A stretch of DNA of 64,000 nucleotides from Bacteroidetes bacterium GWF2_38_335 (GTDB taxonomy: Bacteria > Bacteroidota > Bacteroidia > Bacteroidales > GWF2-38-335), in contig MEOH01000019.1 of NCBI GenBank assembly GCA_001769535.1, forward strand, positions 1 to 64,000, read 5' to 3'. Every line of letters begins with the position of its first letter. Within the stretch, counting starts at the first letter, position 1. The position numbers and the translations under genes are program-made. This document shows positions 1 to 64,000 of the stretch, piece by piece. The notes under the pieces are model-generated. The model was not told the DNA's origin. It ran no database searches and worked only from the letters and a program-made list of their open reading frames with translations.

Positions 1-230
1 TTCGAATTTCGAATTTTTGTGTTTTCAGGTTGTTGATGTGATTTTTTTGCCAACAAAAAAGTCCGAGCCATTGCCCTTTGCATTGGTCAGGCTTAAAATC
101 TTGTGGCATTTCCCCCCCGTAACGAAGCGGATCACGAAGTAATCCCCGAAAAAAGGAATGTCGAACAAAGCCTGCCCCGTACTTTAGTCGGGGGAACACC
201 GATATTCGAATTTCGAATTTTTGTGTTTTG
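1..230. repeat. Dispersed intergenic repeat, copy A, with a flanking short repeat
   Basis: Bases 94-217 closely match 1949-2068 in the same orientation; 155-213 and 2010-2068 are identical over 59 bases. The element contains a small stem (CCCCG / CGGGG around 175-193). The 25 bases after it (205-229) are also found at 1-25, so the window probably opens inside the tail of another copy just to the left. No gene was seen in 1-331. Confidence 0.8.
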
Positions 231-250
231 ATTGTGCAAGTAATTCCATA

Positions 251-293
251 AATGCTTCTATTTTGGAGTTTTCAACTCCAAAATAGAAGCATT
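251..293. terminator. Perfect 20-bp stem hairpin downstream of the Fic gene
   Basis: Bases 251-270 pair perfectly with 274-293 around a three-base loop, and T-rich sequence follows on the plus side. It lies 39 bases past the stop of the minus-strand Fic gene, so transcription termination is the simplest role. The stem is AT-rich, so a repeat-type palindrome is also possible. Confidence 0.55.
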
Positions 294-331
294 TTATTAA
301 TCCATTATGATAGTCATTGCTGAAAATCAGA

Positions 332-1807
332 TTAAAATTTCAGCTTAAATCCCTCATCAGGTTCTTTGAAAGCATTGCATTTTTCAAGATATTCCTGCAT
401 TTCGTCTATATTCTTCCCATAAATGGTTTCGCTGAAACGATGTGCTCTGTCAAGCATTTTTATGTAGGGAATAGGATCTCCTTTTTTGGAAAGTTTTTTT
501 AATGCTAACAAATAGTCTTCTCTGAATACTGTTGGGATAATAATTTTTGACTGACCATTGGCAACAAATTCTGCATTCATAAAAATACGGGCTGTCCGAC
601 CATTTCCATCATTGAACGGATGCACCTCGCTGATCAAAAACATGATATAAGATGCTCTTGCAAAAGGATCTTTTAAAGCAGCGTAATAATCAAATCCTTT
701 TATTAGTGTGCCTTTTACAAGTGTGTAATCAACAAAATAAGTACTGCCGGCTCTGTTGTTTTTATCTTTAAATTCACCCGGAAGCAATTGTTGTCTGCCC
801 GATAAAAGTATTTTATGCCTGGTTAGTAAAAGTTCAATAAAATGTTCAGCGGAATCCGGAATAATTGAAATATTTGGCTTTGAAGAGGTAAGCTGATAGG
901 TTCCCAAAATATCGTGTGAGTCATCTGTGCGGTTTAATAGTGGCATGCCTGACTCAATAATGTTTTTGGCTTCAGAAATTTCAAACTTTGTACCCTCAAT
1001 ATAATTTGAAAAATAGCTCTCGAAGAATGCAAAATTCCGAAAACTTTTGTTGTCTGAGTTTTTATTCGGACGATCAGGAAAAACCTCTGACGACAGATAA
1101 CTGAAAAGCGATGCAAATAATTTTACCCTTTCCGGATCATATGGAGAACCCAATGCACGTGCAAGAGCAATTTTGGATTTTAGCCCTTTTGCAGGTTTTG
1201 TTGACAGAAGGGCGGAAATTATTTTATTAAGCATGCCAAATTCCTTCTCCAGACCAAGTTGTTTTGAAATTTCATTGGCATGGTCCCTGATAGCATTTAA
1301 GGATGCCTCACCTTTTACCCGTATTATTTTTTCCAGATTTTCCTCTATTTCAGGTATAGACAAAGTCTTGGATCTTGGTCCGGGCTTTTTGCTGATCATT
1401 AAATTTTCAAGTAAAGCCCGTTCATATTGAGAAACGTGCAACGAGCCGATAAATTTTTTATCTCCGGATAAGGGAGGATGTCCTTTAAGAAATGAAATGG
1501 TTATTCCGGGCAGCTTTATCTTCTTGGTATAAGTATAGGTGACAAAAATGTAATTGGCAGAAGTGGGTTTATATTCAAGTGCCGAACGGTGACTGAGTAT
1601 TGCTCCGGGATACATGTGACCAAGAATCTCAAAAATATTTCTTCTTATAATTTCCTCAGGGGAATCAGTAAGGTTTGCAGAATATATTTTTGGCGCAATC
1701 TTTCTTATCTGTCCGTTCAAAAGCAATTTTTGGTTTCTTCTTATTTCAGTCTGATCTGAAGAAGCAAAAATTATTTCTTTGTAGTATAAAAGGTCGTTTT
1801 TTTCCAT
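332..1807 (-). CDS. Fic family protein with AbiEi-like N-terminal region
   Basis: Fic enzymes transfer AMP or related groups from nucleotides to target hydroxyls. The core motif HPFNDGNGRTAR lies near residues 396-407 and looks intact, with the catalytic His first. A class II inhibitory motif, SNYIEG (S/T-x-x-x-E-G), sits upstream near residues 267-272, so the enzyme is probably autoinhibited. The first ~140 residues resemble the winged-helix/AbiEi-type domain of type IV antitoxins ('GQIRKIAPKIYS', then 'GAILSHRSALEY'); this is a pattern match by eye. The longest frame begins with TTG at 1837. ATGs at 1825 and 1807 are better, and 1807 was chosen because a TATATTTA promoter-like box overlaps the TTG. 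The gene stands alone between two copies of a dispersed repeat. The exact target is unknown. Confidence 0.88.
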   Translation of the reverse strand: MEKNDLLYYKEIIFASSDQTEIRRNQKLLLNGQIRKIAPKIYSANLTDSPEEIIRRNIFEILGHMYPGAILSHRSALEYKPTSANYIFVTYTYTKKIKLPGITISFLKGHPPLSGDKKFIGSLHVSQYERALLENLMISKKPGPRSKTLSIPEIEENLEKIIRVKGEASLNAIRDHANEISKQLGLEKEFGMLNKIISALLSTKPAKGLKSKIALARALGSPYDPERVKLFASLFSYLSSEVFPDRPNKNSDNKSFRNFAFFESYFSNYIEGTKFEISEAKNIIESGMPLLNRTDDSHDILGTYQLTSSKPNISIIPDSAEHFIELLLTRHKILLSGRQQLLPGEFKDKNNRAGSTYFVDYTLVKGTLIKGFDYYAALKDPFARASYIMFLISEVHPFNDGNGRTARIFMNAEFVANGQSKIIIPTVFREDYLLALKKLSKKGDPIPYIKMLDRAHRFSETIYGKNIDEMQEYLEKCNAFKEPDEGFKLKF

Positions 1808-1948
1808 TATACATTGATTTCTCATGTAAATATACAACTATTTTCCAAAATAAGATTATTATTCACATTTATTTTCTATTATAAATTTAGTGTAATTAGA
1901 ACTAAGTCATTCTGTATTTAAATTCATAGATTTGAAAAAAAACCAGGA

Positions 1949-2068
1949 TTAAAACCTTGTGGCACTTCCCCCCGTAGCGAAGCGGATCATGGAATAATCC
2001 CCGGAAAAAGGAATGTCGAACAAAGCCTGCCCCGTACTTTAGTCGGGGGAACACCGATATTCGAATTT
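1949..2068. repeat. Dispersed intergenic repeat, copy B (direct copy of 94-217)
   Basis: Same orientation as copy A, with a few substitutions in the left half and a 59-base identical right half (2010-2068). It extends into sequence around 2090-2107 (AAATCGGTGTTC) that is also shared with the copies near 29.9 and 50.7 kb. It lies upstream of the Fic gene, so the gene is bracketed by direct repeats. Confidence 0.8.
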
Positions 2069-2211
2069 TGAAGTTAGGCTTCATTCTTAAATCTTAAATC
2101 GGTGTTCATTGTTCTTAAATCAAAACCCTATTCCTTTTTAAAATTCCACCCCAAGCCACTCAATCAGTTTTTAGTATAAATCTGCAAGGGTGAAAAGCCG
2201 AAATGCGGGTT

Positions 2212-2243
2212 ATTGATTGTTATCCTTTTTTATCGTATATTTG
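2212..2243 (+). promoter_or_regulatory. Bacteroidota-type promoter for the dikinase-like gene
   Basis: TATATTTG at 2236-2243 matches the TAnnTTTG -7 element. ATTG at 2212-2215, 20 bases upstream, is close to the TTTG -33 element. The predicted transcript would start just before the ATG at 2265. Confidence 0.55.
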
Positions 2244-2264
2244 TTTTCGTAATTCTTCTTGTCA

Positions 2265-4769
2265 ATGGTTAATAGAGTCTTTTTAAAAATATTATTTCTT
2301 TTTTTTATTTTTATTTGCTGTCATAATCTGACCGGACAAGTAATTCCAATTATTAACTATAACATTGATGCCAATGGTCAGGCCAAACTGACTGTTATCT
2401 CGGATACTGAACATTATTATTTGTTGAAAGTCCGGCATAACCCGGATTCTTCTTTTGTGCTGACTGCATCCCTCACAATCGGATCTCCTGATTCAACTGT
2501 GATTTCAGAATCTTTGGGAGGGTATCCGGCTGACCATTACCAGGTTTTGGAGTATCCAATTGACGAGCCTTATGATATTGATGGCGACGGAGTTGATGAT
2601 ATTACAGAGTTTAATAACATCCCGCTTCAAAATCCGCTCAATCCAGCTCCTCCTTTTTCAATGGAAGACGGATCGGTTGCCATTGACAGTTTTTCAACTT
2701 TTAAAGAGCTGGCAATCAAACACGAAACAATTCCCTGGTGCGAATATCTCAACGATAAGGACTTTACTAAATTTCTCATAACTGACTTTTATACTGATCA
2801 TCCGAATATCTATTTTATTAATTGCAATAAATATTATTTGCATGTTGATTTTGCTGATGCCATGGGTATTGAGTATCCCGGCGATGATCAGGTGGGCGGA
2901 CATATTATTTACCACCCTTCGATTGTTTCGGCAAACGGTACGATGGGCACTTTCGCCTTCAACTTTACCAATTCGGAAAATAAAAACTTTGAAATTGTTC
3001 AACGTACGCATGAGTTGTTGGCAGCCAATATGTTGTATCTGGAAAATAATTTTTCATATTATATCAATTCGGAAAATGAAGATGATTATCTGAATGATAC
3101 TGTTTTGTACCAAAATTCAAGGGTTTCGGTGCTTTTGGAATCTGATGTTTTTGCTGAGATTGATTATTGGGGACTGAATCCGGCTGAGGGATTTGGCTTT
3201 TTTCGCCTGATGACCCCGGATGAAACACCCGGAGCCAGAGATATTGTGCTTTATGAGTCGCTGCCTAACTCGCTTCCCCGGGTGGCCGGAGTAATTACTT
3301 CGGTGGTGCAAACTCCCTTGTCTCATGTTAATCTGAGGGCAATGCAGGACAATATCCCAAACGCATTTATCCGCGATCCTTTATTGAATGATACCATTTT
3401 CAATCTTCTAAATCATTATATCTATTTAAAAGTTGAAGCCGATAAATATACTATCCGGGAAGCAACACTGGACGAGGTAAATAGCTGGTTTGAATCATCC
3501 AGACCGGCAGCAGAGCAAATTCCTCCTCTGAATCTTTCCTATACGTCAATTTTACCGCTTTCTGAAATTTCTTTTTCAATGTCAGACGGTTTTGGAGCCA
3601 AATGTTCAAATGTTGCCGCCATGCTGACTTTTGGTTTCCCCGACGAAACCATTCCGGATGGTTTTGGCGTGCCTTTTTACTTTTATCAGGAATTCATGAA
3701 GTACAACAATTTTTTCACTGATATTGACATGATGTTGAATGATCCCCAATTTATATCAGACAGGCAAAAGCGCGGTGAAATGCTAAAGGATTTGAGAGAC
3801 AGGATTAGAGAAGCCGAAATGCCCGGGTGGATAATGAATGAACTGTCGGATATGCAAATGCAGTTTCCGGCAGGCATATCAATACGTTGCCGTTCCAGTT
3901 CAAATAATGAGGATTTGCCCGGATTTAGCGGGGCAGGGTTATATACCTCCAAAACCCAACATCCCGACGAGGGCCATATTTCAAAATCCATCAAGCAGGT
4001 TTATGCAAGTTTGTGGAACCTCAGAGCGTTTGAAGAAAGAGAGTTTTACCGGGTAAACCATTATTTGGCATCAATGGGTGTTTTGTGCCATCCAAGCTTT
4101 TCAGACGAAAAAGTCAACGGGGTAGGGGTTACCACCGATCCTGTTTACAATACAGATAATACTTTTTATTTGAATTCACAATTGGGTGAGGATTTGATTA
4201 CAAATCCGGATAGCAATTCAGTACCCGAAGAAATACTTTTGTACAAAAATCCCGATTATCAGGAAGGATATGTTTTGATTCAGTCGTCAAATCTGGTCCC
4301 CTATGACTCAATACTGATAAGCAAAGATCACATGCAATCAATGAGAATGTATCTGTCAAAAATTCATGATGAGTTTGAACAATTATATGGTGCAGAGGGA
4401 AATGCAACTTTTGCAATAGATGTTGAGTACAAAATCACCTTTGACAACCGACTGGTGATAAAGCAGGCTCGTCCATGGGTGTCCTACGAACCAGTTAAAT
4501 CAGGTCAAAATGATGCGGTAAATCAAAAATTGACAGTTTTCCCAAATCCCGCACAGGAATGGATTTATGTACAGTGTGCTGATTGTAACCTGAAAGAATT
4601 AATTGTATCTAATATTACCGGCAGCACTGTCGAAGGAAAACTCATAATGAATTCAGACAATGCAGGCAATATTTTCTTTTTGAAACACCTGCCTCCCGGG
4701 GTTTATTTATTGACCGGATTCTCAGAAGTTGATAACAAGAGCTATTCAGGGAAATTTATCAAGTTGTAA
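2265..4769 (+). CDS. Secreted glucan-water-dikinase-like protein with T9SS sorting domain
   Basis: 834 residues. A signal peptide (to about 25) is followed by a calcium-loop-like DIDGDGVDD, a phosphohistidine swivel-like motif TPLSHVNLRA near residue 350, and an ATP-grasp half near 443-735 (SSSNNEDLPGFSGAGLY; IKQARPW). A T9SS type A sorting domain begins near 'FPNPAQEW' at about residue 758. The order swivel His, then ATP-grasp, and the LSHV-x-x-RA wording resemble plant glucan water dikinases (LSHVSxRARN; NGEDLxGYAGAGLY) more than PEP synthase or PPDK, which have the ATP-grasp domain first. The signal peptide and sorting domain place it on or outside the cell, which is odd for an ATP-using enzyme. 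The start was moved from TTG 2259 to ATG 2265, which fits the promoter at 2236. Substrate and activity are not known. Confidence 0.75.
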   Translation: MVNRVFLKILFLFFIFICCHNLTGQVIPIINYNIDANGQAKLTVISDTEHYYLLKVRHNPDSSFVLTASLTIGSPDSTVISESLGGYPADHYQVLEYPIDEPYDIDGDGVDDITEFNNIPLQNPLNPAPPFSMEDGSVAIDSFSTFKELAIKHETIPWCEYLNDKDFTKFLITDFYTDHPNIYFINCNKYYLHVDFADAMGIEYPGDDQVGGHIIYHPSIVSANGTMGTFAFNFTNSENKNFEIVQRTHELLAANMLYLENNFSYYINSENEDDYLNDTVLYQNSRVSVLLESDVFAEIDYWGLNPAEGFGFFRLMTPDETPGARDIVLYESLPNSLPRVAGVITSVVQTPLSHVNLRAMQDNIPNAFIRDPLLNDTIFNLLNHYIYLKVEADKYTIREATLDEVNSWFESSRPAAEQIPPLNLSYTSILPLSEISFSMSDGFGAKCSNVAAMLTFGFPDETIPDGFGVPFYFYQEFMKYNNFFTDIDMMLNDPQFISDRQKRGEMLKDLRDRIREAEMPGWIMNELSDMQMQFPAGISIRCRSSSNNEDLPGFSGAGLYTSKTQHPDEGHISKSIKQVYASLWNLRAFEEREFYRVNHYLASMGVLCHPSFSDEKVNGVGVTTDPVYNTDNTFYLNSQLGEDLITNPDSNSVPEEILLYKNPDYQEGYVLIQSSNLVPYDSILISKDHMQSMRMYLSKIHDEFEQLYGAEGNATFAIDVEYKITFDNRLVIKQARPWVSYEPVKSGQNDAVNQKLTVFPNPAQEWIYVQCADCNLKELIVSNITGSTVEGKLIMNSDNAGNIFFLKHLPPGVYLLTGFSEVDNKSYSGKFIKL

Positions 4770-4778
4770 ATTACTAAT

Positions 4779-5906
4779 TTACCTCCCGATATCGGGACTG
4801 CTAATCTCAAAAAAATCATCAAACTCGATGTTCATGATATTTGAGATATTTTCTTCAGTTTCCCTCAGGAAATAAACCCCGAAACAAAGTTGTTTTCTAT
4901 GGTCAAATGGCTCTTCGTGAAGCACTTCGGTGAACATCTTTTTTAATTTGTCCCTGTTTGGGGCGTATTGGTCAACCGGACTGTTTACCCCGTTATATGC
5001 AATGAAATAGGTGTACACATCCTGCTCTTTGTTTTTCCACATTTTTTCCAAATCTGGTTCACTGTCGTTATTAAAACAGGTAAAAGAGTTGATTCCGTGC
5101 GAAAAATAAATAAGGTTGCACAGTCCCATTCCGCCAAACCTCATACAGTTTATTTCAATAGGATAAACCTCACCATTGTAAACCTTGATTTCCACGTGCA
5201 TGACAAAATTCCTGACTTTAAGGATATTGTTTATTTTTTGCAGAAAAGTTTTTGCTATATCATATACTTCATCAAATGCTTTTTTCGATGAATTATAGGC
5301 CATGTGAATATAGGCCTTGTTTTTAGGAACAGGGTGATGCAGGATGTTGACGATGCGCGGTTCACCTGATGACCCGTAAAACATATCAACAGCGTATTCT
5401 TCACCTTCGATAAAATCCTCGATGATAAAGCTGTCATTGGAAAGCACGCTGTTTTGGTACACTTTTGAATTTTTTTCGAGTTCTGCTTTCAATTCGCTGC
5501 TCAGCAGGCCAAAATCAGTGTTTTTATCCACAACCCGCACAGCCGTTCCAAAGCACCCCCTTACCGGTTTTATCACGGATTTTTTATCCACTCTCAAACT
5601 GCCAACATCCTCAATTTTTATTAAACGATACTGATATTCAGGGTAAATTTCACTGAGGATTTCCCTGAACCTGAATTTGTCTTTAAGCAGGGTCACTGCT
5701 CTTTTACGGGCCGGGTCGAGATGATCGAGGACTGTTGCCAGAGAGAATTCAGAAGTAATACAAACTTTTTGGTTTTCATTGAAAATAATATCCGATTTAC
5801 CCAGTTCCTCATGCGAAATCAGTTCCATTTCTGGAGTTACTGGTAACGTTTCGAAGGTTCCTGCCTCAGCGGTGGAGGTGATGATATATAGTTTGTTTTT
5901 TGTCAT
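4779..5906 (-). CDS. ATP-grasp domain protein
   Basis: 375 residues, cytoplasmic, no signal peptide. It has ATP-grasp features: a lysine in 'SVIKPVRGCFGTAV' near residue 115, the acidic 'FIIEDFIEGEEYAVD' near 165-179, and a metal-binding C-terminal part 'VYPIEINCMRFGG'. These enzymes join a carboxylate to an amine or thiol through an acyl-phosphate. The remote resemblance is to the carbamoyl-phosphate synthase/BtrJ-like group; the substrate cannot be told. A TAGTTTTG box (minus strand, 5918-5911) lies only five bases before the ATG, so the transcript may be almost leaderless. It converges with the dikinase-like gene, nine bases apart. Confidence 0.75.
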   Translation of the reverse strand: MTKNKLYIITSTAEAGTFETLPVTPEMELISHEELGKSDIIFNENQKVCITSEFSLATVLDHLDPARKRAVTLLKDKFRFREILSEIYPEYQYRLIKIEDVGSLRVDKKSVIKPVRGCFGTAVRVVDKNTDFGLLSSELKAELEKNSKVYQNSVLSNDSFIIEDFIEGEEYAVDMFYGSSGEPRIVNILHHPVPKNKAYIHMAYNSSKKAFDEVYDIAKTFLQKINNILKVRNFVMHVEIKVYNGEVYPIEINCMRFGGMGLCNLIYFSHGINSFTCFNNDSEPDLEKMWKNKEQDVYTYFIAYNGVNSPVDQYAPNRDKLKKMFTEVLHEEPFDHRKQLCFGVYFLRETEENISNIMNIEFDDFFEISSPDIGR

Positions 5907-5940
5907 TTGGCAAAACTACGTTTTTTTAGTGATTTATAAT

Positions 5941-6213
5941 TTATAAAATCAACCACCAAACAAACCACCCAAACAACACCAAAACAACAACAAAAATAAT
6001 CAGGTTTTTAACCAATTGTTTTCTTTGTTCCTTTCGGATCATTTTAACAATGGCTTCTTTCTGCTCAGGCGAGAGGGGATTTTCCTGTTTTGGAATCCGT
6101 TTTTGTTTGACAATGCCATACTTCCTGTTTTTTTCATAATAATCCTTATTCCTTCTTGAATTGTTTTTCAAGCTGGTAATCATGGATTGTATGGAGCCTC
6201 CGCCAAAGATCAT
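5941..6213 (-). CDS. Small basic protein with one C-terminal membrane helix
   Basis: 90 residues: a charged N-terminal two thirds rich in Lys and Arg, then a single hydrophobic helix at about 69-89 ending the protein (tail-anchored layout). It starts one base after the stop of the TPR-LuxR regulator, so the two are surely co-transcribed. I do not recognise a family. A regulator partner or membrane adaptor is possible but unproven. Confidence 0.7.
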   Translation of the reverse strand: MIFGGGSIQSMITSLKNNSRRNKDYYEKNRKYGIVKQKRIPKQENPLSPEQKEAIVKMIRKEQRKQLVKNLIIFVVVLVLFGWFVWWLIL

Positions 6214-6214
6214 G

Positions 6215-7840
6215 CTAAATTTCCTTAAGTAAGCTGTGTTCGCCGGCCAAACCGCTCCCGGTAAGTTTCGATAAAAAGTGGGAAATGGAATCTTCCGAAT
6301 TGGTCAGTCCGAGTTTTCGCCGCAATCTGGTTCGTGCAACATTGATACTGTGAATGGATTGCCCCGTAATATTTGAAATTTCCTTTGAAGACATCTCCAT
6401 AAGCAGGAAGGCACAAAGCCTTTTTTCATTGTTTGAAAGGTTGGGCTTGTCTTTTTCAAGCCGGGTATAAAAATTGGGATGTATTTTGTTGAACCTGAAC
6501 TCGAATTCTTCCCACCTTTTGTTGTTCAGGGAGTTTCTCAGGTCAAATATCACATCGGTAATCACCTTTCTGTTCAGTTCATTGTTTTTTTCCACGGCAC
6601 TGCTTAAAATATTGATCACTTTATTGATCATATTGTCCTTTTCGAGCAGAAACATGGTTTTTGTTGCAACGGCACGTTCTTCAAACTCAAGGTCCATTTG
6701 GATTTTCTGATTTTCAAGCACGGCATTTTCTGCTTTAATTTTCAGTAGTTTTTTCTTATTTCTTAGCCGCAGGAAGATTATCCAGACAAAAATAATAATG
6801 GTGATAAGCCCCAAAACAACAATTATATAGATGAGTTCCTGCTTTTCACGATCATACTCCATTTGCCGTTTTTCTGATTCGGTTTTTTTATTCATTTCCT
6901 TTACTTCCAGCTCAAATTCATAGGCCAGCAATTGCCGGGTTGATTCTGATATCTTTGCACTGTCATTGTACTGAAGTGCCAGAAGAGAATATTCGTAAGC
7001 ATTTTTAAATTCTCCTTTGTCTTCGTAGATTTTTGATATTAAGCGATAACACAACTCCCTCGACTCATGATTGCGAAAATGTTCAATTTCATTAATGATC
7101 ATATTCATATAGATTAAAGCCGAGTCGCGCTGACTGTGATCATAAAAGAAAATGGCAAGGGCTAATTTCGCATCCAGTATATCTTCCTGCTTGCCCGAGA
7201 GCATGGACTCCTGAAGTGCCCTTTTGTAATAGAAAATTGCGCTGTCCGACATGTTTTTATATGAATAGGCAACACCCAAGTTCCTTGATGTCATGGTGCA
7301 TAAACCATAGTCGCCTGTTTTTTTTGCTTCATCGTACGCTTTGATTGTCATTCTAAGTCCTTCGTCCATCTTCCCGGTTTCCACCAGGGCACCTCCATAA
7401 TTGATCAGAACGTAAATCCATTTTGGATGGTCTTTCGGACAAATTTCCCAGCATTTCTGATAAATCTCAAATACCTTTTTGCTGTCTTCCTTATTCGCGT
7501 AATTTATATATCCTAATACCAGCAGATAATAAACTCGGATGTTCTTGTCTTTTGTTTCCTGATAGGCTTCGTCAATTTTTTTTAAGATATCCAATGTCAG
7601 GTTATGATTATTTAACTCAAAAGCATAAATCTGCCCCAATACAGTCAGAATTTCAGTGTATTCCAGATAATTTCCCTTGTTTTTTTCTGATTCAGCTGTT
7701 CTTAAAAGTGTATCTATAGCAGTTTTTGGATTTTTTTCCGAATGATCTTTAGCCCACTCTATCACCTGCCTGTAATCGTTCTTTTGGCCAGTGATAAACA
7801 GGAAAAAAAATACAAATATAAATGTTAATACAAGTTTCAT
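6215..7840 (-). CDS. TPR-repeat membrane regulator with LuxR-type DNA-binding domain
   Basis: 541 residues: signal peptide (to about 18, ...FLFITGQ), about six TPR-like helical repeats (30-310), a coiled coil, one membrane helix near 340-360, a second coiled coil and a C-terminal LuxR/GerE-type helix-turn-helix (about 470-515; MSSKEISNITGQSIHSINVA). This layout is common in Bacteroidota one-component regulators, where a periplasmic TPR sensor is tethered to a cytoplasmic DNA-binding domain. The gene is divergent from the adhesin at 8162 across a 321-base spacer, so control of that surface system is a reasonable guess, not shown. Confidence 0.85.
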   Translation of the reverse strand: MKLVLTFIFVFFFLFITGQKNDYRQVIEWAKDHSEKNPKTAIDTLLRTAESEKNKGNYLEYTEILTVLGQIYAFELNNHNLTLDILKKIDEAYQETKDKNIRVYYLLVLGYINYANKEDSKKVFEIYQKCWEICPKDHPKWIYVLINYGGALVETGKMDEGLRMTIKAYDEAKKTGDYGLCTMTSRNLGVAYSYKNMSDSAIFYYKRALQESMLSGKQEDILDAKLALAIFFYDHSQRDSALIYMNMIINEIEHFRNHESRELCYRLISKIYEDKGEFKNAYEYSLLALQYNDSAKISESTRQLLAYEFELEVKEMNKKTESEKRQMEYDREKQELIYIIVVLGLITIIIFVWIIFLRLRNKKKLLKIKAENAVLENQKIQMDLEFEERAVATKTMFLLEKDNMINKVINILSSAVEKNNELNRKVITDVIFDLRNSLNNKRWEEFEFRFNKIHPNFYTRLEKDKPNLSNNEKRLCAFLLMEMSSKEISNITGQSIHSINVARTRLRRKLGLTNSEDSISHFLSKLTGSGLAGEHSLLKEI

Positions 7841-8161
7841 TGTCTAACTCATTATATCATAAAAATATAACAATTTAATTATATAACAAATTTAATTTTA
7901 CCTTAATTGTAGTAATAATGTATTAATGGTTTTAAATCTCATAAAATCAGATCGGTATGATTATTTTTCCTTAATAAGTATTATAAATTGCTAATTATTT
8001 TCAATGTTTTCAATAGTAACGGTATTTACATTTGTGCAATAAAAAAACCTGTTAAAATCATATTGTATCAACAATGTAGTAATGGTTAATTTTGGCCATG
8101 ATTAAAATGATTGTAAATTAGTGTTTTAAAATAATCGCAAAACCCTAACCAATTAACGAGT
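7841..8161. promoter_or_regulatory. AT-rich divergent spacer with candidate adhesin promoter
   Basis: This 321-base non-coding stretch separates the TPR-LuxR gene from the adhesin. TACATTTG at 8027-8034 matches the TAnnTTTG element and would give a leader of about 120 bases for the adhesin; no clear -33 box was found. No small ORF or RNA was recognised. Confidence 0.4.
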
Positions 8162-11100
8162 ATGAAAAAAACAACCCTACTACTGCTTATTTTAATGCCG
8201 GTGTTGATTTTCGGGCAGTCTGCTGCCTCCTTTGAAACACCTCCGTCATTTATGCAGAACAAAGGTCAGTTCGATGGAAGAAACTGGCAAAAGAATCATA
8301 TCGAGTATGCTGTCGATTATGATGATTCTTACATTTTCTTCACAAAAAAAGGACTGACTTACCGTTTTGACAAAATCATCCGCAATCCAAACAGAAGCAA
8401 AACCCAGCCTGATTGCCCGAAACGAATAAACATATCTGAACTGATTCACATTACCTGGATTAATTCAAATGAAGATGTTAAAATCATTGCTTCTGATGAA
8501 GTTTCTGGTTATTATTCCTACGCTATCAGGAATTTTGAAACCCGCGAGGTTAAAAATGAAAACCACATAAGCGGATACAGCAAATTGTTGTATAAAAATC
8601 TTTATGACAATATTGATGTCGAGTATGTTTTTCATCCCGAAACTGGATTCAAATACACTGTAATATTGCATCCGGGTGCTGATATTTCTCAGGTTAAAAT
8701 GCAGTATAACTATGGCACAACCAGCACTTCGGGAGAGTTTGTCAATTTTAATTTGTTGCCTACAGGGGATTTTGAAATAGCCGCATCTCAAGCTAATATT
8801 ATTGAACACAAACCATTTACATTTTATAATGACAGCCGTCAGGAAATTCCCATGTCATTCGTTTTTGAAAACAATATTCTTTCTTTTCAGTGCGATGAAT
8901 ATGATGTTAACCGCAAAGTGATTATTGACCCATGGGTGCAATCCCCAAACTTTACCACCTCTACTGCAGCGTGGGAAGTTGAAACCGACAGCTACGGCAA
9001 TGTGTTTGTAACCGGAGGAGAAACCCCAATGGAACTTAGGAAATTTGATGCCGCAGGAACATGGCAATGGACTTATGTTACTCCCTGGGATACCGCCAGC
9101 GTTTGGCTTGGCACTTTGGCTACCAATGCCGATGGTACCAGCTTTGTTACTTCGGGAACCGATCCCGAAATTGAAAGGGTAAGCAATACCGGTTCTATGG
9201 TTTTTCATAATGCAAGCGGATTTCCTGCAGGCGGATTAAATACTGAATACTGGACAATTGCATTTAACTGCGATAAAACCCGATTGATTGTCGGAGGAAC
9301 TGGTGGGAATTTTATGGACTTTTCAGCCAATATTTATAATATGGATATCAATACCGGTGATGTTCTTGACATACAGGAGGTCCATACCGGTGGCAGTGGA
9401 GGATTTATGAACTCACCCATTGAGGTGCGATCCATTTCATCTTCCAAAAACTCAAAATATATATTCCTGACACACAACCATGTGGGTGCCATTATGGATA
9501 ATTTTGGCGCTTGTCCAAATGATGAGCTTGTATATAAAATCCCCAGCGGGCACGATTTGGGATATAAATGCGAAAACTACCTTCCTGCTACGCAAAACGG
9601 TGGAGGACTGAAAGCTCTTATTGCCAACGATGCATTTATATATACCAATGCCGGGGACATTATTTATAAAAGAAACCTGAGCGATGGTTCTCTGGTAACC
9701 TCCGTGGCTCTTCCGGGAGGAAACTCAAGTACTGTGCCATTAATTGGCGGACTTGTTGTTGAAAACAGCGGTATGGCTGTTGATGAATGTGGGAATGTTT
9801 ATGCCGGCTCTGGCGACCGTGTGGTGAAATTTGATGCCAATCTCAATATTCTTGATCAGGCAATCGTAGGATTTACAGTTTACGATGTTAGTGTTAATAG
9901 CAATTCGGAAGTTCTGGCTGTAGGTGCCATGCAGGATAACGAATCTACAAACCGCAACGGAAGGATTGCCGCAGTTGCTCTCAATGCCTGTGATCAGTTC
10001 GGACTGATTTGCTGTGATGTGAATATTTGTCCGATGGAAACTGTTTGCGATGACCTGCCTCCATTTAATATTACTGTTTCTAGCTTGGGCGGAACTTTCA
10101 GCGGTCCGGGTATAACCAATTCCGCAACCGGAACTTTCGACCCCTCATTGGTTGGGCCGGGTACTTATAACATTGTTTATACAAAGATCTGCGGCGCCGA
10201 TTCCATTACAATTACCGTTATAACCTGCGATCCCATTGATGTTTGTTATGACGGAACCAATCTTATTGCTTCTGGCGGAGTCGGAACCATTACCTGGGAT
10301 GATTGGGAAACTTACAATTACCCTATTACCAATGAAGCTGAATGTATTGCTTGTCCATCTGCCAGCCCAATATATTTTATGGGTTTTTATATTGATTGCA
10401 CCGAAAGTGATTGCTCTGGAACTGACTGGGTACAGTTTGCCACAGGAAATACTGTTGCTCCTCCATCAAACTGGCCAATTCAGGTTTCTGATATAAACGG
10501 TGTGGCTTTTACTTTTAATAATATTGGTGAAGTGCCTGTTTGTCCGGTTTGCCCGACAATAACCGTGGCTGTTACTCCGGTCGATCCCACATGCTACGGC
10601 TTTGCCAACGGCTCGGCAACCGCCTCAGGCTCGGGTGGCTCATCTCCGTATTCCTATGAATGGAGTGATGTGGCGGGACAAACAACTCCAACCGCTTCCG
10701 GATTGGGTTTTGGTACATACACCGTAACCGTTACTGATAACGATGGGTGTACAGGCACACAGACTGTTGCTATAAATCAACCGGCTGCCCTGACTACAAC
10801 TATATCCGGACCTTTGACTTTCTGTCCCGGTGGTTACACCACTCTTGATGCCGGAGCCGGCTATTCGGTTTATAGCTGGTCACCCTCAGGAAATACTCAA
10901 ACAATTAATGTCAATGTTGGAGGTACATACTCCGTAACTGTGACCAATTCATCGGGATGCACTGCATCAGCTTCAGTTACTGTTACAGGCGATGTTTATC
11001 CCAGTCCGGTTATCACCGGCGACCTGTCATTCTGTGAAGGCACATCAACAACACTTGATGCAGGCGCAGGATATAATGAATATAATTGGTCTAATTCAGC

Positions 11101-12979
11101 AACATCACAAACTATTTCTGTAACTGTTGCCGGAACCTATATAGTAACCGTTACAGATGTATCCGGCTGCACGGGTACCGGCGAGGCAATTGTGACCGAA
11201 ATTCCCAATCCTGTACCTGAAATTGCCGGAATACTTGAATTCTGTACAGGTCTGAACACAAATTTATCAGTGACAGGTTATGCTTCATATTTATGGACTG
11301 GTGGCTCCACTTCTGACAATATTACCGTGACAGTGGCTGGCGATTATTCGGTAACAGTCACCGATTCTGATGGTTGCATCGGAACAGAAACCGTTACTGT
11401 CAGTGAGGTTTCAGGGTTGTCACCTGAAATTCTTGGTGATTCAATAATCTGCGATGGAGAAACGGCTGTTTTTGATGCAGGTGCAGGTTATGCCGATTAT
11501 GTATGGTCAACCGGTGCAGATGATCAAACTATTAATGCAACCGGAGCAGGTGATTATTTTGTTACAGTTTCTGATGCTGCCGGCTGTTCAGGCACCGATC
11601 AGATTACGCTTGTTGTGTATCCTTCACCAGATCCGGAAATAATTGGAACCACAACCATTTGCGATGGGGGCTCGACAGTTCTCGGACTTGATGAAACCTA
11701 CTCGGGTTATTTATGGTCCGATGGCGTCATCCAGCCAACAACAGTAGTTGATGAAGGAGGTGTTTATTCAGTAACAGTTACAAATTCCGATGGCTGTACC
11801 GCAACGGATATGATAACCGTTACTGTGCTTCCCTCACCGGATGCAACGATTAACGGAGATTTAACTATTTGCTTTGGTGAAACAACTGATTTGAGCGTGG
11901 CAACAGGATATACATCTTATATATGGTCAACTTCAGAATCTTCTACTACCATAAATGTTGATGCCGGTGGTGATTATTCAGTAACAATTACCGGCTCCAA
12001 TGGATGCTCATCAACCGAAACAGTTACTGTGTCACAGAGTGGTGAAATTAATCCGGTCATCATGGGAACCACTACATTCTGCGAAGGTGAATACTCAACT
12101 TTAAGCGCAGGAACAGGTTATTTTAGTTACCAATGGGCACACGGTCCGACAACTGAAATTATTGTTGTTACTGATGACGGAACCTACGCGGTTACTGTGA
12201 CTGATGCCAATGGATGCAGTGGCTCTGCCTCAATAAAAATAACCGTATTTCCGAGACCTGTGCCGGATATCCTTGGAAACACCAATATTTGTGCCGGTGA
12301 GCAAACTTCATTGTACCTCGGTACGGCTTTTGAATCCTATACATGGTCAACGGGTACTTATGACAGCATCATTACAGTTTCTAATGAAGGTTTATATTTT
12401 GTTTCTGTAACAAACTCCGATGACTGCCTGGGTGTCGACAGTGCTCAGGTAAATTTCTTTGGTGAGATAACCTATGGATCTGTTTTGCAGAATGCAAGTT
12501 GCCCCGAAACACCTGATGGAATTATCACTGTTCAGATGACAGGGGGCTCTACGCCATTTACTTTCAGTTGGAGCACCGGACAAGCCGATTCAGTTATAAA
12601 TAATGCAACATCGGGTGATTATGTGGTTACAATAACCGATGCAAATGGTTGCCAAACCATATCCGATTTTACTCTGGGAAGCAACAATGAAGGCTGTCTG
12701 GATATTCCTACCGCATTTTCGCCAAACGCTGATGATGTAAATGATACCTGGGAAATTGAAAACATTGAAATGTACGCTGAAATTAAAATTGAAATATTTA
12801 ACCGATGGGGCCAGATGGTCTTCTCATTCAGCGGAACAGGAGCCGAATATTCCGAAAAATCATTCCAGTGGGATGGAACCTACAATGGCAAGGAACTACC
12901 AATTAGCTCTTTTGTTTATATACTTGATCTGTTTGATGGAAATGAGCCGTTATCAGGAATTGTAACAATTAAAAAATAA
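8162..12979 (+). CDS. Large gliding-type surface adhesin with Ig-like repeats
   Basis: 1605 residues. A signal peptide (MKKTTLLLLILMPVLIFGQ) is followed by an N-terminal 'FMQNKGQF' domain seen in many Bacteroidota secreted proteins and then a beta-propeller-like region (to about 620). One SprB-type repeat (about 806-870), eight related ~80-residue Ig/PKD-like repeats (about 874-1432) and a second SprB-type repeat (about 1440-1509) follow. Each Ig-like unit carries a Tyr-x-x-Tyr-x-Trp core and a 'YSVTVTNSDGC' type end. The last ~95 residues (from LDIPTAFSPNADD) are a gliding motility-associated, type B T9SS C-terminal domain. The protein is expected outside the outer membrane and is followed after four bases by its PorP/SprF partner. 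The binding target is unknown. Confidence 0.9.
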   Translation: MKKTTLLLLILMPVLIFGQSAASFETPPSFMQNKGQFDGRNWQKNHIEYAVDYDDSYIFFTKKGLTYRFDKIIRNPNRSKTQPDCPKRINISELIHITWINSNEDVKIIASDEVSGYYSYAIRNFETREVKNENHISGYSKLLYKNLYDNIDVEYVFHPETGFKYTVILHPGADISQVKMQYNYGTTSTSGEFVNFNLLPTGDFEIAASQANIIEHKPFTFYNDSRQEIPMSFVFENNILSFQCDEYDVNRKVIIDPWVQSPNFTTSTAAWEVETDSYGNVFVTGGETPMELRKFDAAGTWQWTYVTPWDTASVWLGTLATNADGTSFVTSGTDPEIERVSNTGSMVFHNASGFPAGGLNTEYWTIAFNCDKTRLIVGGTGGNFMDFSANIYNMDINTGDVLDIQEVHTGGSGGFMNSPIEVRSISSSKNSKYIFLTHNHVGAIMDNFGACPNDELVYKIPSGHDLGYKCENYLPATQNGGGLKALIANDAFIYTNAGDIIYKRNLSDGSLVTSVALPGGNSSTVPLIGGLVVENSGMAVDECGNVYAGSGDRVVKFDANLNILDQAIVGFTVYDVSVNSNSEVLAVGAMQDNESTNRNGRIAAVALNACDQFGLICCDVNICPMETVCDDLPPFNITVSSLGGTFSGPGITNSATGTFDPSLVGPGTYNIVYTKICGADSITITVITCDPIDVCYDGTNLIASGGVGTITWDDWETYNYPITNEAECIACPSASPIYFMGFYIDCTESDCSGTDWVQFATGNTVAPPSNWPIQVSDINGVAFTFNNIGEVPVCPVCPTITVAVTPVDPTCYGFANGSATASGSGGSSPYSYEWSDVAGQTTPTASGLGFGTYTVTVTDNDGCTGTQTVAINQPAALTTTISGPLTFCPGGYTTLDAGAGYSVYSWSPSGNTQTINVNVGGTYSVTVTNSSGCTASASVTVTGDVYPSPVITGDLSFCEGTSTTLDAGAGYNEYNWSNSATSQTISVTVAGTYIVTVTDVSGCTGTGEAIVTEIPNPVPEIAGILEFCTGLNTNLSVTGYASYLWTGGSTSDNITVTVAGDYSVTVTDSDGCIGTETVTVSEVSGLSPEILGDSIICDGETAVFDAGAGYADYVWSTGADDQTINATGAGDYFVTVSDAAGCSGTDQITLVVYPSPDPEIIGTTTICDGGSTVLGLDETYSGYLWSDGVIQPTTVVDEGGVYSVTVTNSDGCTATDMITVTVLPSPDATINGDLTICFGETTDLSVATGYTSYIWSTSESSTTINVDAGGDYSVTITGSNGCSSTETVTVSQSGEINPVIMGTTTFCEGEYSTLSAGTGYFSYQWAHGPTTEIIVVTDDGTYAVTVTDANGCSGSASIKITVFPRPVPDILGNTNICAGEQTSLYLGTAFESYTWSTGTYDSIITVSNEGLYFVSVTNSDDCLGVDSAQVNFFGEITYGSVLQNASCPETPDGIITVQMTGGSTPFTFSWSTGQADSVINNATSGDYVVTITDANGCQTISDFTLGSNNEGCLDIPTAFSPNADDVNDTWEIENIEMYAEIKIEIFNRWGQMVFSFSGTGAEYSEKSFQWDGTYNGKELPISSFVYILDLFDGNEPLSGIVTIKK

Positions 12980-12983
12980 TGAA

Positions 12984-13898
12984 ATGAAAAAAACACTAGT
13001 AATATTGATACTGATATTTGCTGTTGCCGGATCGCAATCCGTAAAAGCCCAGCAGCAACCACTTTACAGCCAGTATATGCTGAACGATTTCCTTTTAAAT
13101 CCCGCAATAGCAGGAACAACCACTTATTCTCCGATTGCCCTCACGGCAAGACAACAATGGGTAGGCATTGATGACCATCCAAGAACCATTGCCCTAAGTG
13201 GTCATACTTTCTTAGGCAGAAATGATGAGATGGGAGCGGGCGGAATGATTTACAGCGATGTGTTTGGACCAATTGCCAGAACGGGAGTGATGGGGACCTA
13301 TGCCTATAAAATTAGAATTACGAATAAAACAAAACTCTCATTTGGCCTTTCTCTTTCAGCTTTTCAGATGAAGTTCGATGAATCTGATTTTAATATTATC
13401 GACGACAATGATGTGGCATTTACCGGAGCCGCAGAAACAAAAATGGTTCCTGATGCCAATTTCGGCATGTACCTGTATAACGAGAAATATTTCGTTGGAT
13501 ACACAACCGCCCAGATGTTTCAGTTTCAGGTTAAGATTAACGGAGCAACTGATTTGTCGCGTATGATCAGACATCATTATATCCTTGCCGGATATAAGTT
13601 TACCATGAACGATAATCTGAAACTGGAGCCTTCATTGATGCTGCGAACAACCGAAAAAACAAGTATGCAGGTCGATATCAATGCAAAAGTTTTGTACAAG
13701 GATAATTACTGGCTTGGGATTTCTTACCGTACGGGTGATGCTTTCATTGCAATGATCGGACTAAAGGCCGATCGCTATTTCATAGGATATGCCTTTGATT
13801 ATACCTTAAGCAATTTGTCAGATTTTACTTATGGATCTCATGAATTTCTCATCGGATACAAAATTAACAAACAGACCAAGGGAAAAACCCTGATTTAA
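12984..13898 (+). CDS. PorP/SprF family type IX secretion membrane protein
   Basis: 304 residues: signal peptide (about 1-22) followed by 'PLYSQYMLNDFLLNPAIAGT', the hallmark start of the PorP/SprF family, and an outer-membrane beta barrel. These proteins accompany type B sorted T9SS substrates and are needed to export or hold them at the surface. It starts four bases after the adhesin stop, so the two form an operon closed by the terminator at 13936. A specific partnership with the adhesin is inferred from this pairing. Confidence 0.93.
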   Translation: MKKTLVILILIFAVAGSQSVKAQQQPLYSQYMLNDFLLNPAIAGTTTYSPIALTARQQWVGIDDHPRTIALSGHTFLGRNDEMGAGGMIYSDVFGPIARTGVMGTYAYKIRITNKTKLSFGLSLSAFQMKFDESDFNIIDDNDVAFTGAAETKMVPDANFGMYLYNEKYFVGYTTAQMFQFQVKINGATDLSRMIRHHYILAGYKFTMNDNLKLEPSLMLRTTEKTSMQVDINAKVLYKDNYWLGISYRTGDAFIAMIGLKADRYFIGYAFDYTLSNLSDFTYGSHEFLIGYKINKQTKGKTLI

Positions 13899-13935
13899 TG
13901 GTTGTATTTTTTCCTCTCAATAATTGGTTGCTTTG

Positions 13936-13969
13936 GGCCGTGTCAAATTCCTGACACGGCCTTTTTTTT
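13936..13969 (+). terminator. Rho-independent terminator of the adhesin operon
   Basis: A perfect 10-bp GC-rich stem (GGCCGTGTCA / TGACACGGCC) with a six-base loop is followed by eight T residues, 37 bases after the PorP/SprF stop. Confidence 0.92.
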
Positions 13970-14032
13970 CACAAGCAATATTTAGTATTAATTTTATGCT
14001 TATTATTTATACCTTCGCATAATAAACTTTTT

Positions 14033-14236
14033 ATGAACGGACAAAGCAGAAATATAATCAAACCAGGAGCAGTGGTTGAAATAGTTGAAAAAGCCAATCA
14101 AAGATCTGGTAAACTGACTTCAGGTGTTGTTAAGGATATTCTCACAAACAGCTCTTTTCACCCTCATGGAATAAAAGTAAGGCTGGTTACCGGAGAAGTG
14201 GGAAGGGTTAAAAAAATTATGGATCCGGAAAGCTGA
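14033..14236 (+). CDS. YwbE family small protein
   Basis: 67 residues. The central stretch 'SGVVKDILTNSSFHPHGIKV' and the Gly-rich 'TGEVGRVKKI' end are typical of the YwbE (DUF2196) family, which folds as a small beta-rich domain found across bacteria and archaea; its job is not known. Full family length, no signal peptide. It follows the adhesin terminator and is a separate transcription unit; TACCTTCG at 14010 is one base off a -7 element. Confidence 0.88.
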   Translation: MNGQSRNIIKPGAVVEIVEKANQRSGKLTSGVVKDILTNSSFHPHGIKVRLVTGEVGRVKKIMDPES

Positions 14237-14250
14237 ACATTTTTCAATTT

Positions 14251-15498
14251 TTACTCTTCAAGGATCTCAATGGCTTTTTCATTCTCAATAATCATTGAAG
14301 GCACCCCATTGTAATCTTTGATAACACCACGCACCATAATTTTTTTTCCGGCAAGAAAAACATCCGGAGAGTAGCTGAAATTGATCATATTGTCCTTGAA
14401 TATTGTTATTGTAAAAATCTGGTTGGGATATTTTTTATCCAGGTTAAGAAAAACATTCCCTTTTGATGACATTTTTGTAGATACCACTGTTCCAACCACA
14501 TTCACCTTGTCACCCTTTCCTGAGAAAATTTTTGCCTGCAGTGTGTTTACTGCATTTCTGGGAAGGTTTTCAGGATCTTCGGGCATTATATCATCCTGCT
14601 GGCTTTTTGGTAAAAATGGCTTGTAATCGCTTTGAGATTCCAGAAAATTTTCCTGAACATCATCCAATCCTACATAAAAATCTATACCAGTAAGGGATTC
14701 CACCGAATCAATGCTCAGAGCATAATATTCATGCGGAAAATCAGCCTGTTTGTTTGGCATTACAAATGCAATGGCCCTGTTGTTTGTCAGGTCTACAGCG
14801 GTTTTAAAGAACTTTTCAGGAATGGATACTTTGTTTTTGGATTTTTTAACTTTTGGCAGACTGTCTTTCAAAACCGGTCCGGTTACAATGTAAAGCTGCA
14901 CTCCGGGATTGTTGTAAATATAAGCCCTGAGCAAATCTTCCAGTTTTGCCCAGCTGTCGCGATTAAAATCGGGCCGTTGGGGTGACATGTTCGAGTAAAA
15001 ATAGCTTTCCGACAATGCTGCATTCGACCATCTGAAATCAGCCGAAGGAGCTAGATGCCCGCGGTCAAATCCAAATCCGTCATACTTGTATGTGACACCA
15101 TCGGGTTGCAACTCTTTCAGAAAATAATCTTCTTCAACCGAAGACCCTGTTTTAATTAGGGGGTCGGGACGAAAATCGTTTGTTCGTCCTTCGATACCGG
15201 TAATCACATCCTGTGTGATGATATGAGCCACCCATTTTGCCTGCTCATGTTTTTCTGAATAAACCAGTGAAAATGCTTTGTGATTAATTAGTTCTTCACC
15301 TGCTTCAATCTTTGGCATTCCCTTGACATTTAAATCTTTTCTTAGCTTTTCAAGCTTTAATTCTTCAATATCAGATTGAAGTGCTTTGATGAAATGCTGG
15401 TAATAGGAAATGGAATCATTCTTGATTTGAATGATTTTGTCAATTTCTTGTGCCTGAATGCCTTGAAAGACAAACAATAAAAGAATAAGTTTTTTCAT
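14251..15498 (-). CDS. Secreted DNA/RNA non-specific endonuclease with OB-like C-terminus
   Basis: 415 residues. Signal peptide (about 1-16), a coiled-coil-like stretch (20-60), then a NUC-type ββα-metal nuclease domain: DRGHLAPSAD with general base His148, then 'YFYSNMSPQ' and 'NRDSW', which supplies the metal-binding Asn near 179. It degrades DNA and RNA using one divalent metal ion. Residues ~320-412 form a second beta-rich domain ('VVGTVVSTKMSSKGNVFLNL', 'IMVRGVIKDYNGVPSMII') resembling a nucleic-acid-binding OB fold, probably for substrate capture. The protein is likely periplasmic or exported, for nucleotide scavenging or defence. It converges with the YwbE gene. Confidence 0.88.
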   Translation of the reverse strand: MKKLILLLFVFQGIQAQEIDKIIQIKNDSISYYQHFIKALQSDIEELKLEKLRKDLNVKGMPKIEAGEELINHKAFSLVYSEKHEQAKWVAHIITQDVITGIEGRTNDFRPDPLIKTGSSVEEDYFLKELQPDGVTYKYDGFGFDRGHLAPSADFRWSNAALSESYFYSNMSPQRPDFNRDSWAKLEDLLRAYIYNNPGVQLYIVTGPVLKDSLPKVKKSKNKVSIPEKFFKTAVDLTNNRAIAFVMPNKQADFPHEYYALSIDSVESLTGIDFYVGLDDVQENFLESQSDYKPFLPKSQQDDIMPEDPENLPRNAVNTLQAKIFSGKGDKVNVVGTVVSTKMSSKGNVFLNLDKKYPNQIFTITIFKDNMINFSYSPDVFLAGKKIMVRGVIKDYNGVPSMIIENEKAIEILEE

Positions 15499-15688
15499 CT
15501 GATATGGTCAAAGTGCAGCAGTTATACGAGGGTTAATTGTTTATTGTTGCTTATAAATAATTATGAATCTAAATAGTAAAGATTAATTCCGACAATCCTC
15601 TACCTTAAGTATAGTGTTATTTTATAACTTTTTAACAAAAAATTCAAAATTTACCATATAACTTAGTCGCCGTATTTTCCGAAATAAA

Positions 15689-18073
15689 ATGAAAAAACAT
15701 CTTGTTTTATCTTTTCTCGTTTTTTTGCTATTTGAGTGCTTGGCACAACCGGTGAAGTTCAGGGTTTCCGATGAATCAAAAAGTCCGCTTCCTTCTGCAA
15801 CCATTCAGGTTACCAGCGCTGCCGATTCATCGAAGTTTTTTGCAACCACCGATCAAAATGGCATGGCAGTTATTGAAAATCTTGAAAATACACTTTATAT
15901 AATCAAAATCAGCTATGTGGGATTTCAGACTTTAACCCGCACGGTTCTTGTAAAACCTGAGGAACGGATGTTTTATTTCAGGTTGAAAGAAGATGCCATC
16001 AGCATTGGTGAAGTCACAGTAACTGCGAAAAAACCGCTGATCAGACAGGAAGATGATAAAATGATTATCGATCCTGAACCTTTGGCAAATACCAGCACAA
16101 ACACCCTGGAGGTCCTCGAAAGCACTCCGGGCATGTACGTCGACCAGGATGGCGGTATTTATCTTTCAAGTGCCACTCCGGCTAAAGTCTACATCAACGG
16201 CAGGGAACAGAAAATGTCTAATCAGGATATCTCCACAATTTTGAGAAGTCTGCCCCCCGGATCTGTCGAAAAAATTGAAGTTTTGAGAACCCCATCTACT
16301 AAATATGATGCTTCAAGCTCGGGTGGTATAATAAATATCGTATTGAAAAAGGGAGTGAAAATAGGACGGTTTGGATCTGTCAATGCCGGAATGAGTCAGG
16401 GAATCTATGGAAGCAGAAATCTCGGATTGACATTTAATGACAGTGGCGAAAAATCTACCCGTTACCTCAATGTCAATTACAATTATGATGAAACCCAGGA
16501 AGAGTTAAACGCTTTACGAACACTCAGGACTGATACTTTTCTGACACAAAATTCCATTACCAGACGCACCAGCGACCAGTTTTATGCAGGGTATGGTCTG
16601 GGTGTTGATTTTACCGAAAAACGCAGTTTTACCTATGATGGTCGAATCAATTATTCACTACCGGGTTCAGAATCTGAAAATATTAATATTACAGGTGTTG
16701 CAGATGATGTTAAGCTGTCCGAAGTATTAAACAATGTGCAGAATGACTCATGGCATCTGAATATTCAGCAGGATCTTGGCTATAAAATTAAACTGGATAC
16801 CAGTGGATCTGAATGGGATAATAAATTCAGTTACAGCCGAAACAGCCGAAATTCAGATCAGGATTATTCCTATAATTATTTGTATCCCATTGAAATGACA
16901 ATTCTGGGAGCAGGAAATACCCGGAATAATTCGGATAATTTTACGCTGCAAACAGACCTGACATACTTTTTTTCCAAGAAACTGAAATTCGAATCGGGCT
17001 TAAAAAGCAGTTATCAGGTTTTTGACAATGAAAGCGATTTCCAAATCATACTGAATGACTCGTCGTATAAAGATAACTCCCGTTCAAATACTTATGATTA
17101 TAAGGAAAATATCAATGCCGGCTATCTGCAATTATCAAGAACTTTTTCAGGCAATTTTGTGGTTAAAGGTGGCGTGCGGTTAGAACATACTTATATGAAC
17201 GGACAGCAGGCATATCCGTCGGATACAAGTTTTCTGGTTAACAGGGTTGATTTGTTTCCATATATTTACTTAAGCCGCAGAGTAATAAAAATAATGGGCA
17301 TTGAACTGTATGGGTATATGATTTACAGACGTACAATAAACAGACCGGATTTTCAAATGCTCAATCCTTCAATAAATTTTGTCGATCAGTATATGTATGA
17401 AACGGGAAATCCCGAGTTGAAGCCACAGTTTACCGATAATGTTGAGTTTAATATCAGCTTTGATGATACCCCTATTTTTGCCATTGGAAGAAATTATACC
17501 ACCGATATTTTCTCCGGAGTGGTCTATTCTGACCCTCGTTTCGAGGATGTGGCAATCAGAACATTCGATAATCTTGGAAAAAACACCGAGACCTATTTCA
17601 GGGGCATGGCCGGAATTCCACCCGGAGGAGCATACTTTTTTGCCATGGGGGCTCAATATAACCTGACAGAGTTTGATGGATATTATGAGGGAAATCCATT
17701 CGAATATTCACGCGGAAGTTGGCGTTTATTCACCTTTCATTCCTTAAAGCTGGCAAAAAATACCAAGCTTACTTTTAGTGGCTTCTGGATGATAAACGGA
17801 CAAATGAATTTCTATGAACTCGACCGGTTTGGAAGTCTGAATGTCGGAATAAGACAGAGTTTTTTCGATGAAAAATTAAAAATCCGGATAACCGGACGCG
17901 ACATCTTCAAAACAATGGTGGTGGGTTATCACATCAACCAGGGTTCAATTGTGGCCGAAGGTGACCGTTACACTGATAACCAGCGTTTTGGAATAAATGT
18001 TACATATACTTTCGGAATCGGTAAAAAAGAAGAAATGAAGGGAATTTTTAATATTGAACCCGATTCAAATTAA
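15689..18073 (+). CDS. Outer-membrane beta-barrel (TonB-receptor-like) protein
   Basis: 794 residues: signal peptide (1-19), carboxypeptidase-regulatory-like Ig domain (about 20-105), a plug-like region with 'LEVLESTPGMYVDQDGGIYL' and 'VEKIEVLRTPSTKYDASSSG', then a large barrel. This matches the Bacteroidota 'outer membrane beta-barrel family' that is TonB-receptor-like but lacks an obvious TonB box. Its ligand is unknown. It stands alone between the nuclease (divergent) and the RND exporter, 127 bases downstream. No SusD-like partner is adjacent, so a glycan role is not indicated. Confidence 0.85.
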   Translation: MKKHLVLSFLVFLLFECLAQPVKFRVSDESKSPLPSATIQVTSAADSSKFFATTDQNGMAVIENLENTLYIIKISYVGFQTLTRTVLVKPEERMFYFRLKEDAISIGEVTVTAKKPLIRQEDDKMIIDPEPLANTSTNTLEVLESTPGMYVDQDGGIYLSSATPAKVYINGREQKMSNQDISTILRSLPPGSVEKIEVLRTPSTKYDASSSGGIINIVLKKGVKIGRFGSVNAGMSQGIYGSRNLGLTFNDSGEKSTRYLNVNYNYDETQEELNALRTLRTDTFLTQNSITRRTSDQFYAGYGLGVDFTEKRSFTYDGRINYSLPGSESENINITGVADDVKLSEVLNNVQNDSWHLNIQQDLGYKIKLDTSGSEWDNKFSYSRNSRNSDQDYSYNYLYPIEMTILGAGNTRNNSDNFTLQTDLTYFFSKKLKFESGLKSSYQVFDNESDFQIILNDSSYKDNSRSNTYDYKENINAGYLQLSRTFSGNFVVKGGVRLEHTYMNGQQAYPSDTSFLVNRVDLFPYIYLSRRVIKIMGIELYGYMIYRRTINRPDFQMLNPSINFVDQYMYETGNPELKPQFTDNVEFNISFDDTPIFAIGRNYTTDIFSGVVYSDPRFEDVAIRTFDNLGKNTETYFRGMAGIPPGGAYFFAMGAQYNLTEFDGYYEGNPFEYSRGSWRLFTFHSLKLAKNTKLTFSGFWMINGQMNFYELDRFGSLNVGIRQSFFDEKLKIRITGRDIFKTMVVGYHINQGSIVAEGDRYTDNQRFGINVTYTFGIGKKEEMKGIFNIEPDSN

Positions 18074-18170
18074 TGCACTATTATTGAAAATCAATCAATT
18101 CATTGGTAGAGGTAGCATGGCCTTCTGTTGATAAATATGTTTTTAATACTAAATCATTGAAAAATATTTC

Positions 18171-18178
18171 TATTTTTG
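18171..18178 (+). promoter_or_regulatory. -7 promoter element before the RND exporter
   Basis: TATTTTTG matches TAnnTTTG, 22 bases before the ATG at 18201. It favours ATG 18201 over the TTG at 18192. No clear -33 box was found. Confidence 0.5.
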
Positions 18179-18200
18179 CGGTTCAAATTATTTGAAGAAA

Positions 18201-20549
18201 ATGTGGGGAAAAATTGCAAGCATATTAATACGTAACCGATTAGTTGTACTGTTTGTTTTACTTGGCATAACTGCATTCATGGGTTGGCAGGCAACTAAAA
18301 TCGAATTGTCTTATACCTATGTCAGGCCGCTTCCGGAAAATGATCAGGATATGATTGATTACACCTCTTTCAAAAAGATGTTTGGAGAGGACGGAAATAT
18401 CATGGTTATTGGATTTGAAAATGATAATCTTTTTAAACTGGATATGTTTAACGGGTTATACGACCTGGGAACGAAAATAAAAAGTATTGAAGGCATTAAA
18501 GAGGTACTTTCCATTGCCAGTATCTACAACATTACAAAAAACGACAGCCTTAAAAAATATGAATTTATCCCGCTTTTCAAGGAAAAACCCAAAACCCAAA
18601 AGGAGCTGGATTCACTTAAAAATGTAATTTACTCTCTTCCATTTTACGAAGGTTTGATTCTTAATAAAGAAACAAACACTACCATTATCATTATCACTTT
18701 TGATGATAAAAAGCTCAATTCAAAAGACCGGATTGAAATTGTAGAAAAAATAAATAAAGAAGCTGATGTGTTTTCTCAAAAACATAATGTTGATTTACAT
18801 TTTTCGGGATTGCCATACATCCGCACAAAATTCATGGAGCTTGTATCAAGTGAAATGGAATTGTTTCTTATCCTCGCAATTGTGGTAACAACCCTGATTA
18901 TGTTTTTATTTTTCAGATCTTTAAGGGTTGTGGGCTACTCACTTGTTGTGGTTATTATTGGATTAATATGGTCAATGGGAACCATCCATCTTTTTGGATA
19001 TCAAATCACCATTTTGTCAGCCATGATTCCTCCTTTGATTACTGTCATCGGTTTGCCAAACTGCATTTTCTTTACAAATAAATATCAGGAAGAAATTCTA
19101 AAGCACGGAAACAAAATGCGCGCCATTACCATGATGGTGAAAAAAGTAGGATTGTCAAATTTACTTGCCAATGTTACCACTGCTGTCGGGTTTGCCGTAT
19201 TTTACTTTACAAACAGTTCATTGCTTGTTGAATTTGGTATTGTTGCCGGGATAAATGTAATTGCATCCTATCTTGTTGCATTGACTTTTTTGACTGTTAT
19301 TCTTACCTATCTGCCTGTACCTAAGGTAAAGAAGGTAGAACATTTATCAGGTAAACGCATCAATTTTGTGATTGATAAAATCAACTATCTGGTGCACCAT
19401 AGAAGACGTGCAATTTATATTACCCTAACAATTATTGGAATAATAGGCGGATTAGGTATGTTTAAAATTAGCGCGGTTGGTTTTATGGTGGATGACCTCC
19501 CTAAAAACGATCCGATTTATACCGATCTTAAATTTTTTGAGAAAAATATAAAGGGTGTTTTGCCTTTTGAAATACTGATAGATACAAAAAAACCAAAGGG
19601 TGTTTTCTCTGAAAATGGAAAAACACTTTATAAAATAAATAAACTTCAGAAAATTATCAATTCTTACTCGGAGTTTTCAAAACCCCTTTCTGTTGTTGAA
19701 GCATTAAAATTTGCCTACCAGGCCTATAATAATGGAAAACCAAAAGCATATATTTTGCCATCTCAAATGGAACTGAATAAATTGAAAAAATATATGTCAA
19801 CCGTTTCAGGTAACGAAAATAAATTTAAAGCTTACCTTGACAGCACAAACCAATATACACGCGTCAGCTTTCAAATGGCCGACGTTGGTTCAATAAGGAT
19901 TAAGGAGCTTCTGGGAGAAATAAAACCTCAAATTGACAGCCTTTTCAGTCCGGAAGAATACAATGTGAGCATTACCGGTCAGAGCGTCGTTTTCCTCAAG
20001 GGAAATGATTATCTGTTCTATCATTTGTTCGTTAGCCTCCTTATTGCAATTGTGCTGATACTTTTGATCGGAATGATCTTATTTCGCTCGATTCTCATTA
20101 TCGTGCTTTCTAAAATACCCTGCTTGCTTCCTTTAATTGTAACAGCCGGAATTATGGGATTCTTTAACATTCCCTTTAAACCGACAACCATTTTGATTTT
20201 CAGTATAGCTTTTGGCTTAGCTTCCGATGGAACCATTTATATACTTACTGAATATCGCGCACAGCTTAATAAGGGTGCCGGACCAAATTCTATTTTTAAT
20301 ACAGTTAAAGAAGTTGGTCTGAGTATGATTTATACCAATATTATATTGTTCTTCGGTTTTGCAATTTTCATAGTCTCAAACTTTGGCGGTACAGCATCTA
20401 TGGGCATTTTGATTTCTATTACTCTGCTTAGTGCACTGCTTACCAATCTGATTTTATTGCCATCAATTCTTCTGACTCTCGAGAAAAGAATGAATACCAA
20501 GAAAATGCTGAAGGATGCTATGGATCTTACACCAGAGGAAGAAGCTTAA
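18201..20549 (+). CDS. RND/MMPL family transporter
   Basis: 782 residues built as two homologous halves, each with one membrane helix, a large periplasmic loop and a cluster of five helices; the second half starts near residue 390. This is the MMPL/RND layout with a sterol-sensing-like core, driven by the proton gradient. Such proteins move lipids or other hydrophobic molecules out of the inner membrane; the cargo is unknown here. No membrane-fusion protein or TolC-like gene is adjacent, unlike a classical drug-efflux operon. The start was moved from TTG 18192 to ATG 18201. Confidence 0.85.
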   Translation: MWGKIASILIRNRLVVLFVLLGITAFMGWQATKIELSYTYVRPLPENDQDMIDYTSFKKMFGEDGNIMVIGFENDNLFKLDMFNGLYDLGTKIKSIEGIKEVLSIASIYNITKNDSLKKYEFIPLFKEKPKTQKELDSLKNVIYSLPFYEGLILNKETNTTIIIITFDDKKLNSKDRIEIVEKINKEADVFSQKHNVDLHFSGLPYIRTKFMELVSSEMELFLILAIVVTTLIMFLFFRSLRVVGYSLVVVIIGLIWSMGTIHLFGYQITILSAMIPPLITVIGLPNCIFFTNKYQEEILKHGNKMRAITMMVKKVGLSNLLANVTTAVGFAVFYFTNSSLLVEFGIVAGINVIASYLVALTFLTVILTYLPVPKVKKVEHLSGKRINFVIDKINYLVHHRRRAIYITLTIIGIIGGLGMFKISAVGFMVDDLPKNDPIYTDLKFFEKNIKGVLPFEILIDTKKPKGVFSENGKTLYKINKLQKIINSYSEFSKPLSVVEALKFAYQAYNNGKPKAYILPSQMELNKLKKYMSTVSGNENKFKAYLDSTNQYTRVSFQMADVGSIRIKELLGEIKPQIDSLFSPEEYNVSITGQSVVFLKGNDYLFYHLFVSLLIAIVLILLIGMILFRSILIIVLSKIPCLLPLIVTAGIMGFFNIPFKPTTILIFSIAFGLASDGTIYILTEYRAQLNKGAGPNSIFNTVKEVGLSMIYTNIILFFGFAIFIVSNFGGTASMGILISITLLSALLTNLILLPSILLTLEKRMNTKKMLKDAMDLTPEEEA

Positions 20550-20719
20550 TCTTTCGGTGAATGGCAAAAAACTTTATGATTAACAATTTTCAAGGACAGT
20601 AGTACATTTTTTTTCTTTATTGATCAAATAAAAGGACTCCTTTGTCAATGAATAGATGCTGTTGGTTGTATTATCCTGAAAAATTGTTTTTTAAAATCTC
20701 GTCAATTCAACATTTCCAT

Positions 20720-20727
20720 TATATTTG
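20720..20727 (+). promoter_or_regulatory. -7 promoter element before the MORN lipoprotein
   Basis: TATATTTG at 20720-20727 matches TAnnTTTG and lies 22 bases before ATG 20750. Because it sits inside the upstream extension of the ORF, it decides the start. Confidence 0.6.
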
Positions 20728-20749
20728 TTTGCGACAAAAAACTGATGTT

Positions 20750-22111
20750 ATGAGACAAGTTCTGATTCTATTTTTAATTGTTATAATAATTGTTTCTTGT
20801 AATTCAAAAAATGATGAAAAAACAGGAGACAACAAAAAAGTTGCCAAAACAGATACGGTTAATATAAATGATGTAATCCATAAAAAAGGACTGGTTTATC
20901 TTAAAACCGCAAAGGAACCTTTCTCAGGAAAAGTAGTTGGGTTTTTTACAAATGGTAATAAACAGGTAGAAACAAGCTATCTTGAAGGTGAAAAGGAAGG
21001 AAAATTTTCCGGATGGTATGAGGATGGTATAATGCATTATGAAGGCACATTTACTAAAGGAAAAATGACCGGCGAATTTAAAGAATGGCATCCCAATGGC
21101 AAACAAAAGATGATTATAAAATATGATGATGGAATAACAACAGGAAAATACCTTTCATGGTACGAAAATGGCCAGGTTGAAGAAGAATCAAATTACAATA
21201 AAGGTAAAAAAGACGGCAAATCCATTATGTTCTATGAAAACGGAGTGAAAAAATGTGAATCCCATTATGCTGATGGCAATATTAAAGGAACTCCGAAAAA
21301 ATGGGACGAGAAAGGAAATTCAGTAAACGATCTTACAGCTGAGGAAATTGGAATAGAAACAGACCTTCAGGGTGTTCTCGAAGATGTTCTGGAGGATAAG
21401 GATGGGAAAATGTATGTGCAGGGACAAAATTCAGCTTTTACCGGAGTGGCGTATACAAAATATGAGAACGGACTTAAAAGAACTGTTACTGAATATAAAA
21501 ACGGACTCAAAAACGGAAAATTTCAGGCGTGGTGGGACAACGGTCAAATGTATTACGATGGAAAGTTCGTGAATGGTTTGCAGGAAGGACCATACAAGGA
21601 ATGGTATAAAAACGGCATCCAGAAAACCGATATGGCATATTTTAAAGGGGAATCGCACGGGCTGGCAAAAAGATGGTTTGATAATGGTCAGAAAAAAGAA
21701 GAATGCACTTACAAAAATGGTAAGGAAGATGGATTGTACATTTCCTGGTATAAAAATGGCAGAAAAGTAATGGAATGCATGTATGTTGATGGCAAGGAAC
21801 ACGGAAAATCAACTTCATGGTATGAAAGCGGACTTAAATATGCCGACCGCAATTTCAATTATGGAAAAAAACATGGAAAGTTTACCATGTACTACAAATC
21901 AGGAGAAAAAGAACTTGAAATTGAATATAAAGAGGGCAAAAAACACGGTTATATGGCCACTTTTTATGAAAATGGACAAATTGAAGAGGAATGTCACTAT
22001 GTTGATGATCTGATGGATGGTACTTTCAAAACCTACGACGAAAAAGGTACCCTTAAAAGGGAGGGAGTTTACAGTAAAGGAAAACATGTGAGCGGTGACG
22101 AAACAGATTAA
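20750..22111 (+). CDS. MORN-repeat (YwqK-like) lipoprotein
   Basis: 453 residues. The N-terminus MRQVLILFLIVIIIVSC is a lipoprotein signal with Cys17. About 15 repeats of the form 'W/Y-ENG-x-x-x-x-E-x-x-Y-x-x-G-K-x-x-G' fill the rest, in two blocks split by a linker around residues 185-220 (QGVLEDVLEDKDGK). This is the MORN/YwqK type that databases often label 'antitoxin'; nothing here shows a toxin partner. A surface or periplasmic scaffold is more likely. The longer frame back to 20642 would place the lipoprotein signal inside the protein and overlap the promoter, so it was rejected. Confidence 0.85.
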   Translation: MRQVLILFLIVIIIVSCNSKNDEKTGDNKKVAKTDTVNINDVIHKKGLVYLKTAKEPFSGKVVGFFTNGNKQVETSYLEGEKEGKFSGWYEDGIMHYEGTFTKGKMTGEFKEWHPNGKQKMIIKYDDGITTGKYLSWYENGQVEEESNYNKGKKDGKSIMFYENGVKKCESHYADGNIKGTPKKWDEKGNSVNDLTAEEIGIETDLQGVLEDVLEDKDGKMYVQGQNSAFTGVAYTKYENGLKRTVTEYKNGLKNGKFQAWWDNGQMYYDGKFVNGLQEGPYKEWYKNGIQKTDMAYFKGESHGLAKRWFDNGQKKEECTYKNGKEDGLYISWYKNGRKVMECMYVDGKEHGKSTSWYESGLKYADRNFNYGKKHGKFTMYYKSGEKELEIEYKEGKKHGYMATFYENGQIEEECHYVDDLMDGTFKTYDEKGTLKREGVYSKGKHVSGDETD

Positions 22112-22155
22112 TGATTAGTTTTGATTAATAGACATTTTTTTTAATAAAGGTTTTT

Positions 22156-22163
22156 TACATTTG
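22156..22163 (+). promoter_or_regulatory. -7 promoter element before the amino-acid permease
   Basis: TACATTTG matches TAnnTTTG, 20 bases before the ATG at 22183. No convincing -33 box at the usual spacing. Confidence 0.5.
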
Positions 22164-22182
22164 ATGGCTAAAAATATTTATC

Positions 22183-23646
22183 ATGTCAAAATTATTCAGA
22201 TTAAAACCCCTCGACCAACTTTTTAAAGAAACCGAGGATTCAGATAAAAGTCTTAAAAGATCTCTTACTGCTGTAAGTCTGATTGCTCTTGGGATAGGGG
22301 CGATTATCGGAGCCGGATTGTTTGTCAGAACTGCCGATGCTGCTGCCAACAATGCTGGTCCTGCCGTTACCATTGGTTTTATTCTTGCCGGTATCGGATG
22401 TGCCCTTGCTGGTTTGTGCTATGCCGAATTTGCATCCATGATTCCCATTTCAGGAAGTGCATACACTTATTCTTATGCCACAATGGGTGAAATGGTAGCC
22501 TGGATTATCGGTTGGGACCTTATTTTAGAATATGCCCTTGGAGCTGCCACCGTTAGTATCGCATGGAGTGAATATCTGAATAAATTATTGGGCTATTTTG
22601 ACCTGAGTATCCCTTATGAATGGAGCCATTCCCCCTTTGATGTGGGTATGAACGGTGAACAGGGTATTATGAATATACCGGCACTTATTATTGTTGGATT
22701 ACTTACTTTGCTGCTTATCAGAGGTTCAAGAGAATCATCTCTGGTTAATTCAATTATTGTACTTACTAAAGTGACCATCGTTATTTTATTTATTGTTTTT
22801 GGCTGGTCATTTATTAGCGAATCAAATCATACTCCTTTTATTCCGGAAGCTACCACCTACACCGATGCTCAGGGTGTCGATCATCATTTTGGCGGAATAA
22901 TGGGGATTTTAGCGGCTGCCGGAGTAGTTTTCTTTGCCTTCATTGGCTTCGATGCGGTTTCTACGGCTGCCCAGGAAACTAAAAATCCAAAAAAAGCTAT
23001 GCCAATTGGTATATTGGGTTCACTGGTTATTTGTACTGTTTTATATATTTTGTTTTCTTATGTCTTAACCGGAGTGGGTTCTGTTGAGGACTTCAGAACT
23101 TATGGAAAAGAAGCATCCGTGACCTATGCCATTCAAACTTATATGACCGGATACGACTGGCTGGCAAAATTAGTAACTGTTGCAATTCTTGCCGGATTTT
23201 CATCTGTTATTCTAGTAATGCTTTACGGCCAATCAAGGGTTTTTTATTCCATGAGCCGCGACGGCCTCGTTCCAAAAATATTTTCAGAAACACATTCGAA
23301 ATTCAAAACACCTTATAAATCAAATATTCTTTTCTTTTTATTTGTAGGTATTTTTGCATGCTTTGTCCCTGATGACATAGTGGGCGATATGACCAGCATT
23401 GGTACCCTGTTTGCTTTCATGCTTGTTAGTGCCGGAGTATTGATCATGCGCAAAACCCATCCCGAAATACCCCGTCAGTTCAAAACTCCATGGGTACCCG
23501 TTGTTCCAATTCTTGGCATCCTGGTTTGCGGAGCAATGGTTTATGGTCTCGGTTGGGCAAACTGGTACAGACTGCTGGCATGGTTGGCAATCGGATTTGT
23601 AATTTACTTTAGTTACAGTATAAGGAAAAGTAAACTGAATAAATAG
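22183..23646 (+). CDS. APC family cationic-type amino acid permease
   Basis: 487 residues with about 12-14 membrane helices. The first helix carries the APC signature 'GIGAIIGAGLFVRT', and 'GSAYTYSYATMGEMVAWIIG' follows, typical of the CAT (cationic amino acid transporter) branch. It carries amino acids across the inner membrane, probably in symport or exchange with ions. It is in a single-gene unit with its own -7 box. The substrate is not fixed by the sequence. Confidence 0.9.
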   Translation: MSKLFRLKPLDQLFKETEDSDKSLKRSLTAVSLIALGIGAIIGAGLFVRTADAAANNAGPAVTIGFILAGIGCALAGLCYAEFASMIPISGSAYTYSYATMGEMVAWIIGWDLILEYALGAATVSIAWSEYLNKLLGYFDLSIPYEWSHSPFDVGMNGEQGIMNIPALIIVGLLTLLLIRGSRESSLVNSIIVLTKVTIVILFIVFGWSFISESNHTPFIPEATTYTDAQGVDHHFGGIMGILAAAGVVFFAFIGFDAVSTAAQETKNPKKAMPIGILGSLVICTVLYILFSYVLTGVGSVEDFRTYGKEASVTYAIQTYMTGYDWLAKLVTVAILAGFSSVILVMLYGQSRVFYSMSRDGLVPKIFSETHSKFKTPYKSNILFFLFVGIFACFVPDDIVGDMTSIGTLFAFMLVSAGVLIMRKTHPEIPRQFKTPWVPVVPILGILVCGAMVYGLGWANWYRLLAWLAIGFVIYFSYSIRKSKLNK

Positions 23647-23976
23647 ATTTCAATAGCAATTACCTGCGATATATAAAAACGCTTTATTTTTAGATATTTA
23701 CAAAAATAAAATATCAATTATAAGGTGTTTTTGTAGTACCATAAATTAGAAAGTAATTAGAATTGAACCGCCCACTTCATAAAGTCTATATCCCTTTATA
23801 ATTTAGCTGCGTTTTTAAGTTTTTATTGTTAGAAAAGATTATGCGAAAAAGCAACATGATTGATGTTATCTCAGCAATAATATCAATCAGTAATCTTTAA
23901 AAAAAAACAAGCAATAGCAATCATTTTATGCTATTGCTTGTTTATTATTAAAATATTAATTAAAAAATGTGATATT
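23647..23976 (+). promoter_or_regulatory. Structured 330-base leader region before nhaD
   Basis: Non-coding. It holds a TGATTGAT / ATCAATCA pairing (23857-23864 with 23882-23889), followed by a strong 12-bp stem (23908-23919 with 23929-23940) and a T-rich run, ending 36 bases before the ATG. This pairing-plus-terminator layout resembles an attenuator or riboswitch, but I do not recognise a known class. Confidence 0.4.
23908..23947 (+). terminator. Terminator-like hairpin in the nhaD leader
   Basis: A 12-bp perfect stem (CAAGCAATAGCA / TGCTATTGCTTG) with a nine-base loop is followed by TTTATTATT. It lies just before nhaD and far (262 bases) from the preceding permease stop. Confidence 0.6.
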
Positions 23977-25332
23977 ATGTTTGTATTAATGATTGTTGTT
24001 TTTATAATCGGGTATACCATGATTGCATTGGAACATCCGATTAAAGTTGATAAGGCAGCTTCTGCTTTATTAACAGGTGTTATTTCATGGGTGCTGCTTA
24101 TGTTTGGAGCAGATGAAATTCTTGGAGGAAAACCCGGGTTTGAGGGTGCGTCGCATGAAGAATTGACAAAGTTTATTTACCCGCATTCCTTGTTAGAACA
24201 CCTGTCAGAAATTTCAGAGATTTTGTTCTTTCTTCTTGGTGCTATGACTATTGTTGAAATGGTTGACCGTCACCAGGGATTTAAACTGATAACTGATAAA
24301 ATCAGGACAACCAATAAAGTTAAGCTTCTGTGGATTATCTCTTTTATTACCTTTTTCATGTCTGCAGTTCTTGATAATCTTACAACAACAATTGTTTTGG
24401 TAGCTCTGCTGAGAAAACTTATTGATGATAAAAAAACAAGGTGGTTTTATGCTGCAATGGTTGTTCTAGCAGCAAATGCCGGAGGAGCCTGGTCGCCCAT
24501 TGGTGATGTTACAACTATTATGCTGTGGGTAAAAGGAAATATTACTACTGTTCCAACTATTTCTTTCCTTATTGTACCAAGTCTTGTAAGTATGGTGGTG
24601 CCTTTGCTATTGCTGTCTTTTATTATGAAAGGTAATGTAACGAGACCAGCAGATAGTTCTCATGAACAGGATATGACAACTCCAAATGAAAAGCTTTTGT
24701 TTTTGATACTTGGAGTGGCTGCTTTGCTTTTTGTTCCGGTATTCAAAACTATTACTCATTTGCCTCCTTATCTTGGAATGCTATTTGGACTTGGAGTAAT
24801 ATGGGTTGTATCTGAAATATTACATCGCCACAAACCAACTGATATTAAAAAAGGTTTGTCTGTTGCAACTGTTTTGACAAAAATTGATATGCCCACTGTT
24901 TTGTTTTTCCTCGGTATTCTTACTGCAGTTGCGGCTCTGCAAACTGCCGGACATCTTTCTGGTCTTGCAGTATGGATGAATGATGCCACCGGACAAAATA
25001 TTGTGGTTATCAATACTTTTATCGGAGTATTGTCTTCGATTGTAGATAATGTGCCGCTTGTTGCAGGAGCAATGGGAATGTATGAAATTGCAGGCACTGG
25101 GGCTGTCGGTCATGCTGCTGATTTTGTGGTTGACGGTCATTTTTGGCAGCTTTTGGCATATTGTGCCGGTACCGGAGGAAGCATCCTGATCATCGGTTCT
25201 GCTGCCGGTGTTGCAGCAATGGGACTCGAAAAGATTGATTTTATTTGGTATCTGAAACGCATCAGTTTACTCGCTCTTCTTGGCTATTTGTCAGGTGTGG
25301 CGACTTATGTGCTTATGTGGGGCGGATTGTAA
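23977..25332 (+). CDS. NhaD-type sodium:proton antiporter
   Basis: 451 residues with about 12 hydrophobic helices. The ion-transporter superfamily repeat motif appears twice: 'SAVLDNLTTTIVLVAL' with 'NAGGAWSPIGDVTTIMLW' in the first half and 'SSIVDNVPLVAGAMGM' with 'AGTGGSILIIGSAAGVAAMG' in the second. These are diagnostic for NhaD, which expels Na+ or Li+ in exchange for protons. The start was moved from TTG 23938 to ATG 23977, because the longer form begins inside the terminator-like hairpin. It converges with a second antiporter of the same superfamily. Confidence 0.92.
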   Translation: MFVLMIVVFIIGYTMIALEHPIKVDKAASALLTGVISWVLLMFGADEILGGKPGFEGASHEELTKFIYPHSLLEHLSEISEILFFLLGAMTIVEMVDRHQGFKLITDKIRTTNKVKLLWIISFITFFMSAVLDNLTTTIVLVALLRKLIDDKKTRWFYAAMVVLAANAGGAWSPIGDVTTIMLWVKGNITTVPTISFLIVPSLVSMVVPLLLLSFIMKGNVTRPADSSHEQDMTTPNEKLLFLILGVAALLFVPVFKTITHLPPYLGMLFGLGVIWVVSEILHRHKPTDIKKGLSVATVLTKIDMPTVLFFLGILTAVAALQTAGHLSGLAVWMNDATGQNIVVINTFIGVLSSIVDNVPLVAGAMGMYEIAGTGAVGHAADFVVDGHFWQLLAYCAGTGGSILIIGSAAGVAAMGLEKIDFIWYLKRISLLALLGYLSGVATYVLMWGGL

Positions 25333-25373
25333 CCGGGAATATTCAGGTTAATATATTTAGCAGCCTTTAAGGC

Positions 25374-25406
25374 AAAAAAAAAGGAACCAAAGGGTTCCTT
25401 TTTTTT
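25374..25406. terminator. Bidirectional terminator between the two antiporters
   Basis: A run of A residues, the stem GGAACC / GGTTCC (25383-25388 with 25393-25398) and a run of T residues make a terminator readable in both directions, exactly between the converging stops at 25332 and 25410. Confidence 0.93.
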
Positions 25407-25409
25407 GTT

Positions 25410-26816
25410 TTATTCTGCCGGAGTTTCTTCCGGTACATTTTCATCGGGAGTTTTTGCTTCTTCTTTTTGTTCTGTTTTTTGTTTGTCTTCTTTCTTATGC
25501 GGATCGTGAGGATGCCATCCGACAATACCCACCATCACAAAGAAACTGATGATATAGGCAACAGTTACATGCCATCCTTTGGAAACAAATTGAACAGTAT
25601 TTCTTGTTTGAGGATACATATTTGAAAGAGCAACACCGGCTGATGATCCAAACCAAAGCATGGAACCGCCGAATCCGACACTGTAAGCTAAAATACCCCA
25701 GTCATATCCGCCTTGCTCCAGGCAAAGCTTTGTCAATGGAATATTATCAAATACTGCCGAAACAAATCCAAGAACAAATGCTGACCACATGGAGGCAGGA
25801 GGAAGTTCATTAACAGGCATTAAAGATGCAATGGTAACAAGAGACATTAAAAATACAGTTCCCATCCATGAATGTTTGATTTCTTCCCATGGTGTTTTTG
25901 TAAAAATTGCTCCTAATAATATGGCAATCCACACACCTAATGCAGGTAGGTCAAATAATATATTGGTTGCAATGGCACCGACCAGAATTAAAACTACAAT
26001 AACGAGTCTCATGTATTCAATTTTAACTCCCTGTTGTGCGTCAGAAACTATTGGCTGGAATTTATGCTGTTGCATTGAACCAACAATACCGAAAATAAAG
26101 AAAGCGGCAATTGATGCAATAAAAGCATGGGTAACGGCCAGAGGATTTACACCATCAATCCACATTAAAGTGGTGGTTGTGTCTCCTACAACAGAACCGG
26201 CACCTCCGGCATTTGATGCCGCAATTATGGCTGCGAGATAACCTATATGAACTTTTCCTTTAAAAACAACCATGGCAATTGTACCACCAATCATTGCGGC
26301 AGCAATGTTGTCAAGAAATGATGACATCACCATGATAAAGAATAATAATATCAATCCGCCTTTCCAGTCATTTGGTAAAATATTGGGTAGCACTTTTGGA
26401 ATTCCTGAAAGCTCGAAATGCTTTGCCAGTATACCAAAACCAAAGAGTAATCCAAGTAGGTTAAGCAAAACTGACCATTCGCCCTGGCGCATTTCAGGGT
26501 CGGTAATTTGATCCATGAAACCATTGGAACCAAAGAAATGTTCCATGAAATTTAAACTCGGATTGAAAATGAGCTTGAAAAGAATTACTGCTGCCAAACC
26601 GGTTAGAGCAACATGCATGGTTTTGTGGTGGAAAAGGGCAACGCCGATCAGAGTCAAAGCAAAAATAATAAACTCAACACGAACAGGGCCAATTGAAGGT
26701 ACATCATCATTTCCTCCTGCTCCCTGTCCCGAAGCAAAAGAAGCAACCGGTATCGCTACCATTGCTAAAAGTGCCGCTAGAAATATAAACGGCTTTGAAG
26801 ATAAGATTTTGAGCAT
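25410..26816 (-). CDS. Second NhaD/ArsB-type sodium:proton antiporter
   Basis: 468 residues. N-terminal hydrophobic signal-like helix, then the transporter core with 'SSFLDNIAAAMIGG', 'SNAGGAGSVVGDTTTTLMW', 'SAVFDNIPLTKLC' and 'GFGGSMLWFGSSAGVALSN'. It belongs to the same superfamily as the facing nhaD but is clearly diverged. The C-terminus carries an unusual ~35-residue charged tail of Lys, Glu and Pro (from about residue 433), likely cytoplasmic and possibly regulatory. Na+/H+ exchange is the best call; another ion or organic acid cannot be ruled out. Confidence 0.85.
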   Translation of the reverse strand: MLKILSSKPFIFLAALLAMVAIPVASFASGQGAGGNDDVPSIGPVRVEFIIFALTLIGVALFHHKTMHVALTGLAAVILFKLIFNPSLNFMEHFFGSNGFMDQITDPEMRQGEWSVLLNLLGLLFGFGILAKHFELSGIPKVLPNILPNDWKGGLILLFFIMVMSSFLDNIAAAMIGGTIAMVVFKGKVHIGYLAAIIAASNAGGAGSVVGDTTTTLMWIDGVNPLAVTHAFIASIAAFFIFGIVGSMQQHKFQPIVSDAQQGVKIEYMRLVIVVLILVGAIATNILFDLPALGVWIAILLGAIFTKTPWEEIKHSWMGTVFLMSLVTIASLMPVNELPPASMWSAFVLGFVSAVFDNIPLTKLCLEQGGYDWGILAYSVGFGGSMLWFGSSAGVALSNMYPQTRNTVQFVSKGWHVTVAYIISFFVMVGIVGWHPHDPHKKEDKQKTEQKEEAKTPDENVPEETPAE

Positions 26817-26874
26817 AAAAAGTGTTTTTAAGTTTTTAATTATTAGTTTTTTTTGTCTTGTTTATTGTTAGTTT

Positions 26875-27219
26875 TTAAATTCTTAAGACTTTGTTCATGA
26901 TGTGTTTTTCCTTTTTTTCATTTGCGCCAAATTTTACAGAAACAGTCTCTTCAGTTATTGGAACATATCCTGCAAAATGGTTTCTGCAGGGATCTGAGAT
27001 GTAATAAATACCAGTCATCTCAGGCAATGTAGCAAATTCCAAAAATGAAAAATCTGATTCGGTATATTCCTGTCCCGGTTTTAAGGGAATGTTATCGGAG
27101 GTCAAAAGATTTTCAGCAATAACCTTCTGTTCCTCAGATAGAATGGACGAAATGAAAAAGAATCCTGCCGCTATTGACAGCAATATTGCAATATTTTTTT
27201 TAAAGCAATCTTCTTTCAT
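26875..27219 (-). CDS. Small secreted or membrane-anchored unknown protein
   Basis: 114 residues: short charged N-terminus, one hydrophobic helix (about 9-27) and a soluble domain with 'GIYYISDPCRNHFAGYVPIT'. I do not recognise the family. It lies 58 bases upstream of the second antiporter on the same strand and may be co-transcribed with it. It is divergent from the MBOAT gene. One cysteine in the soluble domain (PCRNHF) is the only obvious functional residue. Confidence 0.6.
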   Translation of the reverse strand: MKEDCFKKNIAILLSIAAGFFFISSILSEEQKVIAENLLTSDNIPLKPGQEYTESDFSFLEFATLPEMTGIYYISDPCRNHFAGYVPITEETVSVKFGANEKKEKHIMNKVLRI

Positions 27220-27304
27220 TCAGTTAAATTTTCCGCGCAAATCTACAATCATTTATTTGAATTATCAAAAAAAGTAAGGTGCTATGGGAAAAGAGTTTTA
27301 AGCA

Positions 27305-27336
27305 CTTGTTAATATTGACTTATCTTATTACTTTTG
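27305..27336 (+). promoter_or_regulatory. Promoter of the dlt-like operon
   Basis: TACTTTTG at 27329-27336 matches TAnnTTTG, with CTTG at 27305-27308 (one base off TTTG) 20 bases upstream. It overlaps the TTG of the longest frame, which supports the ATG at 27352. Confidence 0.6.
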
Positions 27337-27351
27337 CTGCTTTTCATTCTT

Positions 27352-28557
27352 ATGCTGTTTAATAATTATCAGCTGTTTATCGAGATTATTGCTTTCCTCG
27401 CTGTTTATCGCACAGTTAGTCAGTTTATACGCATAGCTATTATCAGAAATCTGATCATTTTTGCTTCCAGCATTATTATTCTGCTCAATTTTTCAGGCGA
27501 ACACAGTCTGATCGTTCTCGGATTACTCAGCATCGTAGTGTTTTTTGCAGGTAAACTTTTACAGAAGAAGCGATATAGCCTCCTCCTTTTTATCTTTCTT
27601 TTCCTTGTAATCTTCCTATTTCTTATCCGAAATTACCTGACATTCAGATTACTCATCAATAATACCATGCTGGAGTTTTTGAGTGCTCCGGTTATTTCTG
27701 TCCAGAAACTGGGATTGTCCTACATTATTTTCAGATATGTCCACTGGCTTGTTGAATCTAAAAAGGGAAGCATAAATCGCTCTGATGTATTGAGTTTCCT
27801 GAATTATATATTCTTTTTTCCGAGTTACCTGGCCGGCCCCATTGATCAGTACAGAAATTTTCATTACTGGATAAGAAACCGCAGGAACAAATACTCATGG
27901 ACTTTGTTTTTTGCGGGCGTTTCAAGAATTTTTATCGGAGCTGTTAAAACAAAACTGATAGTTCCGTTTGTGATCGAATATGCTCTTGATTATTCTGTTC
28001 TTTTAACGGATTTTTCTCATTCTGGTGCCCTGATAATTAGTCTGCTGGCCTATTCCGCCTATATCTATTTTGATTTTTCGGGATACAGCGATATTGCCAT
28101 CGGAATGGCTTATCTTTTCGGCATCAAAACGCCTGAAAACTTTAACAATCCATATTTTTCCACAAACCTTTCTGACTTTTGGAAAAGATGGCACATCACT
28201 TTCTCCTTTTTTCTGAAGATTTATGTATTCAAGCCTGTAATTGACCTCATTAACCGGATCTTTAAAACAAAGAAAAGACTGCCTGTTTCAATTGCTGCCT
28301 ATATTATTACTTTCGTCATTTGCGGCATCTGGCACGGAGATACCATTAATTTTGTTTATTGGGGGTTGTGGCATGGATTGGGATTGGCGGTAAATAAAAT
28401 CTGGCTTACAAAAGTGAAGCCCGGATTAAAATTTTCAGAAACAAGGATGTATATGGTTCTGAGTATTATAATAACATTTGTTTTTGTTACTGTTGGCTGG
28501 TTTTTCTTTAATTATCAGCACGACAGTATTGTGAAAATAATGACTGAAATATTTTAA
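27352..28557 (+). CDS. DltB-like membrane-bound O-acyltransferase (MBOAT)
   Basis: 401 residues, about 11 membrane helices, cytoplasmic membrane. The invariant MBOAT histidines are present: 'WKRWH' (His281) and 'GIWHG' (His328), with His341 after. The wording 'GPIDQYRNF' and 'GIKTPENFN' is closer to DltB (GPID-x-YRRF; GIKTPENFN) than to AlgI (GPI-x-RYRDI; GFNFPENFN), and the length is that of DltB (~400) rather than AlgI (~500). In Gram-positives DltB moves D-alanyl groups from the carrier DltC across the membrane. Neither dltA nor dltC is in this window, so the acyl group is unknown. It is directly followed by a DltD-like gene with no gap. Start chosen at ATG 27352 for the promoter reason given there. 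Confidence 0.85.
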   Translation: MLFNNYQLFIEIIAFLAVYRTVSQFIRIAIIRNLIIFASSIIILLNFSGEHSLIVLGLLSIVVFFAGKLLQKKRYSLLLFIFLFLVIFLFLIRNYLTFRLLINNTMLEFLSAPVISVQKLGLSYIIFRYVHWLVESKKGSINRSDVLSFLNYIFFFPSYLAGPIDQYRNFHYWIRNRRNKYSWTLFFAGVSRIFIGAVKTKLIVPFVIEYALDYSVLLTDFSHSGALIISLLAYSAYIYFDFSGYSDIAIGMAYLFGIKTPENFNNPYFSTNLSDFWKRWHITFSFFLKIYVFKPVIDLINRIFKTKKRLPVSIAAYIITFVICGIWHGDTINFVYWGLWHGLGLAVNKIWLTKVKPGLKFSETRMYMVLSIIITFVFVTVGWFFFNYQHDSIVKIMTEIF

Positions 28558-29655
28558 ATGAGGGAATTTTATAAAACATCCTATCTGGCGAAAACAGGAA
28601 AATTCATCCTGGTGACAATTTTTTTGCTTTTGGTTGCAGGAAAGTTGCTTATTCCTGAATTTGAGGGGGGTATTGATAAACAGCCTTTTTCAGTGAAAGG
28701 TATCTGTATTAAATATGATGACAATCCTGCCGTTAGAGATTTTTTTAATGCAATCAGGTCAAATAATGGAGTTTTGGTTTTAGGCACTTCAGAAACTACT
28801 GAAGTTACCAACGGAAATTATTATGATTTTCTTAACAGTGATCATGCGATGAAAACCAAATTTTCTTTGTTGGCCGGGGCAGGCAGAACTTGTGGATTGT
28901 ATATCCCGTTATTTTTAAAACATGTTGATGAACTAAACGGACTAAAACTTATTTATTTTATTAACCCTGTTTATTGGCGGACTGATTTATGCAAGGTCAG
29001 TACGGCTTATTGGAACCGTTATAGCATTGTGAATCTTTGTAATTCGGTGTCGGGAGATGAAAATGCAAGATATTTTGGACCCGTGAGGGAATATGTCGAT
29101 AAACTGAATTTTTTAAGCATGGCCGGTTTTTCTGCTGAATATTATATCCGTAAGATTAGGGAAAGTTATTTTAATCATCTTAATTTTATAATTGACCCTG
29201 ATTTGTACAACGAGCAATTTGTTTATTACCCGGAATCTTCTTCCCTGAATAATTTTGAAAATTTCGGTAAGATTGACCTGAGGAACATTGATACGGTCTG
29301 GAATATAGATAAATCATTCAAAAATAAGGAATGGTTTAAATCCATTGATAAATCGGTAAATTACCGTTACGAAGAGCTGACCGCCTTTGTCAGATTGTGC
29401 AAAGATCTTAAAATAGATGCCACATTTATTGTCGGACCATACAACCAAAGGTTTATTGAGAAATATAGTCCGGGCGACCTGCCTGGCTATATCGAAGTCA
29501 CGGAAAATATTAAAAAACTACTCGATGGGGAAGGAGCGAGGTACATTGATGCCACCGATATTTCAAATGTGGCAGGGACATTCATTGATCATCAGCATCA
29601 TTCATCATACGGAGCATATCTCATTTACCTGAAAATCAAAGAGCAGTACCAATGA
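28558..29655 (+). CDS. DltD-like SGNH-fold membrane-anchored protein
   Basis: 365 residues: one N-terminal membrane helix (about 15-33), then an extracytoplasmic domain. The SGNH nucleophile block reads VLVLGTSETTEV with Ser78, and the last block reads 'FIDHQHHSSYGAY' with Asp344 and His347 near the C-terminus, as in the DltD/AlgJ type. In Gram-positives DltD completes transfer of D-alanine to teichoic acid. The protein is very diverged and was recognised mainly by block positions and context: it starts on the base after the MBOAT stop, and its own stop overlaps the next small ORF. The acceptor polymer here is unknown. Confidence 0.68.
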   Translation: MREFYKTSYLAKTGKFILVTIFLLLVAGKLLIPEFEGGIDKQPFSVKGICIKYDDNPAVRDFFNAIRSNNGVLVLGTSETTEVTNGNYYDFLNSDHAMKTKFSLLAGAGRTCGLYIPLFLKHVDELNGLKLIYFINPVYWRTDLCKVSTAYWNRYSIVNLCNSVSGDENARYFGPVREYVDKLNFLSMAGFSAEYYIRKIRESYFNHLNFIIDPDLYNEQFVYYPESSSLNNFENFGKIDLRNIDTVWNIDKSFKNKEWFKSIDKSVNYRYEELTAFVRLCKDLKIDATFIVGPYNQRFIEKYSPGDLPGYIEVTENIKKLLDGEGARYIDATDISNVAGTFIDHQHHSSYGAYLIYLKIKEQYQ

Positions 29656-29765
29656 AGAAAAAAATAATCAATATCATCATCAAAACTGCAATTGTTGCAT
29701 TACTGGTTTATTTGCTGGCCTGGACCGAAAGCGGGGATATTCAGTATTTGTATGCGGGGTTTTAG
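29652..29765 (+). CDS. 37-residue DltX-like microprotein
   Basis: The reading frame ATG 29652 to TAG 29763-29765 overlaps the upstream stop by four bases (ATGA), a translational-coupling layout. The peptide has a basic start (MKKK), a single hydrophobic helix (about 5-24), a short polar linker and the C-terminal tail GDIQYLYAGF. Gram-positive DltX proteins are the same size and topology and end in a similar tail (from memory ...TFIYNEF, aromatic-x-Tyr-x-x-Phe); there the C-terminal region works with DltB, and the tyrosine has been reported to carry the acyl group. The match in size, topology, tail and context is good, but the peptide is too short for certainty. Confidence 0.65.
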   Translation: MKKKIINIIIKTAIVALLVYLLAWTESGDIQYLYAGF

Positions 29766-29782
29766 TTTCTAATATTTAAAGC

Positions 29783-29805
29783 ACAACTGATTTTTAGTTG
29801 TTTAC
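29783..29805 (+). terminator. Weak terminator-like hairpin after the dlt-like operon
   Basis: ACAACT (29783-29788) pairs with AGTTGT (29796-29801), followed by a short T stretch. It is the first hairpin past the microprotein stop. The stem is short, so confidence is low. Confidence 0.4.
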
Positions 29806-29844
29806 ATTAAATAGGAAATAGTTGTAAAAATGAAGATGATTTAA

Positions 29845-29948
29845 GAACAAGGAATATTGATATTCGATTTAGGAAGTTTACTAAGTTCAAAAATCATAAA
29901 TCGGTGTTCCCCCGACTAAAGTACGGGGCAGGCTTTGTTCGATATTCC
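29845..29948. repeat. Dispersed intergenic repeat, copy C
   Basis: The left arm, GAACAAGGAATATTGATATT, matches the copy at 50656. The right part (from about 29905) is the reverse complement of the conserved block of copies A and B (gttcccccgactaaagtac...). The right arm AAATCGGTGTTCC pairs partly with the left arm, so the element is a hairpin. It occupies most of the 232-base spacer before wtpC. Confidence 0.75.
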
Positions 29949-29997
29949 TCTTTTTAAAATAAAAACCACCTAATTTGGTAGTTGAGAGTCAATTTTG

Positions 29998-31035
29998 TCA
30001 TACCATTTTTATAGTACTGGCTTTGAAACCAACCCAAATCTTTGCTCCGGTTTTTAATTCCATTTTTTCATACGATTGTATTGAAATAATAGCTGAAATT
30101 TTCAATACAGCATCAACAATAACCTCAACAGAATTCACATTTGGAACAATTTCCGAAATTGTCCCCTCAAACTCATTGGCGATACTTGATTCAAGCTTGT
30201 TTTTAGATAAAACAACATCTTCGGCCCTGAAATAGGCATTGGTATACTGACCGACTTTTTCGCCTGCAACTACTACCTTTAATTTGTCATCAAGAATGGC
30301 AATATTTTCCGAGATTCTTTTTGCGCTGAAAAAATTCCTGATTCCCGTGAAATTTGCAATAAATTTTGTCTTCGGATTGTTGAATATTTCCTTGGGTGTG
30401 CCGGTCTGTATAACCTGTCCTTCATGAATTACCACTATTTTGTGTGCCAGGGCTGCAGCTTCAAAAAAATCATGGGTAACATGGATAATGGTTTGTCCGT
30501 TCTGATTAAGTTTCCTGAGCATGCTCTGCATTTCAAACCTGACCGAAGCATCCAGTGATGAAAGTGGCTCGTCGAGCAATAATACAGCCGGATCAAGAGC
30601 CAGCGTGCGTGCGAGGGCTACCCGTTGACATTCTCCACCCGACAGGGTTTCGGGGTTTCTCTCAAGCAGATGACTGATTTTCATCTCACCGGCCAGCCGT
30701 TCAACAATTGAATTTATTTCTTCCCTGCCGGCATTTTTGCTTTTCAACGGAAAAGCGATATTCTTTCTCACAGACATATGAGGAAAAACGGCATAATCCT
30801 GAAAAACCAACCCGATATTTCTTTCCTGTATTTTTTTATGGCTGATATCAGAACCATCAAGGAAAATCTCACCTTTATCCTGCTTCACCAATCCGGCTAA
30901 AATCTCCAAAAGCATCGATTTTCCTGCTCCGGAAGTCCCCAGGACCACAACATATTCACCCTTTTCTGCTGTGAATGATATTTCGTTCAGGGCAAAATCT
31001 GAAAATTTTTTGGATATGTTGGTTATTCTAAGCAT
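29998..31035 (-). CDS. Tungstate/molybdate ABC transporter ATP-binding protein
   Basis: 345 residues. Walker A GTSGAGKS (residues 33-40), signature and Walker B in 'LSGGECQRVALARTLAL' and 'VLLLDEPLSSLD', and a C-terminal TOBE-like domain (about 255-345) as in ModC/WtpC oxyanion importers. It hydrolyses ATP to drive import through WtpB. The operon context (wtpA, wtpB upstream) supports WtpC. An unrelated lipoprotein gene sits between it and wtpB, so it may be less tightly coupled to them. Confidence 0.85.
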   Translation of the reverse strand: MLRITNISKKFSDFALNEISFTAEKGEYVVVLGTSGAGKSMLLEILAGLVKQDKGEIFLDGSDISHKKIQERNIGLVFQDYAVFPHMSVRKNIAFPLKSKNAGREEINSIVERLAGEMKISHLLERNPETLSGGECQRVALARTLALDPAVLLLDEPLSSLDASVRFEMQSMLRKLNQNGQTIIHVTHDFFEAAALAHKIVVIHEGQVIQTGTPKEIFNNPKTKFIANFTGIRNFFSAKRISENIAILDDKLKVVVAGEKVGQYTNAYFRAEDVVLSKNKLESSIANEFEGTISEIVPNVNSVEVIVDAVLKISAIISIQSYEKMELKTGAKIWVGFKASTIKMV

Positions 31036-31047
31036 GAATCAATTTTA

Positions 31048-31566
31048 TTATTTACCTTCAGGAAATAGTTCGTTAAAATTATTTAATTCCCACTGAACGG
31101 AATCTTTTATAAATTTTAACAAGCCATATTTGAAACTATAAAAATACTTTCTGTTACTTTTTAAACTATCAATTAAAACATCATTATACAGTTTTCCATT
31201 ATACGAAATAGTATTTCTGTCATATTCGTGTAAACCCCATGAATGTTCTGCTATAATATTAAATTGAATAATTTCATCTCCAAGTTCTGGCTCATAAAAA
31301 ACAGGTTGATATGTTACGATCAATATGTCAGCACTATGTTCACATCCCATTGACTCATCCCAACCTGTACCGTCCATTTTATATGTTAAAACATAAGTAT
31401 TGGTATCTCCCTGATCGCTAATGAAAACACAATCACTATTATTTGGTGCTTTAATAATCAATTCATCCTTCATTTTTGTATGCTCCTCACCACAGTTAAT
31501 GCAGGAGGATGTCAACATGGAAATGACACTAAAAATTATAAACCCTATACTTTTTTCTTTTCTCAT
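31048..31566 (-). CDS. Lipoprotein of unknown function inside the wtp operon
   Basis: 172 residues. The signal 'ISMLTSSC' fits a lipobox (Cys22), so a lipid-anchored periplasmic or outer-membrane protein is expected. No family recognised; the mature part has several Trp and Tyr residues and Cys46, Cys75. It separates wtpB from wtpC and has its own minus-strand -7 box at 31596-31603 (TACTTTTG), so it looks like a later insertion into the operon. No link to metal uptake can be shown. Confidence 0.7.
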   Translation of the reverse strand: MRKEKSIGFIIFSVISMLTSSCINCGEEHTKMKDELIIKAPNNSDCVFISDQGDTNTYVLTYKMDGTGWDESMGCEHSADILIVTYQPVFYEPELGDEIIQFNIIAEHSWGLHEYDRNTISYNGKLYNDVLIDSLKSNRKYFYSFKYGLLKFIKDSVQWELNNFNELFPEGK

Positions 31567-31595
31567 ATTTTATTTGCAGCTATTTTGTAGTGTAA

Positions 31596-31603
31596 CAAAA
31601 GTA
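31596..31603 (-). promoter_or_regulatory. -7 promoter element inside the wtp operon
   Basis: On the minus strand the bases read TACTTTTG, matching TAnnTTTG, 30 bases before the start of the lipoprotein. It could also drive wtpC. Confidence 0.45.
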
Positions 31604-31642
31604 AAAAAAAAGCATAATTCATTCATGTAATTCAAAATAAAA

Positions 31643-32431
31643 CTACTTTTTTTTCGACGAAACCGCCCTGAGCAAAACAAAAAACGCCAGACAAACCACA
31701 ATAAAAATTGTTGCAACCGGACGGGCATAATCCAGTCCGAATGCCCCAAACCACTCATAAATCAAAACCGGGGTAATCATTGGGTGATAGGCGATGATAA
31801 TGACTGCTCCGAATTCGCTCATGCCTCGCGCAAACATCAGTATCAATCCCGAAAGTATGCTTCTCCAAGCCAGTGGGAGGGCAATGGTAAAAAACACCCT
31901 GGCCGGAGATGCACCCAGGTTTAAAGCAGCTTTTTCAAGCCGCTCGGGAACGGCCGAAAACCCGTCGCGGGCTGCATTGATCAGATAGGGAACGCTGACA
32001 AAAGCCATGGCTATTGCAATTCCTGCCGGATGCCCCACAAAATCAAGTCCCACTGCACCAGCAGCTTTTCCAACAAAAGTATCCCTCGAAACAAAACCAA
32101 GCAGGGCAATACCGGCAGCTGAATGCGGAATGACCACAGGCAAATCAATGATTCCTGATACAATTTGCTTTCCCCAAAAATTGTTCCGGGCCAGAAAATA
32201 GGCGAGGGGAATGGCTCCGATGGCAAAAATAACCGTTGAGAAAAACGAAACCGTCAGCGTTAATTTGATGCTGTTGATCACATCTTTGTTGGATGACACT
32301 TCAGCCAGTCCGCTCCCCGAATTTGAGATAAACATCCCTGCTATCGGTGCAATAATAAACAGCAGCACCAATCCGCCAAGAAAGATCATGGTTAATTTGA
32401 AGAGGCTGTATTTTAATGATGTGTCTGTCAT
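31643..32431 (-). CDS. Tungstate/molybdate ABC transporter permease
   Basis: 262 residues, five or six membrane helices, with the ABC permease EAA loop 'AALNLGASPARVFFTIALPL' that contacts the ATPase. The oxyanion-permease wording 'FARGMSEFGAVIIIAYHP' is typical of ModB/WtpB. It forms the membrane channel for the oxyanion delivered by WtpA. It is 78 bases after wtpA on the same strand, with a 26-bp palindrome in between. Confidence 0.88.
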   Translation of the reverse strand: MTDTSLKYSLFKLTMIFLGGLVLLFIIAPIAGMFISNSGSGLAEVSSNKDVINSIKLTLTVSFFSTVIFAIGAIPLAYFLARNNFWGKQIVSGIIDLPVVIPHSAAGIALLGFVSRDTFVGKAAGAVGLDFVGHPAGIAIAMAFVSVPYLINAARDGFSAVPERLEKAALNLGASPARVFFTIALPLAWRSILSGLILMFARGMSEFGAVIIIAYHPMITPVLIYEWFGAFGLDYARPVATIFIVVCLAFFVLLRAVSSKKK

Positions 32432-32444
32432 TCATCGATGTTAA

Positions 32445-32470
32445 TAACCCCGGCCTTAAGGCCGGGGTTA
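32445..32470. repeat. 26-bp perfect palindrome between wtpA and wtpB
   Basis: Bases 32445-32470 are self-complementary (core CCCCGGCCTTAAGGCCGGGG). A second inverted repeat, AGGCCTttAGGCCT, lies at about 32489-32502. A related motif is at 50842-50855. Roles could be mRNA stability, partial termination or a REP-like repeat. Confidence 0.7.
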
Positions 32471-32509
32471 GTAATACTTCGAGGGAAGAGGCCTTTAGGC
32501 CTGACCACC

Positions 32510-33469
32510 TCATTTCTTACCTTTAGCAAACCCTTTCAATCCTTCCGGAATTTTATCATAAGTCTCTGTGGTAGAGGGAACCAATGACGGCTGACCATTT
32601 TTTTCAATAATAGCCATGCCTTTTTCCGAGAGCATAAAAATAATAAACTTTTCAGCAAGTTCAGGGTTTGGGGCATTTTTCACCTGAGTAATGCCATAAA
32701 CCATTGGCTCGCCGGTGTGGGTGATTACTTCGCCAGGTTTTTTGCCGGTCACATCCACTGAAACGGTTGCGTACCAATCGGTAAGCTCCTCTTTTTTGAG
32801 GTTAATGCTATCAGGGAGTACAATATATTTTAATTTGTGCTGAATGGCTACCGACTTATACAAAAAGATGTAGTCAATGGCTCCGGTTTCCAGTAATCCC
32901 AGAAGATCGGTTTCTTTCGGACGCATGTAATTGTTGTCTTTGGCCAGGAGCGTGGCTGCCAGATTTTCTTTTTTGTAGAATTTCTCTGCCAGTCTCATGG
33001 TCAGAACAGCCCGGTACCCGCATGGATCAGAATTGGGATCGGAACGTCCGTAAAGCACCTCTTCTCTTTGCAGGATTTCAAACCAGTTGGTGTCGTTTAT
33101 TTCATCTGAAAACTTCGATTGATCGCGGTAAACAACGGTCATTTCGTTCCCGGCAAATTTGATATTCCAGTCAGAAAAATCGGGAATAAGCAGATTGTTG
33201 ATAACCACATAATCAGCCGAAACCATCACGTCACATTCTTTATTCAGATCAGTGATTTTCTTGGCACATTCGCGACTGCCGGCTGCTTCCATGAGAATTT
33301 CAACTCCCGGGTTTTCTTCTTCAAATGCTTCGGCAATTTCTTTCATGGGAACGGATAAACTTCCGGCGTGAAAAATAATCAGTTTCTTATTTTCCTCAGT
33401 ATTACTGCATGAAACAAGAAAAACCAGTCCGGTAATCAGGACTGCAATTTTAGAGATAAATTTTTTCAT
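32510..33469 (-). CDS. Tungstate/molybdate-binding lipoprotein
   Basis: 319 residues. Lipoprotein signal ending 'LVFLVSC' (Cys21), then 'FHAGSLSVPMKEIAEAFEE', the start typical of WtpA/ModA-like oxyanion-binding proteins, and 'YGRSDPNSDPCGYRAVLTM', the conserved middle segment of WtpA. It captures tungstate or molybdate in the periplasm. Which of the two is bound cannot be told by eye. It overlaps the upstream lipoprotein gene by four bases (ATGA), so translation is coupled. Confidence 0.9.
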   Translation of the reverse strand: MKKFISKIAVLITGLVFLVSCSNTEENKKLIIFHAGSLSVPMKEIAEAFEEENPGVEILMEAAGSRECAKKITDLNKECDVMVSADYVVINNLLIPDFSDWNIKFAGNEMTVVYRDQSKFSDEINDTNWFEILQREEVLYGRSDPNSDPCGYRAVLTMRLAEKFYKKENLAATLLAKDNNYMRPKETDLLGLLETGAIDYIFLYKSVAIQHKLKYIVLPDSINLKKEELTDWYATVSVDVTGKKPGEVITHTGEPMVYGITQVKNAPNPELAEKFIIFMLSEKGMAIIEKNGQPSLVPSTTETYDKIPEGLKGFAKGKK

Positions 33470-34554
33470 TTTCCAAAATAATAAATGTCTGTAATGGCTT
33501 TAACTGCTCTGTCAGAGAAGAAATCGCAAGATGGGAATGTCCTGAAAACAGCATCTTCTTTTTCTTCGGGACGGAATACCAGAAGGATATCAGCCTGATC
33601 GTTTCTGTTGCATACTTCGCTGTATGAATAAACCGAGCGATAACCATCATCGGCAGCCACCACAAATAATCCGGTTTGCAATGATTCTTTTGTTCTGGTT
33701 ACAAATTTAGCAACAAATTCTTTAAGAAATGTTCCGGTAAACGGAGTGGTGCTGTGAATACCTCTACCGCGTCCATAAAATATTGTATGAAGTTTCTGAA
33801 TTTGAAGTCCTTGTGGATTTGATTTAAGATTTGCAACGGTATCGCCATTTACAACCATGTTCAGATTGTCGCTGAATAAAGGAGTTTTTCCTTTTTCAAC
33901 TTTTAAATTGATGTCAAATGATTTGACTGTTATTTTAACCGGCGAAGAAATGTTCCTTTCAGTAATCAGGTCTGATGACACAACCAGACGGCTGCTTTCA
34001 GGAATTGACCATAGTTCTTTGGTTTTCGACGGAACAATTCGCATCACACCATTAGCAATAATTATTTCATGAAGATGATTGGGATAGAAAATTTCTCCCC
34101 ATGTTAAAACCACTTTTTCGCCTTTTGCATTTTCAATTTCAACATACAGGTCGATGATGGGTCTGAAATCTTCAGCATTTTTTTTGTCTAGCTGAAAATT
34201 ACTCAATATGTCAAATAGTGAATAACCATCATATCTGTAGGCACCGATGAAAGTATCTCCATCGGGTTTTAACAGAGTTTCCTTCACAATTACAGAGTGA
34301 ACGGGAAGTTTTGAAAAATCAACTTTCCCCGGATTTTTTATTTCACCAACTACTTCAAGTTCTGAAGTTTTAAGTTCGAATGTTTCCTCATTGTCGTAAA
34401 AATTATTGTTCTGGTCAGCCGTATCAACAATAGCGACCTGAACATTTTGTTTTTCTGCTTCACCTTCTTTTTTGTTTTCCTGTTTGTTGCAGGATACGAA
34501 AGCTACTGTTACAGCAGATAAAACAACTGCGATGATGTAATTTCTGATTTTCAT
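33466..34554 (-). CDS. Lipoprotein with tandem sulfite-oxidase-fold-like domains
   Basis: 362 residues. Lipoprotein signal with 'VAFVSC' (Cys22). Two halves each show the beta-rich SUOX-type wording: 'GEIKNPGKVDFSKLPVHSVI...YRYDGYSLFDIL' (about 70-125) and 'GRGRGIHSTTPFTGTFLKEF' with 'DDGYRSVYSYSEV' (about 260-325). That fold normally holds molybdopterin cofactor, but the Cys-bearing Mo ligand of sulfite oxidase was not found, so catalysis is doubtful; a metal-, pterin- or complex-binding role fits the operon (TBDT before, wtpA after). The inner ATG 34554 was chosen because the longer frame hides the lipoprotein signal behind 21 residues. Confidence 0.65.
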   Translation of the reverse strand: MKIRNYIIAVVLSAVTVAFVSCNKQENKKEGEAEKQNVQVAIVDTADQNNNFYDNEETFELKTSELEVVGEIKNPGKVDFSKLPVHSVIVKETLLKPDGDTFIGAYRYDGYSLFDILSNFQLDKKNAEDFRPIIDLYVEIENAKGEKVVLTWGEIFYPNHLHEIIIANGVMRIVPSKTKELWSIPESSRLVVSSDLITERNISSPVKITVKSFDINLKVEKGKTPLFSDNLNMVVNGDTVANLKSNPQGLQIQKLHTIFYGRGRGIHSTTPFTGTFLKEFVAKFVTRTKESLQTGLFVVAADDGYRSVYSYSEVCNRNDQADILLVFRPEEKEDAVFRTFPSCDFFSDRAVKAITDIYYFGK

Positions 34555-34588
34555 TTTTCTTGGTATTAAATTATTAACTTCTTGTATA

Positions 34589-36907
34589 TCATTTATTAAA
34601 CTTGTATTTAGCTTCAAATAGCATGAAACGGCCCGGACATCTGTACCCGTTGCTGTCGGTGTAAATGGTGTTTAAAATATTGTCAATGCTAAAAGTCAGA
34701 GTCAATTCTTTGATGTTTTTCCAGATTTTAAAATTGTAATTTGTGTAAGCCGGATATTTTGCCGAACGCAGGTAGTTGTAATCAATGGTGTTGGTTTCAT
34801 TTACCCATCGTGTGCCCGTATATTTTGCAGAGATTGAAGCAGAAATCCATTTGTGTTTATAATTTGCTCCGAAGGAATATTTATGATCAGGAATATCTGT
34901 CAGAAATTTTCCTGATAGATCGGTGTCAACTCCGCTTTCAGTTTTTACAAATTCTTTGATAACAGATTGGTTGTAAGTGTAATTTGCATAAACGGAAAAG
35001 TTTTCGGGCAATGAATATTCTGCTTCCAACTCAAGTCCCTTGACCTCAACTTTACTAATGTTGCTCATTTTAAAAACCGGTGCTATGGTGTAACCGAGGT
35101 TAACTGAATCTCCTGTGCTCAGATAATACATAAAGTCTTTCCCCGACATGAAATAGACTGAGACTCCGGTTTTAATCCGTTTTTTCGAATAATTAAAGCC
35201 CGTTTCATAGTTCATGATGTATTCTGAGCTTAGGTCTGGATTTGCAATTTTAAAACCGATTTTTTTTCTTCCGGTACGGCAAAGATCTTCAAGTATTGGA
35301 GCCCTGAATCCCTTTCCAACAGATGCGTATCCATTTAAATTATCATTCAGGTAATATTCCAGAGAAAATTTGGGACTAAATCCGCCGTATGTTTCAACAG
35401 GAATATCAAAAAATTGATAATCGGCAAGATATTCGATGGAATAAGAGGGGTTTTCGATTGAAAACAAAGCATCATGAAACCTCGAAAGATCGTAACGAAT
35501 ACCTGAAACCAAAAAGAGTTTGTTTTGTATTATTTTTGATTTGACCTGAAAAAAACCTCCGTAAAGTTCTATTTTTCCCTTATTGGTAACCACATCTGTA
35601 GATGAATAATAAACATCTGCTCCATCAACCGATCCGGCCTTAATTTCAGCACCGTAAGTGAGATTGAATATTTTTTTGAATGGCGATTCAAACCAAAGCT
35701 TTAACCCACTGTCATCTCTTTTTGAGTTTACCTCATAAAGTTTATATTCACTCATGGAATAGTATTCATTCAGACGATTATAATCTTCGTGGTAATTGTA
35801 AATATTCAGATAGACAGAGGTTGATTTTAACTTTCCACGGTATTTGCCCAGAGTGTAATAAGTATCATGTTCCGAATTCGCGCCCGATTCTTCAAATATT
35901 TTTACTCCACGCCCTCTTTGGTCGTCATAAACATTAAATGAAATTTCAACGAGACTTCTTTCCGTAGGCTGAAATCCTGCAGTAATTGAAGCATTCCATT
36001 CATCCAGAAAAACCGGAACAACAATGGTGTCATTTTCTTTAATGATGTAATCGGGAGTATTAATGTAACCATCGCTTTTTTTGAATCCGGCATTCATTTT
36101 CCAATAGAACAGGCTGTTGTCGGTGCGGCCCATGGCTGAAATTTTTCCGCCGAAAGTGTTATAAGTCCCGTAAAATAAGTTTGTGTTCAGGGATAATTTT
36201 TTCACAGGTTTTTTTGTGATGATGTTGATGATTCCGCCCATGGCATTATTGCCGAAGAGAACGGAACCCGGACCTTTAACCACCTCAATTTTTTCAATAT
36301 TGTCTTTTTCGAACATGTTCCAGTTAACTGATCCGGCATCAGATTTATTTACAGGATTTCCGTCAAGCAACACAAGTGTACCTGACTGGTTGTCTCCACC
36401 AAGTCCTCGCAACGAAACAACAGTTTGTGATGAATATATTCCATTGTCATCTTTAACATCAACTCCGGCAATACTTCCAAGCACATCCGATATATTTGTT
36501 CCGGCTGATTGTTCAATTTTTTTTGCAGGCAGCATGGTTATTCTTGCCGGTACAGCTACTAGTCCGGCTTCATCTCTGTTTGCTCTGACAATAATTGGGT
36601 CAGAAATAATACTTGTTCGGGCTAAATTAAAATTACATATCGTGTTTTTCTCTCCCTGAACTTTGACAGTTTTATTTTGAGAAGCATATCCAAGATAAGA
36701 GACTGAAATTACATGGCGTCCCGGACCAACATTTTTAAATTCATAAAATCCTTTTGAATTTGTAGCAGCTCCCAATGAGGAACTATCAATTACTACGCTT
36801 GCAAATTCTAAGGGATTTCCTTCAGGGTCATAGATATATCCGCTGATATTTTGGGAACAGCAGTTTAAGTAAAAAAATATTGATATGGCAAGCAGGATGA
36901 ATTTCAT
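34589..36907 (-). CDS. TonB-dependent receptor (wtp-linked)
   Basis: 772 residues: signal peptide, carboxypeptidase-like Ig domain (about 22-100), plug with 'RGLGGDNQSGTLVLLDGNPV' and 'IEKIEVVKGPGSVLFGNNAMGG', then a 22-strand-type barrel. It imports a ligand across the outer membrane using TonB energy. It is followed 34 bases later by the SUOX-like lipoprotein and wtpAB, so a molybdenum or tungsten species is the likely ligand; this is inference. It shares clear blocks with the receptor at 39545 (for example 'DLCRTGRKKIGFKIANPDL'). The start was set to ATG 36907 because the longer frame adds a short non-signal extension into the terminator. Confidence 0.87.
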   Translation of the reverse strand: MKFILLAISIFFYLNCCSQNISGYIYDPEGNPLEFASVVIDSSSLGAATNSKGFYEFKNVGPGRHVISVSYLGYASQNKTVKVQGEKNTICNFNLARTSIISDPIIVRANRDEAGLVAVPARITMLPAKKIEQSAGTNISDVLGSIAGVDVKDDNGIYSSQTVVSLRGLGGDNQSGTLVLLDGNPVNKSDAGSVNWNMFEKDNIEKIEVVKGPGSVLFGNNAMGGIINIITKKPVKKLSLNTNLFYGTYNTFGGKISAMGRTDNSLFYWKMNAGFKKSDGYINTPDYIIKENDTIVVPVFLDEWNASITAGFQPTERSLVEISFNVYDDQRGRGVKIFEESGANSEHDTYYTLGKYRGKLKSTSVYLNIYNYHEDYNRLNEYYSMSEYKLYEVNSKRDDSGLKLWFESPFKKIFNLTYGAEIKAGSVDGADVYYSSTDVVTNKGKIELYGGFFQVKSKIIQNKLFLVSGIRYDLSRFHDALFSIENPSYSIEYLADYQFFDIPVETYGGFSPKFSLEYYLNDNLNGYASVGKGFRAPILEDLCRTGRKKIGFKIANPDLSSEYIMNYETGFNYSKKRIKTGVSVYFMSGKDFMYYLSTGDSVNLGYTIAPVFKMSNISKVEVKGLELEAEYSLPENFSVYANYTYNQSVIKEFVKTESGVDTDLSGKFLTDIPDHKYSFGANYKHKWISASISAKYTGTRWVNETNTIDYNYLRSAKYPAYTNYNFKIWKNIKELTLTFSIDNILNTIYTDSNGYRCPGRFMLFEAKYKFNK

Positions 36908-36912
36908 AAAAT

Positions 36913-36959
36913 AAAAAAAGGCTGCCAAAAAACCTTATCGATCTTTTGGCAACCTTTTT
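36913..36959 (-). terminator. Terminator hairpin directly before the TBDT start
   Basis: On the minus strand a stem (GGTTGCCAAAA / TTTTGGCAGCC) is followed by a run of T residues that ends three bases before the ATG at 36907. It lies eight bases after the stop of the T9SS-sorted protein. Only readthrough from upstream could express the receptor unless a hidden promoter exists. Confidence 0.85.
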
Positions 36960-36966
36960 GAGTAAT

Positions 36967-37839
36967 TTATTTGCTGATAATTATTCTTTTTGTAGTTGGA
37001 GTGTTGTCATTATGGAAGAAAATCATTGCGAAATATAATCCTTCGGGCTGATTTTCAGAGTTTAAAACAACATGATTTGTGTTGCCATTAAACTGACCAA
37101 CAATTTGGCCCATATTGTTTACAAGAATAACTTTTGCAATTTCCTCAGGAGATTCAATGTTTACAATACCATTTGAAGGATTTGGGTAAACACTTACCAT
37201 ATCTTCAAAAAGAACGGTCTGAACGCCAGTTAAATCTTCTCCGGTAACAAGTACCTCATCAATTTTTGAGGTACCAAGTGAATCAACATCAACACCAGTA
37301 AGACCTTCGTTTGAAGTCATGATCCAACGTACACGAATTGACAATGTTCCGGGATGATTCATTTCAACTGGTAAAGCTACTTCGGTTAAAACGCCTGTTG
37401 TCCAATCGTTTCCAACAGTAATGTCACCACCCACGATATCCATCCAGGCACCGCTTCCCAATCTGCACTGAGCTTTGAAGTATTTCGGACCAGGATTGGT
37501 GTTGCCTGAGCGCTGTTTTGACCATAATTTAAAATTGCCATAACCATCGGCTTTAAATTTAATTGACCAGTATTTGGCGTTGGCGCCATCTTGCCAGTCT
37601 TCGGCAGTTAATGCATAGTCATCAGTACCGTTGGCTCCGTTTGTCAGAGTAGAAGTTCTTTCAACAAATGAAGTATCTTCAGCCCTCATGTCATATCCCA
37701 GGTTGCCGCTTAAACCCATATTGGCATTGAATTCAACGTCAGCAGGATCTATAAAGTTCCAACCGGTAATTGTATCGGCCTGTGAAAAGGCAAAGCTTGC
37801 CATGCAGGCAAATAAAACTGAAAGTAAAGTTTTTCTCAT
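36967..37839 (-). CDS. Small T9SS-sorted secreted protein
   Basis: 290 residues: signal peptide (about 1-19), a beta-rich domain (20-195) with 'YWSIKFKADGYGNFKLWSKQ', resembling a jelly-roll surface domain, and a type A T9SS sorting domain from 'VYPNPSNGIVNIESPEE' to 'TTKRIIISK'. It should be exported and anchored on the cell surface. It lies between a TBDT-associated lipoprotein and the TBDT and is likely transcribed with both. Function unknown; a surface capture protein for the receptor is possible. Confidence 0.8.
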   Translation of the reverse strand: MRKTLLSVLFACMASFAFSQADTITGWNFIDPADVEFNANMGLSGNLGYDMRAEDTSFVERTSTLTNGANGTDDYALTAEDWQDGANAKYWSIKFKADGYGNFKLWSKQRSGNTNPGPKYFKAQCRLGSGAWMDIVGGDITVGNDWTTGVLTEVALPVEMNHPGTLSIRVRWIMTSNEGLTGVDVDSLGTSKIDEVLVTGEDLTGVQTVLFEDMVSVYPNPSNGIVNIESPEEIAKVILVNNMGQIVGQFNGNTNHVVLNSENQPEGLYFAMIFFHNDNTPTTKRIIISK

Positions 37840-37865
37840 AGACTTAATATTAAATGTTAGTAATT

Positions 37866-38789
37866 TTATAATTGAATTTTCATTGCAAACTTAATTTTTC
37901 CGGTATCAACGGTATCGGCTTCAAGAACCCTGATTAATCCCAATTTTCCACCAGCCGTTTGGAAAGGAATAATAGTACCGGGCATAGCCCATTTATATTT
38001 TTTCTTTCCCCAGACATTGTCGTATGAAACGATGAGCAGACTGTCATTATGAGCCGAAACAAAATCAACGGCAGAAACACCGTTATCGGCGCGAATGTCA
38101 TATTTTGTGTAATTCCATGTAGACCAATCAGGAATATAAGTGTAATAATCGGTGTAAAGTTCTCCATAGAAACTGGCATCTTCACCTGGTGAAGAAAAAG
38201 TAGGCGATGGCAATTCTGGTCCGTCATCTGCCCTGAAATTGAAATACACCAAAAAGTTTACCTGATTCTGAAACAAAGTAGCCGAATCCTGAAAATAAAT
38301 CTTGCTCAATTCGTTGAGGAAAAAATGACCAAATTCTGTATTGTTCTGATATCCCATGGTGATTTCGGGAAATTCAATAATTCCGCCGAACGTTGAGTTA
38401 GGATCTTTAAATAGTTTTAGAGAAATTGATGCAGTCAGGCGATTTCGATCCATGACCTGAAAAGTCCAGGTTGCATCATCTTCAATTCCCTGGAAAAAAG
38501 TTTTATCCAAGACAAACCCTTCAGAATTCAGTCCCGAATCAACAAGTGTTCTGGTTTCTCCTTCACTGGTAATTTTTACTGTAAAATTGGTAATATTGGC
38601 ATCAATGCCTTCGGCTTTAATTCTGAATTTTATGGGATGGCCAATTGCAATTGTATCGCCGTTAACGGTATTTCCCGAAACAGCAACAATCTGAATGACC
38701 GGTGGCAGGTTTTCTTTTTCCTTTTTACACGAGGAAATTGAAACCGCTATTAATGAAATGATAATTAATCGAAATGCAAATCTTTTCAT
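37866..38789 (-). CDS. TBDT-associated lipoprotein, copy 1
   Basis: 307 residues with a lipoprotein signal ('ISLIAVSISSC', Cys21). A beta-rich N-terminal half is followed by shared blocks with the lipoprotein at 41608: 'MGYQNNTEFGHFF', 'SSPGEDASF', 'AHNDSLLIVSYDN' and the end 'KIKFAMKIQL'. Both copies belong to TBDT modules, so a surface-exposed or periplasmic ligand-capture lipoprotein is likely. No named family recognised. It begins the 38.8-34.5 kb set, and its leader starts with ATCGCAAAATA right at the start codon. Confidence 0.72.
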   Translation of the reverse strand: MKRFAFRLIIISLIAVSISSCKKEKENLPPVIQIVAVSGNTVNGDTIAIGHPIKFRIKAEGIDANITNFTVKITSEGETRTLVDSGLNSEGFVLDKTFFQGIEDDATWTFQVMDRNRLTASISLKLFKDPNSTFGGIIEFPEITMGYQNNTEFGHFFLNELSKIYFQDSATLFQNQVNFLVYFNFRADDGPELPSPTFSSPGEDASFYGELYTDYYTYIPDWSTWNYTKYDIRADNGVSAVDFVSAHNDSLLIVSYDNVWGKKKYKWAMPGTIIPFQTAGGKLGLIRVLEADTVDTGKIKFAMKIQL

Positions 38790-38896
38790 ATCGCAAAATA
38801 AATAATTTAAATCATGATATCCAAATGTTTATTTGGAAAGATTGGAGGGGAAAATATGATTTTGGTCAGTATCTGTTAATACTTATTTACTATTTC

Positions 38897-39451
38897 TCAT
38901 TCAGTATCTCTTTTAAACCCAATTTTTTTTCGTTCTGCCTGATCTGACTCCCTTTGCCTGTTTTCTTCAAATTGTTTCAGGTATTCAAAAATCAACATTA
39001 TTTTTTTATCCTGCTCCATGTCGTTTCGTTGTAATTGTTCTAATTTTTGAAAAATTTCATTGTGAGTTGCTAACATGAGCATCATTTTATTAAATACCCG
39101 CATTATCTGAAGGTTAATCATAATTGCCTTTTTACTCTTTAATACTGTGGATAACTGGGGAACTCCAATATTTGTAAAACAAAAAGGGGCATAACGTAGT
39201 CCCATAATATCTGATTTGGAGGTCACGAACTGTGACCTCCAAATTTCAAACTCTTCTTTTGTCATTTCAAACATAAAATCATCAGGGAATCTTTCAATAT
39301 TACGTTTTACAGCTTGTTTTAATGCTTTTGTTTCTACTCCGTAAAATGCAGCAAGATCCCTGTCAATCATTACTTTTTGCCCCCTGATAAAGTAAATTTT
39401 ACTCATTATTACTTCTTCCGGTATCATAATTTCGTTATCAATTTTATCCAT
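38897..39451 (-). CDS. ORF6N domain protein
   Basis: 184 residues. The ORF6N domain begins near residue 9 ('MIPEEVIMSKIYFIRGQKVM') and carries the typical 'FPDDFMFEMTKEE' and 'GVPQLSTVLKSKKAIMINLQIMR'. The C-terminus is a coiled coil. ORF6N is a DNA-binding domain named from phage antirepressor-like proteins but common in Bacteroidota chromosomes. It sits between the two TBDT modules. The inner ATG 39451 is preferred to the TTG-like start further out. Confidence 0.88.
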   Translation of the reverse strand: MDKIDNEIMIPEEVIMSKIYFIRGQKVMIDRDLAAFYGVETKALKQAVKRNIERFPDDFMFEMTKEEFEIWRSQFVTSKSDIMGLRYAPFCFTNIGVPQLSTVLKSKKAIMINLQIMRVFNKMMLMLATHNEIFQKLEQLQRNDMEQDKKIMLIFEYLKQFEENRQRESDQAERKKIGFKRDTE

Positions 39452-39544
39452 ATATTTATTATTATGATTACAAAAGTATGCAAACAAACTTGATTTTGCA
39501 AAATTATGATTAGTAATTTCATTCGAATCTTTAGTGAATAAAAT

Positions 39545-41611
39545 TTAAAACCTAAACCCCACTCCGCCCAAAACAAACCTCCCCGGCGAAAGCTGCGATT
39601 TGCGGTCAATAAACTGATTGTCCAATATATTTTGGATATCAATCCAGCAACCTAAGCCGCTTTTCAACTCTTTCGAAAGCCGCATGTTCAGTAAAAAATA
39701 ATCTTCCAGTAATTGGGTGTTTTCATCATCTACCCACTGACTGCCTGTGTAGGTGCAGTTCAGATGGCAGTTTAACAGTTTGTTTTTCCAGGTGGCTCCG
39801 GCGTAAAACAGGTGCGGCGACACTTCTATCAGATACAGTCCTGATAAATCTTTGGAGGGATTTCCTTCTTCCATCTGGTAATCCAGAACGATGGAATGAT
39901 TGTATGAATAATTGAGGTTGAAACTGATGCTTTTAACAACTTGATAATTGACTGATAGTTCTCCTCCGTAAATTTCTACTTCGGCAATGTTCTCTCTGGT
40001 CAGAATGGGTTTTGGATCAGATCCTTCTACCTCAAGGGTATCTCCGGTTCCTATCAGATACTGAAAATCTATTCCTTTTGAATAGTATACGGCTGTGCTG
40101 ACTTTTATTTTTTTAAGGAAAATCCTGGAATATCCGACTTCGTAGGTGAATAGTTTCTCAGGACGTAGCTCCGGATTGGCCAACCGGAATCCTTTTCTGA
40201 TCTTCCCCGATTTGCACAAATCATCAATTTTTGGTGGTTTGTATCCTGTGGCAAAGGAAACATAAACATCCGAGAGTGAATTAAATAAGTATTTTACAGC
40301 CAGTTTAGGTGAAAAAGCCGACCATTGATGGTTGTCAAATTTTTCATAGAAACTTTCTGTGAATCCTGTTTCTTTTGATGGATCATCCACAGTTTGCCAC
40401 CCGTTATTAAAGGTGATGATGTCGTTTCGCAATCCTGCAATGACTTTTAGTTTTTCTTTCACCAGATTGATTTCATCCTGTAAAAAAAGTGCATAAACAT
40501 TGAGAAATCCTTCGTAATTGATCAGGTCGGGAGTGGTACGGTAAGTCTCGTTTCCGTTTACATCTCCGGTCCTTATTTCAATGCCTCCCGTAATATAATT
40601 GTTTTTGAAAAGCTCATTCCCGGCGATCATCCACACTCCTTTGTCATTTTTTACTGTGGAGGCATCGGACAGTTTGTATTCGTAAAAATCGTTCAGGGAT
40701 TCTTTCTGACTGTAATAATCTTCCCTGAGCATGGAAGCCAGTACTTTCAATGTTGTTTTACCAATTTTTCCCGAATAATTGATTCTTCCCTGATGGGTTT
40801 TTGCTTTGTCATAGCTGCCGTCTTCTTCATGCACCTGTACACCGCCTCCGCGCAGCTCGTCATAGTAATCATAGGCAATTTCGATGCTGTTGTTTTTGCT
40901 GATCTGGTAACCTGTTTTTATTCCGCCGCCATACTCGGTAAGAAAAGTCTCAGTGTCAGTTGAATCAAGTGCTTCGGCTGGTTCAAAGATGTAGCCGTCG
41001 CCCTGTCTGTACAATCCGTTGATCCCCCAGTAAAAGCCCTTATTTTCTTTGATCTTGCTGCCCGAAAGGTTCAGCGAGGAACCCAGTGTATTGTATTTTC
41101 CTGCAAATGCCTTGATGTTTCCTGATAATTTTTCCTGCGGCTTTTTGGTGATGATGTTGATGACTCCGCCCATGGCGTTTGTACCGTAGAGCGCGCTGGC
41201 CGGACCTTTAATCACTTCGATTCGTTCCACTTCGTCGGGATTGACATTATGCCAGTTGACCGAGCCGCCTGAGAGTTTATTTTTAGGAACGCCGTCAATT
41301 AAGATCAGGGTGCGGTCGCTGCTTTCCAGTCCGCGCATGGTCACACTCGAGTTTTTTGAGAAGATTCCCCAGCTTCGGTTAACATACACATTGGCTGATG
41401 TTCTTAAAATATCGTCAATATTCAATACCGGTGAAGCCTGAATTTTTTCTGAGCTGATGATGTCTATTTTTCCAGGCACATTTTTTACGATTCTTTCACC
41501 ACGGGTGGCGGTTACCACTACTTCGTCGATCATGACGGGGGTGGTGTCGTTGACCTGGGCATATGTCTGGCAGATCAATAAAATCAGCAATATGGTGTTG
41601 AATATTCTCAT
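39545..41611 (-). CDS. TonB-dependent receptor, second module
   Basis: 688 residues: signal peptide, plug domain (about 20-150, 'RGLESSDRTLILIDGVP', 'IEVIKGPASALYGTNAMGGV') and barrel ending in Phe. Unlike the first receptor it lacks the N-terminal carboxypeptidase-like domain. It shares many barrel blocks with the 34.6-kb receptor ('DLCKSGKIRKGFRLANPEL', 'CTYTGSQWVDDENTQ'), so the two arose by duplication. Its start overlaps the stop of the lipoprotein by four bases. Ligand unknown; a metal complex or cofactor is the guess from context. Confidence 0.9.
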   Translation of the reverse strand: MRIFNTILLILLICQTYAQVNDTTPVMIDEVVVTATRGERIVKNVPGKIDIISSEKIQASPVLNIDDILRTSANVYVNRSWGIFSKNSSVTMRGLESSDRTLILIDGVPKNKLSGGSVNWHNVNPDEVERIEVIKGPASALYGTNAMGGVINIITKKPQEKLSGNIKAFAGKYNTLGSSLNLSGSKIKENKGFYWGINGLYRQGDGYIFEPAEALDSTDTETFLTEYGGGIKTGYQISKNNSIEIAYDYYDELRGGGVQVHEEDGSYDKAKTHQGRINYSGKIGKTTLKVLASMLREDYYSQKESLNDFYEYKLSDASTVKNDKGVWMIAGNELFKNNYITGGIEIRTGDVNGNETYRTTPDLINYEGFLNVYALFLQDEINLVKEKLKVIAGLRNDIITFNNGWQTVDDPSKETGFTESFYEKFDNHQWSAFSPKLAVKYLFNSLSDVYVSFATGYKPPKIDDLCKSGKIRKGFRLANPELRPEKLFTYEVGYSRIFLKKIKVSTAVYYSKGIDFQYLIGTGDTLEVEGSDPKPILTRENIAEVEIYGGELSVNYQVVKSISFNLNYSYNHSIVLDYQMEEGNPSKDLSGLYLIEVSPHLFYAGATWKNKLLNCHLNCTYTGSQWVDDENTQLLEDYFLLNMRLSKELKSGLGCWIDIQNILDNQFIDRKSQLSPGRFVLGGVGFRF

Positions 41612-42549
41612 TCCTGAATTTTTACCTCAATTTCAATGATTCCCTCTTCAGCACCAGTCACATTGACCACTTTGAACATTCCTTTTTTGCCGTCGTTGTT
41701 GGTGATGAAGGAATAAATATGACCCGGCTGCAGATTTTTTGCTTTTCTTTTCCCGGTCATAAATTCGAAGGTGTTGTATAAAATCAGACTGTCGTTGTGG
41801 CAATTGTCAAATTCCTCAATGGTAACAGAATCCTGAAAAACATAACGGGTGGTATTCAAGATTGTCCAATTTGACAAGCCGCTTGCACCGGGAAAAACCG
41901 ATGCATCCACATTTGCTCCGGGAGATGAAATCGTATTGTCTTCGCCTGTAAGCAGATCAAAATAATATAGAATATCAACTTTTTCCTGATTGGCAAATGC
42001 CGCATCAAGATTGAACAATGTTTCCTCAAAAAGCGAATAGAAACTTCCGGTTGTTGTGTTGTTCTGAGCTCCCATGATGATTGAAGGAATTTTCCTGATG
42101 TTTCCGTAAAGCGAGGCCTCATTTTTTGTGAGTGTCAGGGTAATAACCTGAGATTTTCTTCCCTCGCGGTCGCGCACATAAAACTCCCAGGTTTCGTTTT
42201 CGGCAACGCCTTTGACTATTTGCTTTGTGTAGGTGAATTGATTGGTCCAGATTCCGGTATCCACCGAACTTTCTATCCCATCCTGGGTAACAGAATAATT
42301 AAAATGAGTCAGTTCATCATCGCTTGAGGTTTTGGCAATGATTCCGATTTTCACCGTGTCACCAATTAAAAGCAAGGTGTCATTGTGCAGAAATCCGTTT
42401 TCGATGACAAAAGAAATTTCGGGATAGGGAAAAACCTCTTCATCTTCTTTGCATCCATTAAATATTATGCCAACTGTAAGAAAGCTAAATACCCAAATCG
42501 TTATGGATAAATTTGCATATCGAATGATATAGCTTTTTAATGAGAGCAT
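41608..42549 (-). CDS. TBDT-associated lipoprotein, copy 2
   Basis: 313 residues. A signal region ends 'VGIIFNGC' (Cys33), so it is a lipoprotein with a rather long N-terminus. It is a paralogue of the lipoprotein at 37866: shared 'MGAQNNTTTGSFY', 'ISSPGANVDASVF', 'CHNDSLILYNTFEF' and 'GIIEIEVKIQ'. It is translationally coupled to the receptor (ATGA overlap). Role as receptor partner is inferred from pairing with a TBDT in both modules. Confidence 0.75.
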   Translation of the reverse strand: MLSLKSYIIRYANLSITIWVFSFLTVGIIFNGCKEDEEVFPYPEISFVIENGFLHNDTLLLIGDTVKIGIIAKTSSDDELTHFNYSVTQDGIESSVDTGIWTNQFTYTKQIVKGVAENETWEFYVRDREGRKSQVITLTLTKNEASLYGNIRKIPSIIMGAQNNTTTGSFYSLFEETLFNLDAAFANQEKVDILYYFDLLTGEDNTISSPGANVDASVFPGASGLSNWTILNTTRYVFQDSVTIEEFDNCHNDSLILYNTFEFMTGKRKAKNLQPGHIYSFITNNDGKKGMFKVVNVTGAEEGIIEIEVKIQE

Positions 42550-42561
42550 TTTTGATATTGA

Positions 42562-43137
42562 TTATTTTTTCAGGCGGTTAAAAGCATAAACCATTGAAAA
42601 ACCAAGGATTCCGCCTGCAAATCCGAAAAGGAAATGGGTTGAGAGCACAACAGCCGGAGTGTTTTTCAAAAGATTCATGTATGGATATCCCGAAAGGATG
42701 TTGACGAAAATCCTGCCAAGGGGAATCATCATGTAGGCCAATCCGCCAACCAATCCGAAGAAAACCATTGATTTATTGAATCTGGCAAAGGCGAAGAAGC
42801 AAACATCAATAAGAATTCCCATTAAAATGTAGAATGCCGGCAAAAAAGGATCAGTGATGCCCATAAAAGGCATGAACATCAGCGCGGCAGCCGATAAAGT
42901 GGCGATGCCGGCAGCGATGGAAGTGCGGGTAGTCATTCTTCCTATTACAAACAAAGCCATCACTTCAATGCCGTGGTGACCGGGCATGTTCATGGGAACA
43001 CGCAGTTTCTGGCGCAGCACAATGGCCAGGGCGCCAATCAGAATAAGGAATAAAACTTCGAGGGCAGCAGTCGTCCGGTCAATCGGAAAGACTCTTGACC
43101 ATGTCTTTTGAAACGCATTTCCACTTGCATTTTTCAT
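42562..43137 (-). CDS. ECF-S-like integral membrane protein
   Basis: 191 residues, about five or six helices after a short charged N-terminus, in the inner membrane. Size and helix pattern resemble ECF transporter substrate-binding (S) components ('IEVMALFVIGRMTTRTSIAAG'), which bind small cofactors or metals; I could not match a named S family. No ECF ATPase or T component is in the window. The start overlaps the end of the TiaS-like gene by 59 bases, so translation is coupled. It is 12 bases ahead of the lipoprotein. Confidence 0.6.
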   Translation of the reverse strand: MKNASGNAFQKTWSRVFPIDRTTAALEVLFLILIGALAIVLRQKLRVPMNMPGHHGIEVMALFVIGRMTTRTSIAAGIATLSAAALMFMPFMGITDPFLPAFYILMGILIDVCFFAFARFNKSMVFFGLVGGLAYMMIPLGRIFVNILSGYPYMNLLKNTPAVVLSTHFLFGFAGGILGFSMVYAFNRLKK

Positions 43138-43819
43138 TTTTTTTATCCTCCTCTACAATTAATGTTGGTTTATTATTTCTCATAACCGGCCTGACCCATT
43201 CGCCAAGGTCAACAGACTCGCTGTTGTTTATTTCCTCACCCTTGACTGATAAAACAGTTTCAAAGCCGGATATTCTTTTTAATTCTTCAATAACATAAAC
43301 GCCTTTCAGTTCGCGGAGCTCTTTTCCTAGTAACCACAGACATCTGCCGTCATCACCAGCTTTTCTCAATCCCGCCGCCGCCAGCGAACCGATCACACCG
43401 TCTTTTGTTCCGGTGAGACCTTCCAAAAACACATTAAATTTTTCAGCCAGCGAATAGCAATCATGCTTTTTTAAAACAATATGTTTGGCATCTTTGCCCC
43501 ATTGAACAATTTCGTTTGGAACCTTATCCCACGGGCACACACACAGTCCGGCATCCGAGCCCGGAGCGCAGTCGCGCAGCAGAAAATCGCGGCAAACGGG
43601 GATCAGTTTTTCCATATCATCACTTTCCACCAAAAGACAGGCAGATGAATTATGCGAAGTATAGGGAATCCTTGAATCAAAAAACAGCTGATGGCGGGTA
43701 ATAGAGCGCACCAGTCCCACACCGTTTTCACGGATGCACTCGCCCAGCATGCGCGAGCGAAAGCCCGTGCCACGGCTGTCGAGGTTGTCAGTATCATCTA
43801 TGCCTATCAGTATCCGCAT
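43079..43819 (-). CDS. TiaS-like N-terminal domain protein
   Basis: 246 residues, cytoplasmic. It begins 'MRILIGIDDTDNLDSRGTG', the signature of the TiaS catalytic-like region, and has 'GTKDGVIGSLAAAGLRKAGDDGR' in the middle. TiaS in archaea modifies tRNA-Ile2 with agmatine; this bacterial copy lacks the later OB-fold and zinc-ribbon parts, so that activity is unlikely. It begins the minus-strand cluster and overlaps the ECF-S-like gene. A role in processing the cluster's ligand is an inference. The C-terminus is Cys- and Lys-rich ('NEKCKWKCVSKD'). Confidence 0.65.
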   Translation of the reverse strand: MRILIGIDDTDNLDSRGTGFRSRMLGECIRENGVGLVRSITRHQLFFDSRIPYTSHNSSACLLVESDDMEKLIPVCRDFLLRDCAPGSDAGLCVCPWDKVPNEIVQWGKDAKHIVLKKHDCYSLAEKFNVFLEGLTGTKDGVIGSLAAAGLRKAGDDGRCLWLLGKELRELKGVYVIEELKRISGFETVLSVKGEEINNSESVDLGEWVRPVMRNNKPTLIVEEDKKNEKCKWKCVSKDMVKSLSD

Positions 43820-44189
43820 AATTCATTTTTGCGAAAATAATGAGAAAAATCGGATATGCAAAATATTTTATATCGGGAGTTGGAAGTGTTTAGTAGCAAG
43901 TAGTGAGTCAGTAATTGTTATGGGTTGATAAATATATGCAAAATATTTATACCATAATAGTTAATGGTGATTGGTATTTTCAGTTGACTATAAGTTGCAT
44001 TCATCGGACTTTTTTTCTTAAAAATATTTTGTTTCAGGGTGAATATTTATTGCGATTATTATACCCAAGGCGTTGCCTTGGGCTAAATTAAGCTGAGCTT
44101 TCAGCCCGTTTGCCATTGCAACCAATTAATAAATCAATAAATCCTCACATTTACTAATCTACTAATCTACTAATCTGCTAATCAGCTAA
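43820..44189. other. 370-base spacer with direct repeats and palindromes
   Basis: No gene seen. It contains two copies of ATATGCAAAATATTT (starting 43854 and 43934, 80 bases apart) upstream of the TiaS-like gene, the palindrome CCCAAGGCgttGCCTTGGG (44064-44082) and the 8-bp tandem repeat next to modE. On the minus strand the direct repeat includes TATTTTGCATAT, similar to TATTTTGCGATAT before the lipoprotein at 38789, so a shared control site is possible. Confidence 0.5.
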
Positions 44190-44191
44190 TC
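44152..44191. repeat. 8-bp tandem repeat ending in the modE-like stop codon
   Basis: Five units of TACTAATC-type (TACTAATC three times, then TGCTAATC and AGCTAATC) run into the stop of the modE-like gene at 44190-44192. Slippage would change the sequence right after the stop. Confidence 0.75.
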
Positions 44192-44564
44192 ACTTCTTCC
44201 CCTTAATAGTCCGCTTAAAATCAATAATCACCTCATTGACTTCATTCTGGAAACGTTCGTGGAGTTTTTCGTAGGCTCGGATGAGTCTGATGCCTTCTTC
44301 GGTAAGGGAGGTGTGTCCGCCATCCTGACCGCCACGCTGCTTTTCAAGTAAGGGGAACCCCAGACTCTGTTCGCAGTTTTTAAGATCGCCCCAGGCTTTG
44401 CGATAGCTCACGCCCACTTTGTTGGTGGCTTCCATGAGAGAGCCGGTGGTTTCAATTTCTTTGAGTAACTGAAACTGATAATCGTCGATGATCAGGTTTC
44501 CGTCGTCGCCGGTCATCCAGAGTTTGTAGCCGACGCGGACGTTGGAGTATTTTGAGTTATTCAA
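44190..44564 (-). CDS. ModE-type winged-helix regulator without TOBE domain
   Basis: 124 residues. The helix-turn-helix matches the ModE N-terminal domain: 'IETTGSLMEATNKVGVSYRKAWGDL' region followed by the 'GGQDGGHTSLTEEG' wing. Classical ModE (~260 residues) has two molybdate-binding TOBE domains; this one stops after the DNA-binding part, so it must sense through another protein or act without direct metal binding. It lies just upstream of the tungstate/molybdate-linked cluster. The start is TTG at 44564; no ATG precedes the domain. Confidence 0.85.
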   Translation of the reverse strand: MNNSKYSNVRVGYKLWMTGDDGNLIIDDYQFQLLKEIETTGSLMEATNKVGVSYRKAWGDLKNCEQSLGFPLLEKQRGGQDGGHTSLTEEGIRLIRAYEKLHERFQNEVNEVIIDFKRTIKGKK

Positions 44565-44579
44565 TGGGTATGTTTTTTT

Positions 44580-44660
44580 GCCGCTATCCGATAGTTATCG
44601 GATGCGCGAATTAAAAATTATATCTTAGCTTAATTAAATAAACATTCGCGCATTCGCGGC
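44580..44660. other. Structured intergenic element between ppnP and the modE-like gene
   Basis: It combines an 8-bp palindrome (ATCCGATA / TATCGGAT at 44586-44603) inside a larger inverted repeat: GCCGC and GCGCGAAT on the left pair with ATTCGCGC and GCGGC on the right. It contains or borders the modE-like promoter. Confidence 0.55.
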
Positions 44661-44668
44661 TATTAAAA

Positions 44669-44950
44669 TTATACGTACAGACATTTATAAGATGTATCCT
44701 CAGCCATTTTTACCTTGAATTTTATGTCTTTTGCAACGATGAAGGTTTGGCCGGCATTGTATGTCTTCCAATTTGATTCGCCCGGCATCATCACGTCCAT
44801 TTTGCCTGAGGTAACAGTCATGTGTTCCACAGTTGAGGTTCCGAATTCATATTCGCCTGCTTTCATCACGCCAACAGTGAGTTTACCTTCTTTATTTTCA
44901 AATCCTATTGATTTTACTTTTCCGTCAAAATATTCATTTACTTTAAACAT
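44669..44950 (-). CDS. Pyrimidine/purine nucleoside phosphorylase PpnP
   Basis: 93 residues, a single cupin-like barrel of full family length. The family signature regions 'GVMKAGEYEFGTSTVEHMTV' and 'GKMDVMMPGESNWKTYNAGQTF' fit PpnP (DUF1255), which splits nucleosides with phosphate. It is a single-gene unit in the cytoplasm. No link to its neighbours. Confidence 0.93.
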   Translation of the reverse strand: MFKVNEYFDGKVKSIGFENKEGKLTVGVMKAGEYEFGTSTVEHMTVTSGKMDVMMPGESNWKTYNAGQTFIVAKDIKFKVKMAEDTSYKCLYV

Positions 44951-45029
44951 ATCTTTTAATTTTTGGTTGGTACAATATTAGAAAAAAAAATTATAGTTTA
45001 TATTTAGTGATGTTAATTTCTATGTGTCA

Positions 45030-46433
45030 TTATTTGATGAATCTTTTCGCATTACCATCCCATTTAAATACCAGCATTTTACCTGTGTCGCTTATTTTTG
45101 AAATGATGTTTTCCATTTCTTTGTTGTTGAATGTAGGGTTGATAATGAGGGAAACAACCAGTGTTCCTTCAGTAAATTCGAATTTTGGTGCCAGATATTC
45201 CTTATATTTTTCAAAGGAGTTTTCGGGAAGTTTTAATCCCATTTCTTCAGGTGTAACAACCGGAATAGCGGTTTTTGTAATTTCTTGTTTAATTTTCAAT
45301 CCGTTTGTTTCATAAACAGCAATTTCTGATTTCGAAACCATTCCCGATGAATTTGAGCTCACAACCAACAATCTGTTATCGGAACTTTTTAAAAATGAAA
45401 TTTTATCTGTAACCTTATTCATCATTTCCCGGGAAATAATTAACTGTCCTTTTTCAAAGACAATCGAAGAACTTCCTTCAGCAATGCTAATAATCCACTT
45501 GTTTTCTGAAGTTGAAAACTGAAAGTAACCTGAAGTATTTTCAGTAGATTTATTTATTAATATCTGGTCATATAAATAAACAAGTTCAAACTCATTTGTA
45601 AGAACAGATTTTAGTTTGTCCAAAGTATAATAAATTCCTTTTGGATCGGGTAGATAGTTCAATCCCAATGAATCTTTTGTCATTTCAAAATCTTCGCCCA
45701 TGTTTGATTCTTCTTCAAACTGATGGTTGAGGGTTCCCACAAAACCATAGACAAATTCTTCAATATCCGGACTGATACTCAAAAACACTTGTTCATCAAT
45801 ATCCAGAACATAATAGGCACATGGAATTGGAACATCTTCAATATAATATTGATTAAAATCTTCAATGACTTCATTTGAATAAAAATCAGTCCAAACAACC
45901 CCGGGAAAACTAATATCAACGCTGGTGTAGGTTTTTTGATCGGGATTGTAATTATATCTGGAAATATACTTACGCGATGGATTTCCCATTCCGGGAATAT
46001 ACTGTTCGACAAGAATAATACTGTAAGATTTGTTTTCGGGAATTAAAATAAAATCTTGTATAAGATATTCATTTTCTGAGCTGAATATTGCCTGAGCGTG
46101 ATTGCTTTTCTGATTAATTTTTATGGAGTATTCATTCTCAATAACTTCGTCAATAACTTCTCCCGATATAATTTCATTAAGTCTGGTTCCATTTATTTCA
46201 TATTTTTCATTTTTATCATTGAAATGCTCTTCAGAAAGAAGAATATTTCTTACTTCGAGGGTAAACTGATGACCAAGTTCGTTTTTCGAAATCTCAAAAA
46301 GATTGTCGGGGAAGGTTTTAAAAATATCAGTCAGGTTAAATTTATTCTGATTGTTTTGTTGTCCATATCCTTGATATTGAATTAAAAACATGATTAGGAA
46401 TGTGGAGGTTATAAGCAGGAATTGTTTTTTCAT
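45030..46433 (-). CDS. Secreted protein of unknown function
   Basis: 467 residues with a signal peptide (MKKQFLLITSTFLIMFLIQYQGYGQ). The mature part is mixed alpha/beta with no repeat and no motif I recognise; there is no T9SS tail, so it is periplasmic or secreted by another route. The longer frame to 46505 lacks a sensible signal, so ATG 46433 was chosen. It is divergent from the FAD/Fe-S oxidoreductase at 46563. Confidence 0.75.
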   Translation of the reverse strand: MKKQFLLITSTFLIMFLIQYQGYGQQNNQNKFNLTDIFKTFPDNLFEISKNELGHQFTLEVRNILLSEEHFNDKNEKYEINGTRLNEIISGEVIDEVIENEYSIKINQKSNHAQAIFSSENEYLIQDFILIPENKSYSIILVEQYIPGMGNPSRKYISRYNYNPDQKTYTSVDISFPGVVWTDFYSNEVIEDFNQYYIEDVPIPCAYYVLDIDEQVFLSISPDIEEFVYGFVGTLNHQFEEESNMGEDFEMTKDSLGLNYLPDPKGIYYTLDKLKSVLTNEFELVYLYDQILINKSTENTSGYFQFSTSENKWIISIAEGSSSIVFEKGQLIISREMMNKVTDKISFLKSSDNRLLVVSSNSSGMVSKSEIAVYETNGLKIKQEITKTAIPVVTPEEMGLKLPENSFEKYKEYLAPKFEFTEGTLVVSLIINPTFNNKEMENIISKISDTGKMLVFKWDGNAKRFIK

Positions 46434-46530
46434 AATTTCTTTTTTTCGAAGATAATAATAAAACATGATTCTGATTAAAAAACTAAAAAGCAAGTTTAAA
46501 AACATTGGTTTTATTTTGATTTAAAATTCC

Positions 46531-46538
46531 TAATTTTG
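46531..46538 (+). promoter_or_regulatory. -7 promoter element before the FAD/Fe-S oxidoreductase
   Basis: TAATTTTG matches TAnnTTTG and overlaps the TTG start of the longest frame, supporting ATG 46563, 25 bases downstream. Confidence 0.5.
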
Positions 46539-46562
46539 TTTTCTTCAACTTATAAAGTATTT

Positions 46563-49487
46563 ATGGAATTAATTATTCAAAAGTTAAAAGATTTTTCTGA
46601 GTTCATCGAGGGAGATGTGCTTGTTGATGAATCCACACGTCTGATATATTCCACAGATGCTTCAGCATACCGGGAGAAACCATTGGGAGTTATTCGTCCA
46701 AAAAATGAAAAAGATCTCAAAAAAGTCATTGCTTTTGCCAATACAAATAACACTTCAATAATTCCGAGGACTGCGGGTACCTCATTGGCCGGACAGGTTG
46801 TGGGTGGTGGCATTATTGTAGATGTTTCTAAATATATGACCCAAATCCTCGAACTCAATAAGGAAGAAAAATGGGTTCGTGTGCAGCCGGGAGTAGTTCT
46901 TGACGAGCTCAATAAATATCTTGAACCACACGGTTTGTTTTTTGGTCCGGAAACTTCCACCTCCAGTCGCTGCATGATTGGCGGAATGGTGGGGAATAAC
47001 TCCTGCGGCGCCCATTCGCTTATATACGGCAGCACCCGCGATCATACCATTGAAGTGAAAGCCATTTTATGCGATGGATCGGATGTGGTTTTTGGAGAAT
47101 TAACAAAGGATGAATTCAAAGCCAAATGCAAAGGTGAAACCCGGGAAAATATTATTTACAGAAACATCAAAGAGATTTTATCCCATCCCGAAAACCAGCA
47201 GGAGATAAGAGATCAGTATCCTGATAAATCAATCAAAAGAAGAAATACCGGTTATGCCATTGATCTGCTTCTCGAAACAGAACCATTTACGGAAAACGCC
47301 GAAAAGTTCAATTTTTGTAAACTGATCGCAGGATCTGAAGGTACTCTGGCTTTTCTCACTGAAATAAAACTGAATCTTGTCCCCCTGCCACCAAAGGAGC
47401 AGGCCATTGTTTGCATTCACGTGAACTCGCTTCAGGATGCGCTTAAAGGAAATCTGGTGGCCCTGAAACACAATCCGGGCTCAGTCGAACTCATGGATAG
47501 CGTGATTCTTGAACTTACCAAAGACAATATTGAACAAACAAAAAACCGCTTTTTCCTTCAGGGAACTCCGGCAGCTCTTCTCATCGTTGAATTTGCCCGT
47601 GATACCAAGGAGGAAATTGCAGCTCTTGTAAGTGTTCTTGAAAAAGACATGCGTGCAGCGGGATATGGTTATCATTTCCCTGTAATCTATGGAAATGATA
47701 TGAAGAAAGTGTGGGCGCTGCGGAAAGCCGGACTGGGACTTCTTTCAAACATGCCCGGTGACAGAAAACCTGTTCCGGTTATCGAAGACACCGCAGTGAG
47801 TGCCGAGCAGCTTCCCCAATATATCGAAGAATTTCAGCAGATTCTTGAAAAACTCCATCTGGATTGCATTTACTATGCGCACATTGCAACAGGAGAACTT
47901 CATCTCAGACCGGTTCTGAACCTTAAAGATGAAAAGGATGTTGAACTGTTCCATACCGTGGCTTATGAGGTAGCCATGCTTGTAAAAAAATACCGTGGTT
48001 CGCTTAGCGGTGAGCATGGTGATGGCCGGTTGAGGGGTGAGTTTATTCCGTTAATGATTGGGGAGAACAATTATGAACTTCTCAAAAAAATAAAGTTTGC
48101 CTGGGATCCAAATAATATTTTCAATCCGGGGAAGATTACCAATACCCCGAAAATGAACTCATTCCTGCGTTTTGAACCGGGAAAAAGAACACGAAGAATA
48201 GAAACAATTTTTGATTTCTCATCTACAAAAGGAATCATCAGGGCCGTTGAAAAATGCAATGGTTCGGGTGACTGCCGCAAAACAGAAGTTATAGGCGGAA
48301 CCATGTGTCCCAGCTACATGGCCAGTCGCGAAGAAAAGCAAACCACCCGCGCAAGGGCAAATATTCTGAGAGAATTTCTGACTAACTCGCCCAAGGCAAA
48401 CCCATTCGATCACGAGGAAATTTACAAAGTGATGGATTTATGTCTTTCCTGCAAGGCATGCAAATCAGAATGTCCCTCGAGTGTAGATGTGGCAAAATTG
48501 AAAGCGGAGTTTCTGCAGCATTATTTTGACAAGCATGGAATTCCCATTAGAAACAGGGCAATTGCATACATCAGCAGGGTTCACAAAATAGGATCCAAAA
48601 TGCCCGGGGTGACCAATTTTTTCCTTACAAACATATTTTTCAGGAAAGTCATCAACAGTTTCCTTGGATTTTCGCAAAAGAGGCATTTACCAACCCTTCA
48701 GAAAATTACTCTCGATAAATATGTGAAAAAACTGAAGCAGGAATCAGGGAAAAACGGGACAGTTTATCTTTTTAACGATGAGTTTACCAATTTTACCGAA
48801 ACAAATATTGGCATAAAAGCCATTGCACTGCTCAATAAACTCGGGTATGAGGTAATCATCCCAAGGCACAAGGAAAGCGGAAGGACTTTCATTTCAAAAG
48901 GATTGATCAGAACTGCACAGAAAATTGCCGGATATAATGTGGAAAATCTCCATGGGCTGATTTCTGCCGAAAAACCTTTGATTGGTATTGAGCCATCTGC
49001 CATCCTGACTTTCAGAGATGAATACCCTGAGCTTGTTGTTAGAAGTTTGAAAGATAAAGCCATTGATATTGCAGCCAACACTTTCATGATTGATGAGTTT
49101 ATTGCCAGAGAAATTGAGAAAGGCAACATCACTTCAGAGCAGTTTACCGATGAAAAACGAGAGATTAAACTGCATGGTCATTGCCAGCAAAAATCTATTG
49201 CATCTACCGCTCCGACTAAAAAAATGCTTACTCTTCCGGTAAACTATTCTGTTAAGGAAATCGCATCAGGTTGCTGCGGTATGGCAGGATCCTTCGGTTA
49301 TGAAAAAGAGCATTTCGATTTATCAATGAAAATAGGGGAACTGGTGTTATTTCCGGAAATTCGCAAAACACCTGAAAATATTATTGTCGCCGCTCCGGGC
49401 ACCAGTTGTCGTCAACATATAAAAGACGGCACCAATCATGATGTGTTGCATCCCGTTGAGGTTTTATTTGGGGCTTTGAAATCGTAA
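46563..49487 (+). CDS. FAD-linked and Fe-S oxidoreductase (D-lactate/2-hydroxyacid dehydrogenase type)
   Basis: 974 residues, one long cytoplasmic chain. The N-terminal FAD-binding PCMH fold ('IIPRTAGTSLAGQVVGGGII', 'SRCMIGGMVGNNSCGAHS') is followed by a FAD-oxidase C-terminal domain with 'GEHGDGRLRGEF', then two ferredoxin-like clusters ('CNGSGDC...MCP', 'CLSCKACKSECP') and a cysteine-rich CCG domain ('GHCQQKS', 'ASGCCGMAGSFG'). This GlcD-GlcF-like fusion oxidises D-lactate or a related 2-hydroxyacid and passes electrons to the quinone pool. The start was moved from TTG 46536 to ATG 46563. Confidence 0.9.
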   Translation: MELIIQKLKDFSEFIEGDVLVDESTRLIYSTDASAYREKPLGVIRPKNEKDLKKVIAFANTNNTSIIPRTAGTSLAGQVVGGGIIVDVSKYMTQILELNKEEKWVRVQPGVVLDELNKYLEPHGLFFGPETSTSSRCMIGGMVGNNSCGAHSLIYGSTRDHTIEVKAILCDGSDVVFGELTKDEFKAKCKGETRENIIYRNIKEILSHPENQQEIRDQYPDKSIKRRNTGYAIDLLLETEPFTENAEKFNFCKLIAGSEGTLAFLTEIKLNLVPLPPKEQAIVCIHVNSLQDALKGNLVALKHNPGSVELMDSVILELTKDNIEQTKNRFFLQGTPAALLIVEFARDTKEEIAALVSVLEKDMRAAGYGYHFPVIYGNDMKKVWALRKAGLGLLSNMPGDRKPVPVIEDTAVSAEQLPQYIEEFQQILEKLHLDCIYYAHIATGELHLRPVLNLKDEKDVELFHTVAYEVAMLVKKYRGSLSGEHGDGRLRGEFIPLMIGENNYELLKKIKFAWDPNNIFNPGKITNTPKMNSFLRFEPGKRTRRIETIFDFSSTKGIIRAVEKCNGSGDCRKTEVIGGTMCPSYMASREEKQTTRARANILREFLTNSPKANPFDHEEIYKVMDLCLSCKACKSECPSSVDVAKLKAEFLQHYFDKHGIPIRNRAIAYISRVHKIGSKMPGVTNFFLTNIFFRKVINSFLGFSQKRHLPTLQKITLDKYVKKLKQESGKNGTVYLFNDEFTNFTETNIGIKAIALLNKLGYEVIIPRHKESGRTFISKGLIRTAQKIAGYNVENLHGLISAEKPLIGIEPSAILTFRDEYPELVVRSLKDKAIDIAANTFMIDEFIAREIEKGNITSEQFTDEKREIKLHGHCQQKSIASTAPTKKMLTLPVNYSVKEIASGCCGMAGSFGYEKEHFDLSMKIGELVLFPEIRKTPENIIVAAPGTSCRQHIKDGTNHDVLHPVEVLFGALKS

Positions 49488-49521
49488 TTTGATATATTAA
49501 TAAAATTACTATTTTCGTAAC

Positions 49522-50478
49522 ATGAAGACCATCATAAAATATCTTCGTGATTTTGTCAGGGCTGATTTTAATCCTGTTGTCTATGGTTTGTTTTTTCTTT
49601 TTCTTGCTGTTACCATTTTCATCAATTATTATTTCAAGTTTGAGCAAAATATACTTACTCCGCTAAATTTTAAGCCCGGTATCTTTTTCTACAATTTTCT
49701 CTTTTTTATTTTTCCTTATTTCGCTGTAGCTGCGATAAAATTTTCAATTGAAAAGAAATATCATTATTTCAAAAACAGCGAGTTTTGGGTAAAATCCCTT
49801 TTGTTTATGTTTTTAATTGGCTTTGCTCAGGGCTTTTATCAGTACAGGGAACTTATTCCTGAGAAAATCACCCAGGAGGAATTCGTTTTTACTGCCAGAT
49901 TGTTTGTCAATATCAAACGCTTCATCATTTTTCTGATTCCGATTTTTATAATCAAACTTATATATGACAGGCAGTCGGGAACAGGTTTGTACGGAATCCA
50001 TTTTCATAAATTTAATGTTAAACCCTATTTTCTTATTTTACTGTTTGTTATTCCGTTGATCGTTTGGGCATCTTTCCAACCGGATTTTCTGAGAACCTAT
50101 CCCACGTTGAAACCCTGGTATGCCAATGGCAGTTATGGTCTCACTTATTTTCAGGCCTATGGAATTTATGAGTTTTTCTATGGAATGGATTTTATGATGG
50201 TTGAATTCATGTTCAGGGGTGCTTTGATTATTGGAATGATGAAAATTCTTGGCAAAGATGCTCTGCTTCCCATGGTTGCTGCTTATGCATTTTTGCATTT
50301 TGGGAAACCGGCGGCCGAAACCATTTCTTCGGTTTTTGGCGGATATGTTTTGGGAGTTATTGCCTTTCGCACCAAAAGCATCTGGGGCGGCTGTATTTTG
50401 CATATCGGACTTGCCTTTGCCATGGAAGCAGCAGCGCTGATGCAGTATTACAATATGGGAAAGATTGAAGGGCTATAA
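49522..50478 (+). CDS. CPBP-like membrane protein with altered active-site motif
   Basis: 318 residues, about eight helices. It has the Rce1/CPBP layout: 'VEFMFRG' (residues 227-233) where the family has EExxxR, 'FLHFG' with His259 and 'CILHIGLAF' with His294. The first Glu of the EE pair, thought catalytic, is Val227 here, while Glu228, Arg232 and both His remain. It may be a weak or inactive intramembrane protease homologue, or a local variant. It begins 34 bases after the oxidoreductase and is probably co-transcribed with it. Confidence 0.78.
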   Translation: MKTIIKYLRDFVRADFNPVVYGLFFLFLAVTIFINYYFKFEQNILTPLNFKPGIFFYNFLFFIFPYFAVAAIKFSIEKKYHYFKNSEFWVKSLLFMFLIGFAQGFYQYRELIPEKITQEEFVFTARLFVNIKRFIIFLIPIFIIKLIYDRQSGTGLYGIHFHKFNVKPYFLILLFVIPLIVWASFQPDFLRTYPTLKPWYANGSYGLTYFQAYGIYEFFYGMDFMMVEFMFRGALIIGMMKILGKDALLPMVAAYAFLHFGKPAAETISSVFGGYVLGVIAFRTKSIWGGCILHIGLAFAMEAAALMQYYNMGKIEGL

Positions 50479-50861
50479 AATACAACAGGAGGTCTCTATT
50501 TTCCCAATTTAAAGGCGCATTTCCATCAGGTTTATGTTTGTAATTATCAGAATTTCTGTTATTTATTAATGTTTTGTCTATTAATCTAAATTGAAAATCA
50601 ACTTTCTATTAAGATGTTTTTTTAATGATTTGGCTATAAAATGATAATGATTTAAGAACAAGGAACATCGATATTCGATTTTAGAAGTTTAATTAAGTTC
50701 ATAAATCTAAAATCGGTGTTCCTTGTTCAATATTCAACTTTTCTAAAAGTTTGTTTATTAAAACCATCGTCTCAGGTAGTGGTAAAAAATAATTACAACT
50801 ATCTGTTATCATGCTAATTACAATTATAAGCCTGACGACTATGGCCTAAAGGCCAGGGTTA
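50479..50861. other. 383-base spacer with repeat and palindrome
   Basis: No gene seen. It contains the dispersed repeat copy D (50656-50728) and the palindrome TGGCCTaaAGGCCA (50842-50855) that sits just after the endonuclease III stop and may act as its terminator. Confidence 0.6.
50656..50728. repeat. Dispersed intergenic repeat, copy D
   Basis: The arms GAACAAGGAACATCGAT and AATCGGTGTTCCTTGTTC are nearly perfect inverted repeats, with AAGTTT..AAGTTC in the middle. Copies A-C share these arms or the central block, so this is the shortest form of the element. Confidence 0.75.
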
Positions 50862-51515
50862 TTATCGAAGATCTTTGGAATTAGTTTTATTATATTCCCG
50901 GCAAACTTCAGTGAGTCCGCAACTGTCGCATTTGGGTTTGCGGGCAATACAAACGTATCGGCCATGCAAAATTAACCAGTGGTGAGCGACAGGCAGAATC
51001 TTTTCAGGAAAATATTTAATCAGTTGGTTTTCGGTTTCAAGAGGATTTTTTGCTCCGGTGGTCAGTCCAATGCGCGCCGAAACCCTGAAAACATGCGTAT
51101 CTACTGCCATGGCTGGCATATTGTAAACCACTGAAACAATGACATTGGCAGTTTTTCTTCCGACCCCGGGTAGTTTCTGAAGTAAATTGACATCAGCGGG
51201 AACTTCTCCGTTAAATTCTCCAACCAGCATTCTTGACATGCCGCTAAGATGTTTTGCCTTGTTGTTGGGATAAGAGCAGGATTTGATGTATTCAAGAATA
51301 TCTTCGGGTTGTGCCAGTGACATCTCAAAAGCAGTGGGATACTTTTTAAGCAATACAGGAGTGATCATATTTACCCTTTTGTCGGTGCACTGGGCTGAAA
51401 GGATTACTGCGACGAGCAGACTGTATGGGTCTTTATATTCAAGCTCGGTTTCGGCAACCGGCATGTTTTCCCTGAAATATTTTATTACATAATCAAATCG
51501 TTGTTTTTTTGTCAT
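50862..51515 (-). CDS. Endonuclease III
   Basis: 217 residues, full length. Helix-hairpin-helix 'LPGVGRKTANVIVSV' with catalytic Lys121, 'MAVDTHVFRVSARIG' with Asp139, and the C-terminal [4Fe-4S] loop 'CIARKPKCDSCGLTEVC' with the C-x6-C-x2-C-x5-C spacing. It removes oxidised pyrimidines from DNA and nicks the strand. The start overlaps the M61 peptidase stop by four bases. Confidence 0.97.
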   Translation of the reverse strand: MTKKQRFDYVIKYFRENMPVAETELEYKDPYSLLVAVILSAQCTDKRVNMITPVLLKKYPTAFEMSLAQPEDILEYIKSCSYPNNKAKHLSGMSRMLVGEFNGEVPADVNLLQKLPGVGRKTANVIVSVVYNMPAMAVDTHVFRVSARIGLTTGAKNPLETENQLIKYFPEKILPVAHHWLILHGRYVCIARKPKCDSCGLTEVCREYNKTNSKDLR

Positions 51516-53344
51516 CGTCCGAGTACCTGTTTTCTTAATTGTCCTTCGTAAATATTCTTAATGTAATTGTCTGTAACGTAAGTTTTGTCAGTCATAATGG
51601 TCAGCGTTGCCTTACCTTTCAACTGGAGTTTTTCATTTCCTCTTTTCACATTCAGGGTAATTTCATTGCTGATGTAATCGGCGATCCACGGAAAACCCAG
51701 AACCGAGAAATATTTCCAGTCCTGGATGGGGCTGCCGTTTATTGCAGTGATGATATCACCTTTTTCCAAACCGAGGGTGTTTTTATCAAAATCCATAAGC
51801 ACGTAATTGCCATAAATACTGTCGCGCTCAATTTTCATTCCGGTTACAAAACAAGGATATTTTTTCTTTTTGCTGATGTATTTCCAACCGATTGAGCTCA
51901 GTGATTTTTCTAATGGAAGCGGTTCGCTGCCAAGAATATATTTGTCAAAAAAAGGTTTCAGATTTAAACCTGACAGTTCTGTGAATTCATCGATAAATTT
52001 CTCTTCTTCAAACGGACAGGTAAGGCAGTCATATTTCTTTTTCATTTCCATGATGATACCCAAAAGATTTTTTTGCCCGCTGCTCTGTTTGTTAATTTCG
52101 ATATCCAGAAGCAATCCGAGAATTGCTCCGCGTGAATAGACATCAGAATAACGGTTAAGTCTGACAAGCCGCTGCACAAGGTTGTTAATATTAAGGCATT
52201 TTTGGCTCATCTTTGCAATGGAATAATCACCGAACTTTTCGGCGTAAGAAAGTTTGTCGCTGAAATCACTACGCAATTCCTTTTCGTTATATAAACCGGT
52301 TTTAAACATGGTCATCACCGAAAGATATTCGGTAAAACCCTCATAAAGCCACAAGTGCTTTGACATTTTTGTGCTCTGATAGTCATAGTCAGATATTTTA
52401 TTGCTGCAAAAACCCAACGGAGTGATCCGGTGTAAAAATTCATGGCAGGCAAGCCCGGTAAAGCCATCTAAAAAATACGAGGCATCATTGTCCCAAATGT
52501 TCATATAATAGTATGAACTTTTTCTGTGTTCAAGTGCGGCATAATTCATGTTGGCCAAAAAACCTTCATCCTTATCAAAATAGAAAAGGTAAAAATAATC
52601 TGAAACATCCTGATCTCCAATAGTTTTGTAAATAACGGAATCGACCCTTCTCACTACGTAATCAAGTTCTTTAATATCAACGGCACCGTTATCACTGTAG
52701 GCCGCCAGATGAAAACGGGTTTTTCCGAATTGGTGACTGATGGTGTCGCCGTTGTGGTACATCACCGGATTGTCGGCGGCTTCAATATAGTTTGATGCAT
52801 AGAAAATGTCATTTTTATCATCCTGTGAAATGGTTTTGAGCGAAGTTGACAAATGCCTGCTTGCAGGTTTTTCCACATTGATTTTATAGGGAATGTTTTT
52901 ATATCCTTTAAAATATCCGAAAATACATGGGAAATTAAGCATGAAAAACTGACTTTCCTTTTTAAAGGAAGAGCCTGAAACCCTTGGGATATATGTGATT
53001 TTTTTATCGTATGAGTCGTCAATCCAATAGCAGATTTTAAAAATTTTTTCAGGTTCGTTTGTGACCCAGGTATTTTTATTTTTTCTTCTGAAACTTACCC
53101 TTTTATTATCCTTGTCATAGGCGTAAATTTTCTCGATTAGATTTCCGTAGTTTGCTGTTGAGTAGGTGCCCGGAGTAACAACAGGCATGTGGTACTCAAG
53201 CTTGTTGCCTGAGAGCGGCGGGACTGTAATCTCAATAAAAACCTGGTCATTGACAACATTGTTTAGATTAATTTTTACTCCGTATTCCTGAGAGAACAGT
53301 AAATTGCTGATGATAAGGTAGAATACGAGAAAATGATTTTTCAT
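51512..53344 (-). CDS. Secreted M61-family (glycyl aminopeptidase-like) metallopeptidase with PDZ domain
   Basis: 610 residues: signal peptide (about 1-19), an N-terminal beta domain, then a zinc site HEFLH (301-305) with the third-ligand region 'LWLYEGFTEYLS' (Glu335). A PDZ-like domain follows near 500-575 ('VLMDFDKNTLGLEKGDIITA'). It is likely a periplasmic or exported aminopeptidase. It is translationally coupled to nth, an odd pairing with no known functional link. Confidence 0.9.
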   Translation of the reverse strand: MKNHFLVFYLIISNLLFSQEYGVKINLNNVVNDQVFIEITVPPLSGNKLEYHMPVVTPGTYSTANYGNLIEKIYAYDKDNKRVSFRRKNKNTWVTNEPEKIFKICYWIDDSYDKKITYIPRVSGSSFKKESQFFMLNFPCIFGYFKGYKNIPYKINVEKPASRHLSTSLKTISQDDKNDIFYASNYIEAADNPVMYHNGDTISHQFGKTRFHLAAYSDNGAVDIKELDYVVRRVDSVIYKTIGDQDVSDYFYLFYFDKDEGFLANMNYAALEHRKSSYYYMNIWDNDASYFLDGFTGLACHEFLHRITPLGFCSNKISDYDYQSTKMSKHLWLYEGFTEYLSVMTMFKTGLYNEKELRSDFSDKLSYAEKFGDYSIAKMSQKCLNINNLVQRLVRLNRYSDVYSRGAILGLLLDIEINKQSSGQKNLLGIIMEMKKKYDCLTCPFEEEKFIDEFTELSGLNLKPFFDKYILGSEPLPLEKSLSSIGWKYISKKKKYPCFVTGMKIERDSIYGNYVLMDFDKNTLGLEKGDIITAINGSPIQDWKYFSVLGFPWIADYISNEITLNVKRGNEKLQLKGKATLTIMTDKTYVTDNYIKNIYEGQLRKQVLGR

Positions 53345-53445
53345 TGCAGAAAAAGTTTTAGGGTTTAAATGTAGTGAATATTATTTAAATGACTAAAGGG
53401 AGACATTAATAAATGCTCCCTTTTGACAATAAGCTGTTAGTCGTT

Positions 53446-53464
53446 GTGCGACTTGGAGTCGCAC
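53446..53464. repeat. REP-like palindrome after lysA
   Basis: GTGCGACT (53446-53453), a three-base loop and AGTCGCAC (53457-53464) form an 8-bp perfect stem. It lies in the spacer between lysA and the M61 gene, 22 bases past the lysA stop. Confidence 0.6.
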
Positions 53465-53485
53465 ACCGGCTAATTAACTATTATC

Positions 53486-54637
53486 CTAATTTTCTATATA
53501 AAACGCTTTTGCCTTATCACGAAGGTTGTAATTTGATGCCATGACCTGTCCGTATGCCCCAGCCGACCTGATTACAAGGTAGTCGCCCCTTTTTGTTTCG
53601 GGAATGTTTATGTCTTTGCCAAGAAAATCGGACGATTCGCATACCGGACCAACCACATCATAAGTCTGACTGGGCCCTATTGATGAAATATTGCATATCA
53701 AATGCTTACTGTTGTAAAGTGCAGGTCTGATGAGATCAGTCATTCCCGCATCAACAACTGCAAACTTTTTAATTCCTCCGTTCTTCACATAAAGCACACG
53801 GGTAACAAGATTGCCGCATTGTCCCACCAGCGATCGGCCAAGTTCAAATCTGATTTCGGGATTGCCATAGGTTATCAGGTTTTTTTTGAAAATCGCAAAA
53901 TAGGCTTTGAAATCGGGAATCATATTGGAATCCGGATTTTGATAATCAATTCCCAGTCCGCCACCCATATTCACATGTTTCAACCGTATTCCCTTTAAAT
54001 CGAGCAAATGCAGAATGTCATTGGCTTTGATGCACAACGATCTGAAAACATCCATATCTGTGATTTGAGAACCTATATGAAAATGCACTCCTTTTATTTC
54101 GATGTTTGGCAACTGCCTGATCTTTGACAAAACCAGAGAAAAGCTAATCTCAGGAATGCCAAACTTGTTAAAGGCATTACCGGTATTTAAATATCTGTGG
54201 GTATTGGCACTGATGCCAGGATTGATCCTGACCGAAATGCCGGCGCTTTTCTGGAGCTGTCCGGCAAATCTGCTGATCAGTTCGATTTCTTCGACCGACT
54301 CGCAATTAAAACAGTCAATATCATATTTCAGAGCCGTAATGATCTCCTCATCGGTTTTTCCAACTCCGGCAAACACAATTTTATCATTTTTAAAACCGGC
54401 TTTCAAAGCTCTTTTAATTTCATTGCCACTCACACAATCGGCTCCAAAACCCTTGTCGAGCGTAGCTTTAAGTATTGGCTGATTATTATTGGCTTTAAGG
54501 GAATAATAAATGGCATAACCCGCTTTCTTTGCTTCACCTGAGGCCGTATCAATGGTTTTTCTGAGCAGGTCCAGATCATAAAGATAAAACGGAGTGTGTG
54601 CTTTTCTGATTTTTAAAATCTGTTCTGTGCTAAACAT
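53486..54637 (-). CDS. Diaminopimelate decarboxylase
   Basis: 383 residues. PLP-binding Lys48 in 'YAIYYSLKANNN', 'GVHFHIGSQI', 'VNMGGGLGIDY' and 'GPVCESSDFLGKD' are the standard LysA blocks. It makes L-lysine from meso-diaminopimelate, the last step. Its start lies 25 bases inside the end of lysC, so translation is coupled. Third gene of the dapA-lysC-lysA operon. Confidence 0.95.
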   Translation of the reverse strand: MFSTEQILKIRKAHTPFYLYDLDLLRKTIDTASGEAKKAGYAIYYSLKANNNQPILKATLDKGFGADCVSGNEIKRALKAGFKNDKIVFAGVGKTDEEIITALKYDIDCFNCESVEEIELISRFAGQLQKSAGISVRINPGISANTHRYLNTGNAFNKFGIPEISFSLVLSKIRQLPNIEIKGVHFHIGSQITDMDVFRSLCIKANDILHLLDLKGIRLKHVNMGGGLGIDYQNPDSNMIPDFKAYFAIFKKNLITYGNPEIRFELGRSLVGQCGNLVTRVLYVKNGGIKKFAVVDAGMTDLIRPALYNSKHLICNISSIGPSQTYDVVGPVCESSDFLGKDINIPETKRGDYLVIRSAGAYGQVMASNYNLRDKAKAFYIEN

Positions 54638-55953
54638 GGTTTTTTATGGAATAAAGTTTGGTTAAGAATATTCAGAATGCGTGATTTATATTCCGAATCG
54701 GTAATAAAAGTAAGGTTTGTACGGCTTGAACCAAAGGAGATCATTTTGACCGGAATTTCACCCAAACTGCCAAAAATGCTGCTCAGCTTTTCTCCTGTAT
54801 TGGTGTCGAAATTACCAACCACGCAAATTATTACTTGATTTTCAAATGTTTCAGTCTGGCCAAGCCGGTTAAGTTCATTAATAATTTCATCTTTATATCT
54901 GATGTTGTCAATGGTTATGGAAACAGAAACCTCGGAAGTGGTAATGACATCAATGGGAGTGCGGTATTTATCAAAGACTTCGAAAATTTTATTTACAAAA
55001 CCGTATGAATTCATCATTCTTCCGGAATGAACTTTAATTGCTGTAACCCAGTCTTTTGCAGCAACAGCTTTATATTCATCTGCCATAGCATCGGTATAAA
55101 CCAGCGTTCCTTTGGCATTTGGGTTGAATGTATTTTTTAGCAAAATCGGTATTCCTGTCCGTTTAGCCGGTTCGATACTATTAGGATGCAGAATTTTTGC
55201 ACCAAAATAGGCAAGTTCCTCTGCTTCGCGGTAGGTAAGGTTTTCGACAGGAAAAGTATTGCTGACAAATCTGGGATCATTATTCAGTAATCCATCACGA
55301 TCTGACCATATCTCAATGACCGAGGCGCCAAGCAAACTTCCGATGATTGTGGCCGAAAAATCACTGCCACCGCGACCAAGATTTGATACTTCGTTTTCAT
55401 TATTACGGCATATAAACCCTTCGGTGAAATACAAATTGTGGTTTTCTGAATTTGCCATCAATTCAATCAATTTTTTGCTGGTAGCAGAATAATCAGGCTC
55501 GTATTGATCGCCGGTCATGTAATCGGTCGCACATAGGTAACCGCAATCCCAACCGATGGAACGAAAATACCTGAATGCCAGCTGGCAGGTAATGAGTTCG
55601 CCCGATGAAACAAGCTTGTATTCGGAGCGTTGTGACCATGGTTTTTCAACTAAATCAATGAGTTTATCAAAGGATCCGGTGATAAATTGCCATGCAGAAT
55701 TTAATTCGTCATTGTCATCAAACAGGTTGATGGCAGTGTTTTTGAAATATTCAGCAGTTTCAATGAGCCGGGTAACACACAGACTGTATTTTCCGTCGCG
55801 GGCATAACCCGAAATATCATTCAGCCGGTCAGTCATACCCGACATAGCAGAAAGAACTACAATGGTATTTTCGTTGGGATTGACTAATCCAGCAAGGTTT
55901 TTAATTCTTTGGGCATCACCTACCGATGAGCCACCGAATTTCATTATTTTCAT
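54613..55953 (-). CDS. Aspartate kinase
   Basis: 446 residues, monofunctional. 'MKFGGSSVGDAQRI' is the kinase start; 'GRGGSDFSATIIGS' and 'LTYREAEELAYFGAKILHP' follow. C-terminal ACT domains (about 300-435) allow feedback inhibition, probably by lysine given the operon. It phosphorylates aspartate at the first step of the lysine, threonine and methionine pathway. It is 24 bases after dapA. Confidence 0.95.
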   Translation of the reverse strand: MKIMKFGGSSVGDAQRIKNLAGLVNPNENTIVVLSAMSGMTDRLNDISGYARDGKYSLCVTRLIETAEYFKNTAINLFDDNDELNSAWQFITGSFDKLIDLVEKPWSQRSEYKLVSSGELITCQLAFRYFRSIGWDCGYLCATDYMTGDQYEPDYSATSKKLIELMANSENHNLYFTEGFICRNNENEVSNLGRGGSDFSATIIGSLLGASVIEIWSDRDGLLNNDPRFVSNTFPVENLTYREAEELAYFGAKILHPNSIEPAKRTGIPILLKNTFNPNAKGTLVYTDAMADEYKAVAAKDWVTAIKVHSGRMMNSYGFVNKIFEVFDKYRTPIDVITTSEVSVSITIDNIRYKDEIINELNRLGQTETFENQVIICVVGNFDTNTGEKLSSIFGSLGEIPVKMISFGSSRTNLTFITDSEYKSRILNILNQTLFHKKPCLAQNRF

Positions 55954-55977
55954 TTTTTTTGGTCAGTTAAAAAGGAT

Positions 55978-56892
55978 TTATACTTGTTCAACAGTTTTCA
56001 GAACCTGAGTTTTTATCAATTCGTTTTCAATTAAGCTCAGGTTGCATTCGTTTTCCATCCGGTACAGCGGCAGTCGTAGGCTATTTTCAATCAGTCCCAT
56101 CATTGAAAGAGCAGCTTTAACAGGAATGGGGTTTGATTCAATAAAGTTCAGATCCATGAGTCTGAGATACCTGAAATGAATGTCAAGAGCTTTGCGGGTT
56201 TCGCCTCTCAAGGAGAAATCCATGAGCATACTGAATTGAGCCGGAATAATATTGGCAGCAACAGAGATGCAACCATCTGCACCCATCAAAACAATTGGAC
56301 AGGCCAAAGAATCTTCGCCCGAATAAATCCTGAAATTATCAGGTCTTTGGTTGATCAGCTGCATCACCTGCGACATATCTCCAGAAGCTTCTTTAACGCC
56401 AACAATATTTTCAAAGGAATTTGCCAGATCGATAACCGTTGAAACAGGCAGATTTTTTCCTGTTCGTGAGGGAACATTGTAAAGAATTACAGGTGCATTA
56501 ACCGAAGAAGCAATGGCTTCGTAATGTTTGAAAAAGCCCGCAGGCATTGGCTTATTGTAATAGGGTGATACGATTAGCAATGCTTCGGCACCATTGTTTA
56601 AAGCCATTTTAGATCTTTCAATAGTGTTGCTTGTACAATTGCATCCCGAACCGGCTACAACAGTCATTGCCCCACGCAATCTCTTTGAAGTATGGTTGAT
56701 TACCGAGCAATATTCATCGCGCGATAAAGTTGATGCCTCACCTGTGGTTCCACAAATTACAATTCCGTTTGTGCCATTTTCCAGATGGAAGTCGATAAGC
56801 CGGTCAAGAGACATAAAATCAATACTTCCGTTTGATGAGAAAGGTGTGACCAATGCCACAATTGAACCTTTTAAATTAAATTCTCTACGCAT
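55978..56892 (-). CDS. 4-hydroxy-tetrahydrodipicolinate synthase
   Basis: 304 residues. Schiff-base Lys167 in 'IVGVKEASGDMSQ', Tyr138 in 'YNVPSRTGKN' and Thr49/Thr50 in 'CGTTGEAST' make up the catalytic set. It condenses pyruvate with aspartate semialdehyde. First gene of the lysine operon; a minus-strand TACTTTTG box at 56916-56909 serves as its -7 element. The spacer is too short for a lysine riboswitch and none was seen. Confidence 0.96.
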   Translation of the reverse strand: MRREFNLKGSIVALVTPFSSNGSIDFMSLDRLIDFHLENGTNGIVICGTTGEASTLSRDEYCSVINHTSKRLRGAMTVVAGSGCNCTSNTIERSKMALNNGAEALLIVSPYYNKPMPAGFFKHYEAIASSVNAPVILYNVPSRTGKNLPVSTVIDLANSFENIVGVKEASGDMSQVMQLINQRPDNFRIYSGEDSLACPIVLMGADGCISVAANIIPAQFSMLMDFSLRGETRKALDIHFRYLRLMDLNFIESNPIPVKAALSMMGLIENSLRLPLYRMENECNLSLIENELIKTQVLKTVEQV

Positions 56893-56908
56893 GTTTCTTT
56901 TTTTGCGT

Positions 56909-56916
56909 CAAAAGTA
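56909..56916 (-). promoter_or_regulatory. -7 promoter element of the lysine operon
   Basis: Minus strand reads TACTTTTG, a TAnnTTTG match, 17 bases before the dapA start. Confidence 0.55.
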
Positions 56917-57006
56917 TTCGGAGCGTTGGTTAGAAAAAAAAAATCAATGAAATAGAACAAAAAAATTAAAAATGTTATATATTTAACAGTTTGTAATATT
57001 TATATC

Positions 57007-57654
57007 ATGATAACAATTTCACAAGCAGTAGAAACAACAGTGCTTAAGAAGCCCTTTTTAGCTGAGGCGGTTTCTGAAGGAATTATCAATTTGTCGGCAC
57101 TGGCAAGGCAAATTCAGCCAGATGTTGAAAAAATGCTTCATAAGGAAGTAAACTTTCAAGCCATTGTGGTTGCTTTAAACCGAATGGCTCCGGTTTTTGA
57201 GATCAGTTTCAGCCGTAAACTGGAAAAAATGAGCAAAGACATCGGAGAGATTGTTTTGCGGTCGAATCTGGCTGACTTTACTTTTCTGAATTCGGCAGCT
57301 CTCGTAAAAAAACAGATGAAACTATGGGGCAAGGTAAGCAAACGCGATGATGTTTTTTACACGGTTTCTCGCGGGGTTTTTGAAACAACATTTGTGGTAA
57401 GTAATTCGCTTTCTGATATTTTGCTTAATATTTTTGAGGAAGAAACGCTGATATCGCATCTTGAAAATTTGTCTTCGGTCACCATAAAGCTTCCTCCTGA
57501 TAACGGAAAACAACCCGGATTATATTATTCATTGCTCAAAAAAATTGCATGGAACGGTGTCAGCATCATCGAAGTGGTTTCAACAACCAACGAGTTTTCC
57601 ATCATTATTGATGAGAAAAATGTTGGAGCAGTTTTTCAGGCGCTGACTACATAA
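57007..57654 (+). CDS. ACT-domain protein, divergent from the lysine operon
   Basis: 215 residues, cytoplasmic. A helical N-terminal part (1-150, 'GIINLSALARQIQPDVEKML') has no named family. The last ~50 residues ('LYYSLLKKIAWNGVSIIEVV', 'EFSIIIDEKNVGAVFQAL') form an aspartate-kinase-type ACT domain that binds amino acids. It starts 114 bases from dapA in the opposite direction. A lysine-sensing role is suggested by domain and position but not shown. Confidence 0.75.
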   Translation: MITISQAVETTVLKKPFLAEAVSEGIINLSALARQIQPDVEKMLHKEVNFQAIVVALNRMAPVFEISFSRKLEKMSKDIGEIVLRSNLADFTFLNSAALVKKQMKLWGKVSKRDDVFYTVSRGVFETTFVVSNSLSDILLNIFEEETLISHLENLSSVTIKLPPDNGKQPGLYYSLLKKIAWNGVSIIEVVSTTNEFSIIIDEKNVGAVFQALTT

Positions 57655-57667
57655 TTCTGAAAATATC

Positions 57668-57687
57668 AAACCTTTTAAAAAGTTTGA
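57668..57687 (+). terminator. AT-rich inverted repeat after the ACT gene
   Basis: CAAACCTTTT pairs with AAAAAGTTTG (nine of ten bases), followed by T-rich sequence. A weak terminator is possible; the motif is AT-rich. Confidence 0.35.
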
Positions 57688-57688
57688 A

Positions 57689-57696
57689 TACTTTTG
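57689..57696 (+). promoter_or_regulatory. -7 promoter element before the secreted unknown at 57711
   Basis: TACTTTTG matches TAnnTTTG, 14 bases before ATG 57711. It lies inside the longer frame, so it decides the start. Confidence 0.5.
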
Positions 57697-57710
57697 CAAA
57701 AAGCATGTTT

Positions 57711-59090
57711 ATGAAAAAACCAGTTTTTTATTTTCTTTTCATTCTGATATCTGCATCATTCACTCATGCCGAAACCATTCACGTGGATATTAAAAATGGC
57801 ACGCCGCTTTCTGCGCTTTACATTGTTCCTTCTGATAAATTTTCGGGTGATTGGGGAAAAACATTATTGAAAAACGGGATACACGATCCTTTTGAAACGG
57901 TTTTTAAATTTCCTCACGACATGTATGTTTATACCCTTTCGTTTGATTTTGAACCCAAAAAAAAATATCATATTAAAATGAATGATGAATTTGGAACTGA
58001 AGGAATCGTTGAAAATATGGTGCTTTCAGAAGTTCAACATATCATTTTCATGTATTATCAGGCTGATAATAAATATTTTTGCCGCAATCACGGTTATCGT
58101 GCCGAGGATCCTAAAATTGTTTATAATTCTGATGGTGACAATCTTAAAGCATTGCACTCTCCCGAAGAAATAATAGCAAGACATGATCAGATTAAAGACT
58201 TTTATTTCGATGGCAACTTTGAAGAAGAACCAATTGATGAGGCTATTTTTAAGCCGGGAAAATTGAGTGAAAGACAAAAACAATCTGGCAGTAAAACTGT
58301 TAATTTCATTCGCTTCCTTGCCGGGGTGGATGACAATATTCAACTGGATGAAAACCTGAACGACCTCAGTCAGCACGCTGCCATATTATATTCTGCCGGA
58401 ATTAACCCCGAAGATAATATAGAATTTGAGTTGTTCATGTCTGAAGATTTTTATAAAAAGGCAAAACTCGGATATGCAAATACGATCAAAGCCCGACTTT
58501 GCAGCGGAAGTATATACAGGGTTCTTATTCAACTTGCTTATGATGTCAGAAATTGCACTGTTAACCAGTCGGGCAACCGCCGTAAACTGCTTTCGCCTTA
58601 TCTTAACAAAATGGGAATAGGCCAGTGCGACAATTATACAACGCTTTATATATCTGATCTTGATAAAACAAAGAAATTCCCTTTGCCGGCGATCTGCTGG
58701 CCTGCTCCCGGATATTTTCCTACTGAATTTTTCGGGATCGGACATCTGTGGTCATGCACCCTTGATCCTGAGAAATTTAAAACCCCAGATCCTGAAAAAG
58801 TGAAAGTGATCATCTCCCGCATAAACGATAAAAAATCATGGACTCTTGATAATTCAATGTCAGCCGAAGATGATTATTCAGGTTATCTAAAAGTCTCAAA
58901 TAAAGCTGCCCTTGATAACACCATTTTGTTTAGGCCACCCGTTGAAATCAATGAAGAAAATAAGTATTATTACAATTATTACGTGAATTATTCTATTTAT
59001 ACAGTAAAAATAACCGGATTGCAGGATTTAAAAGGAAAATCAGCCGAACTGAAATACACTGTCAGATTTTTTAGCCTGGGAGATTGGTAG
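57711..59090 (+). CDS. Secreted protein of unknown function
   Basis: 459 residues with a signal peptide (MKKPVFYFLFILISASFTHA). The mature part is mixed, with several Cys (RNC, QCDN, SC) and no domain I recognise; a short 'DNLKALHSPEEIIARHDQIK' segment resembles a linker. No T9SS tail. It could also start at the ATG two codons earlier (57705). Function not assigned. Confidence 0.75.
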   Translation: MKKPVFYFLFILISASFTHAETIHVDIKNGTPLSALYIVPSDKFSGDWGKTLLKNGIHDPFETVFKFPHDMYVYTLSFDFEPKKKYHIKMNDEFGTEGIVENMVLSEVQHIIFMYYQADNKYFCRNHGYRAEDPKIVYNSDGDNLKALHSPEEIIARHDQIKDFYFDGNFEEEPIDEAIFKPGKLSERQKQSGSKTVNFIRFLAGVDDNIQLDENLNDLSQHAAILYSAGINPEDNIEFELFMSEDFYKKAKLGYANTIKARLCSGSIYRVLIQLAYDVRNCTVNQSGNRRKLLSPYLNKMGIGQCDNYTTLYISDLDKTKKFPLPAICWPAPGYFPTEFFGIGHLWSCTLDPEKFKTPDPEKVKVIISRINDKKSWTLDNSMSAEDDYSGYLKVSNKAALDNTILFRPPVEINEENKYYYNYYVNYSIYTVKITGLQDLKGKSAELKYTVRFFSLGDW

Positions 59091-59322
59091 AGGAGGGGGA
59101 AGTTGGAAGTCCGAAGTCCGAAGTCGGAAGTCCGAAGTCCTAGCAACAAAATAACAAAAAAACAAAAAAACAAAAAAAACAAAAAGAATGCCGACTAAAG
59201 TCGAGCATCCTCGAAAATTTCATTTTCGGGACAAAAAGAACCAAAAGAACCAAAAGAACCAAAAGAACCAAAAGAACCAAAAGAACCAAAAGAACAATAA
59301 GAACAACTAACCCCCTCGCCCC
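59091..59322. repeat. Low-complexity spacer with 9-bp tandem repeats
   Basis: It holds a GAAGTCC/GAAGTCGG repeat (59104-59140), an A-rich CAAAAAAA tract, a hairpin ending TCGAAAATttcATTTTCGgg (about 59211-59230) and about seven units of AAAAGAACC at 59234-59296 ending roughly 27 bases before the ABC-F start. Confidence 0.85.
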
Positions 59323-61185
59323 ATGCCCAGCTACCTCCAGACCGAGTCCATATCAAAACGAATAGGCGACCTTATCCTTTTTGAAAATATTAATATAAAT
59401 ATCGACAAAGACAGGAAAATTGCCCTGATAGCCCGCAATGGTGCCGGAAAATCTTCATTGCTGGATATTCTTGCAGGAAGGGAAGAGCCCGATTCAGGAA
59501 AAATATCCCGTATGAACGGATTGAAAACAGGATATCTTGAACAAAATCCTGTGCTCAATGAAGCCAATACCATATTAAATGAGGTGCTTCATTCTTCGGA
59601 TGAAATGAATACCGTGCTTTCGCAATATCATAAGTTTGTTGAGGATAATGACACTAAAAACCTGGAGCACATTTTGTCAGAAATGGACCGGCTTAAGGCC
59701 TGGGATTATGATTCGAAAGTGAAACAGGTACTTACCCGACTGAAACTGGATGATTTTAGTAAAAAAATCCAAAACCTTTCGGGTGGACAGAAAAAGAGGG
59801 TTGCCCTGGCTTCGGTCATTTTGGGTGAACCCGAGCTGCTTATTCTTGATGAACCCACCAACCATCTTGATCTGGATATGATTGAATGGCTCGAGGATTA
59901 CCTCTTCGAAAGCCGGATAACCTTGCTTATGGTTACCCACGACCGCTATTTTCTCGACAGGGTTTGTGATGAAATATGGGAACTTGATGAACAGGTTCTG
60001 TATAAATATGATGGAAACTATTCCAAATATCTTGAGAAAAAAGACCAGCGCATCTCAAATATCCTCAGTGAAACAGATAAGGCACGAAATCTTATGCGTA
60101 CCGAACTCGACTGGATGCGCCGAATGCCAAAAGCTAGAAGCACTAAGGCAAAATACCGGGTCAATGAATTTTACAACCTTCAGGAAAAAGCGTCGGTAAC
60201 CATCAAGGAAGAAAAAATCAATCTGAATGTACAGTCGGCCCGTCTGGGAAAAAAAGTTCTGGAAGTCAAAAACCTGAAAAAATCCTTTGGGGATTTAAAA
60301 ATCCTGAATGATTTCAGCTATATTTTTTCACGTTTCGAGAAAATTGGAATTATTGGAAGAAATGGCACCGGCAAATCTACATTTTTGAACATGCTAACGG
60401 GCAAACTATCGCCTGATTCAGGTGAGGTGGATGCCGGCCAGACTGTCAATTTCGGTTATTATACCCAGGAAGGGATTAAAATTAATGAAAACGAAAAAGT
60501 TGTGGAAGTGGCCCAAAGCATCGCTGAAATAGTTACCCTGAGCGATGGCAATAAAATGTCGGTGACCTCCTTTCTGAATTATTTTCTTTTTCCACATAAA
60601 ACTCAATACTCTTACGTTAGCAAGTTAAGCGGTGGAGAAAAGCGACGTCTTTATCTGATGACCGTTTTGATGAGAAATCCCAATTTTCTTATTCTCGATG
60701 AACCAACTAATGATTTGGATATACTTACCCTGAACGTGCTTGAAGATTATCTCAAAGATTTCAGCGGCTGTGTCATTGTTGTATCTCACGACCGTTATTT
60801 TCTTGATAAAATTGTTGATCATATTTTTGTGTTTGAAGGTAATGGTGTGGTAAAGGACTTTCCCGGAAATTACACCCAATACCGCGATCACTACGAAAAA
60901 CTTGAAGCTGCTCGTCCGGCTTCCACAGCAAAAGAAAAGACAGTGAGACAAAAACCTCTGACAGAAAAAAAGAAACTCACTTACAAGGAAAAAATTGAGT
61001 ACGAAACACTTCAGAGAGAAGTTGAAGAACTTTCCAGAAAAAAGATTGTACTGGAAGAAGAAATGAATTCAGGCCGCTTTGGTGCCGACGATCTGGTGAA
61101 AAAATCGGAGGAATACGGCATAATTTCCAGCAATCTCGATGAAAAGGAAATGCGGTGGCTTGAGTTGGATGAGATGAATGGGTAA
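59323..61185 (+). CDS. ABC-F family ATPase (Uup-like)
   Basis: 620 residues, no membrane helices. Two ATPase cassettes: Walker A ARNGAGKSS and GRNGTGKST; signatures 'LSGGQKKRVALAS' and 'LSGGEKRRLYLM'; Walker B 'LLILDEPTNHLD' and 'FLILDEPTNDLD'. An inter-domain linker and a C-terminal coiled coil (about 560-620) fit the Uup branch, which acts on ribosomes or nucleic-acid structures, not in transport. The first Walker A has Ala in place of the usual Gly before Arg, probably neutral. It is preceded by the tandem repeat. Confidence 0.93.
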   Translation: MPSYLQTESISKRIGDLILFENININIDKDRKIALIARNGAGKSSLLDILAGREEPDSGKISRMNGLKTGYLEQNPVLNEANTILNEVLHSSDEMNTVLSQYHKFVEDNDTKNLEHILSEMDRLKAWDYDSKVKQVLTRLKLDDFSKKIQNLSGGQKKRVALASVILGEPELLILDEPTNHLDLDMIEWLEDYLFESRITLLMVTHDRYFLDRVCDEIWELDEQVLYKYDGNYSKYLEKKDQRISNILSETDKARNLMRTELDWMRRMPKARSTKAKYRVNEFYNLQEKASVTIKEEKINLNVQSARLGKKVLEVKNLKKSFGDLKILNDFSYIFSRFEKIGIIGRNGTGKSTFLNMLTGKLSPDSGEVDAGQTVNFGYYTQEGIKINENEKVVEVAQSIAEIVTLSDGNKMSVTSFLNYFLFPHKTQYSYVSKLSGGEKRRLYLMTVLMRNPNFLILDEPTNDLDILTLNVLEDYLKDFSGCVIVVSHDRYFLDKIVDHIFVFEGNGVVKDFPGNYTQYRDHYEKLEAARPASTAKEKTVRQKPLTEKKKLTYKEKIEYETLQREVEELSRKKIVLEEEMNSGRFGADDLVKKSEEYGIISSNLDEKEMRWLELDEMNG

Positions 61186-61195
61186 TATTCCTATA

Positions 61196-62848
61196 CTAAC
61201 TCGGCGTCTTTCCACACGACCCTTCCTTCATAAACGGATATTTAAAATCTGTGGCAGGGACCAGGGTTTCTTTGATGGTGCGCGGACTAATCCATCGCAT
61301 CAGGTTCAATTGGCTTCCTGCCTTGTCGTTTGTTCCCGATGCCCTTGATCCTCCAAAGGGCTGCTGTCCGACTACCGCTCCTGTTGGCTTGTCGTTGTAA
61401 TAAAAGTTTCCGGCAGCATATTTGAGTTTTTGGCAGGCATGGGTGAGGGCAGCTCTGTCGCTGGCAAAAACAGACCCGGTTAATGCATACGGTGATGAAG
61501 TATCGCAAAGTTCCAGCGTTTGTTCAAACTGTTCATCAGGATACACATAGATTGTAAGAACCGGACCAAATATTTCTTCTTCCATTGTTAAAAAATGCGG
61601 GTCCTTTGCAAGAATAACAGTCGGTTCGATAAAATATCCCGTTGATTTGTCACCATTACCCCCAAATATTACTTCGGCTGATTCTGAAAGTCGAGCCTTT
61701 TCAATATAAGACATGATGTTGTCAAATGCTGCCTCGTCAATTACTGCGTTCATGAAGTTTGGAAATTTTTCCACATCACCGACAGTGATTTGGTTAAGCA
61801 TTTCACCTATGTGTTCTTTTACTTCGTTCCATTTTGATGCCGGAATGTATGCCCTCGAAGCGGCTGAACATTTTTGTCCCTGGTACTCGAAAGCTCCTCG
61901 AACCAGCGCTGTGGCTACTTCAACCGGAATGGCTGATTCGTGCATGAAAACAAAATCTTTGCCGCCCGTTTCACCAACAATTCGTGGATAAGAACGGTAT
62001 TTGCCCATATTGTTTCCAATGGTATGCCAGAATTTATTGAAAGTGGATGTCGAACCTGTAAAATGAACACCAGCAAGATCTTTATGTGTCAAAACTTTAT
62101 TGCCTATGACAGATCCTTTTCCCGGGATAAAATTGATAACTCCGTCGGGCACTCCGGCCTCCTTATAAATTTTCATCAGATAGTAATTGGACAGGAGCGA
62201 TGTGGTTGCAGGTTTCCAAACAACTGTATTTCCCATAAGTACCGGAGCCATTGCAAGATTGGCCGATATGGAAGTGAAATTGAACGGCGAAACGGCAAAA
62301 ACTAAACCCTCAAGTGGCCTGTATTCAAGCCGGTTAAGGTTTCCTTTCTCTGAAATGGGCTGAGTATTATAAATTTGTGATACATAATAGGCATTGAATC
62401 TGAAAAAATCAATGCTTTCACAGGCTGCATCTATCTCGGCCTGAAAAACATTTTTTCCCTGACCCAACATGGTTGAGGCATTGATAACATTCCGGTATTT
62501 GGTGCGGATCAGCTCGGCTATCTTCAAATTGATTGAAACTCTTTCGATCCATGAGGTGCTTTCCCAATATTTATGCGCATTAAGAGCTGCTTCGATGGCC
62601 ATTTCCACTTCCTTTTCCCCTGCCATATGGTAGGTTGCCAAAACATGGCTGTGGTTATGGGGCATCACTACCTTGCCCGTATTGCTTGTTTTTATTTCTT
62701 TACCATTAATTATCAATGGTATTTCAATAATTTCATTTTTCTGCCTTTCGATTTCGGCAATTAAATCCCTTCTTTCAAATGACCCGGCTTTATAATCTTT
62801 TACGGGTTCGTTCTCAGGCATCTGTATATTAAAAATTGCGTTATTCAT
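61196..62848 (-). CDS. L-glutamate gamma-semialdehyde (P5C) dehydrogenase
   Basis: 550 residues, aldehyde dehydrogenase family, full length for the stand-alone PruA. Catalytic Cys in 'GQKCSAASRAYIP', general-base Glu in 'IVGETGGKDFVFMHES' and 'FGGSRASGTNDKAG' near the C-terminus are diagnostic. It oxidises proline-derived P5C/glutamate semialdehyde to glutamate with NAD+. Converges with the ABC-F gene, 10 bases apart. No proline dehydrogenase gene is in the window. Confidence 0.95.
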   Translation of the reverse strand: MNNAIFNIQMPENEPVKDYKAGSFERRDLIAEIERQKNEIIEIPLIINGKEIKTSNTGKVVMPHNHSHVLATYHMAGEKEVEMAIEAALNAHKYWESTSWIERVSINLKIAELIRTKYRNVINASTMLGQGKNVFQAEIDAACESIDFFRFNAYYVSQIYNTQPISEKGNLNRLEYRPLEGLVFAVSPFNFTSISANLAMAPVLMGNTVVWKPATTSLLSNYYLMKIYKEAGVPDGVINFIPGKGSVIGNKVLTHKDLAGVHFTGSTSTFNKFWHTIGNNMGKYRSYPRIVGETGGKDFVFMHESAIPVEVATALVRGAFEYQGQKCSAASRAYIPASKWNEVKEHIGEMLNQITVGDVEKFPNFMNAVIDEAAFDNIMSYIEKARLSESAEVIFGGNGDKSTGYFIEPTVILAKDPHFLTMEEEIFGPVLTIYVYPDEQFEQTLELCDTSSPYALTGSVFASDRAALTHACQKLKYAAGNFYYNDKPTGAVVGQQPFGGSRASGTNDKAGSQLNLMRWISPRTIKETLVPATDFKYPFMKEGSCGKTPS

Positions 62849-62851
62849 GTC

Positions 62852-62869
62852 GTTTACTTTTTTGTAAAC
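62852..62869. promoter_or_regulatory. Inverted repeat before pruA
   Basis: GTTTAC (62852-62857), six T residues and GTAAAC (62864-62869) sit just upstream of the pruA start, a possible operator. The glycosyltransferase promoter lies 57 bases away. Confidence 0.4.
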
Positions 62870-62925
62870 AACATTTGAAATAGGAAAAGGTTCATAAGGA
62901 TTCGATTGTCCGGGTTCAATTCAAA

Positions 62926-62956
62926 ATTGATTTTTCATTTTTTAATACTATTTTTG
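62926..62956 (+). promoter_or_regulatory. Promoter of the glycosyltransferase gene
   Basis: TATTTTTG (62949-62956) matches TAnnTTTG; ATTG (62926-62929) is 19 bases upstream, near the TTTG -33 element. Confidence 0.55.
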
Positions 62957-62978
62957 CCATAATTGAGTTTTTTATCTG

Positions 62979-64000
62979 ATGAAATTATCTGTAGTTATCG
63001 TCAATTATAATGTCAAGTACTTTCTTGAGCAATGCCTGTATTCGGTTCGAAAGGCCATGCAGGGAATTGAAACAGAGGTTTTTGTAGTTGACAACAACTC
63101 CGTTGACGGTTCATGCGCCATGGTAATACAGAAATTTCCGGAAGTAATTCTCATTGAAAACAAAAAGAATGTTGGATTTTCAAAAGCCAACAACCAGGCC
63201 ATTAAACTATCGAAAGGCGAATATGTTTTGCTCTTAAATCCGGATACTGTTGTAGAAGAGGATACCTTCAAGAAAATTACGGAATTTATGGATGAGCATG
63301 CTGATGCGGGCGGACTGGGAGTGAAGATGATTGACGGTAAGGGGAATTTTCTTCCTGAATCGAAACGCGGACTCCCTACTCCAAAGGTTGCTTTTTATAA
63401 AATTTTCGGTCTAAGCCGCTTGTTCCCAAAATCCAAAAAATTTGCTCAGTATCACCTGTCATACCTCGATAAAAATAAAATTCATAAAGTGGATATCCTT
63501 TCAGGGGCTTTTATGCTGATGAGAAAAAAAGTTCTTGATGAAACCGGACTGCTTGATGAAAGTTTCTTTATGTATGGTGAAGATATTGATATGTCGTATC
63601 GCATAAAATTAGCGGGTTTTGAAAATTATTATTACCCCGAAACAACAATAATTCACTATAAAGGAGAAAGCACAAAAAAAGGCAGTGTCAACTATGTGCG
63701 GGTTTTTTATAATGCCATGATCATTTTTGCACAAAAGCATTTTTCAAAGAACAATGCCAAGTTTTACTCTTTTATTATTAATTCGGCTGTGTATTTCCGT
63801 GCTTTTATTGCCATTTTCAGCCGTTTTCTGAAAAATATTTTCCTTCCTGCCCTGGATGCCCTTCTTATTTTTGCCGGATTCTGGTTTATCACTCCCTATT
63901 ACGAAAAATCAAAGTTCGGAGAAACAGGGGTATACCCCGATGAATACCTCTTGATTGTGGTACCGTTTTATATTTTGATTTGGCTGGTTTCATCATATTA
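62979..64000 (+). CDS. Family 2 glycosyltransferase, 3' end beyond window
   Basis: At least 340 residues, cut at the window end. GT-A fold: 'MKLSVVIVNYNVKYFLEQCL', 'VFVVDNNSVDGS', DxD-type 'LLLNPDTVVEE' and 'ESFFMYGEDIDMSYRIKLAG', typical of rhamnosyl- or N-acetyl-transferring GT2 enzymes. One or two membrane helices begin near residue 285 ('ALDALLIFAGFWFITPYY'), so a membrane domain follows the catalytic part. It probably builds an exopolysaccharide or lipopolysaccharide. It lies just downstream of the divergent pruA start. Confidence 0.9.
   Translation, partial: MKLSVVIVNYNVKYFLEQCLYSVRKAMQGIETEVFVVDNNSVDGSCAMVIQKFPEVILIENKKNVGFSKANNQAIKLSKGEYVLLLNPDTVVEEDTFKKITEFMDEHADAGGLGVKMIDGKGNFLPESKRGLPTPKVAFYKIFGLSRLFPKSKKFAQYHLSYLDKNKIHKVDILSGAFMLMRKKVLDETGLLDESFFMYGEDIDMSYRIKLAGFENYYYPETTIIHYKGESTKKGSVNYVRVFYNAMIIFAQKHFSKNNAKFYSFIINSAVYFRAFIAIFSRFLKNIFLPALDALLIFAGFWFITPYYEKSKFGETGVYPDEYLLIVVPFYILIWLVSSY

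Follow-up and report, generated by a model that had tools for sequence, protein, structure and literature searches.

The window, by which we mean the whole 64,000-nucleotide stretch of Bacteroidetes bacterium GWF2_38_335 DNA analysed here, carries three tightly packed genes on its forward strand. The first, at 27352-28557 (401 codons, ATG at 27352 and stop at 28555-28557), encodes a DltB-like MBOAT that has no tail of its own, and its sequence contains GPID (residues 162-165) and GIKTPENFN. The second, at 28558-29655 (365 codons), encodes a DltD-like SGNH protein, a predicted acyltransferase, with Ser78, Asp344 and His347; its start abuts the MBOAT stop with zero gap and in the same reading frame. 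The third gene, at 29652-29765 (37 codons, stop at 29763-29765), encodes a DltX-like membrane microprotein ending in QYLYAGF, and its ATG at 29652 overlaps the TGA stop of the SGNH gene to form an ATGA junction. Within it the tail hexapeptide YLYAGF occupies 29745-29762, with the proposed acyl-carrying residue, Tyr34, at 29751-29753. A prior sequence-only reading of this DNA had described the MBOAT with its two motifs, the zero-gap SGNH protein with its three residues and the ATGA-coupled small gene with its tail, and all of these are present. Upstream, at 27306-27336 on the same strand, is a weak candidate promoter, TTG-N20-TACTTTTG, called from a match to the pattern alone, which we take to be the Bacteroidota consensus; the pattern occurs at near-chance frequency, 11 times in the window compared with 6.5 (sd 2.6) after shuffling.

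A conserved small gene after the MBOAT-SGNH pair

A scan of public genomes with an alignment of the SGNH protein returned 29 loci, all under Bacteroidota titles, from ruminant and other gut Bacteroidales, Flavobacteriales, records labelled Chitinophaga and unplaced MAGs. An overlapping small ORF with the tail Tyr was present in all 29, and also in six of six further loci from a sample of the class, three of them far diverged. With the window included, the small ORF follows the MBOAT-SGNH pair in every one of 35 distinct Bacteroidota loci; L119 is left out of this figure, as it has the same microprotein sequence as L082. The sequence-only reading had named lack of conservation in relatives as grounds for giving up its interpretation; the ORF is there in every locus counted. 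Profile searches with the SGNH protein matched 7 genomes out of 395 in the class and 7 out of 393 in the order, each set of seven including the genome of the window. A single SGNH sequence, searched against 395 genomes of the phylum, gave no match beyond the window's own, so the system is either rare or diverged. No copy was found in an SGNH search of plasmids. The titles of the records that hold the trio mention ruminants, horse faeces, reindeer and a marine set, and nearly all of these titles denote MAGs.

The small gene evolves as coding sequence, with an in-frame purifying pattern. Over its last 28 codons, beyond the overlap with the SGNH gene, pS was 0.78 and pN 0.38 among 30 copies of the microprotein (435 pairs); in the two shifted frames of the same pairs the values were 0.51 and 0.41, a weaker gap, and 0.34 and 0.48, a reversed one. 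As a control we took 343 ORFs of at least 200 codons from the 29 loci and the window, and looked at the matching position for an ORF of 25-80 codons ending.[LIVMFYW]Y..F. Such an ORF followed 22 of 28 SGNH genes compared with 3 of 315 other ORFs, and one of these three was itself a frame lying across an SGNH gene. Of the six SGNH genes that the rule missed, five do have the small gene, which escaped through the start-codon requirement, and the sixth is that of L103, in which the final Phe is absent. The conservation in all 35 loci, the coding pattern and this control rule out a chance ORF.

Clustering of the neighbouring genes in the 29 loci and the window placed the MBOAT and SGNH genes in 29 of 30 loci, the odd one, L106, lying on a contig that starts inside the SGNH gene. 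Setting aside these two genes and the ORFs on their opposite strand, none of the 14 largest clusters held another gene at a fixed place beyond close relatives. The sole other cluster among these 14 to join distant loci comprised ATPase-like ORFs, found at differing places in 5 of 30 loci, and we take it for a common domain. The MBOAT, SGNH protein and microprotein are therefore encoded by a cassette of three genes, conserved in order and in overlap. We also considered a mobile insertion; the trio has a GC content of 0.362, which is not unusual beside the 0.385 (sd 0.025) of equally long stretches in the window. In a check for an empty site in G001, the single genome of the same genus, one flanking gene had no match at E<=1e-40 and the other was found at 45% identity on one contig.

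In all 20 copies tested the microprotein has a strongly hydrophobic stretch of 17 residues with a positive N-terminal side and a negative C-terminal side, the pattern expected of a tail outside the membrane. The tail Tyr is present in all 35 loci and the last Phe in 34, the exception being L103, which ends CRYTSC beside an open SGNH gene. At the first tail position, two residues before the Tyr, we find Tyr in 15 loci, Phe in one, Cys in 17 and Thr in two, so that an aromatic residue occurs in 16 of 35 and is replaced by Cys or Thr in 19. Of the aromatic-x-Tyr-x-x-Phe tail proposed from the sequence, the Tyr is conserved throughout and the Phe in all but one locus, and the first aromatic is not conserved. 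In Dlt, DltB hands the acyl group to a Tyr of the DltX tail, from which it moves on to DltD; in PatA the motif Tyr lies on the MBOAT itself and has been shown to be acetylated (PMC12148441). The tail Tyr of the window sits at the same motif place as the shuttle Tyr of both.

The replaced aromatic counts against an acyl relay through the microprotein, and together with the lost Phe of L103 it would fit a structural subunit that joins the MBOAT to the SGNH protein, with no acyl-tyrosine and with the Tyr kept for packing. We regard such a role as very unlikely, given that the Tyr is kept throughout, that a Tyr in the same motif serves as acyl carrier in PatA (PMC12148441) and that no tail is fused to the MBOAT.

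A relay role does not make the microprotein a recognisable member of the DltX family. The copy in the window had no match to the Pfam DltX model (PF12459) at E<=10, and the best of seven other trio microproteins scored 18.2 bits, the cut-off being 25; two Firmicutes DltX controls scored 72.6 and 57.6 bits. Three Bacteroidales dltX products encoded in dlt operons fail the same model too, which shows that it is narrow. No family model was matched by the microprotein over its cut-off. A profile comparison of the microprotein set with a DltX set matched 12 tail residues at 51% probability, so that descent of the whole microprotein from DltX is no more than possible. The DltX assignment made from the sequence is to this extent not borne out for the full-length protein, which is a point against the relay.

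Folds and phylogeny of the MBOAT and SGNH proteins

The MBOAT scored 90.8 bits against PF03062 and 216.7 bits against the NCBIfam DltB model TIGR04091, which is short of the cut-off of 375. Its His281 and His328 occupy the positions of DltB His289 and His336, and both His are present in 27 of 27 MBOATs of the trio (group B). The predicted structure (pLDDT 88.8) matched DltB with a Z score of 37.3 over 379 residues (rmsd 2.9), followed by human PORCN with 26.9 over 357 residues (rmsd 3.3). Among solved structures the predicted fold is nearest to DltB, in fold lists from which PatA and AlgI structures are absent, so this ranking would still be compatible with a fold of either of those kinds.

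To place the protein we used those MBOATs, among the matches listed, that came with a locus. Each of the 53 long MBOATs in this set has an F-x-Y-x-x-F/Y tail at its own C-terminus; the last place is Tyr in three, and in one an extra residue follows the motif. The MBOAT of the window ends in TEIF, about 75 or more residues earlier than the fused proteins, and has no fused tail; a separate microprotein would fill this gap. The genome of the window encodes five more MBOATs, six in total, and these five are long, with FIYFQF or FIYFRF at the C-terminus.

A quick tree of 93 rows was built without 11 repeats (L004, L007, L047, L048, L054, L055, L056, L067, L083, L084 and L090) and without L104, in which the MBOAT frame is broken; the MBOATs of L085 and L106 are truncated at contig ends. 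Removing nine further near-copies or partial rows gave a more careful tree of 84 rows. Here a branch with support of 100/99 sets the 51 long rows apart from all others. On the tail-less side the 21 rows of group B come together (100/99), as do the Firmicutes DltB and the DltB of Bacteroidales dlt operons (100/98), and a Leptolinea protein sits beside group B weakly (85/67) and on a long branch. Because the long rows are all on one side of a 100/99 branch, we do not favour a fused-type origin of the trio's MBOAT with a loss of the tail independent of DltB. The trees are unrooted and would fit either splitting or fusion as the earlier event.

The SGNH protein matched the Pfam DltD model (PF04914) with 32.3 bits, above the cut-off of 22.7, over residues 260-352 only; this restriction to the last third is another point against a Dlt-like relay. 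Against the NCBIfam DltD model it scored 26.1 bits, below the cut-off of 150, and the SGNH protein of the diverged relative L122, at 21.7 bits, fell just under the PF04914 cut-off. Ser78, Asp344 and His347 are invariant in 23 of 23 rows. The predicted structure (pLDDT 90.6) has an N-terminal helix at residues 2-31 and matched DltD with a Z score of 20.8 over 302 residues (rmsd 4.0). The next SGNH enzymes, which are esterases, gave a Z of about 12 (top 12.1) over 175-182 residues (rmsd about 3), and PatB gave 10.4 over 170 residues (rmsd 3.7). A sequence profile of six rows reached a DltD structure at an E value no better than 0.15, so the fold comparison adds a great deal, and it indicates a predicted fold that is nearest to DltD among solved structures.

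SGNH esterases also have a Ser, an Asp and an His of this kind, and the weaker fold matches to many of them (Z about 10-12) would agree with an SGNH protein that is a hydrolase removing acyl groups, beside an MBOAT and microprotein that acylate something else with no relay. This is the explanation to which we give the least probability, as the match to the DltD fold lies far above those to the esterases and the gene order is constant, with the ends of the genes adjoining or overlapping.

The supply of acyl groups

The sequence-only reading had pointed to a unit without dltA, and in a search of the window's genome, which is 96.7% complete, the best DltA match was 49.5 bits, where the cut-off is 559.85 and a Bacteroidales DltA scores 420 bits. 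At E<=1e-30 a DltA-like ligase is missing from 7 of 13 genomes with the trio, that of the window included; the best ligase scores 205-243 bits in four of the 13, and two have a DltA-like ligase above 420 bits. The same reading had also reported no dltC. This stands in so far as no carrier gene lies beside the trio of the window, and has to be qualified in that the genome has four carrier-domain ORFs on other contigs, one of them beside an AMP-ligase ORF and none shown to be DltC. Across the 13 genomes a carrier domain adjoins the trio in one, G201 (locus L085). Three of the genomes (G821, G937 and G1002, the last a single contig) encode just one carrier domain each, which presumably serves fatty-acid synthesis. 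At L085 an adenylation-carrier didomain and a gene of the LpxL family lie downstream of the trio, an arrangement that resembles AlmE-AlmF-AlmG; its near relative L084 is without these genes there.

PMC11035591 gives the residues of Streptococcus thermophilus DltB that are in contact with DltC or form the gate of the tunnel, among them Lys312, which pairs with DltC. At this position the 12 DltB rows all have Lys or Arg; the 27 group-B rows have Pro, Phe, Ser, Ile, Leu or Glu, and never Lys or Arg. Trp takes the place of Tyr345 in all 27 group-B rows and in 50 of 53 long rows, the one position on which a likeness to the fused type rests. The tunnel position Met332 is Cys in all 27 group-B rows, Met in 12 of 12 DltB rows and Cys in 4 of 53 long rows, and since Cys is so rare in the long rows the donor site would not simply be of the fused type. 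Arg317 is kept in 26 of 27 group-B rows and is not discriminating, because it is Pro in all nine Bacteroidales DltB; the hydrophobic DltC contacts vary, also among the DltB rows. The group-B MBOATs have a cytoplasmic helix of DltB length and are without the Gly-Gly loop found in 45 of 53 long rows, which counts against the acyl-CoA reading.

Taken together and with moderate weight, the residues and genome counts suggest that the donor is most likely acyl-CoA, in keeping with the lost DltC contact and with several genomes that have neither a ligase nor a dedicated carrier. A dedicated carrier looks unlikely, because Lys312 is lost in every group-B row and three trio genomes have one carrier domain. 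The Met332 position makes the argument about the donor weaker and the carrier counts make it stronger, and acyl-ACP of fatty-acid synthesis is still a conceivable donor.

The main competing explanation is a true Dlt-type system fed by a carrier, on which an amino acid or acyl group would be loaded by an unlinked enzyme, with the supply genes scattered over the genome. The position of the MBOAT on the DltB side of the tree, the DltB length of its cytoplasmic helix, the four carrier-domain ORFs of the window's genome with the AMP-ligase ORF next to one of them, the didomain and LpxL-family gene of L085 and the ligases at E<=1e-30 in 6 of 13 trio genomes would all agree with it. Those ligases and the L085 didomain weigh against feeding by acyl-CoA and keep some probability on a carrier-bound donor. 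The loss of the Lys312 contact in the whole of group B, the seven genomes without such a ligase, the three genomes with a lone carrier domain, the adjoining carrier in only one of 13 and the absence of the L085 downstream genes from L084 all count the other way, and we consider a carrier-fed system unlikely.

A proposed Dlt-like relay outside the Dlt pathway

We think it probable that the trio encodes a self-contained machine for acylation of the cell envelope, which uses a relay like that of DltB, DltX and DltD and is fed without DltA or DltC, most likely by acyl-CoA. The MBOAT would pick up a small acyl group at the cytoplasmic face, with acyl-CoA as the most likely source, and transfer it to Tyr34 in the microprotein. 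A single helix would anchor the microprotein with its tail outside, and this tail may swing over to the SGNH protein, where Ser78 would accept the acyl group and hand it on to a hydroxyl on a glycan or lipid of the envelope, beyond the inner membrane. We infer this chemistry by analogy with the published work on DltX and PatA, and the kind of acceptor is likewise inferred. The original view of the locus as a Dlt-like surface acylation unit is largely supported.

The trio resembles the Dlt pathway in its tail-less MBOAT, its SGNH protein of predicted DltD fold and its separate one-helix microprotein ending x-x-Tyr-x-x-Phe. It differs in having no dltA alongside, in having no adjoining carrier in 12 of the 13 genomes, in the order MBOAT-SGNH-microprotein, in the lost lysine of the DltC contact and in the unmatched Pfam DltX model. 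To our knowledge teichoic acids are not expected in Bacteroidota. Although we read the trio as working like DltB-DltX-DltD, we stop short of assigning it to the Dlt pathway, since neither DltA nor a linked DltC was found and the microprotein does not match the DltX family model. With the fused pairs of the PatA-PatB and AlgI type it shares the combination of an MBOAT and an SGNH protein with no carrier genes (PMC12148441), and the Trp that the long rows have in common with group B at the Tyr345 position. In those systems, however, the tail is on the C-terminus of the MBOAT after two more membrane helices, and in the trio it is a separate protein.

A split relay with a tiny separate protein has so far been tied to one Gram-positive pathway, and here such a design would operate without the supply genes of that pathway. 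A paper of 2025 (PMC12148441) states that non-Dlt MBOAT acylation pathways lack a DltX-like microprotein, to which the Bacteroidota lineage would be a counter-example. We found no earlier report of the trio in the literature searched, most subscription journals being outside the reach of that search. The trio would separate the split relay from the carrier-protein donor, two features that are confounded in Dlt, and comparing it with Dlt and PatA would reveal the residues that choose between acyl-CoA and a carrier. It would also add an envelope modification to the Bacteroidota.

A further candidate lies on a Leptolinea plasmid (AP024711, L111), where a tail-less MBOAT is accompanied by a separate ORF of 47 amino acids with the tail LWIYQGF and there is no dltA among the annotated neighbours. 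Unlike the trio it belongs to the Chloroflexota, its microprotein gene is upstream, no SGNH neighbour was seen, Lys is kept at the 312 position and its place in the tree is the weak one noted above. Tentatively, and with somewhat more doubt than belief, we suggest that the separate relay microprotein is older than carrier-fed D-alanylation and independent of it. The Bacteroidota, and perhaps the Chloroflexota, would hold a lineage of MBOATs that are fed by acyl-CoA and work with a DltX-like tail on a separate protein and a transferase of DltD fold, and Dlt would be the branch that swapped acyl-CoA for DltA and DltC.

Bacteroidales also have dlt operons proper (L037-L045), which belong to the same order of bacteria and likewise encode a tail-less MBOAT, a DltD and a microprotein. 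They differ from the trio in that dltA adjoins dltB in nine of nine and a carrier gene precedes dltD in all seven looked at, in the tail F(V/I)YQ(Q/K)F found in eight, and in an Asn that replaces His336 of the MBOAT in nine of nine. One genome, G027, holds both the trio and a dlt operon of this kind.

Bacteroidales dlt operons

Within the Bacteroidales, dlt operons were present at L037-L045, from nine genomes, and at L150-L156. The gene order in L037-L045 is dltD-dltX-dltB-dltA, with dltX present in eight of these operons and L044 being a cut locus, and a carrier gene sits upstream of dltD in all seven of the Bacteroidales operons looked at. In the encoded DltB proteins the position of the MBOAT histidine, His336, is occupied by asparagine and that of Tyr345 by serine (9/9 for both), and His289 is retained in the same nine sequences.

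Variation among other trio loci

The microprotein is retained as a separate gene in two diverged relatives, L124 and L125, despite the C-terminal extensions carried by their MBOATs (L124 762-2666, 635 aa in total; L125 4024-5466, 481 aa). Besides MBOAT, Pfam returned zero matches at E<=0.01 for these extensions. Two further loci are irregular. The microprotein tail of L103 (6618-6840) is degenerate and reads CRYTSC, next to an open SGNH gene, and the reading frame of L104 is broken in the MBOAT region; both irregularities may reflect decay or assembly error. Downstream of the L085 trio, at 1998-4729, lie an adenylation-carrier didomain, which scores 228 bits against DltA, and then an LpxL-family acyltransferase, a gene set that resembles AlmE-AlmF-AlmG.

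A possible split relay in Chloroflexota

On the Leptolinea plasmid AP024711 (L111, 2798-4397) a 47-aa ORF ending in LWIYQGF lies upstream of a tail-less MBOAT, with neither an SGNH gene nor dltA seen among the neighbours of this MBOAT. It is possible that the pair represents a second split relay, in Chloroflexota.

Carrier and ligase ORFs in the window's genome

On contig C18 of the window's genome an AMP-ligase-like ORF adjoins a carrier-domain ORF, and a glycosyltransferase-like ORF, as judged by eye, is located close to this pair.
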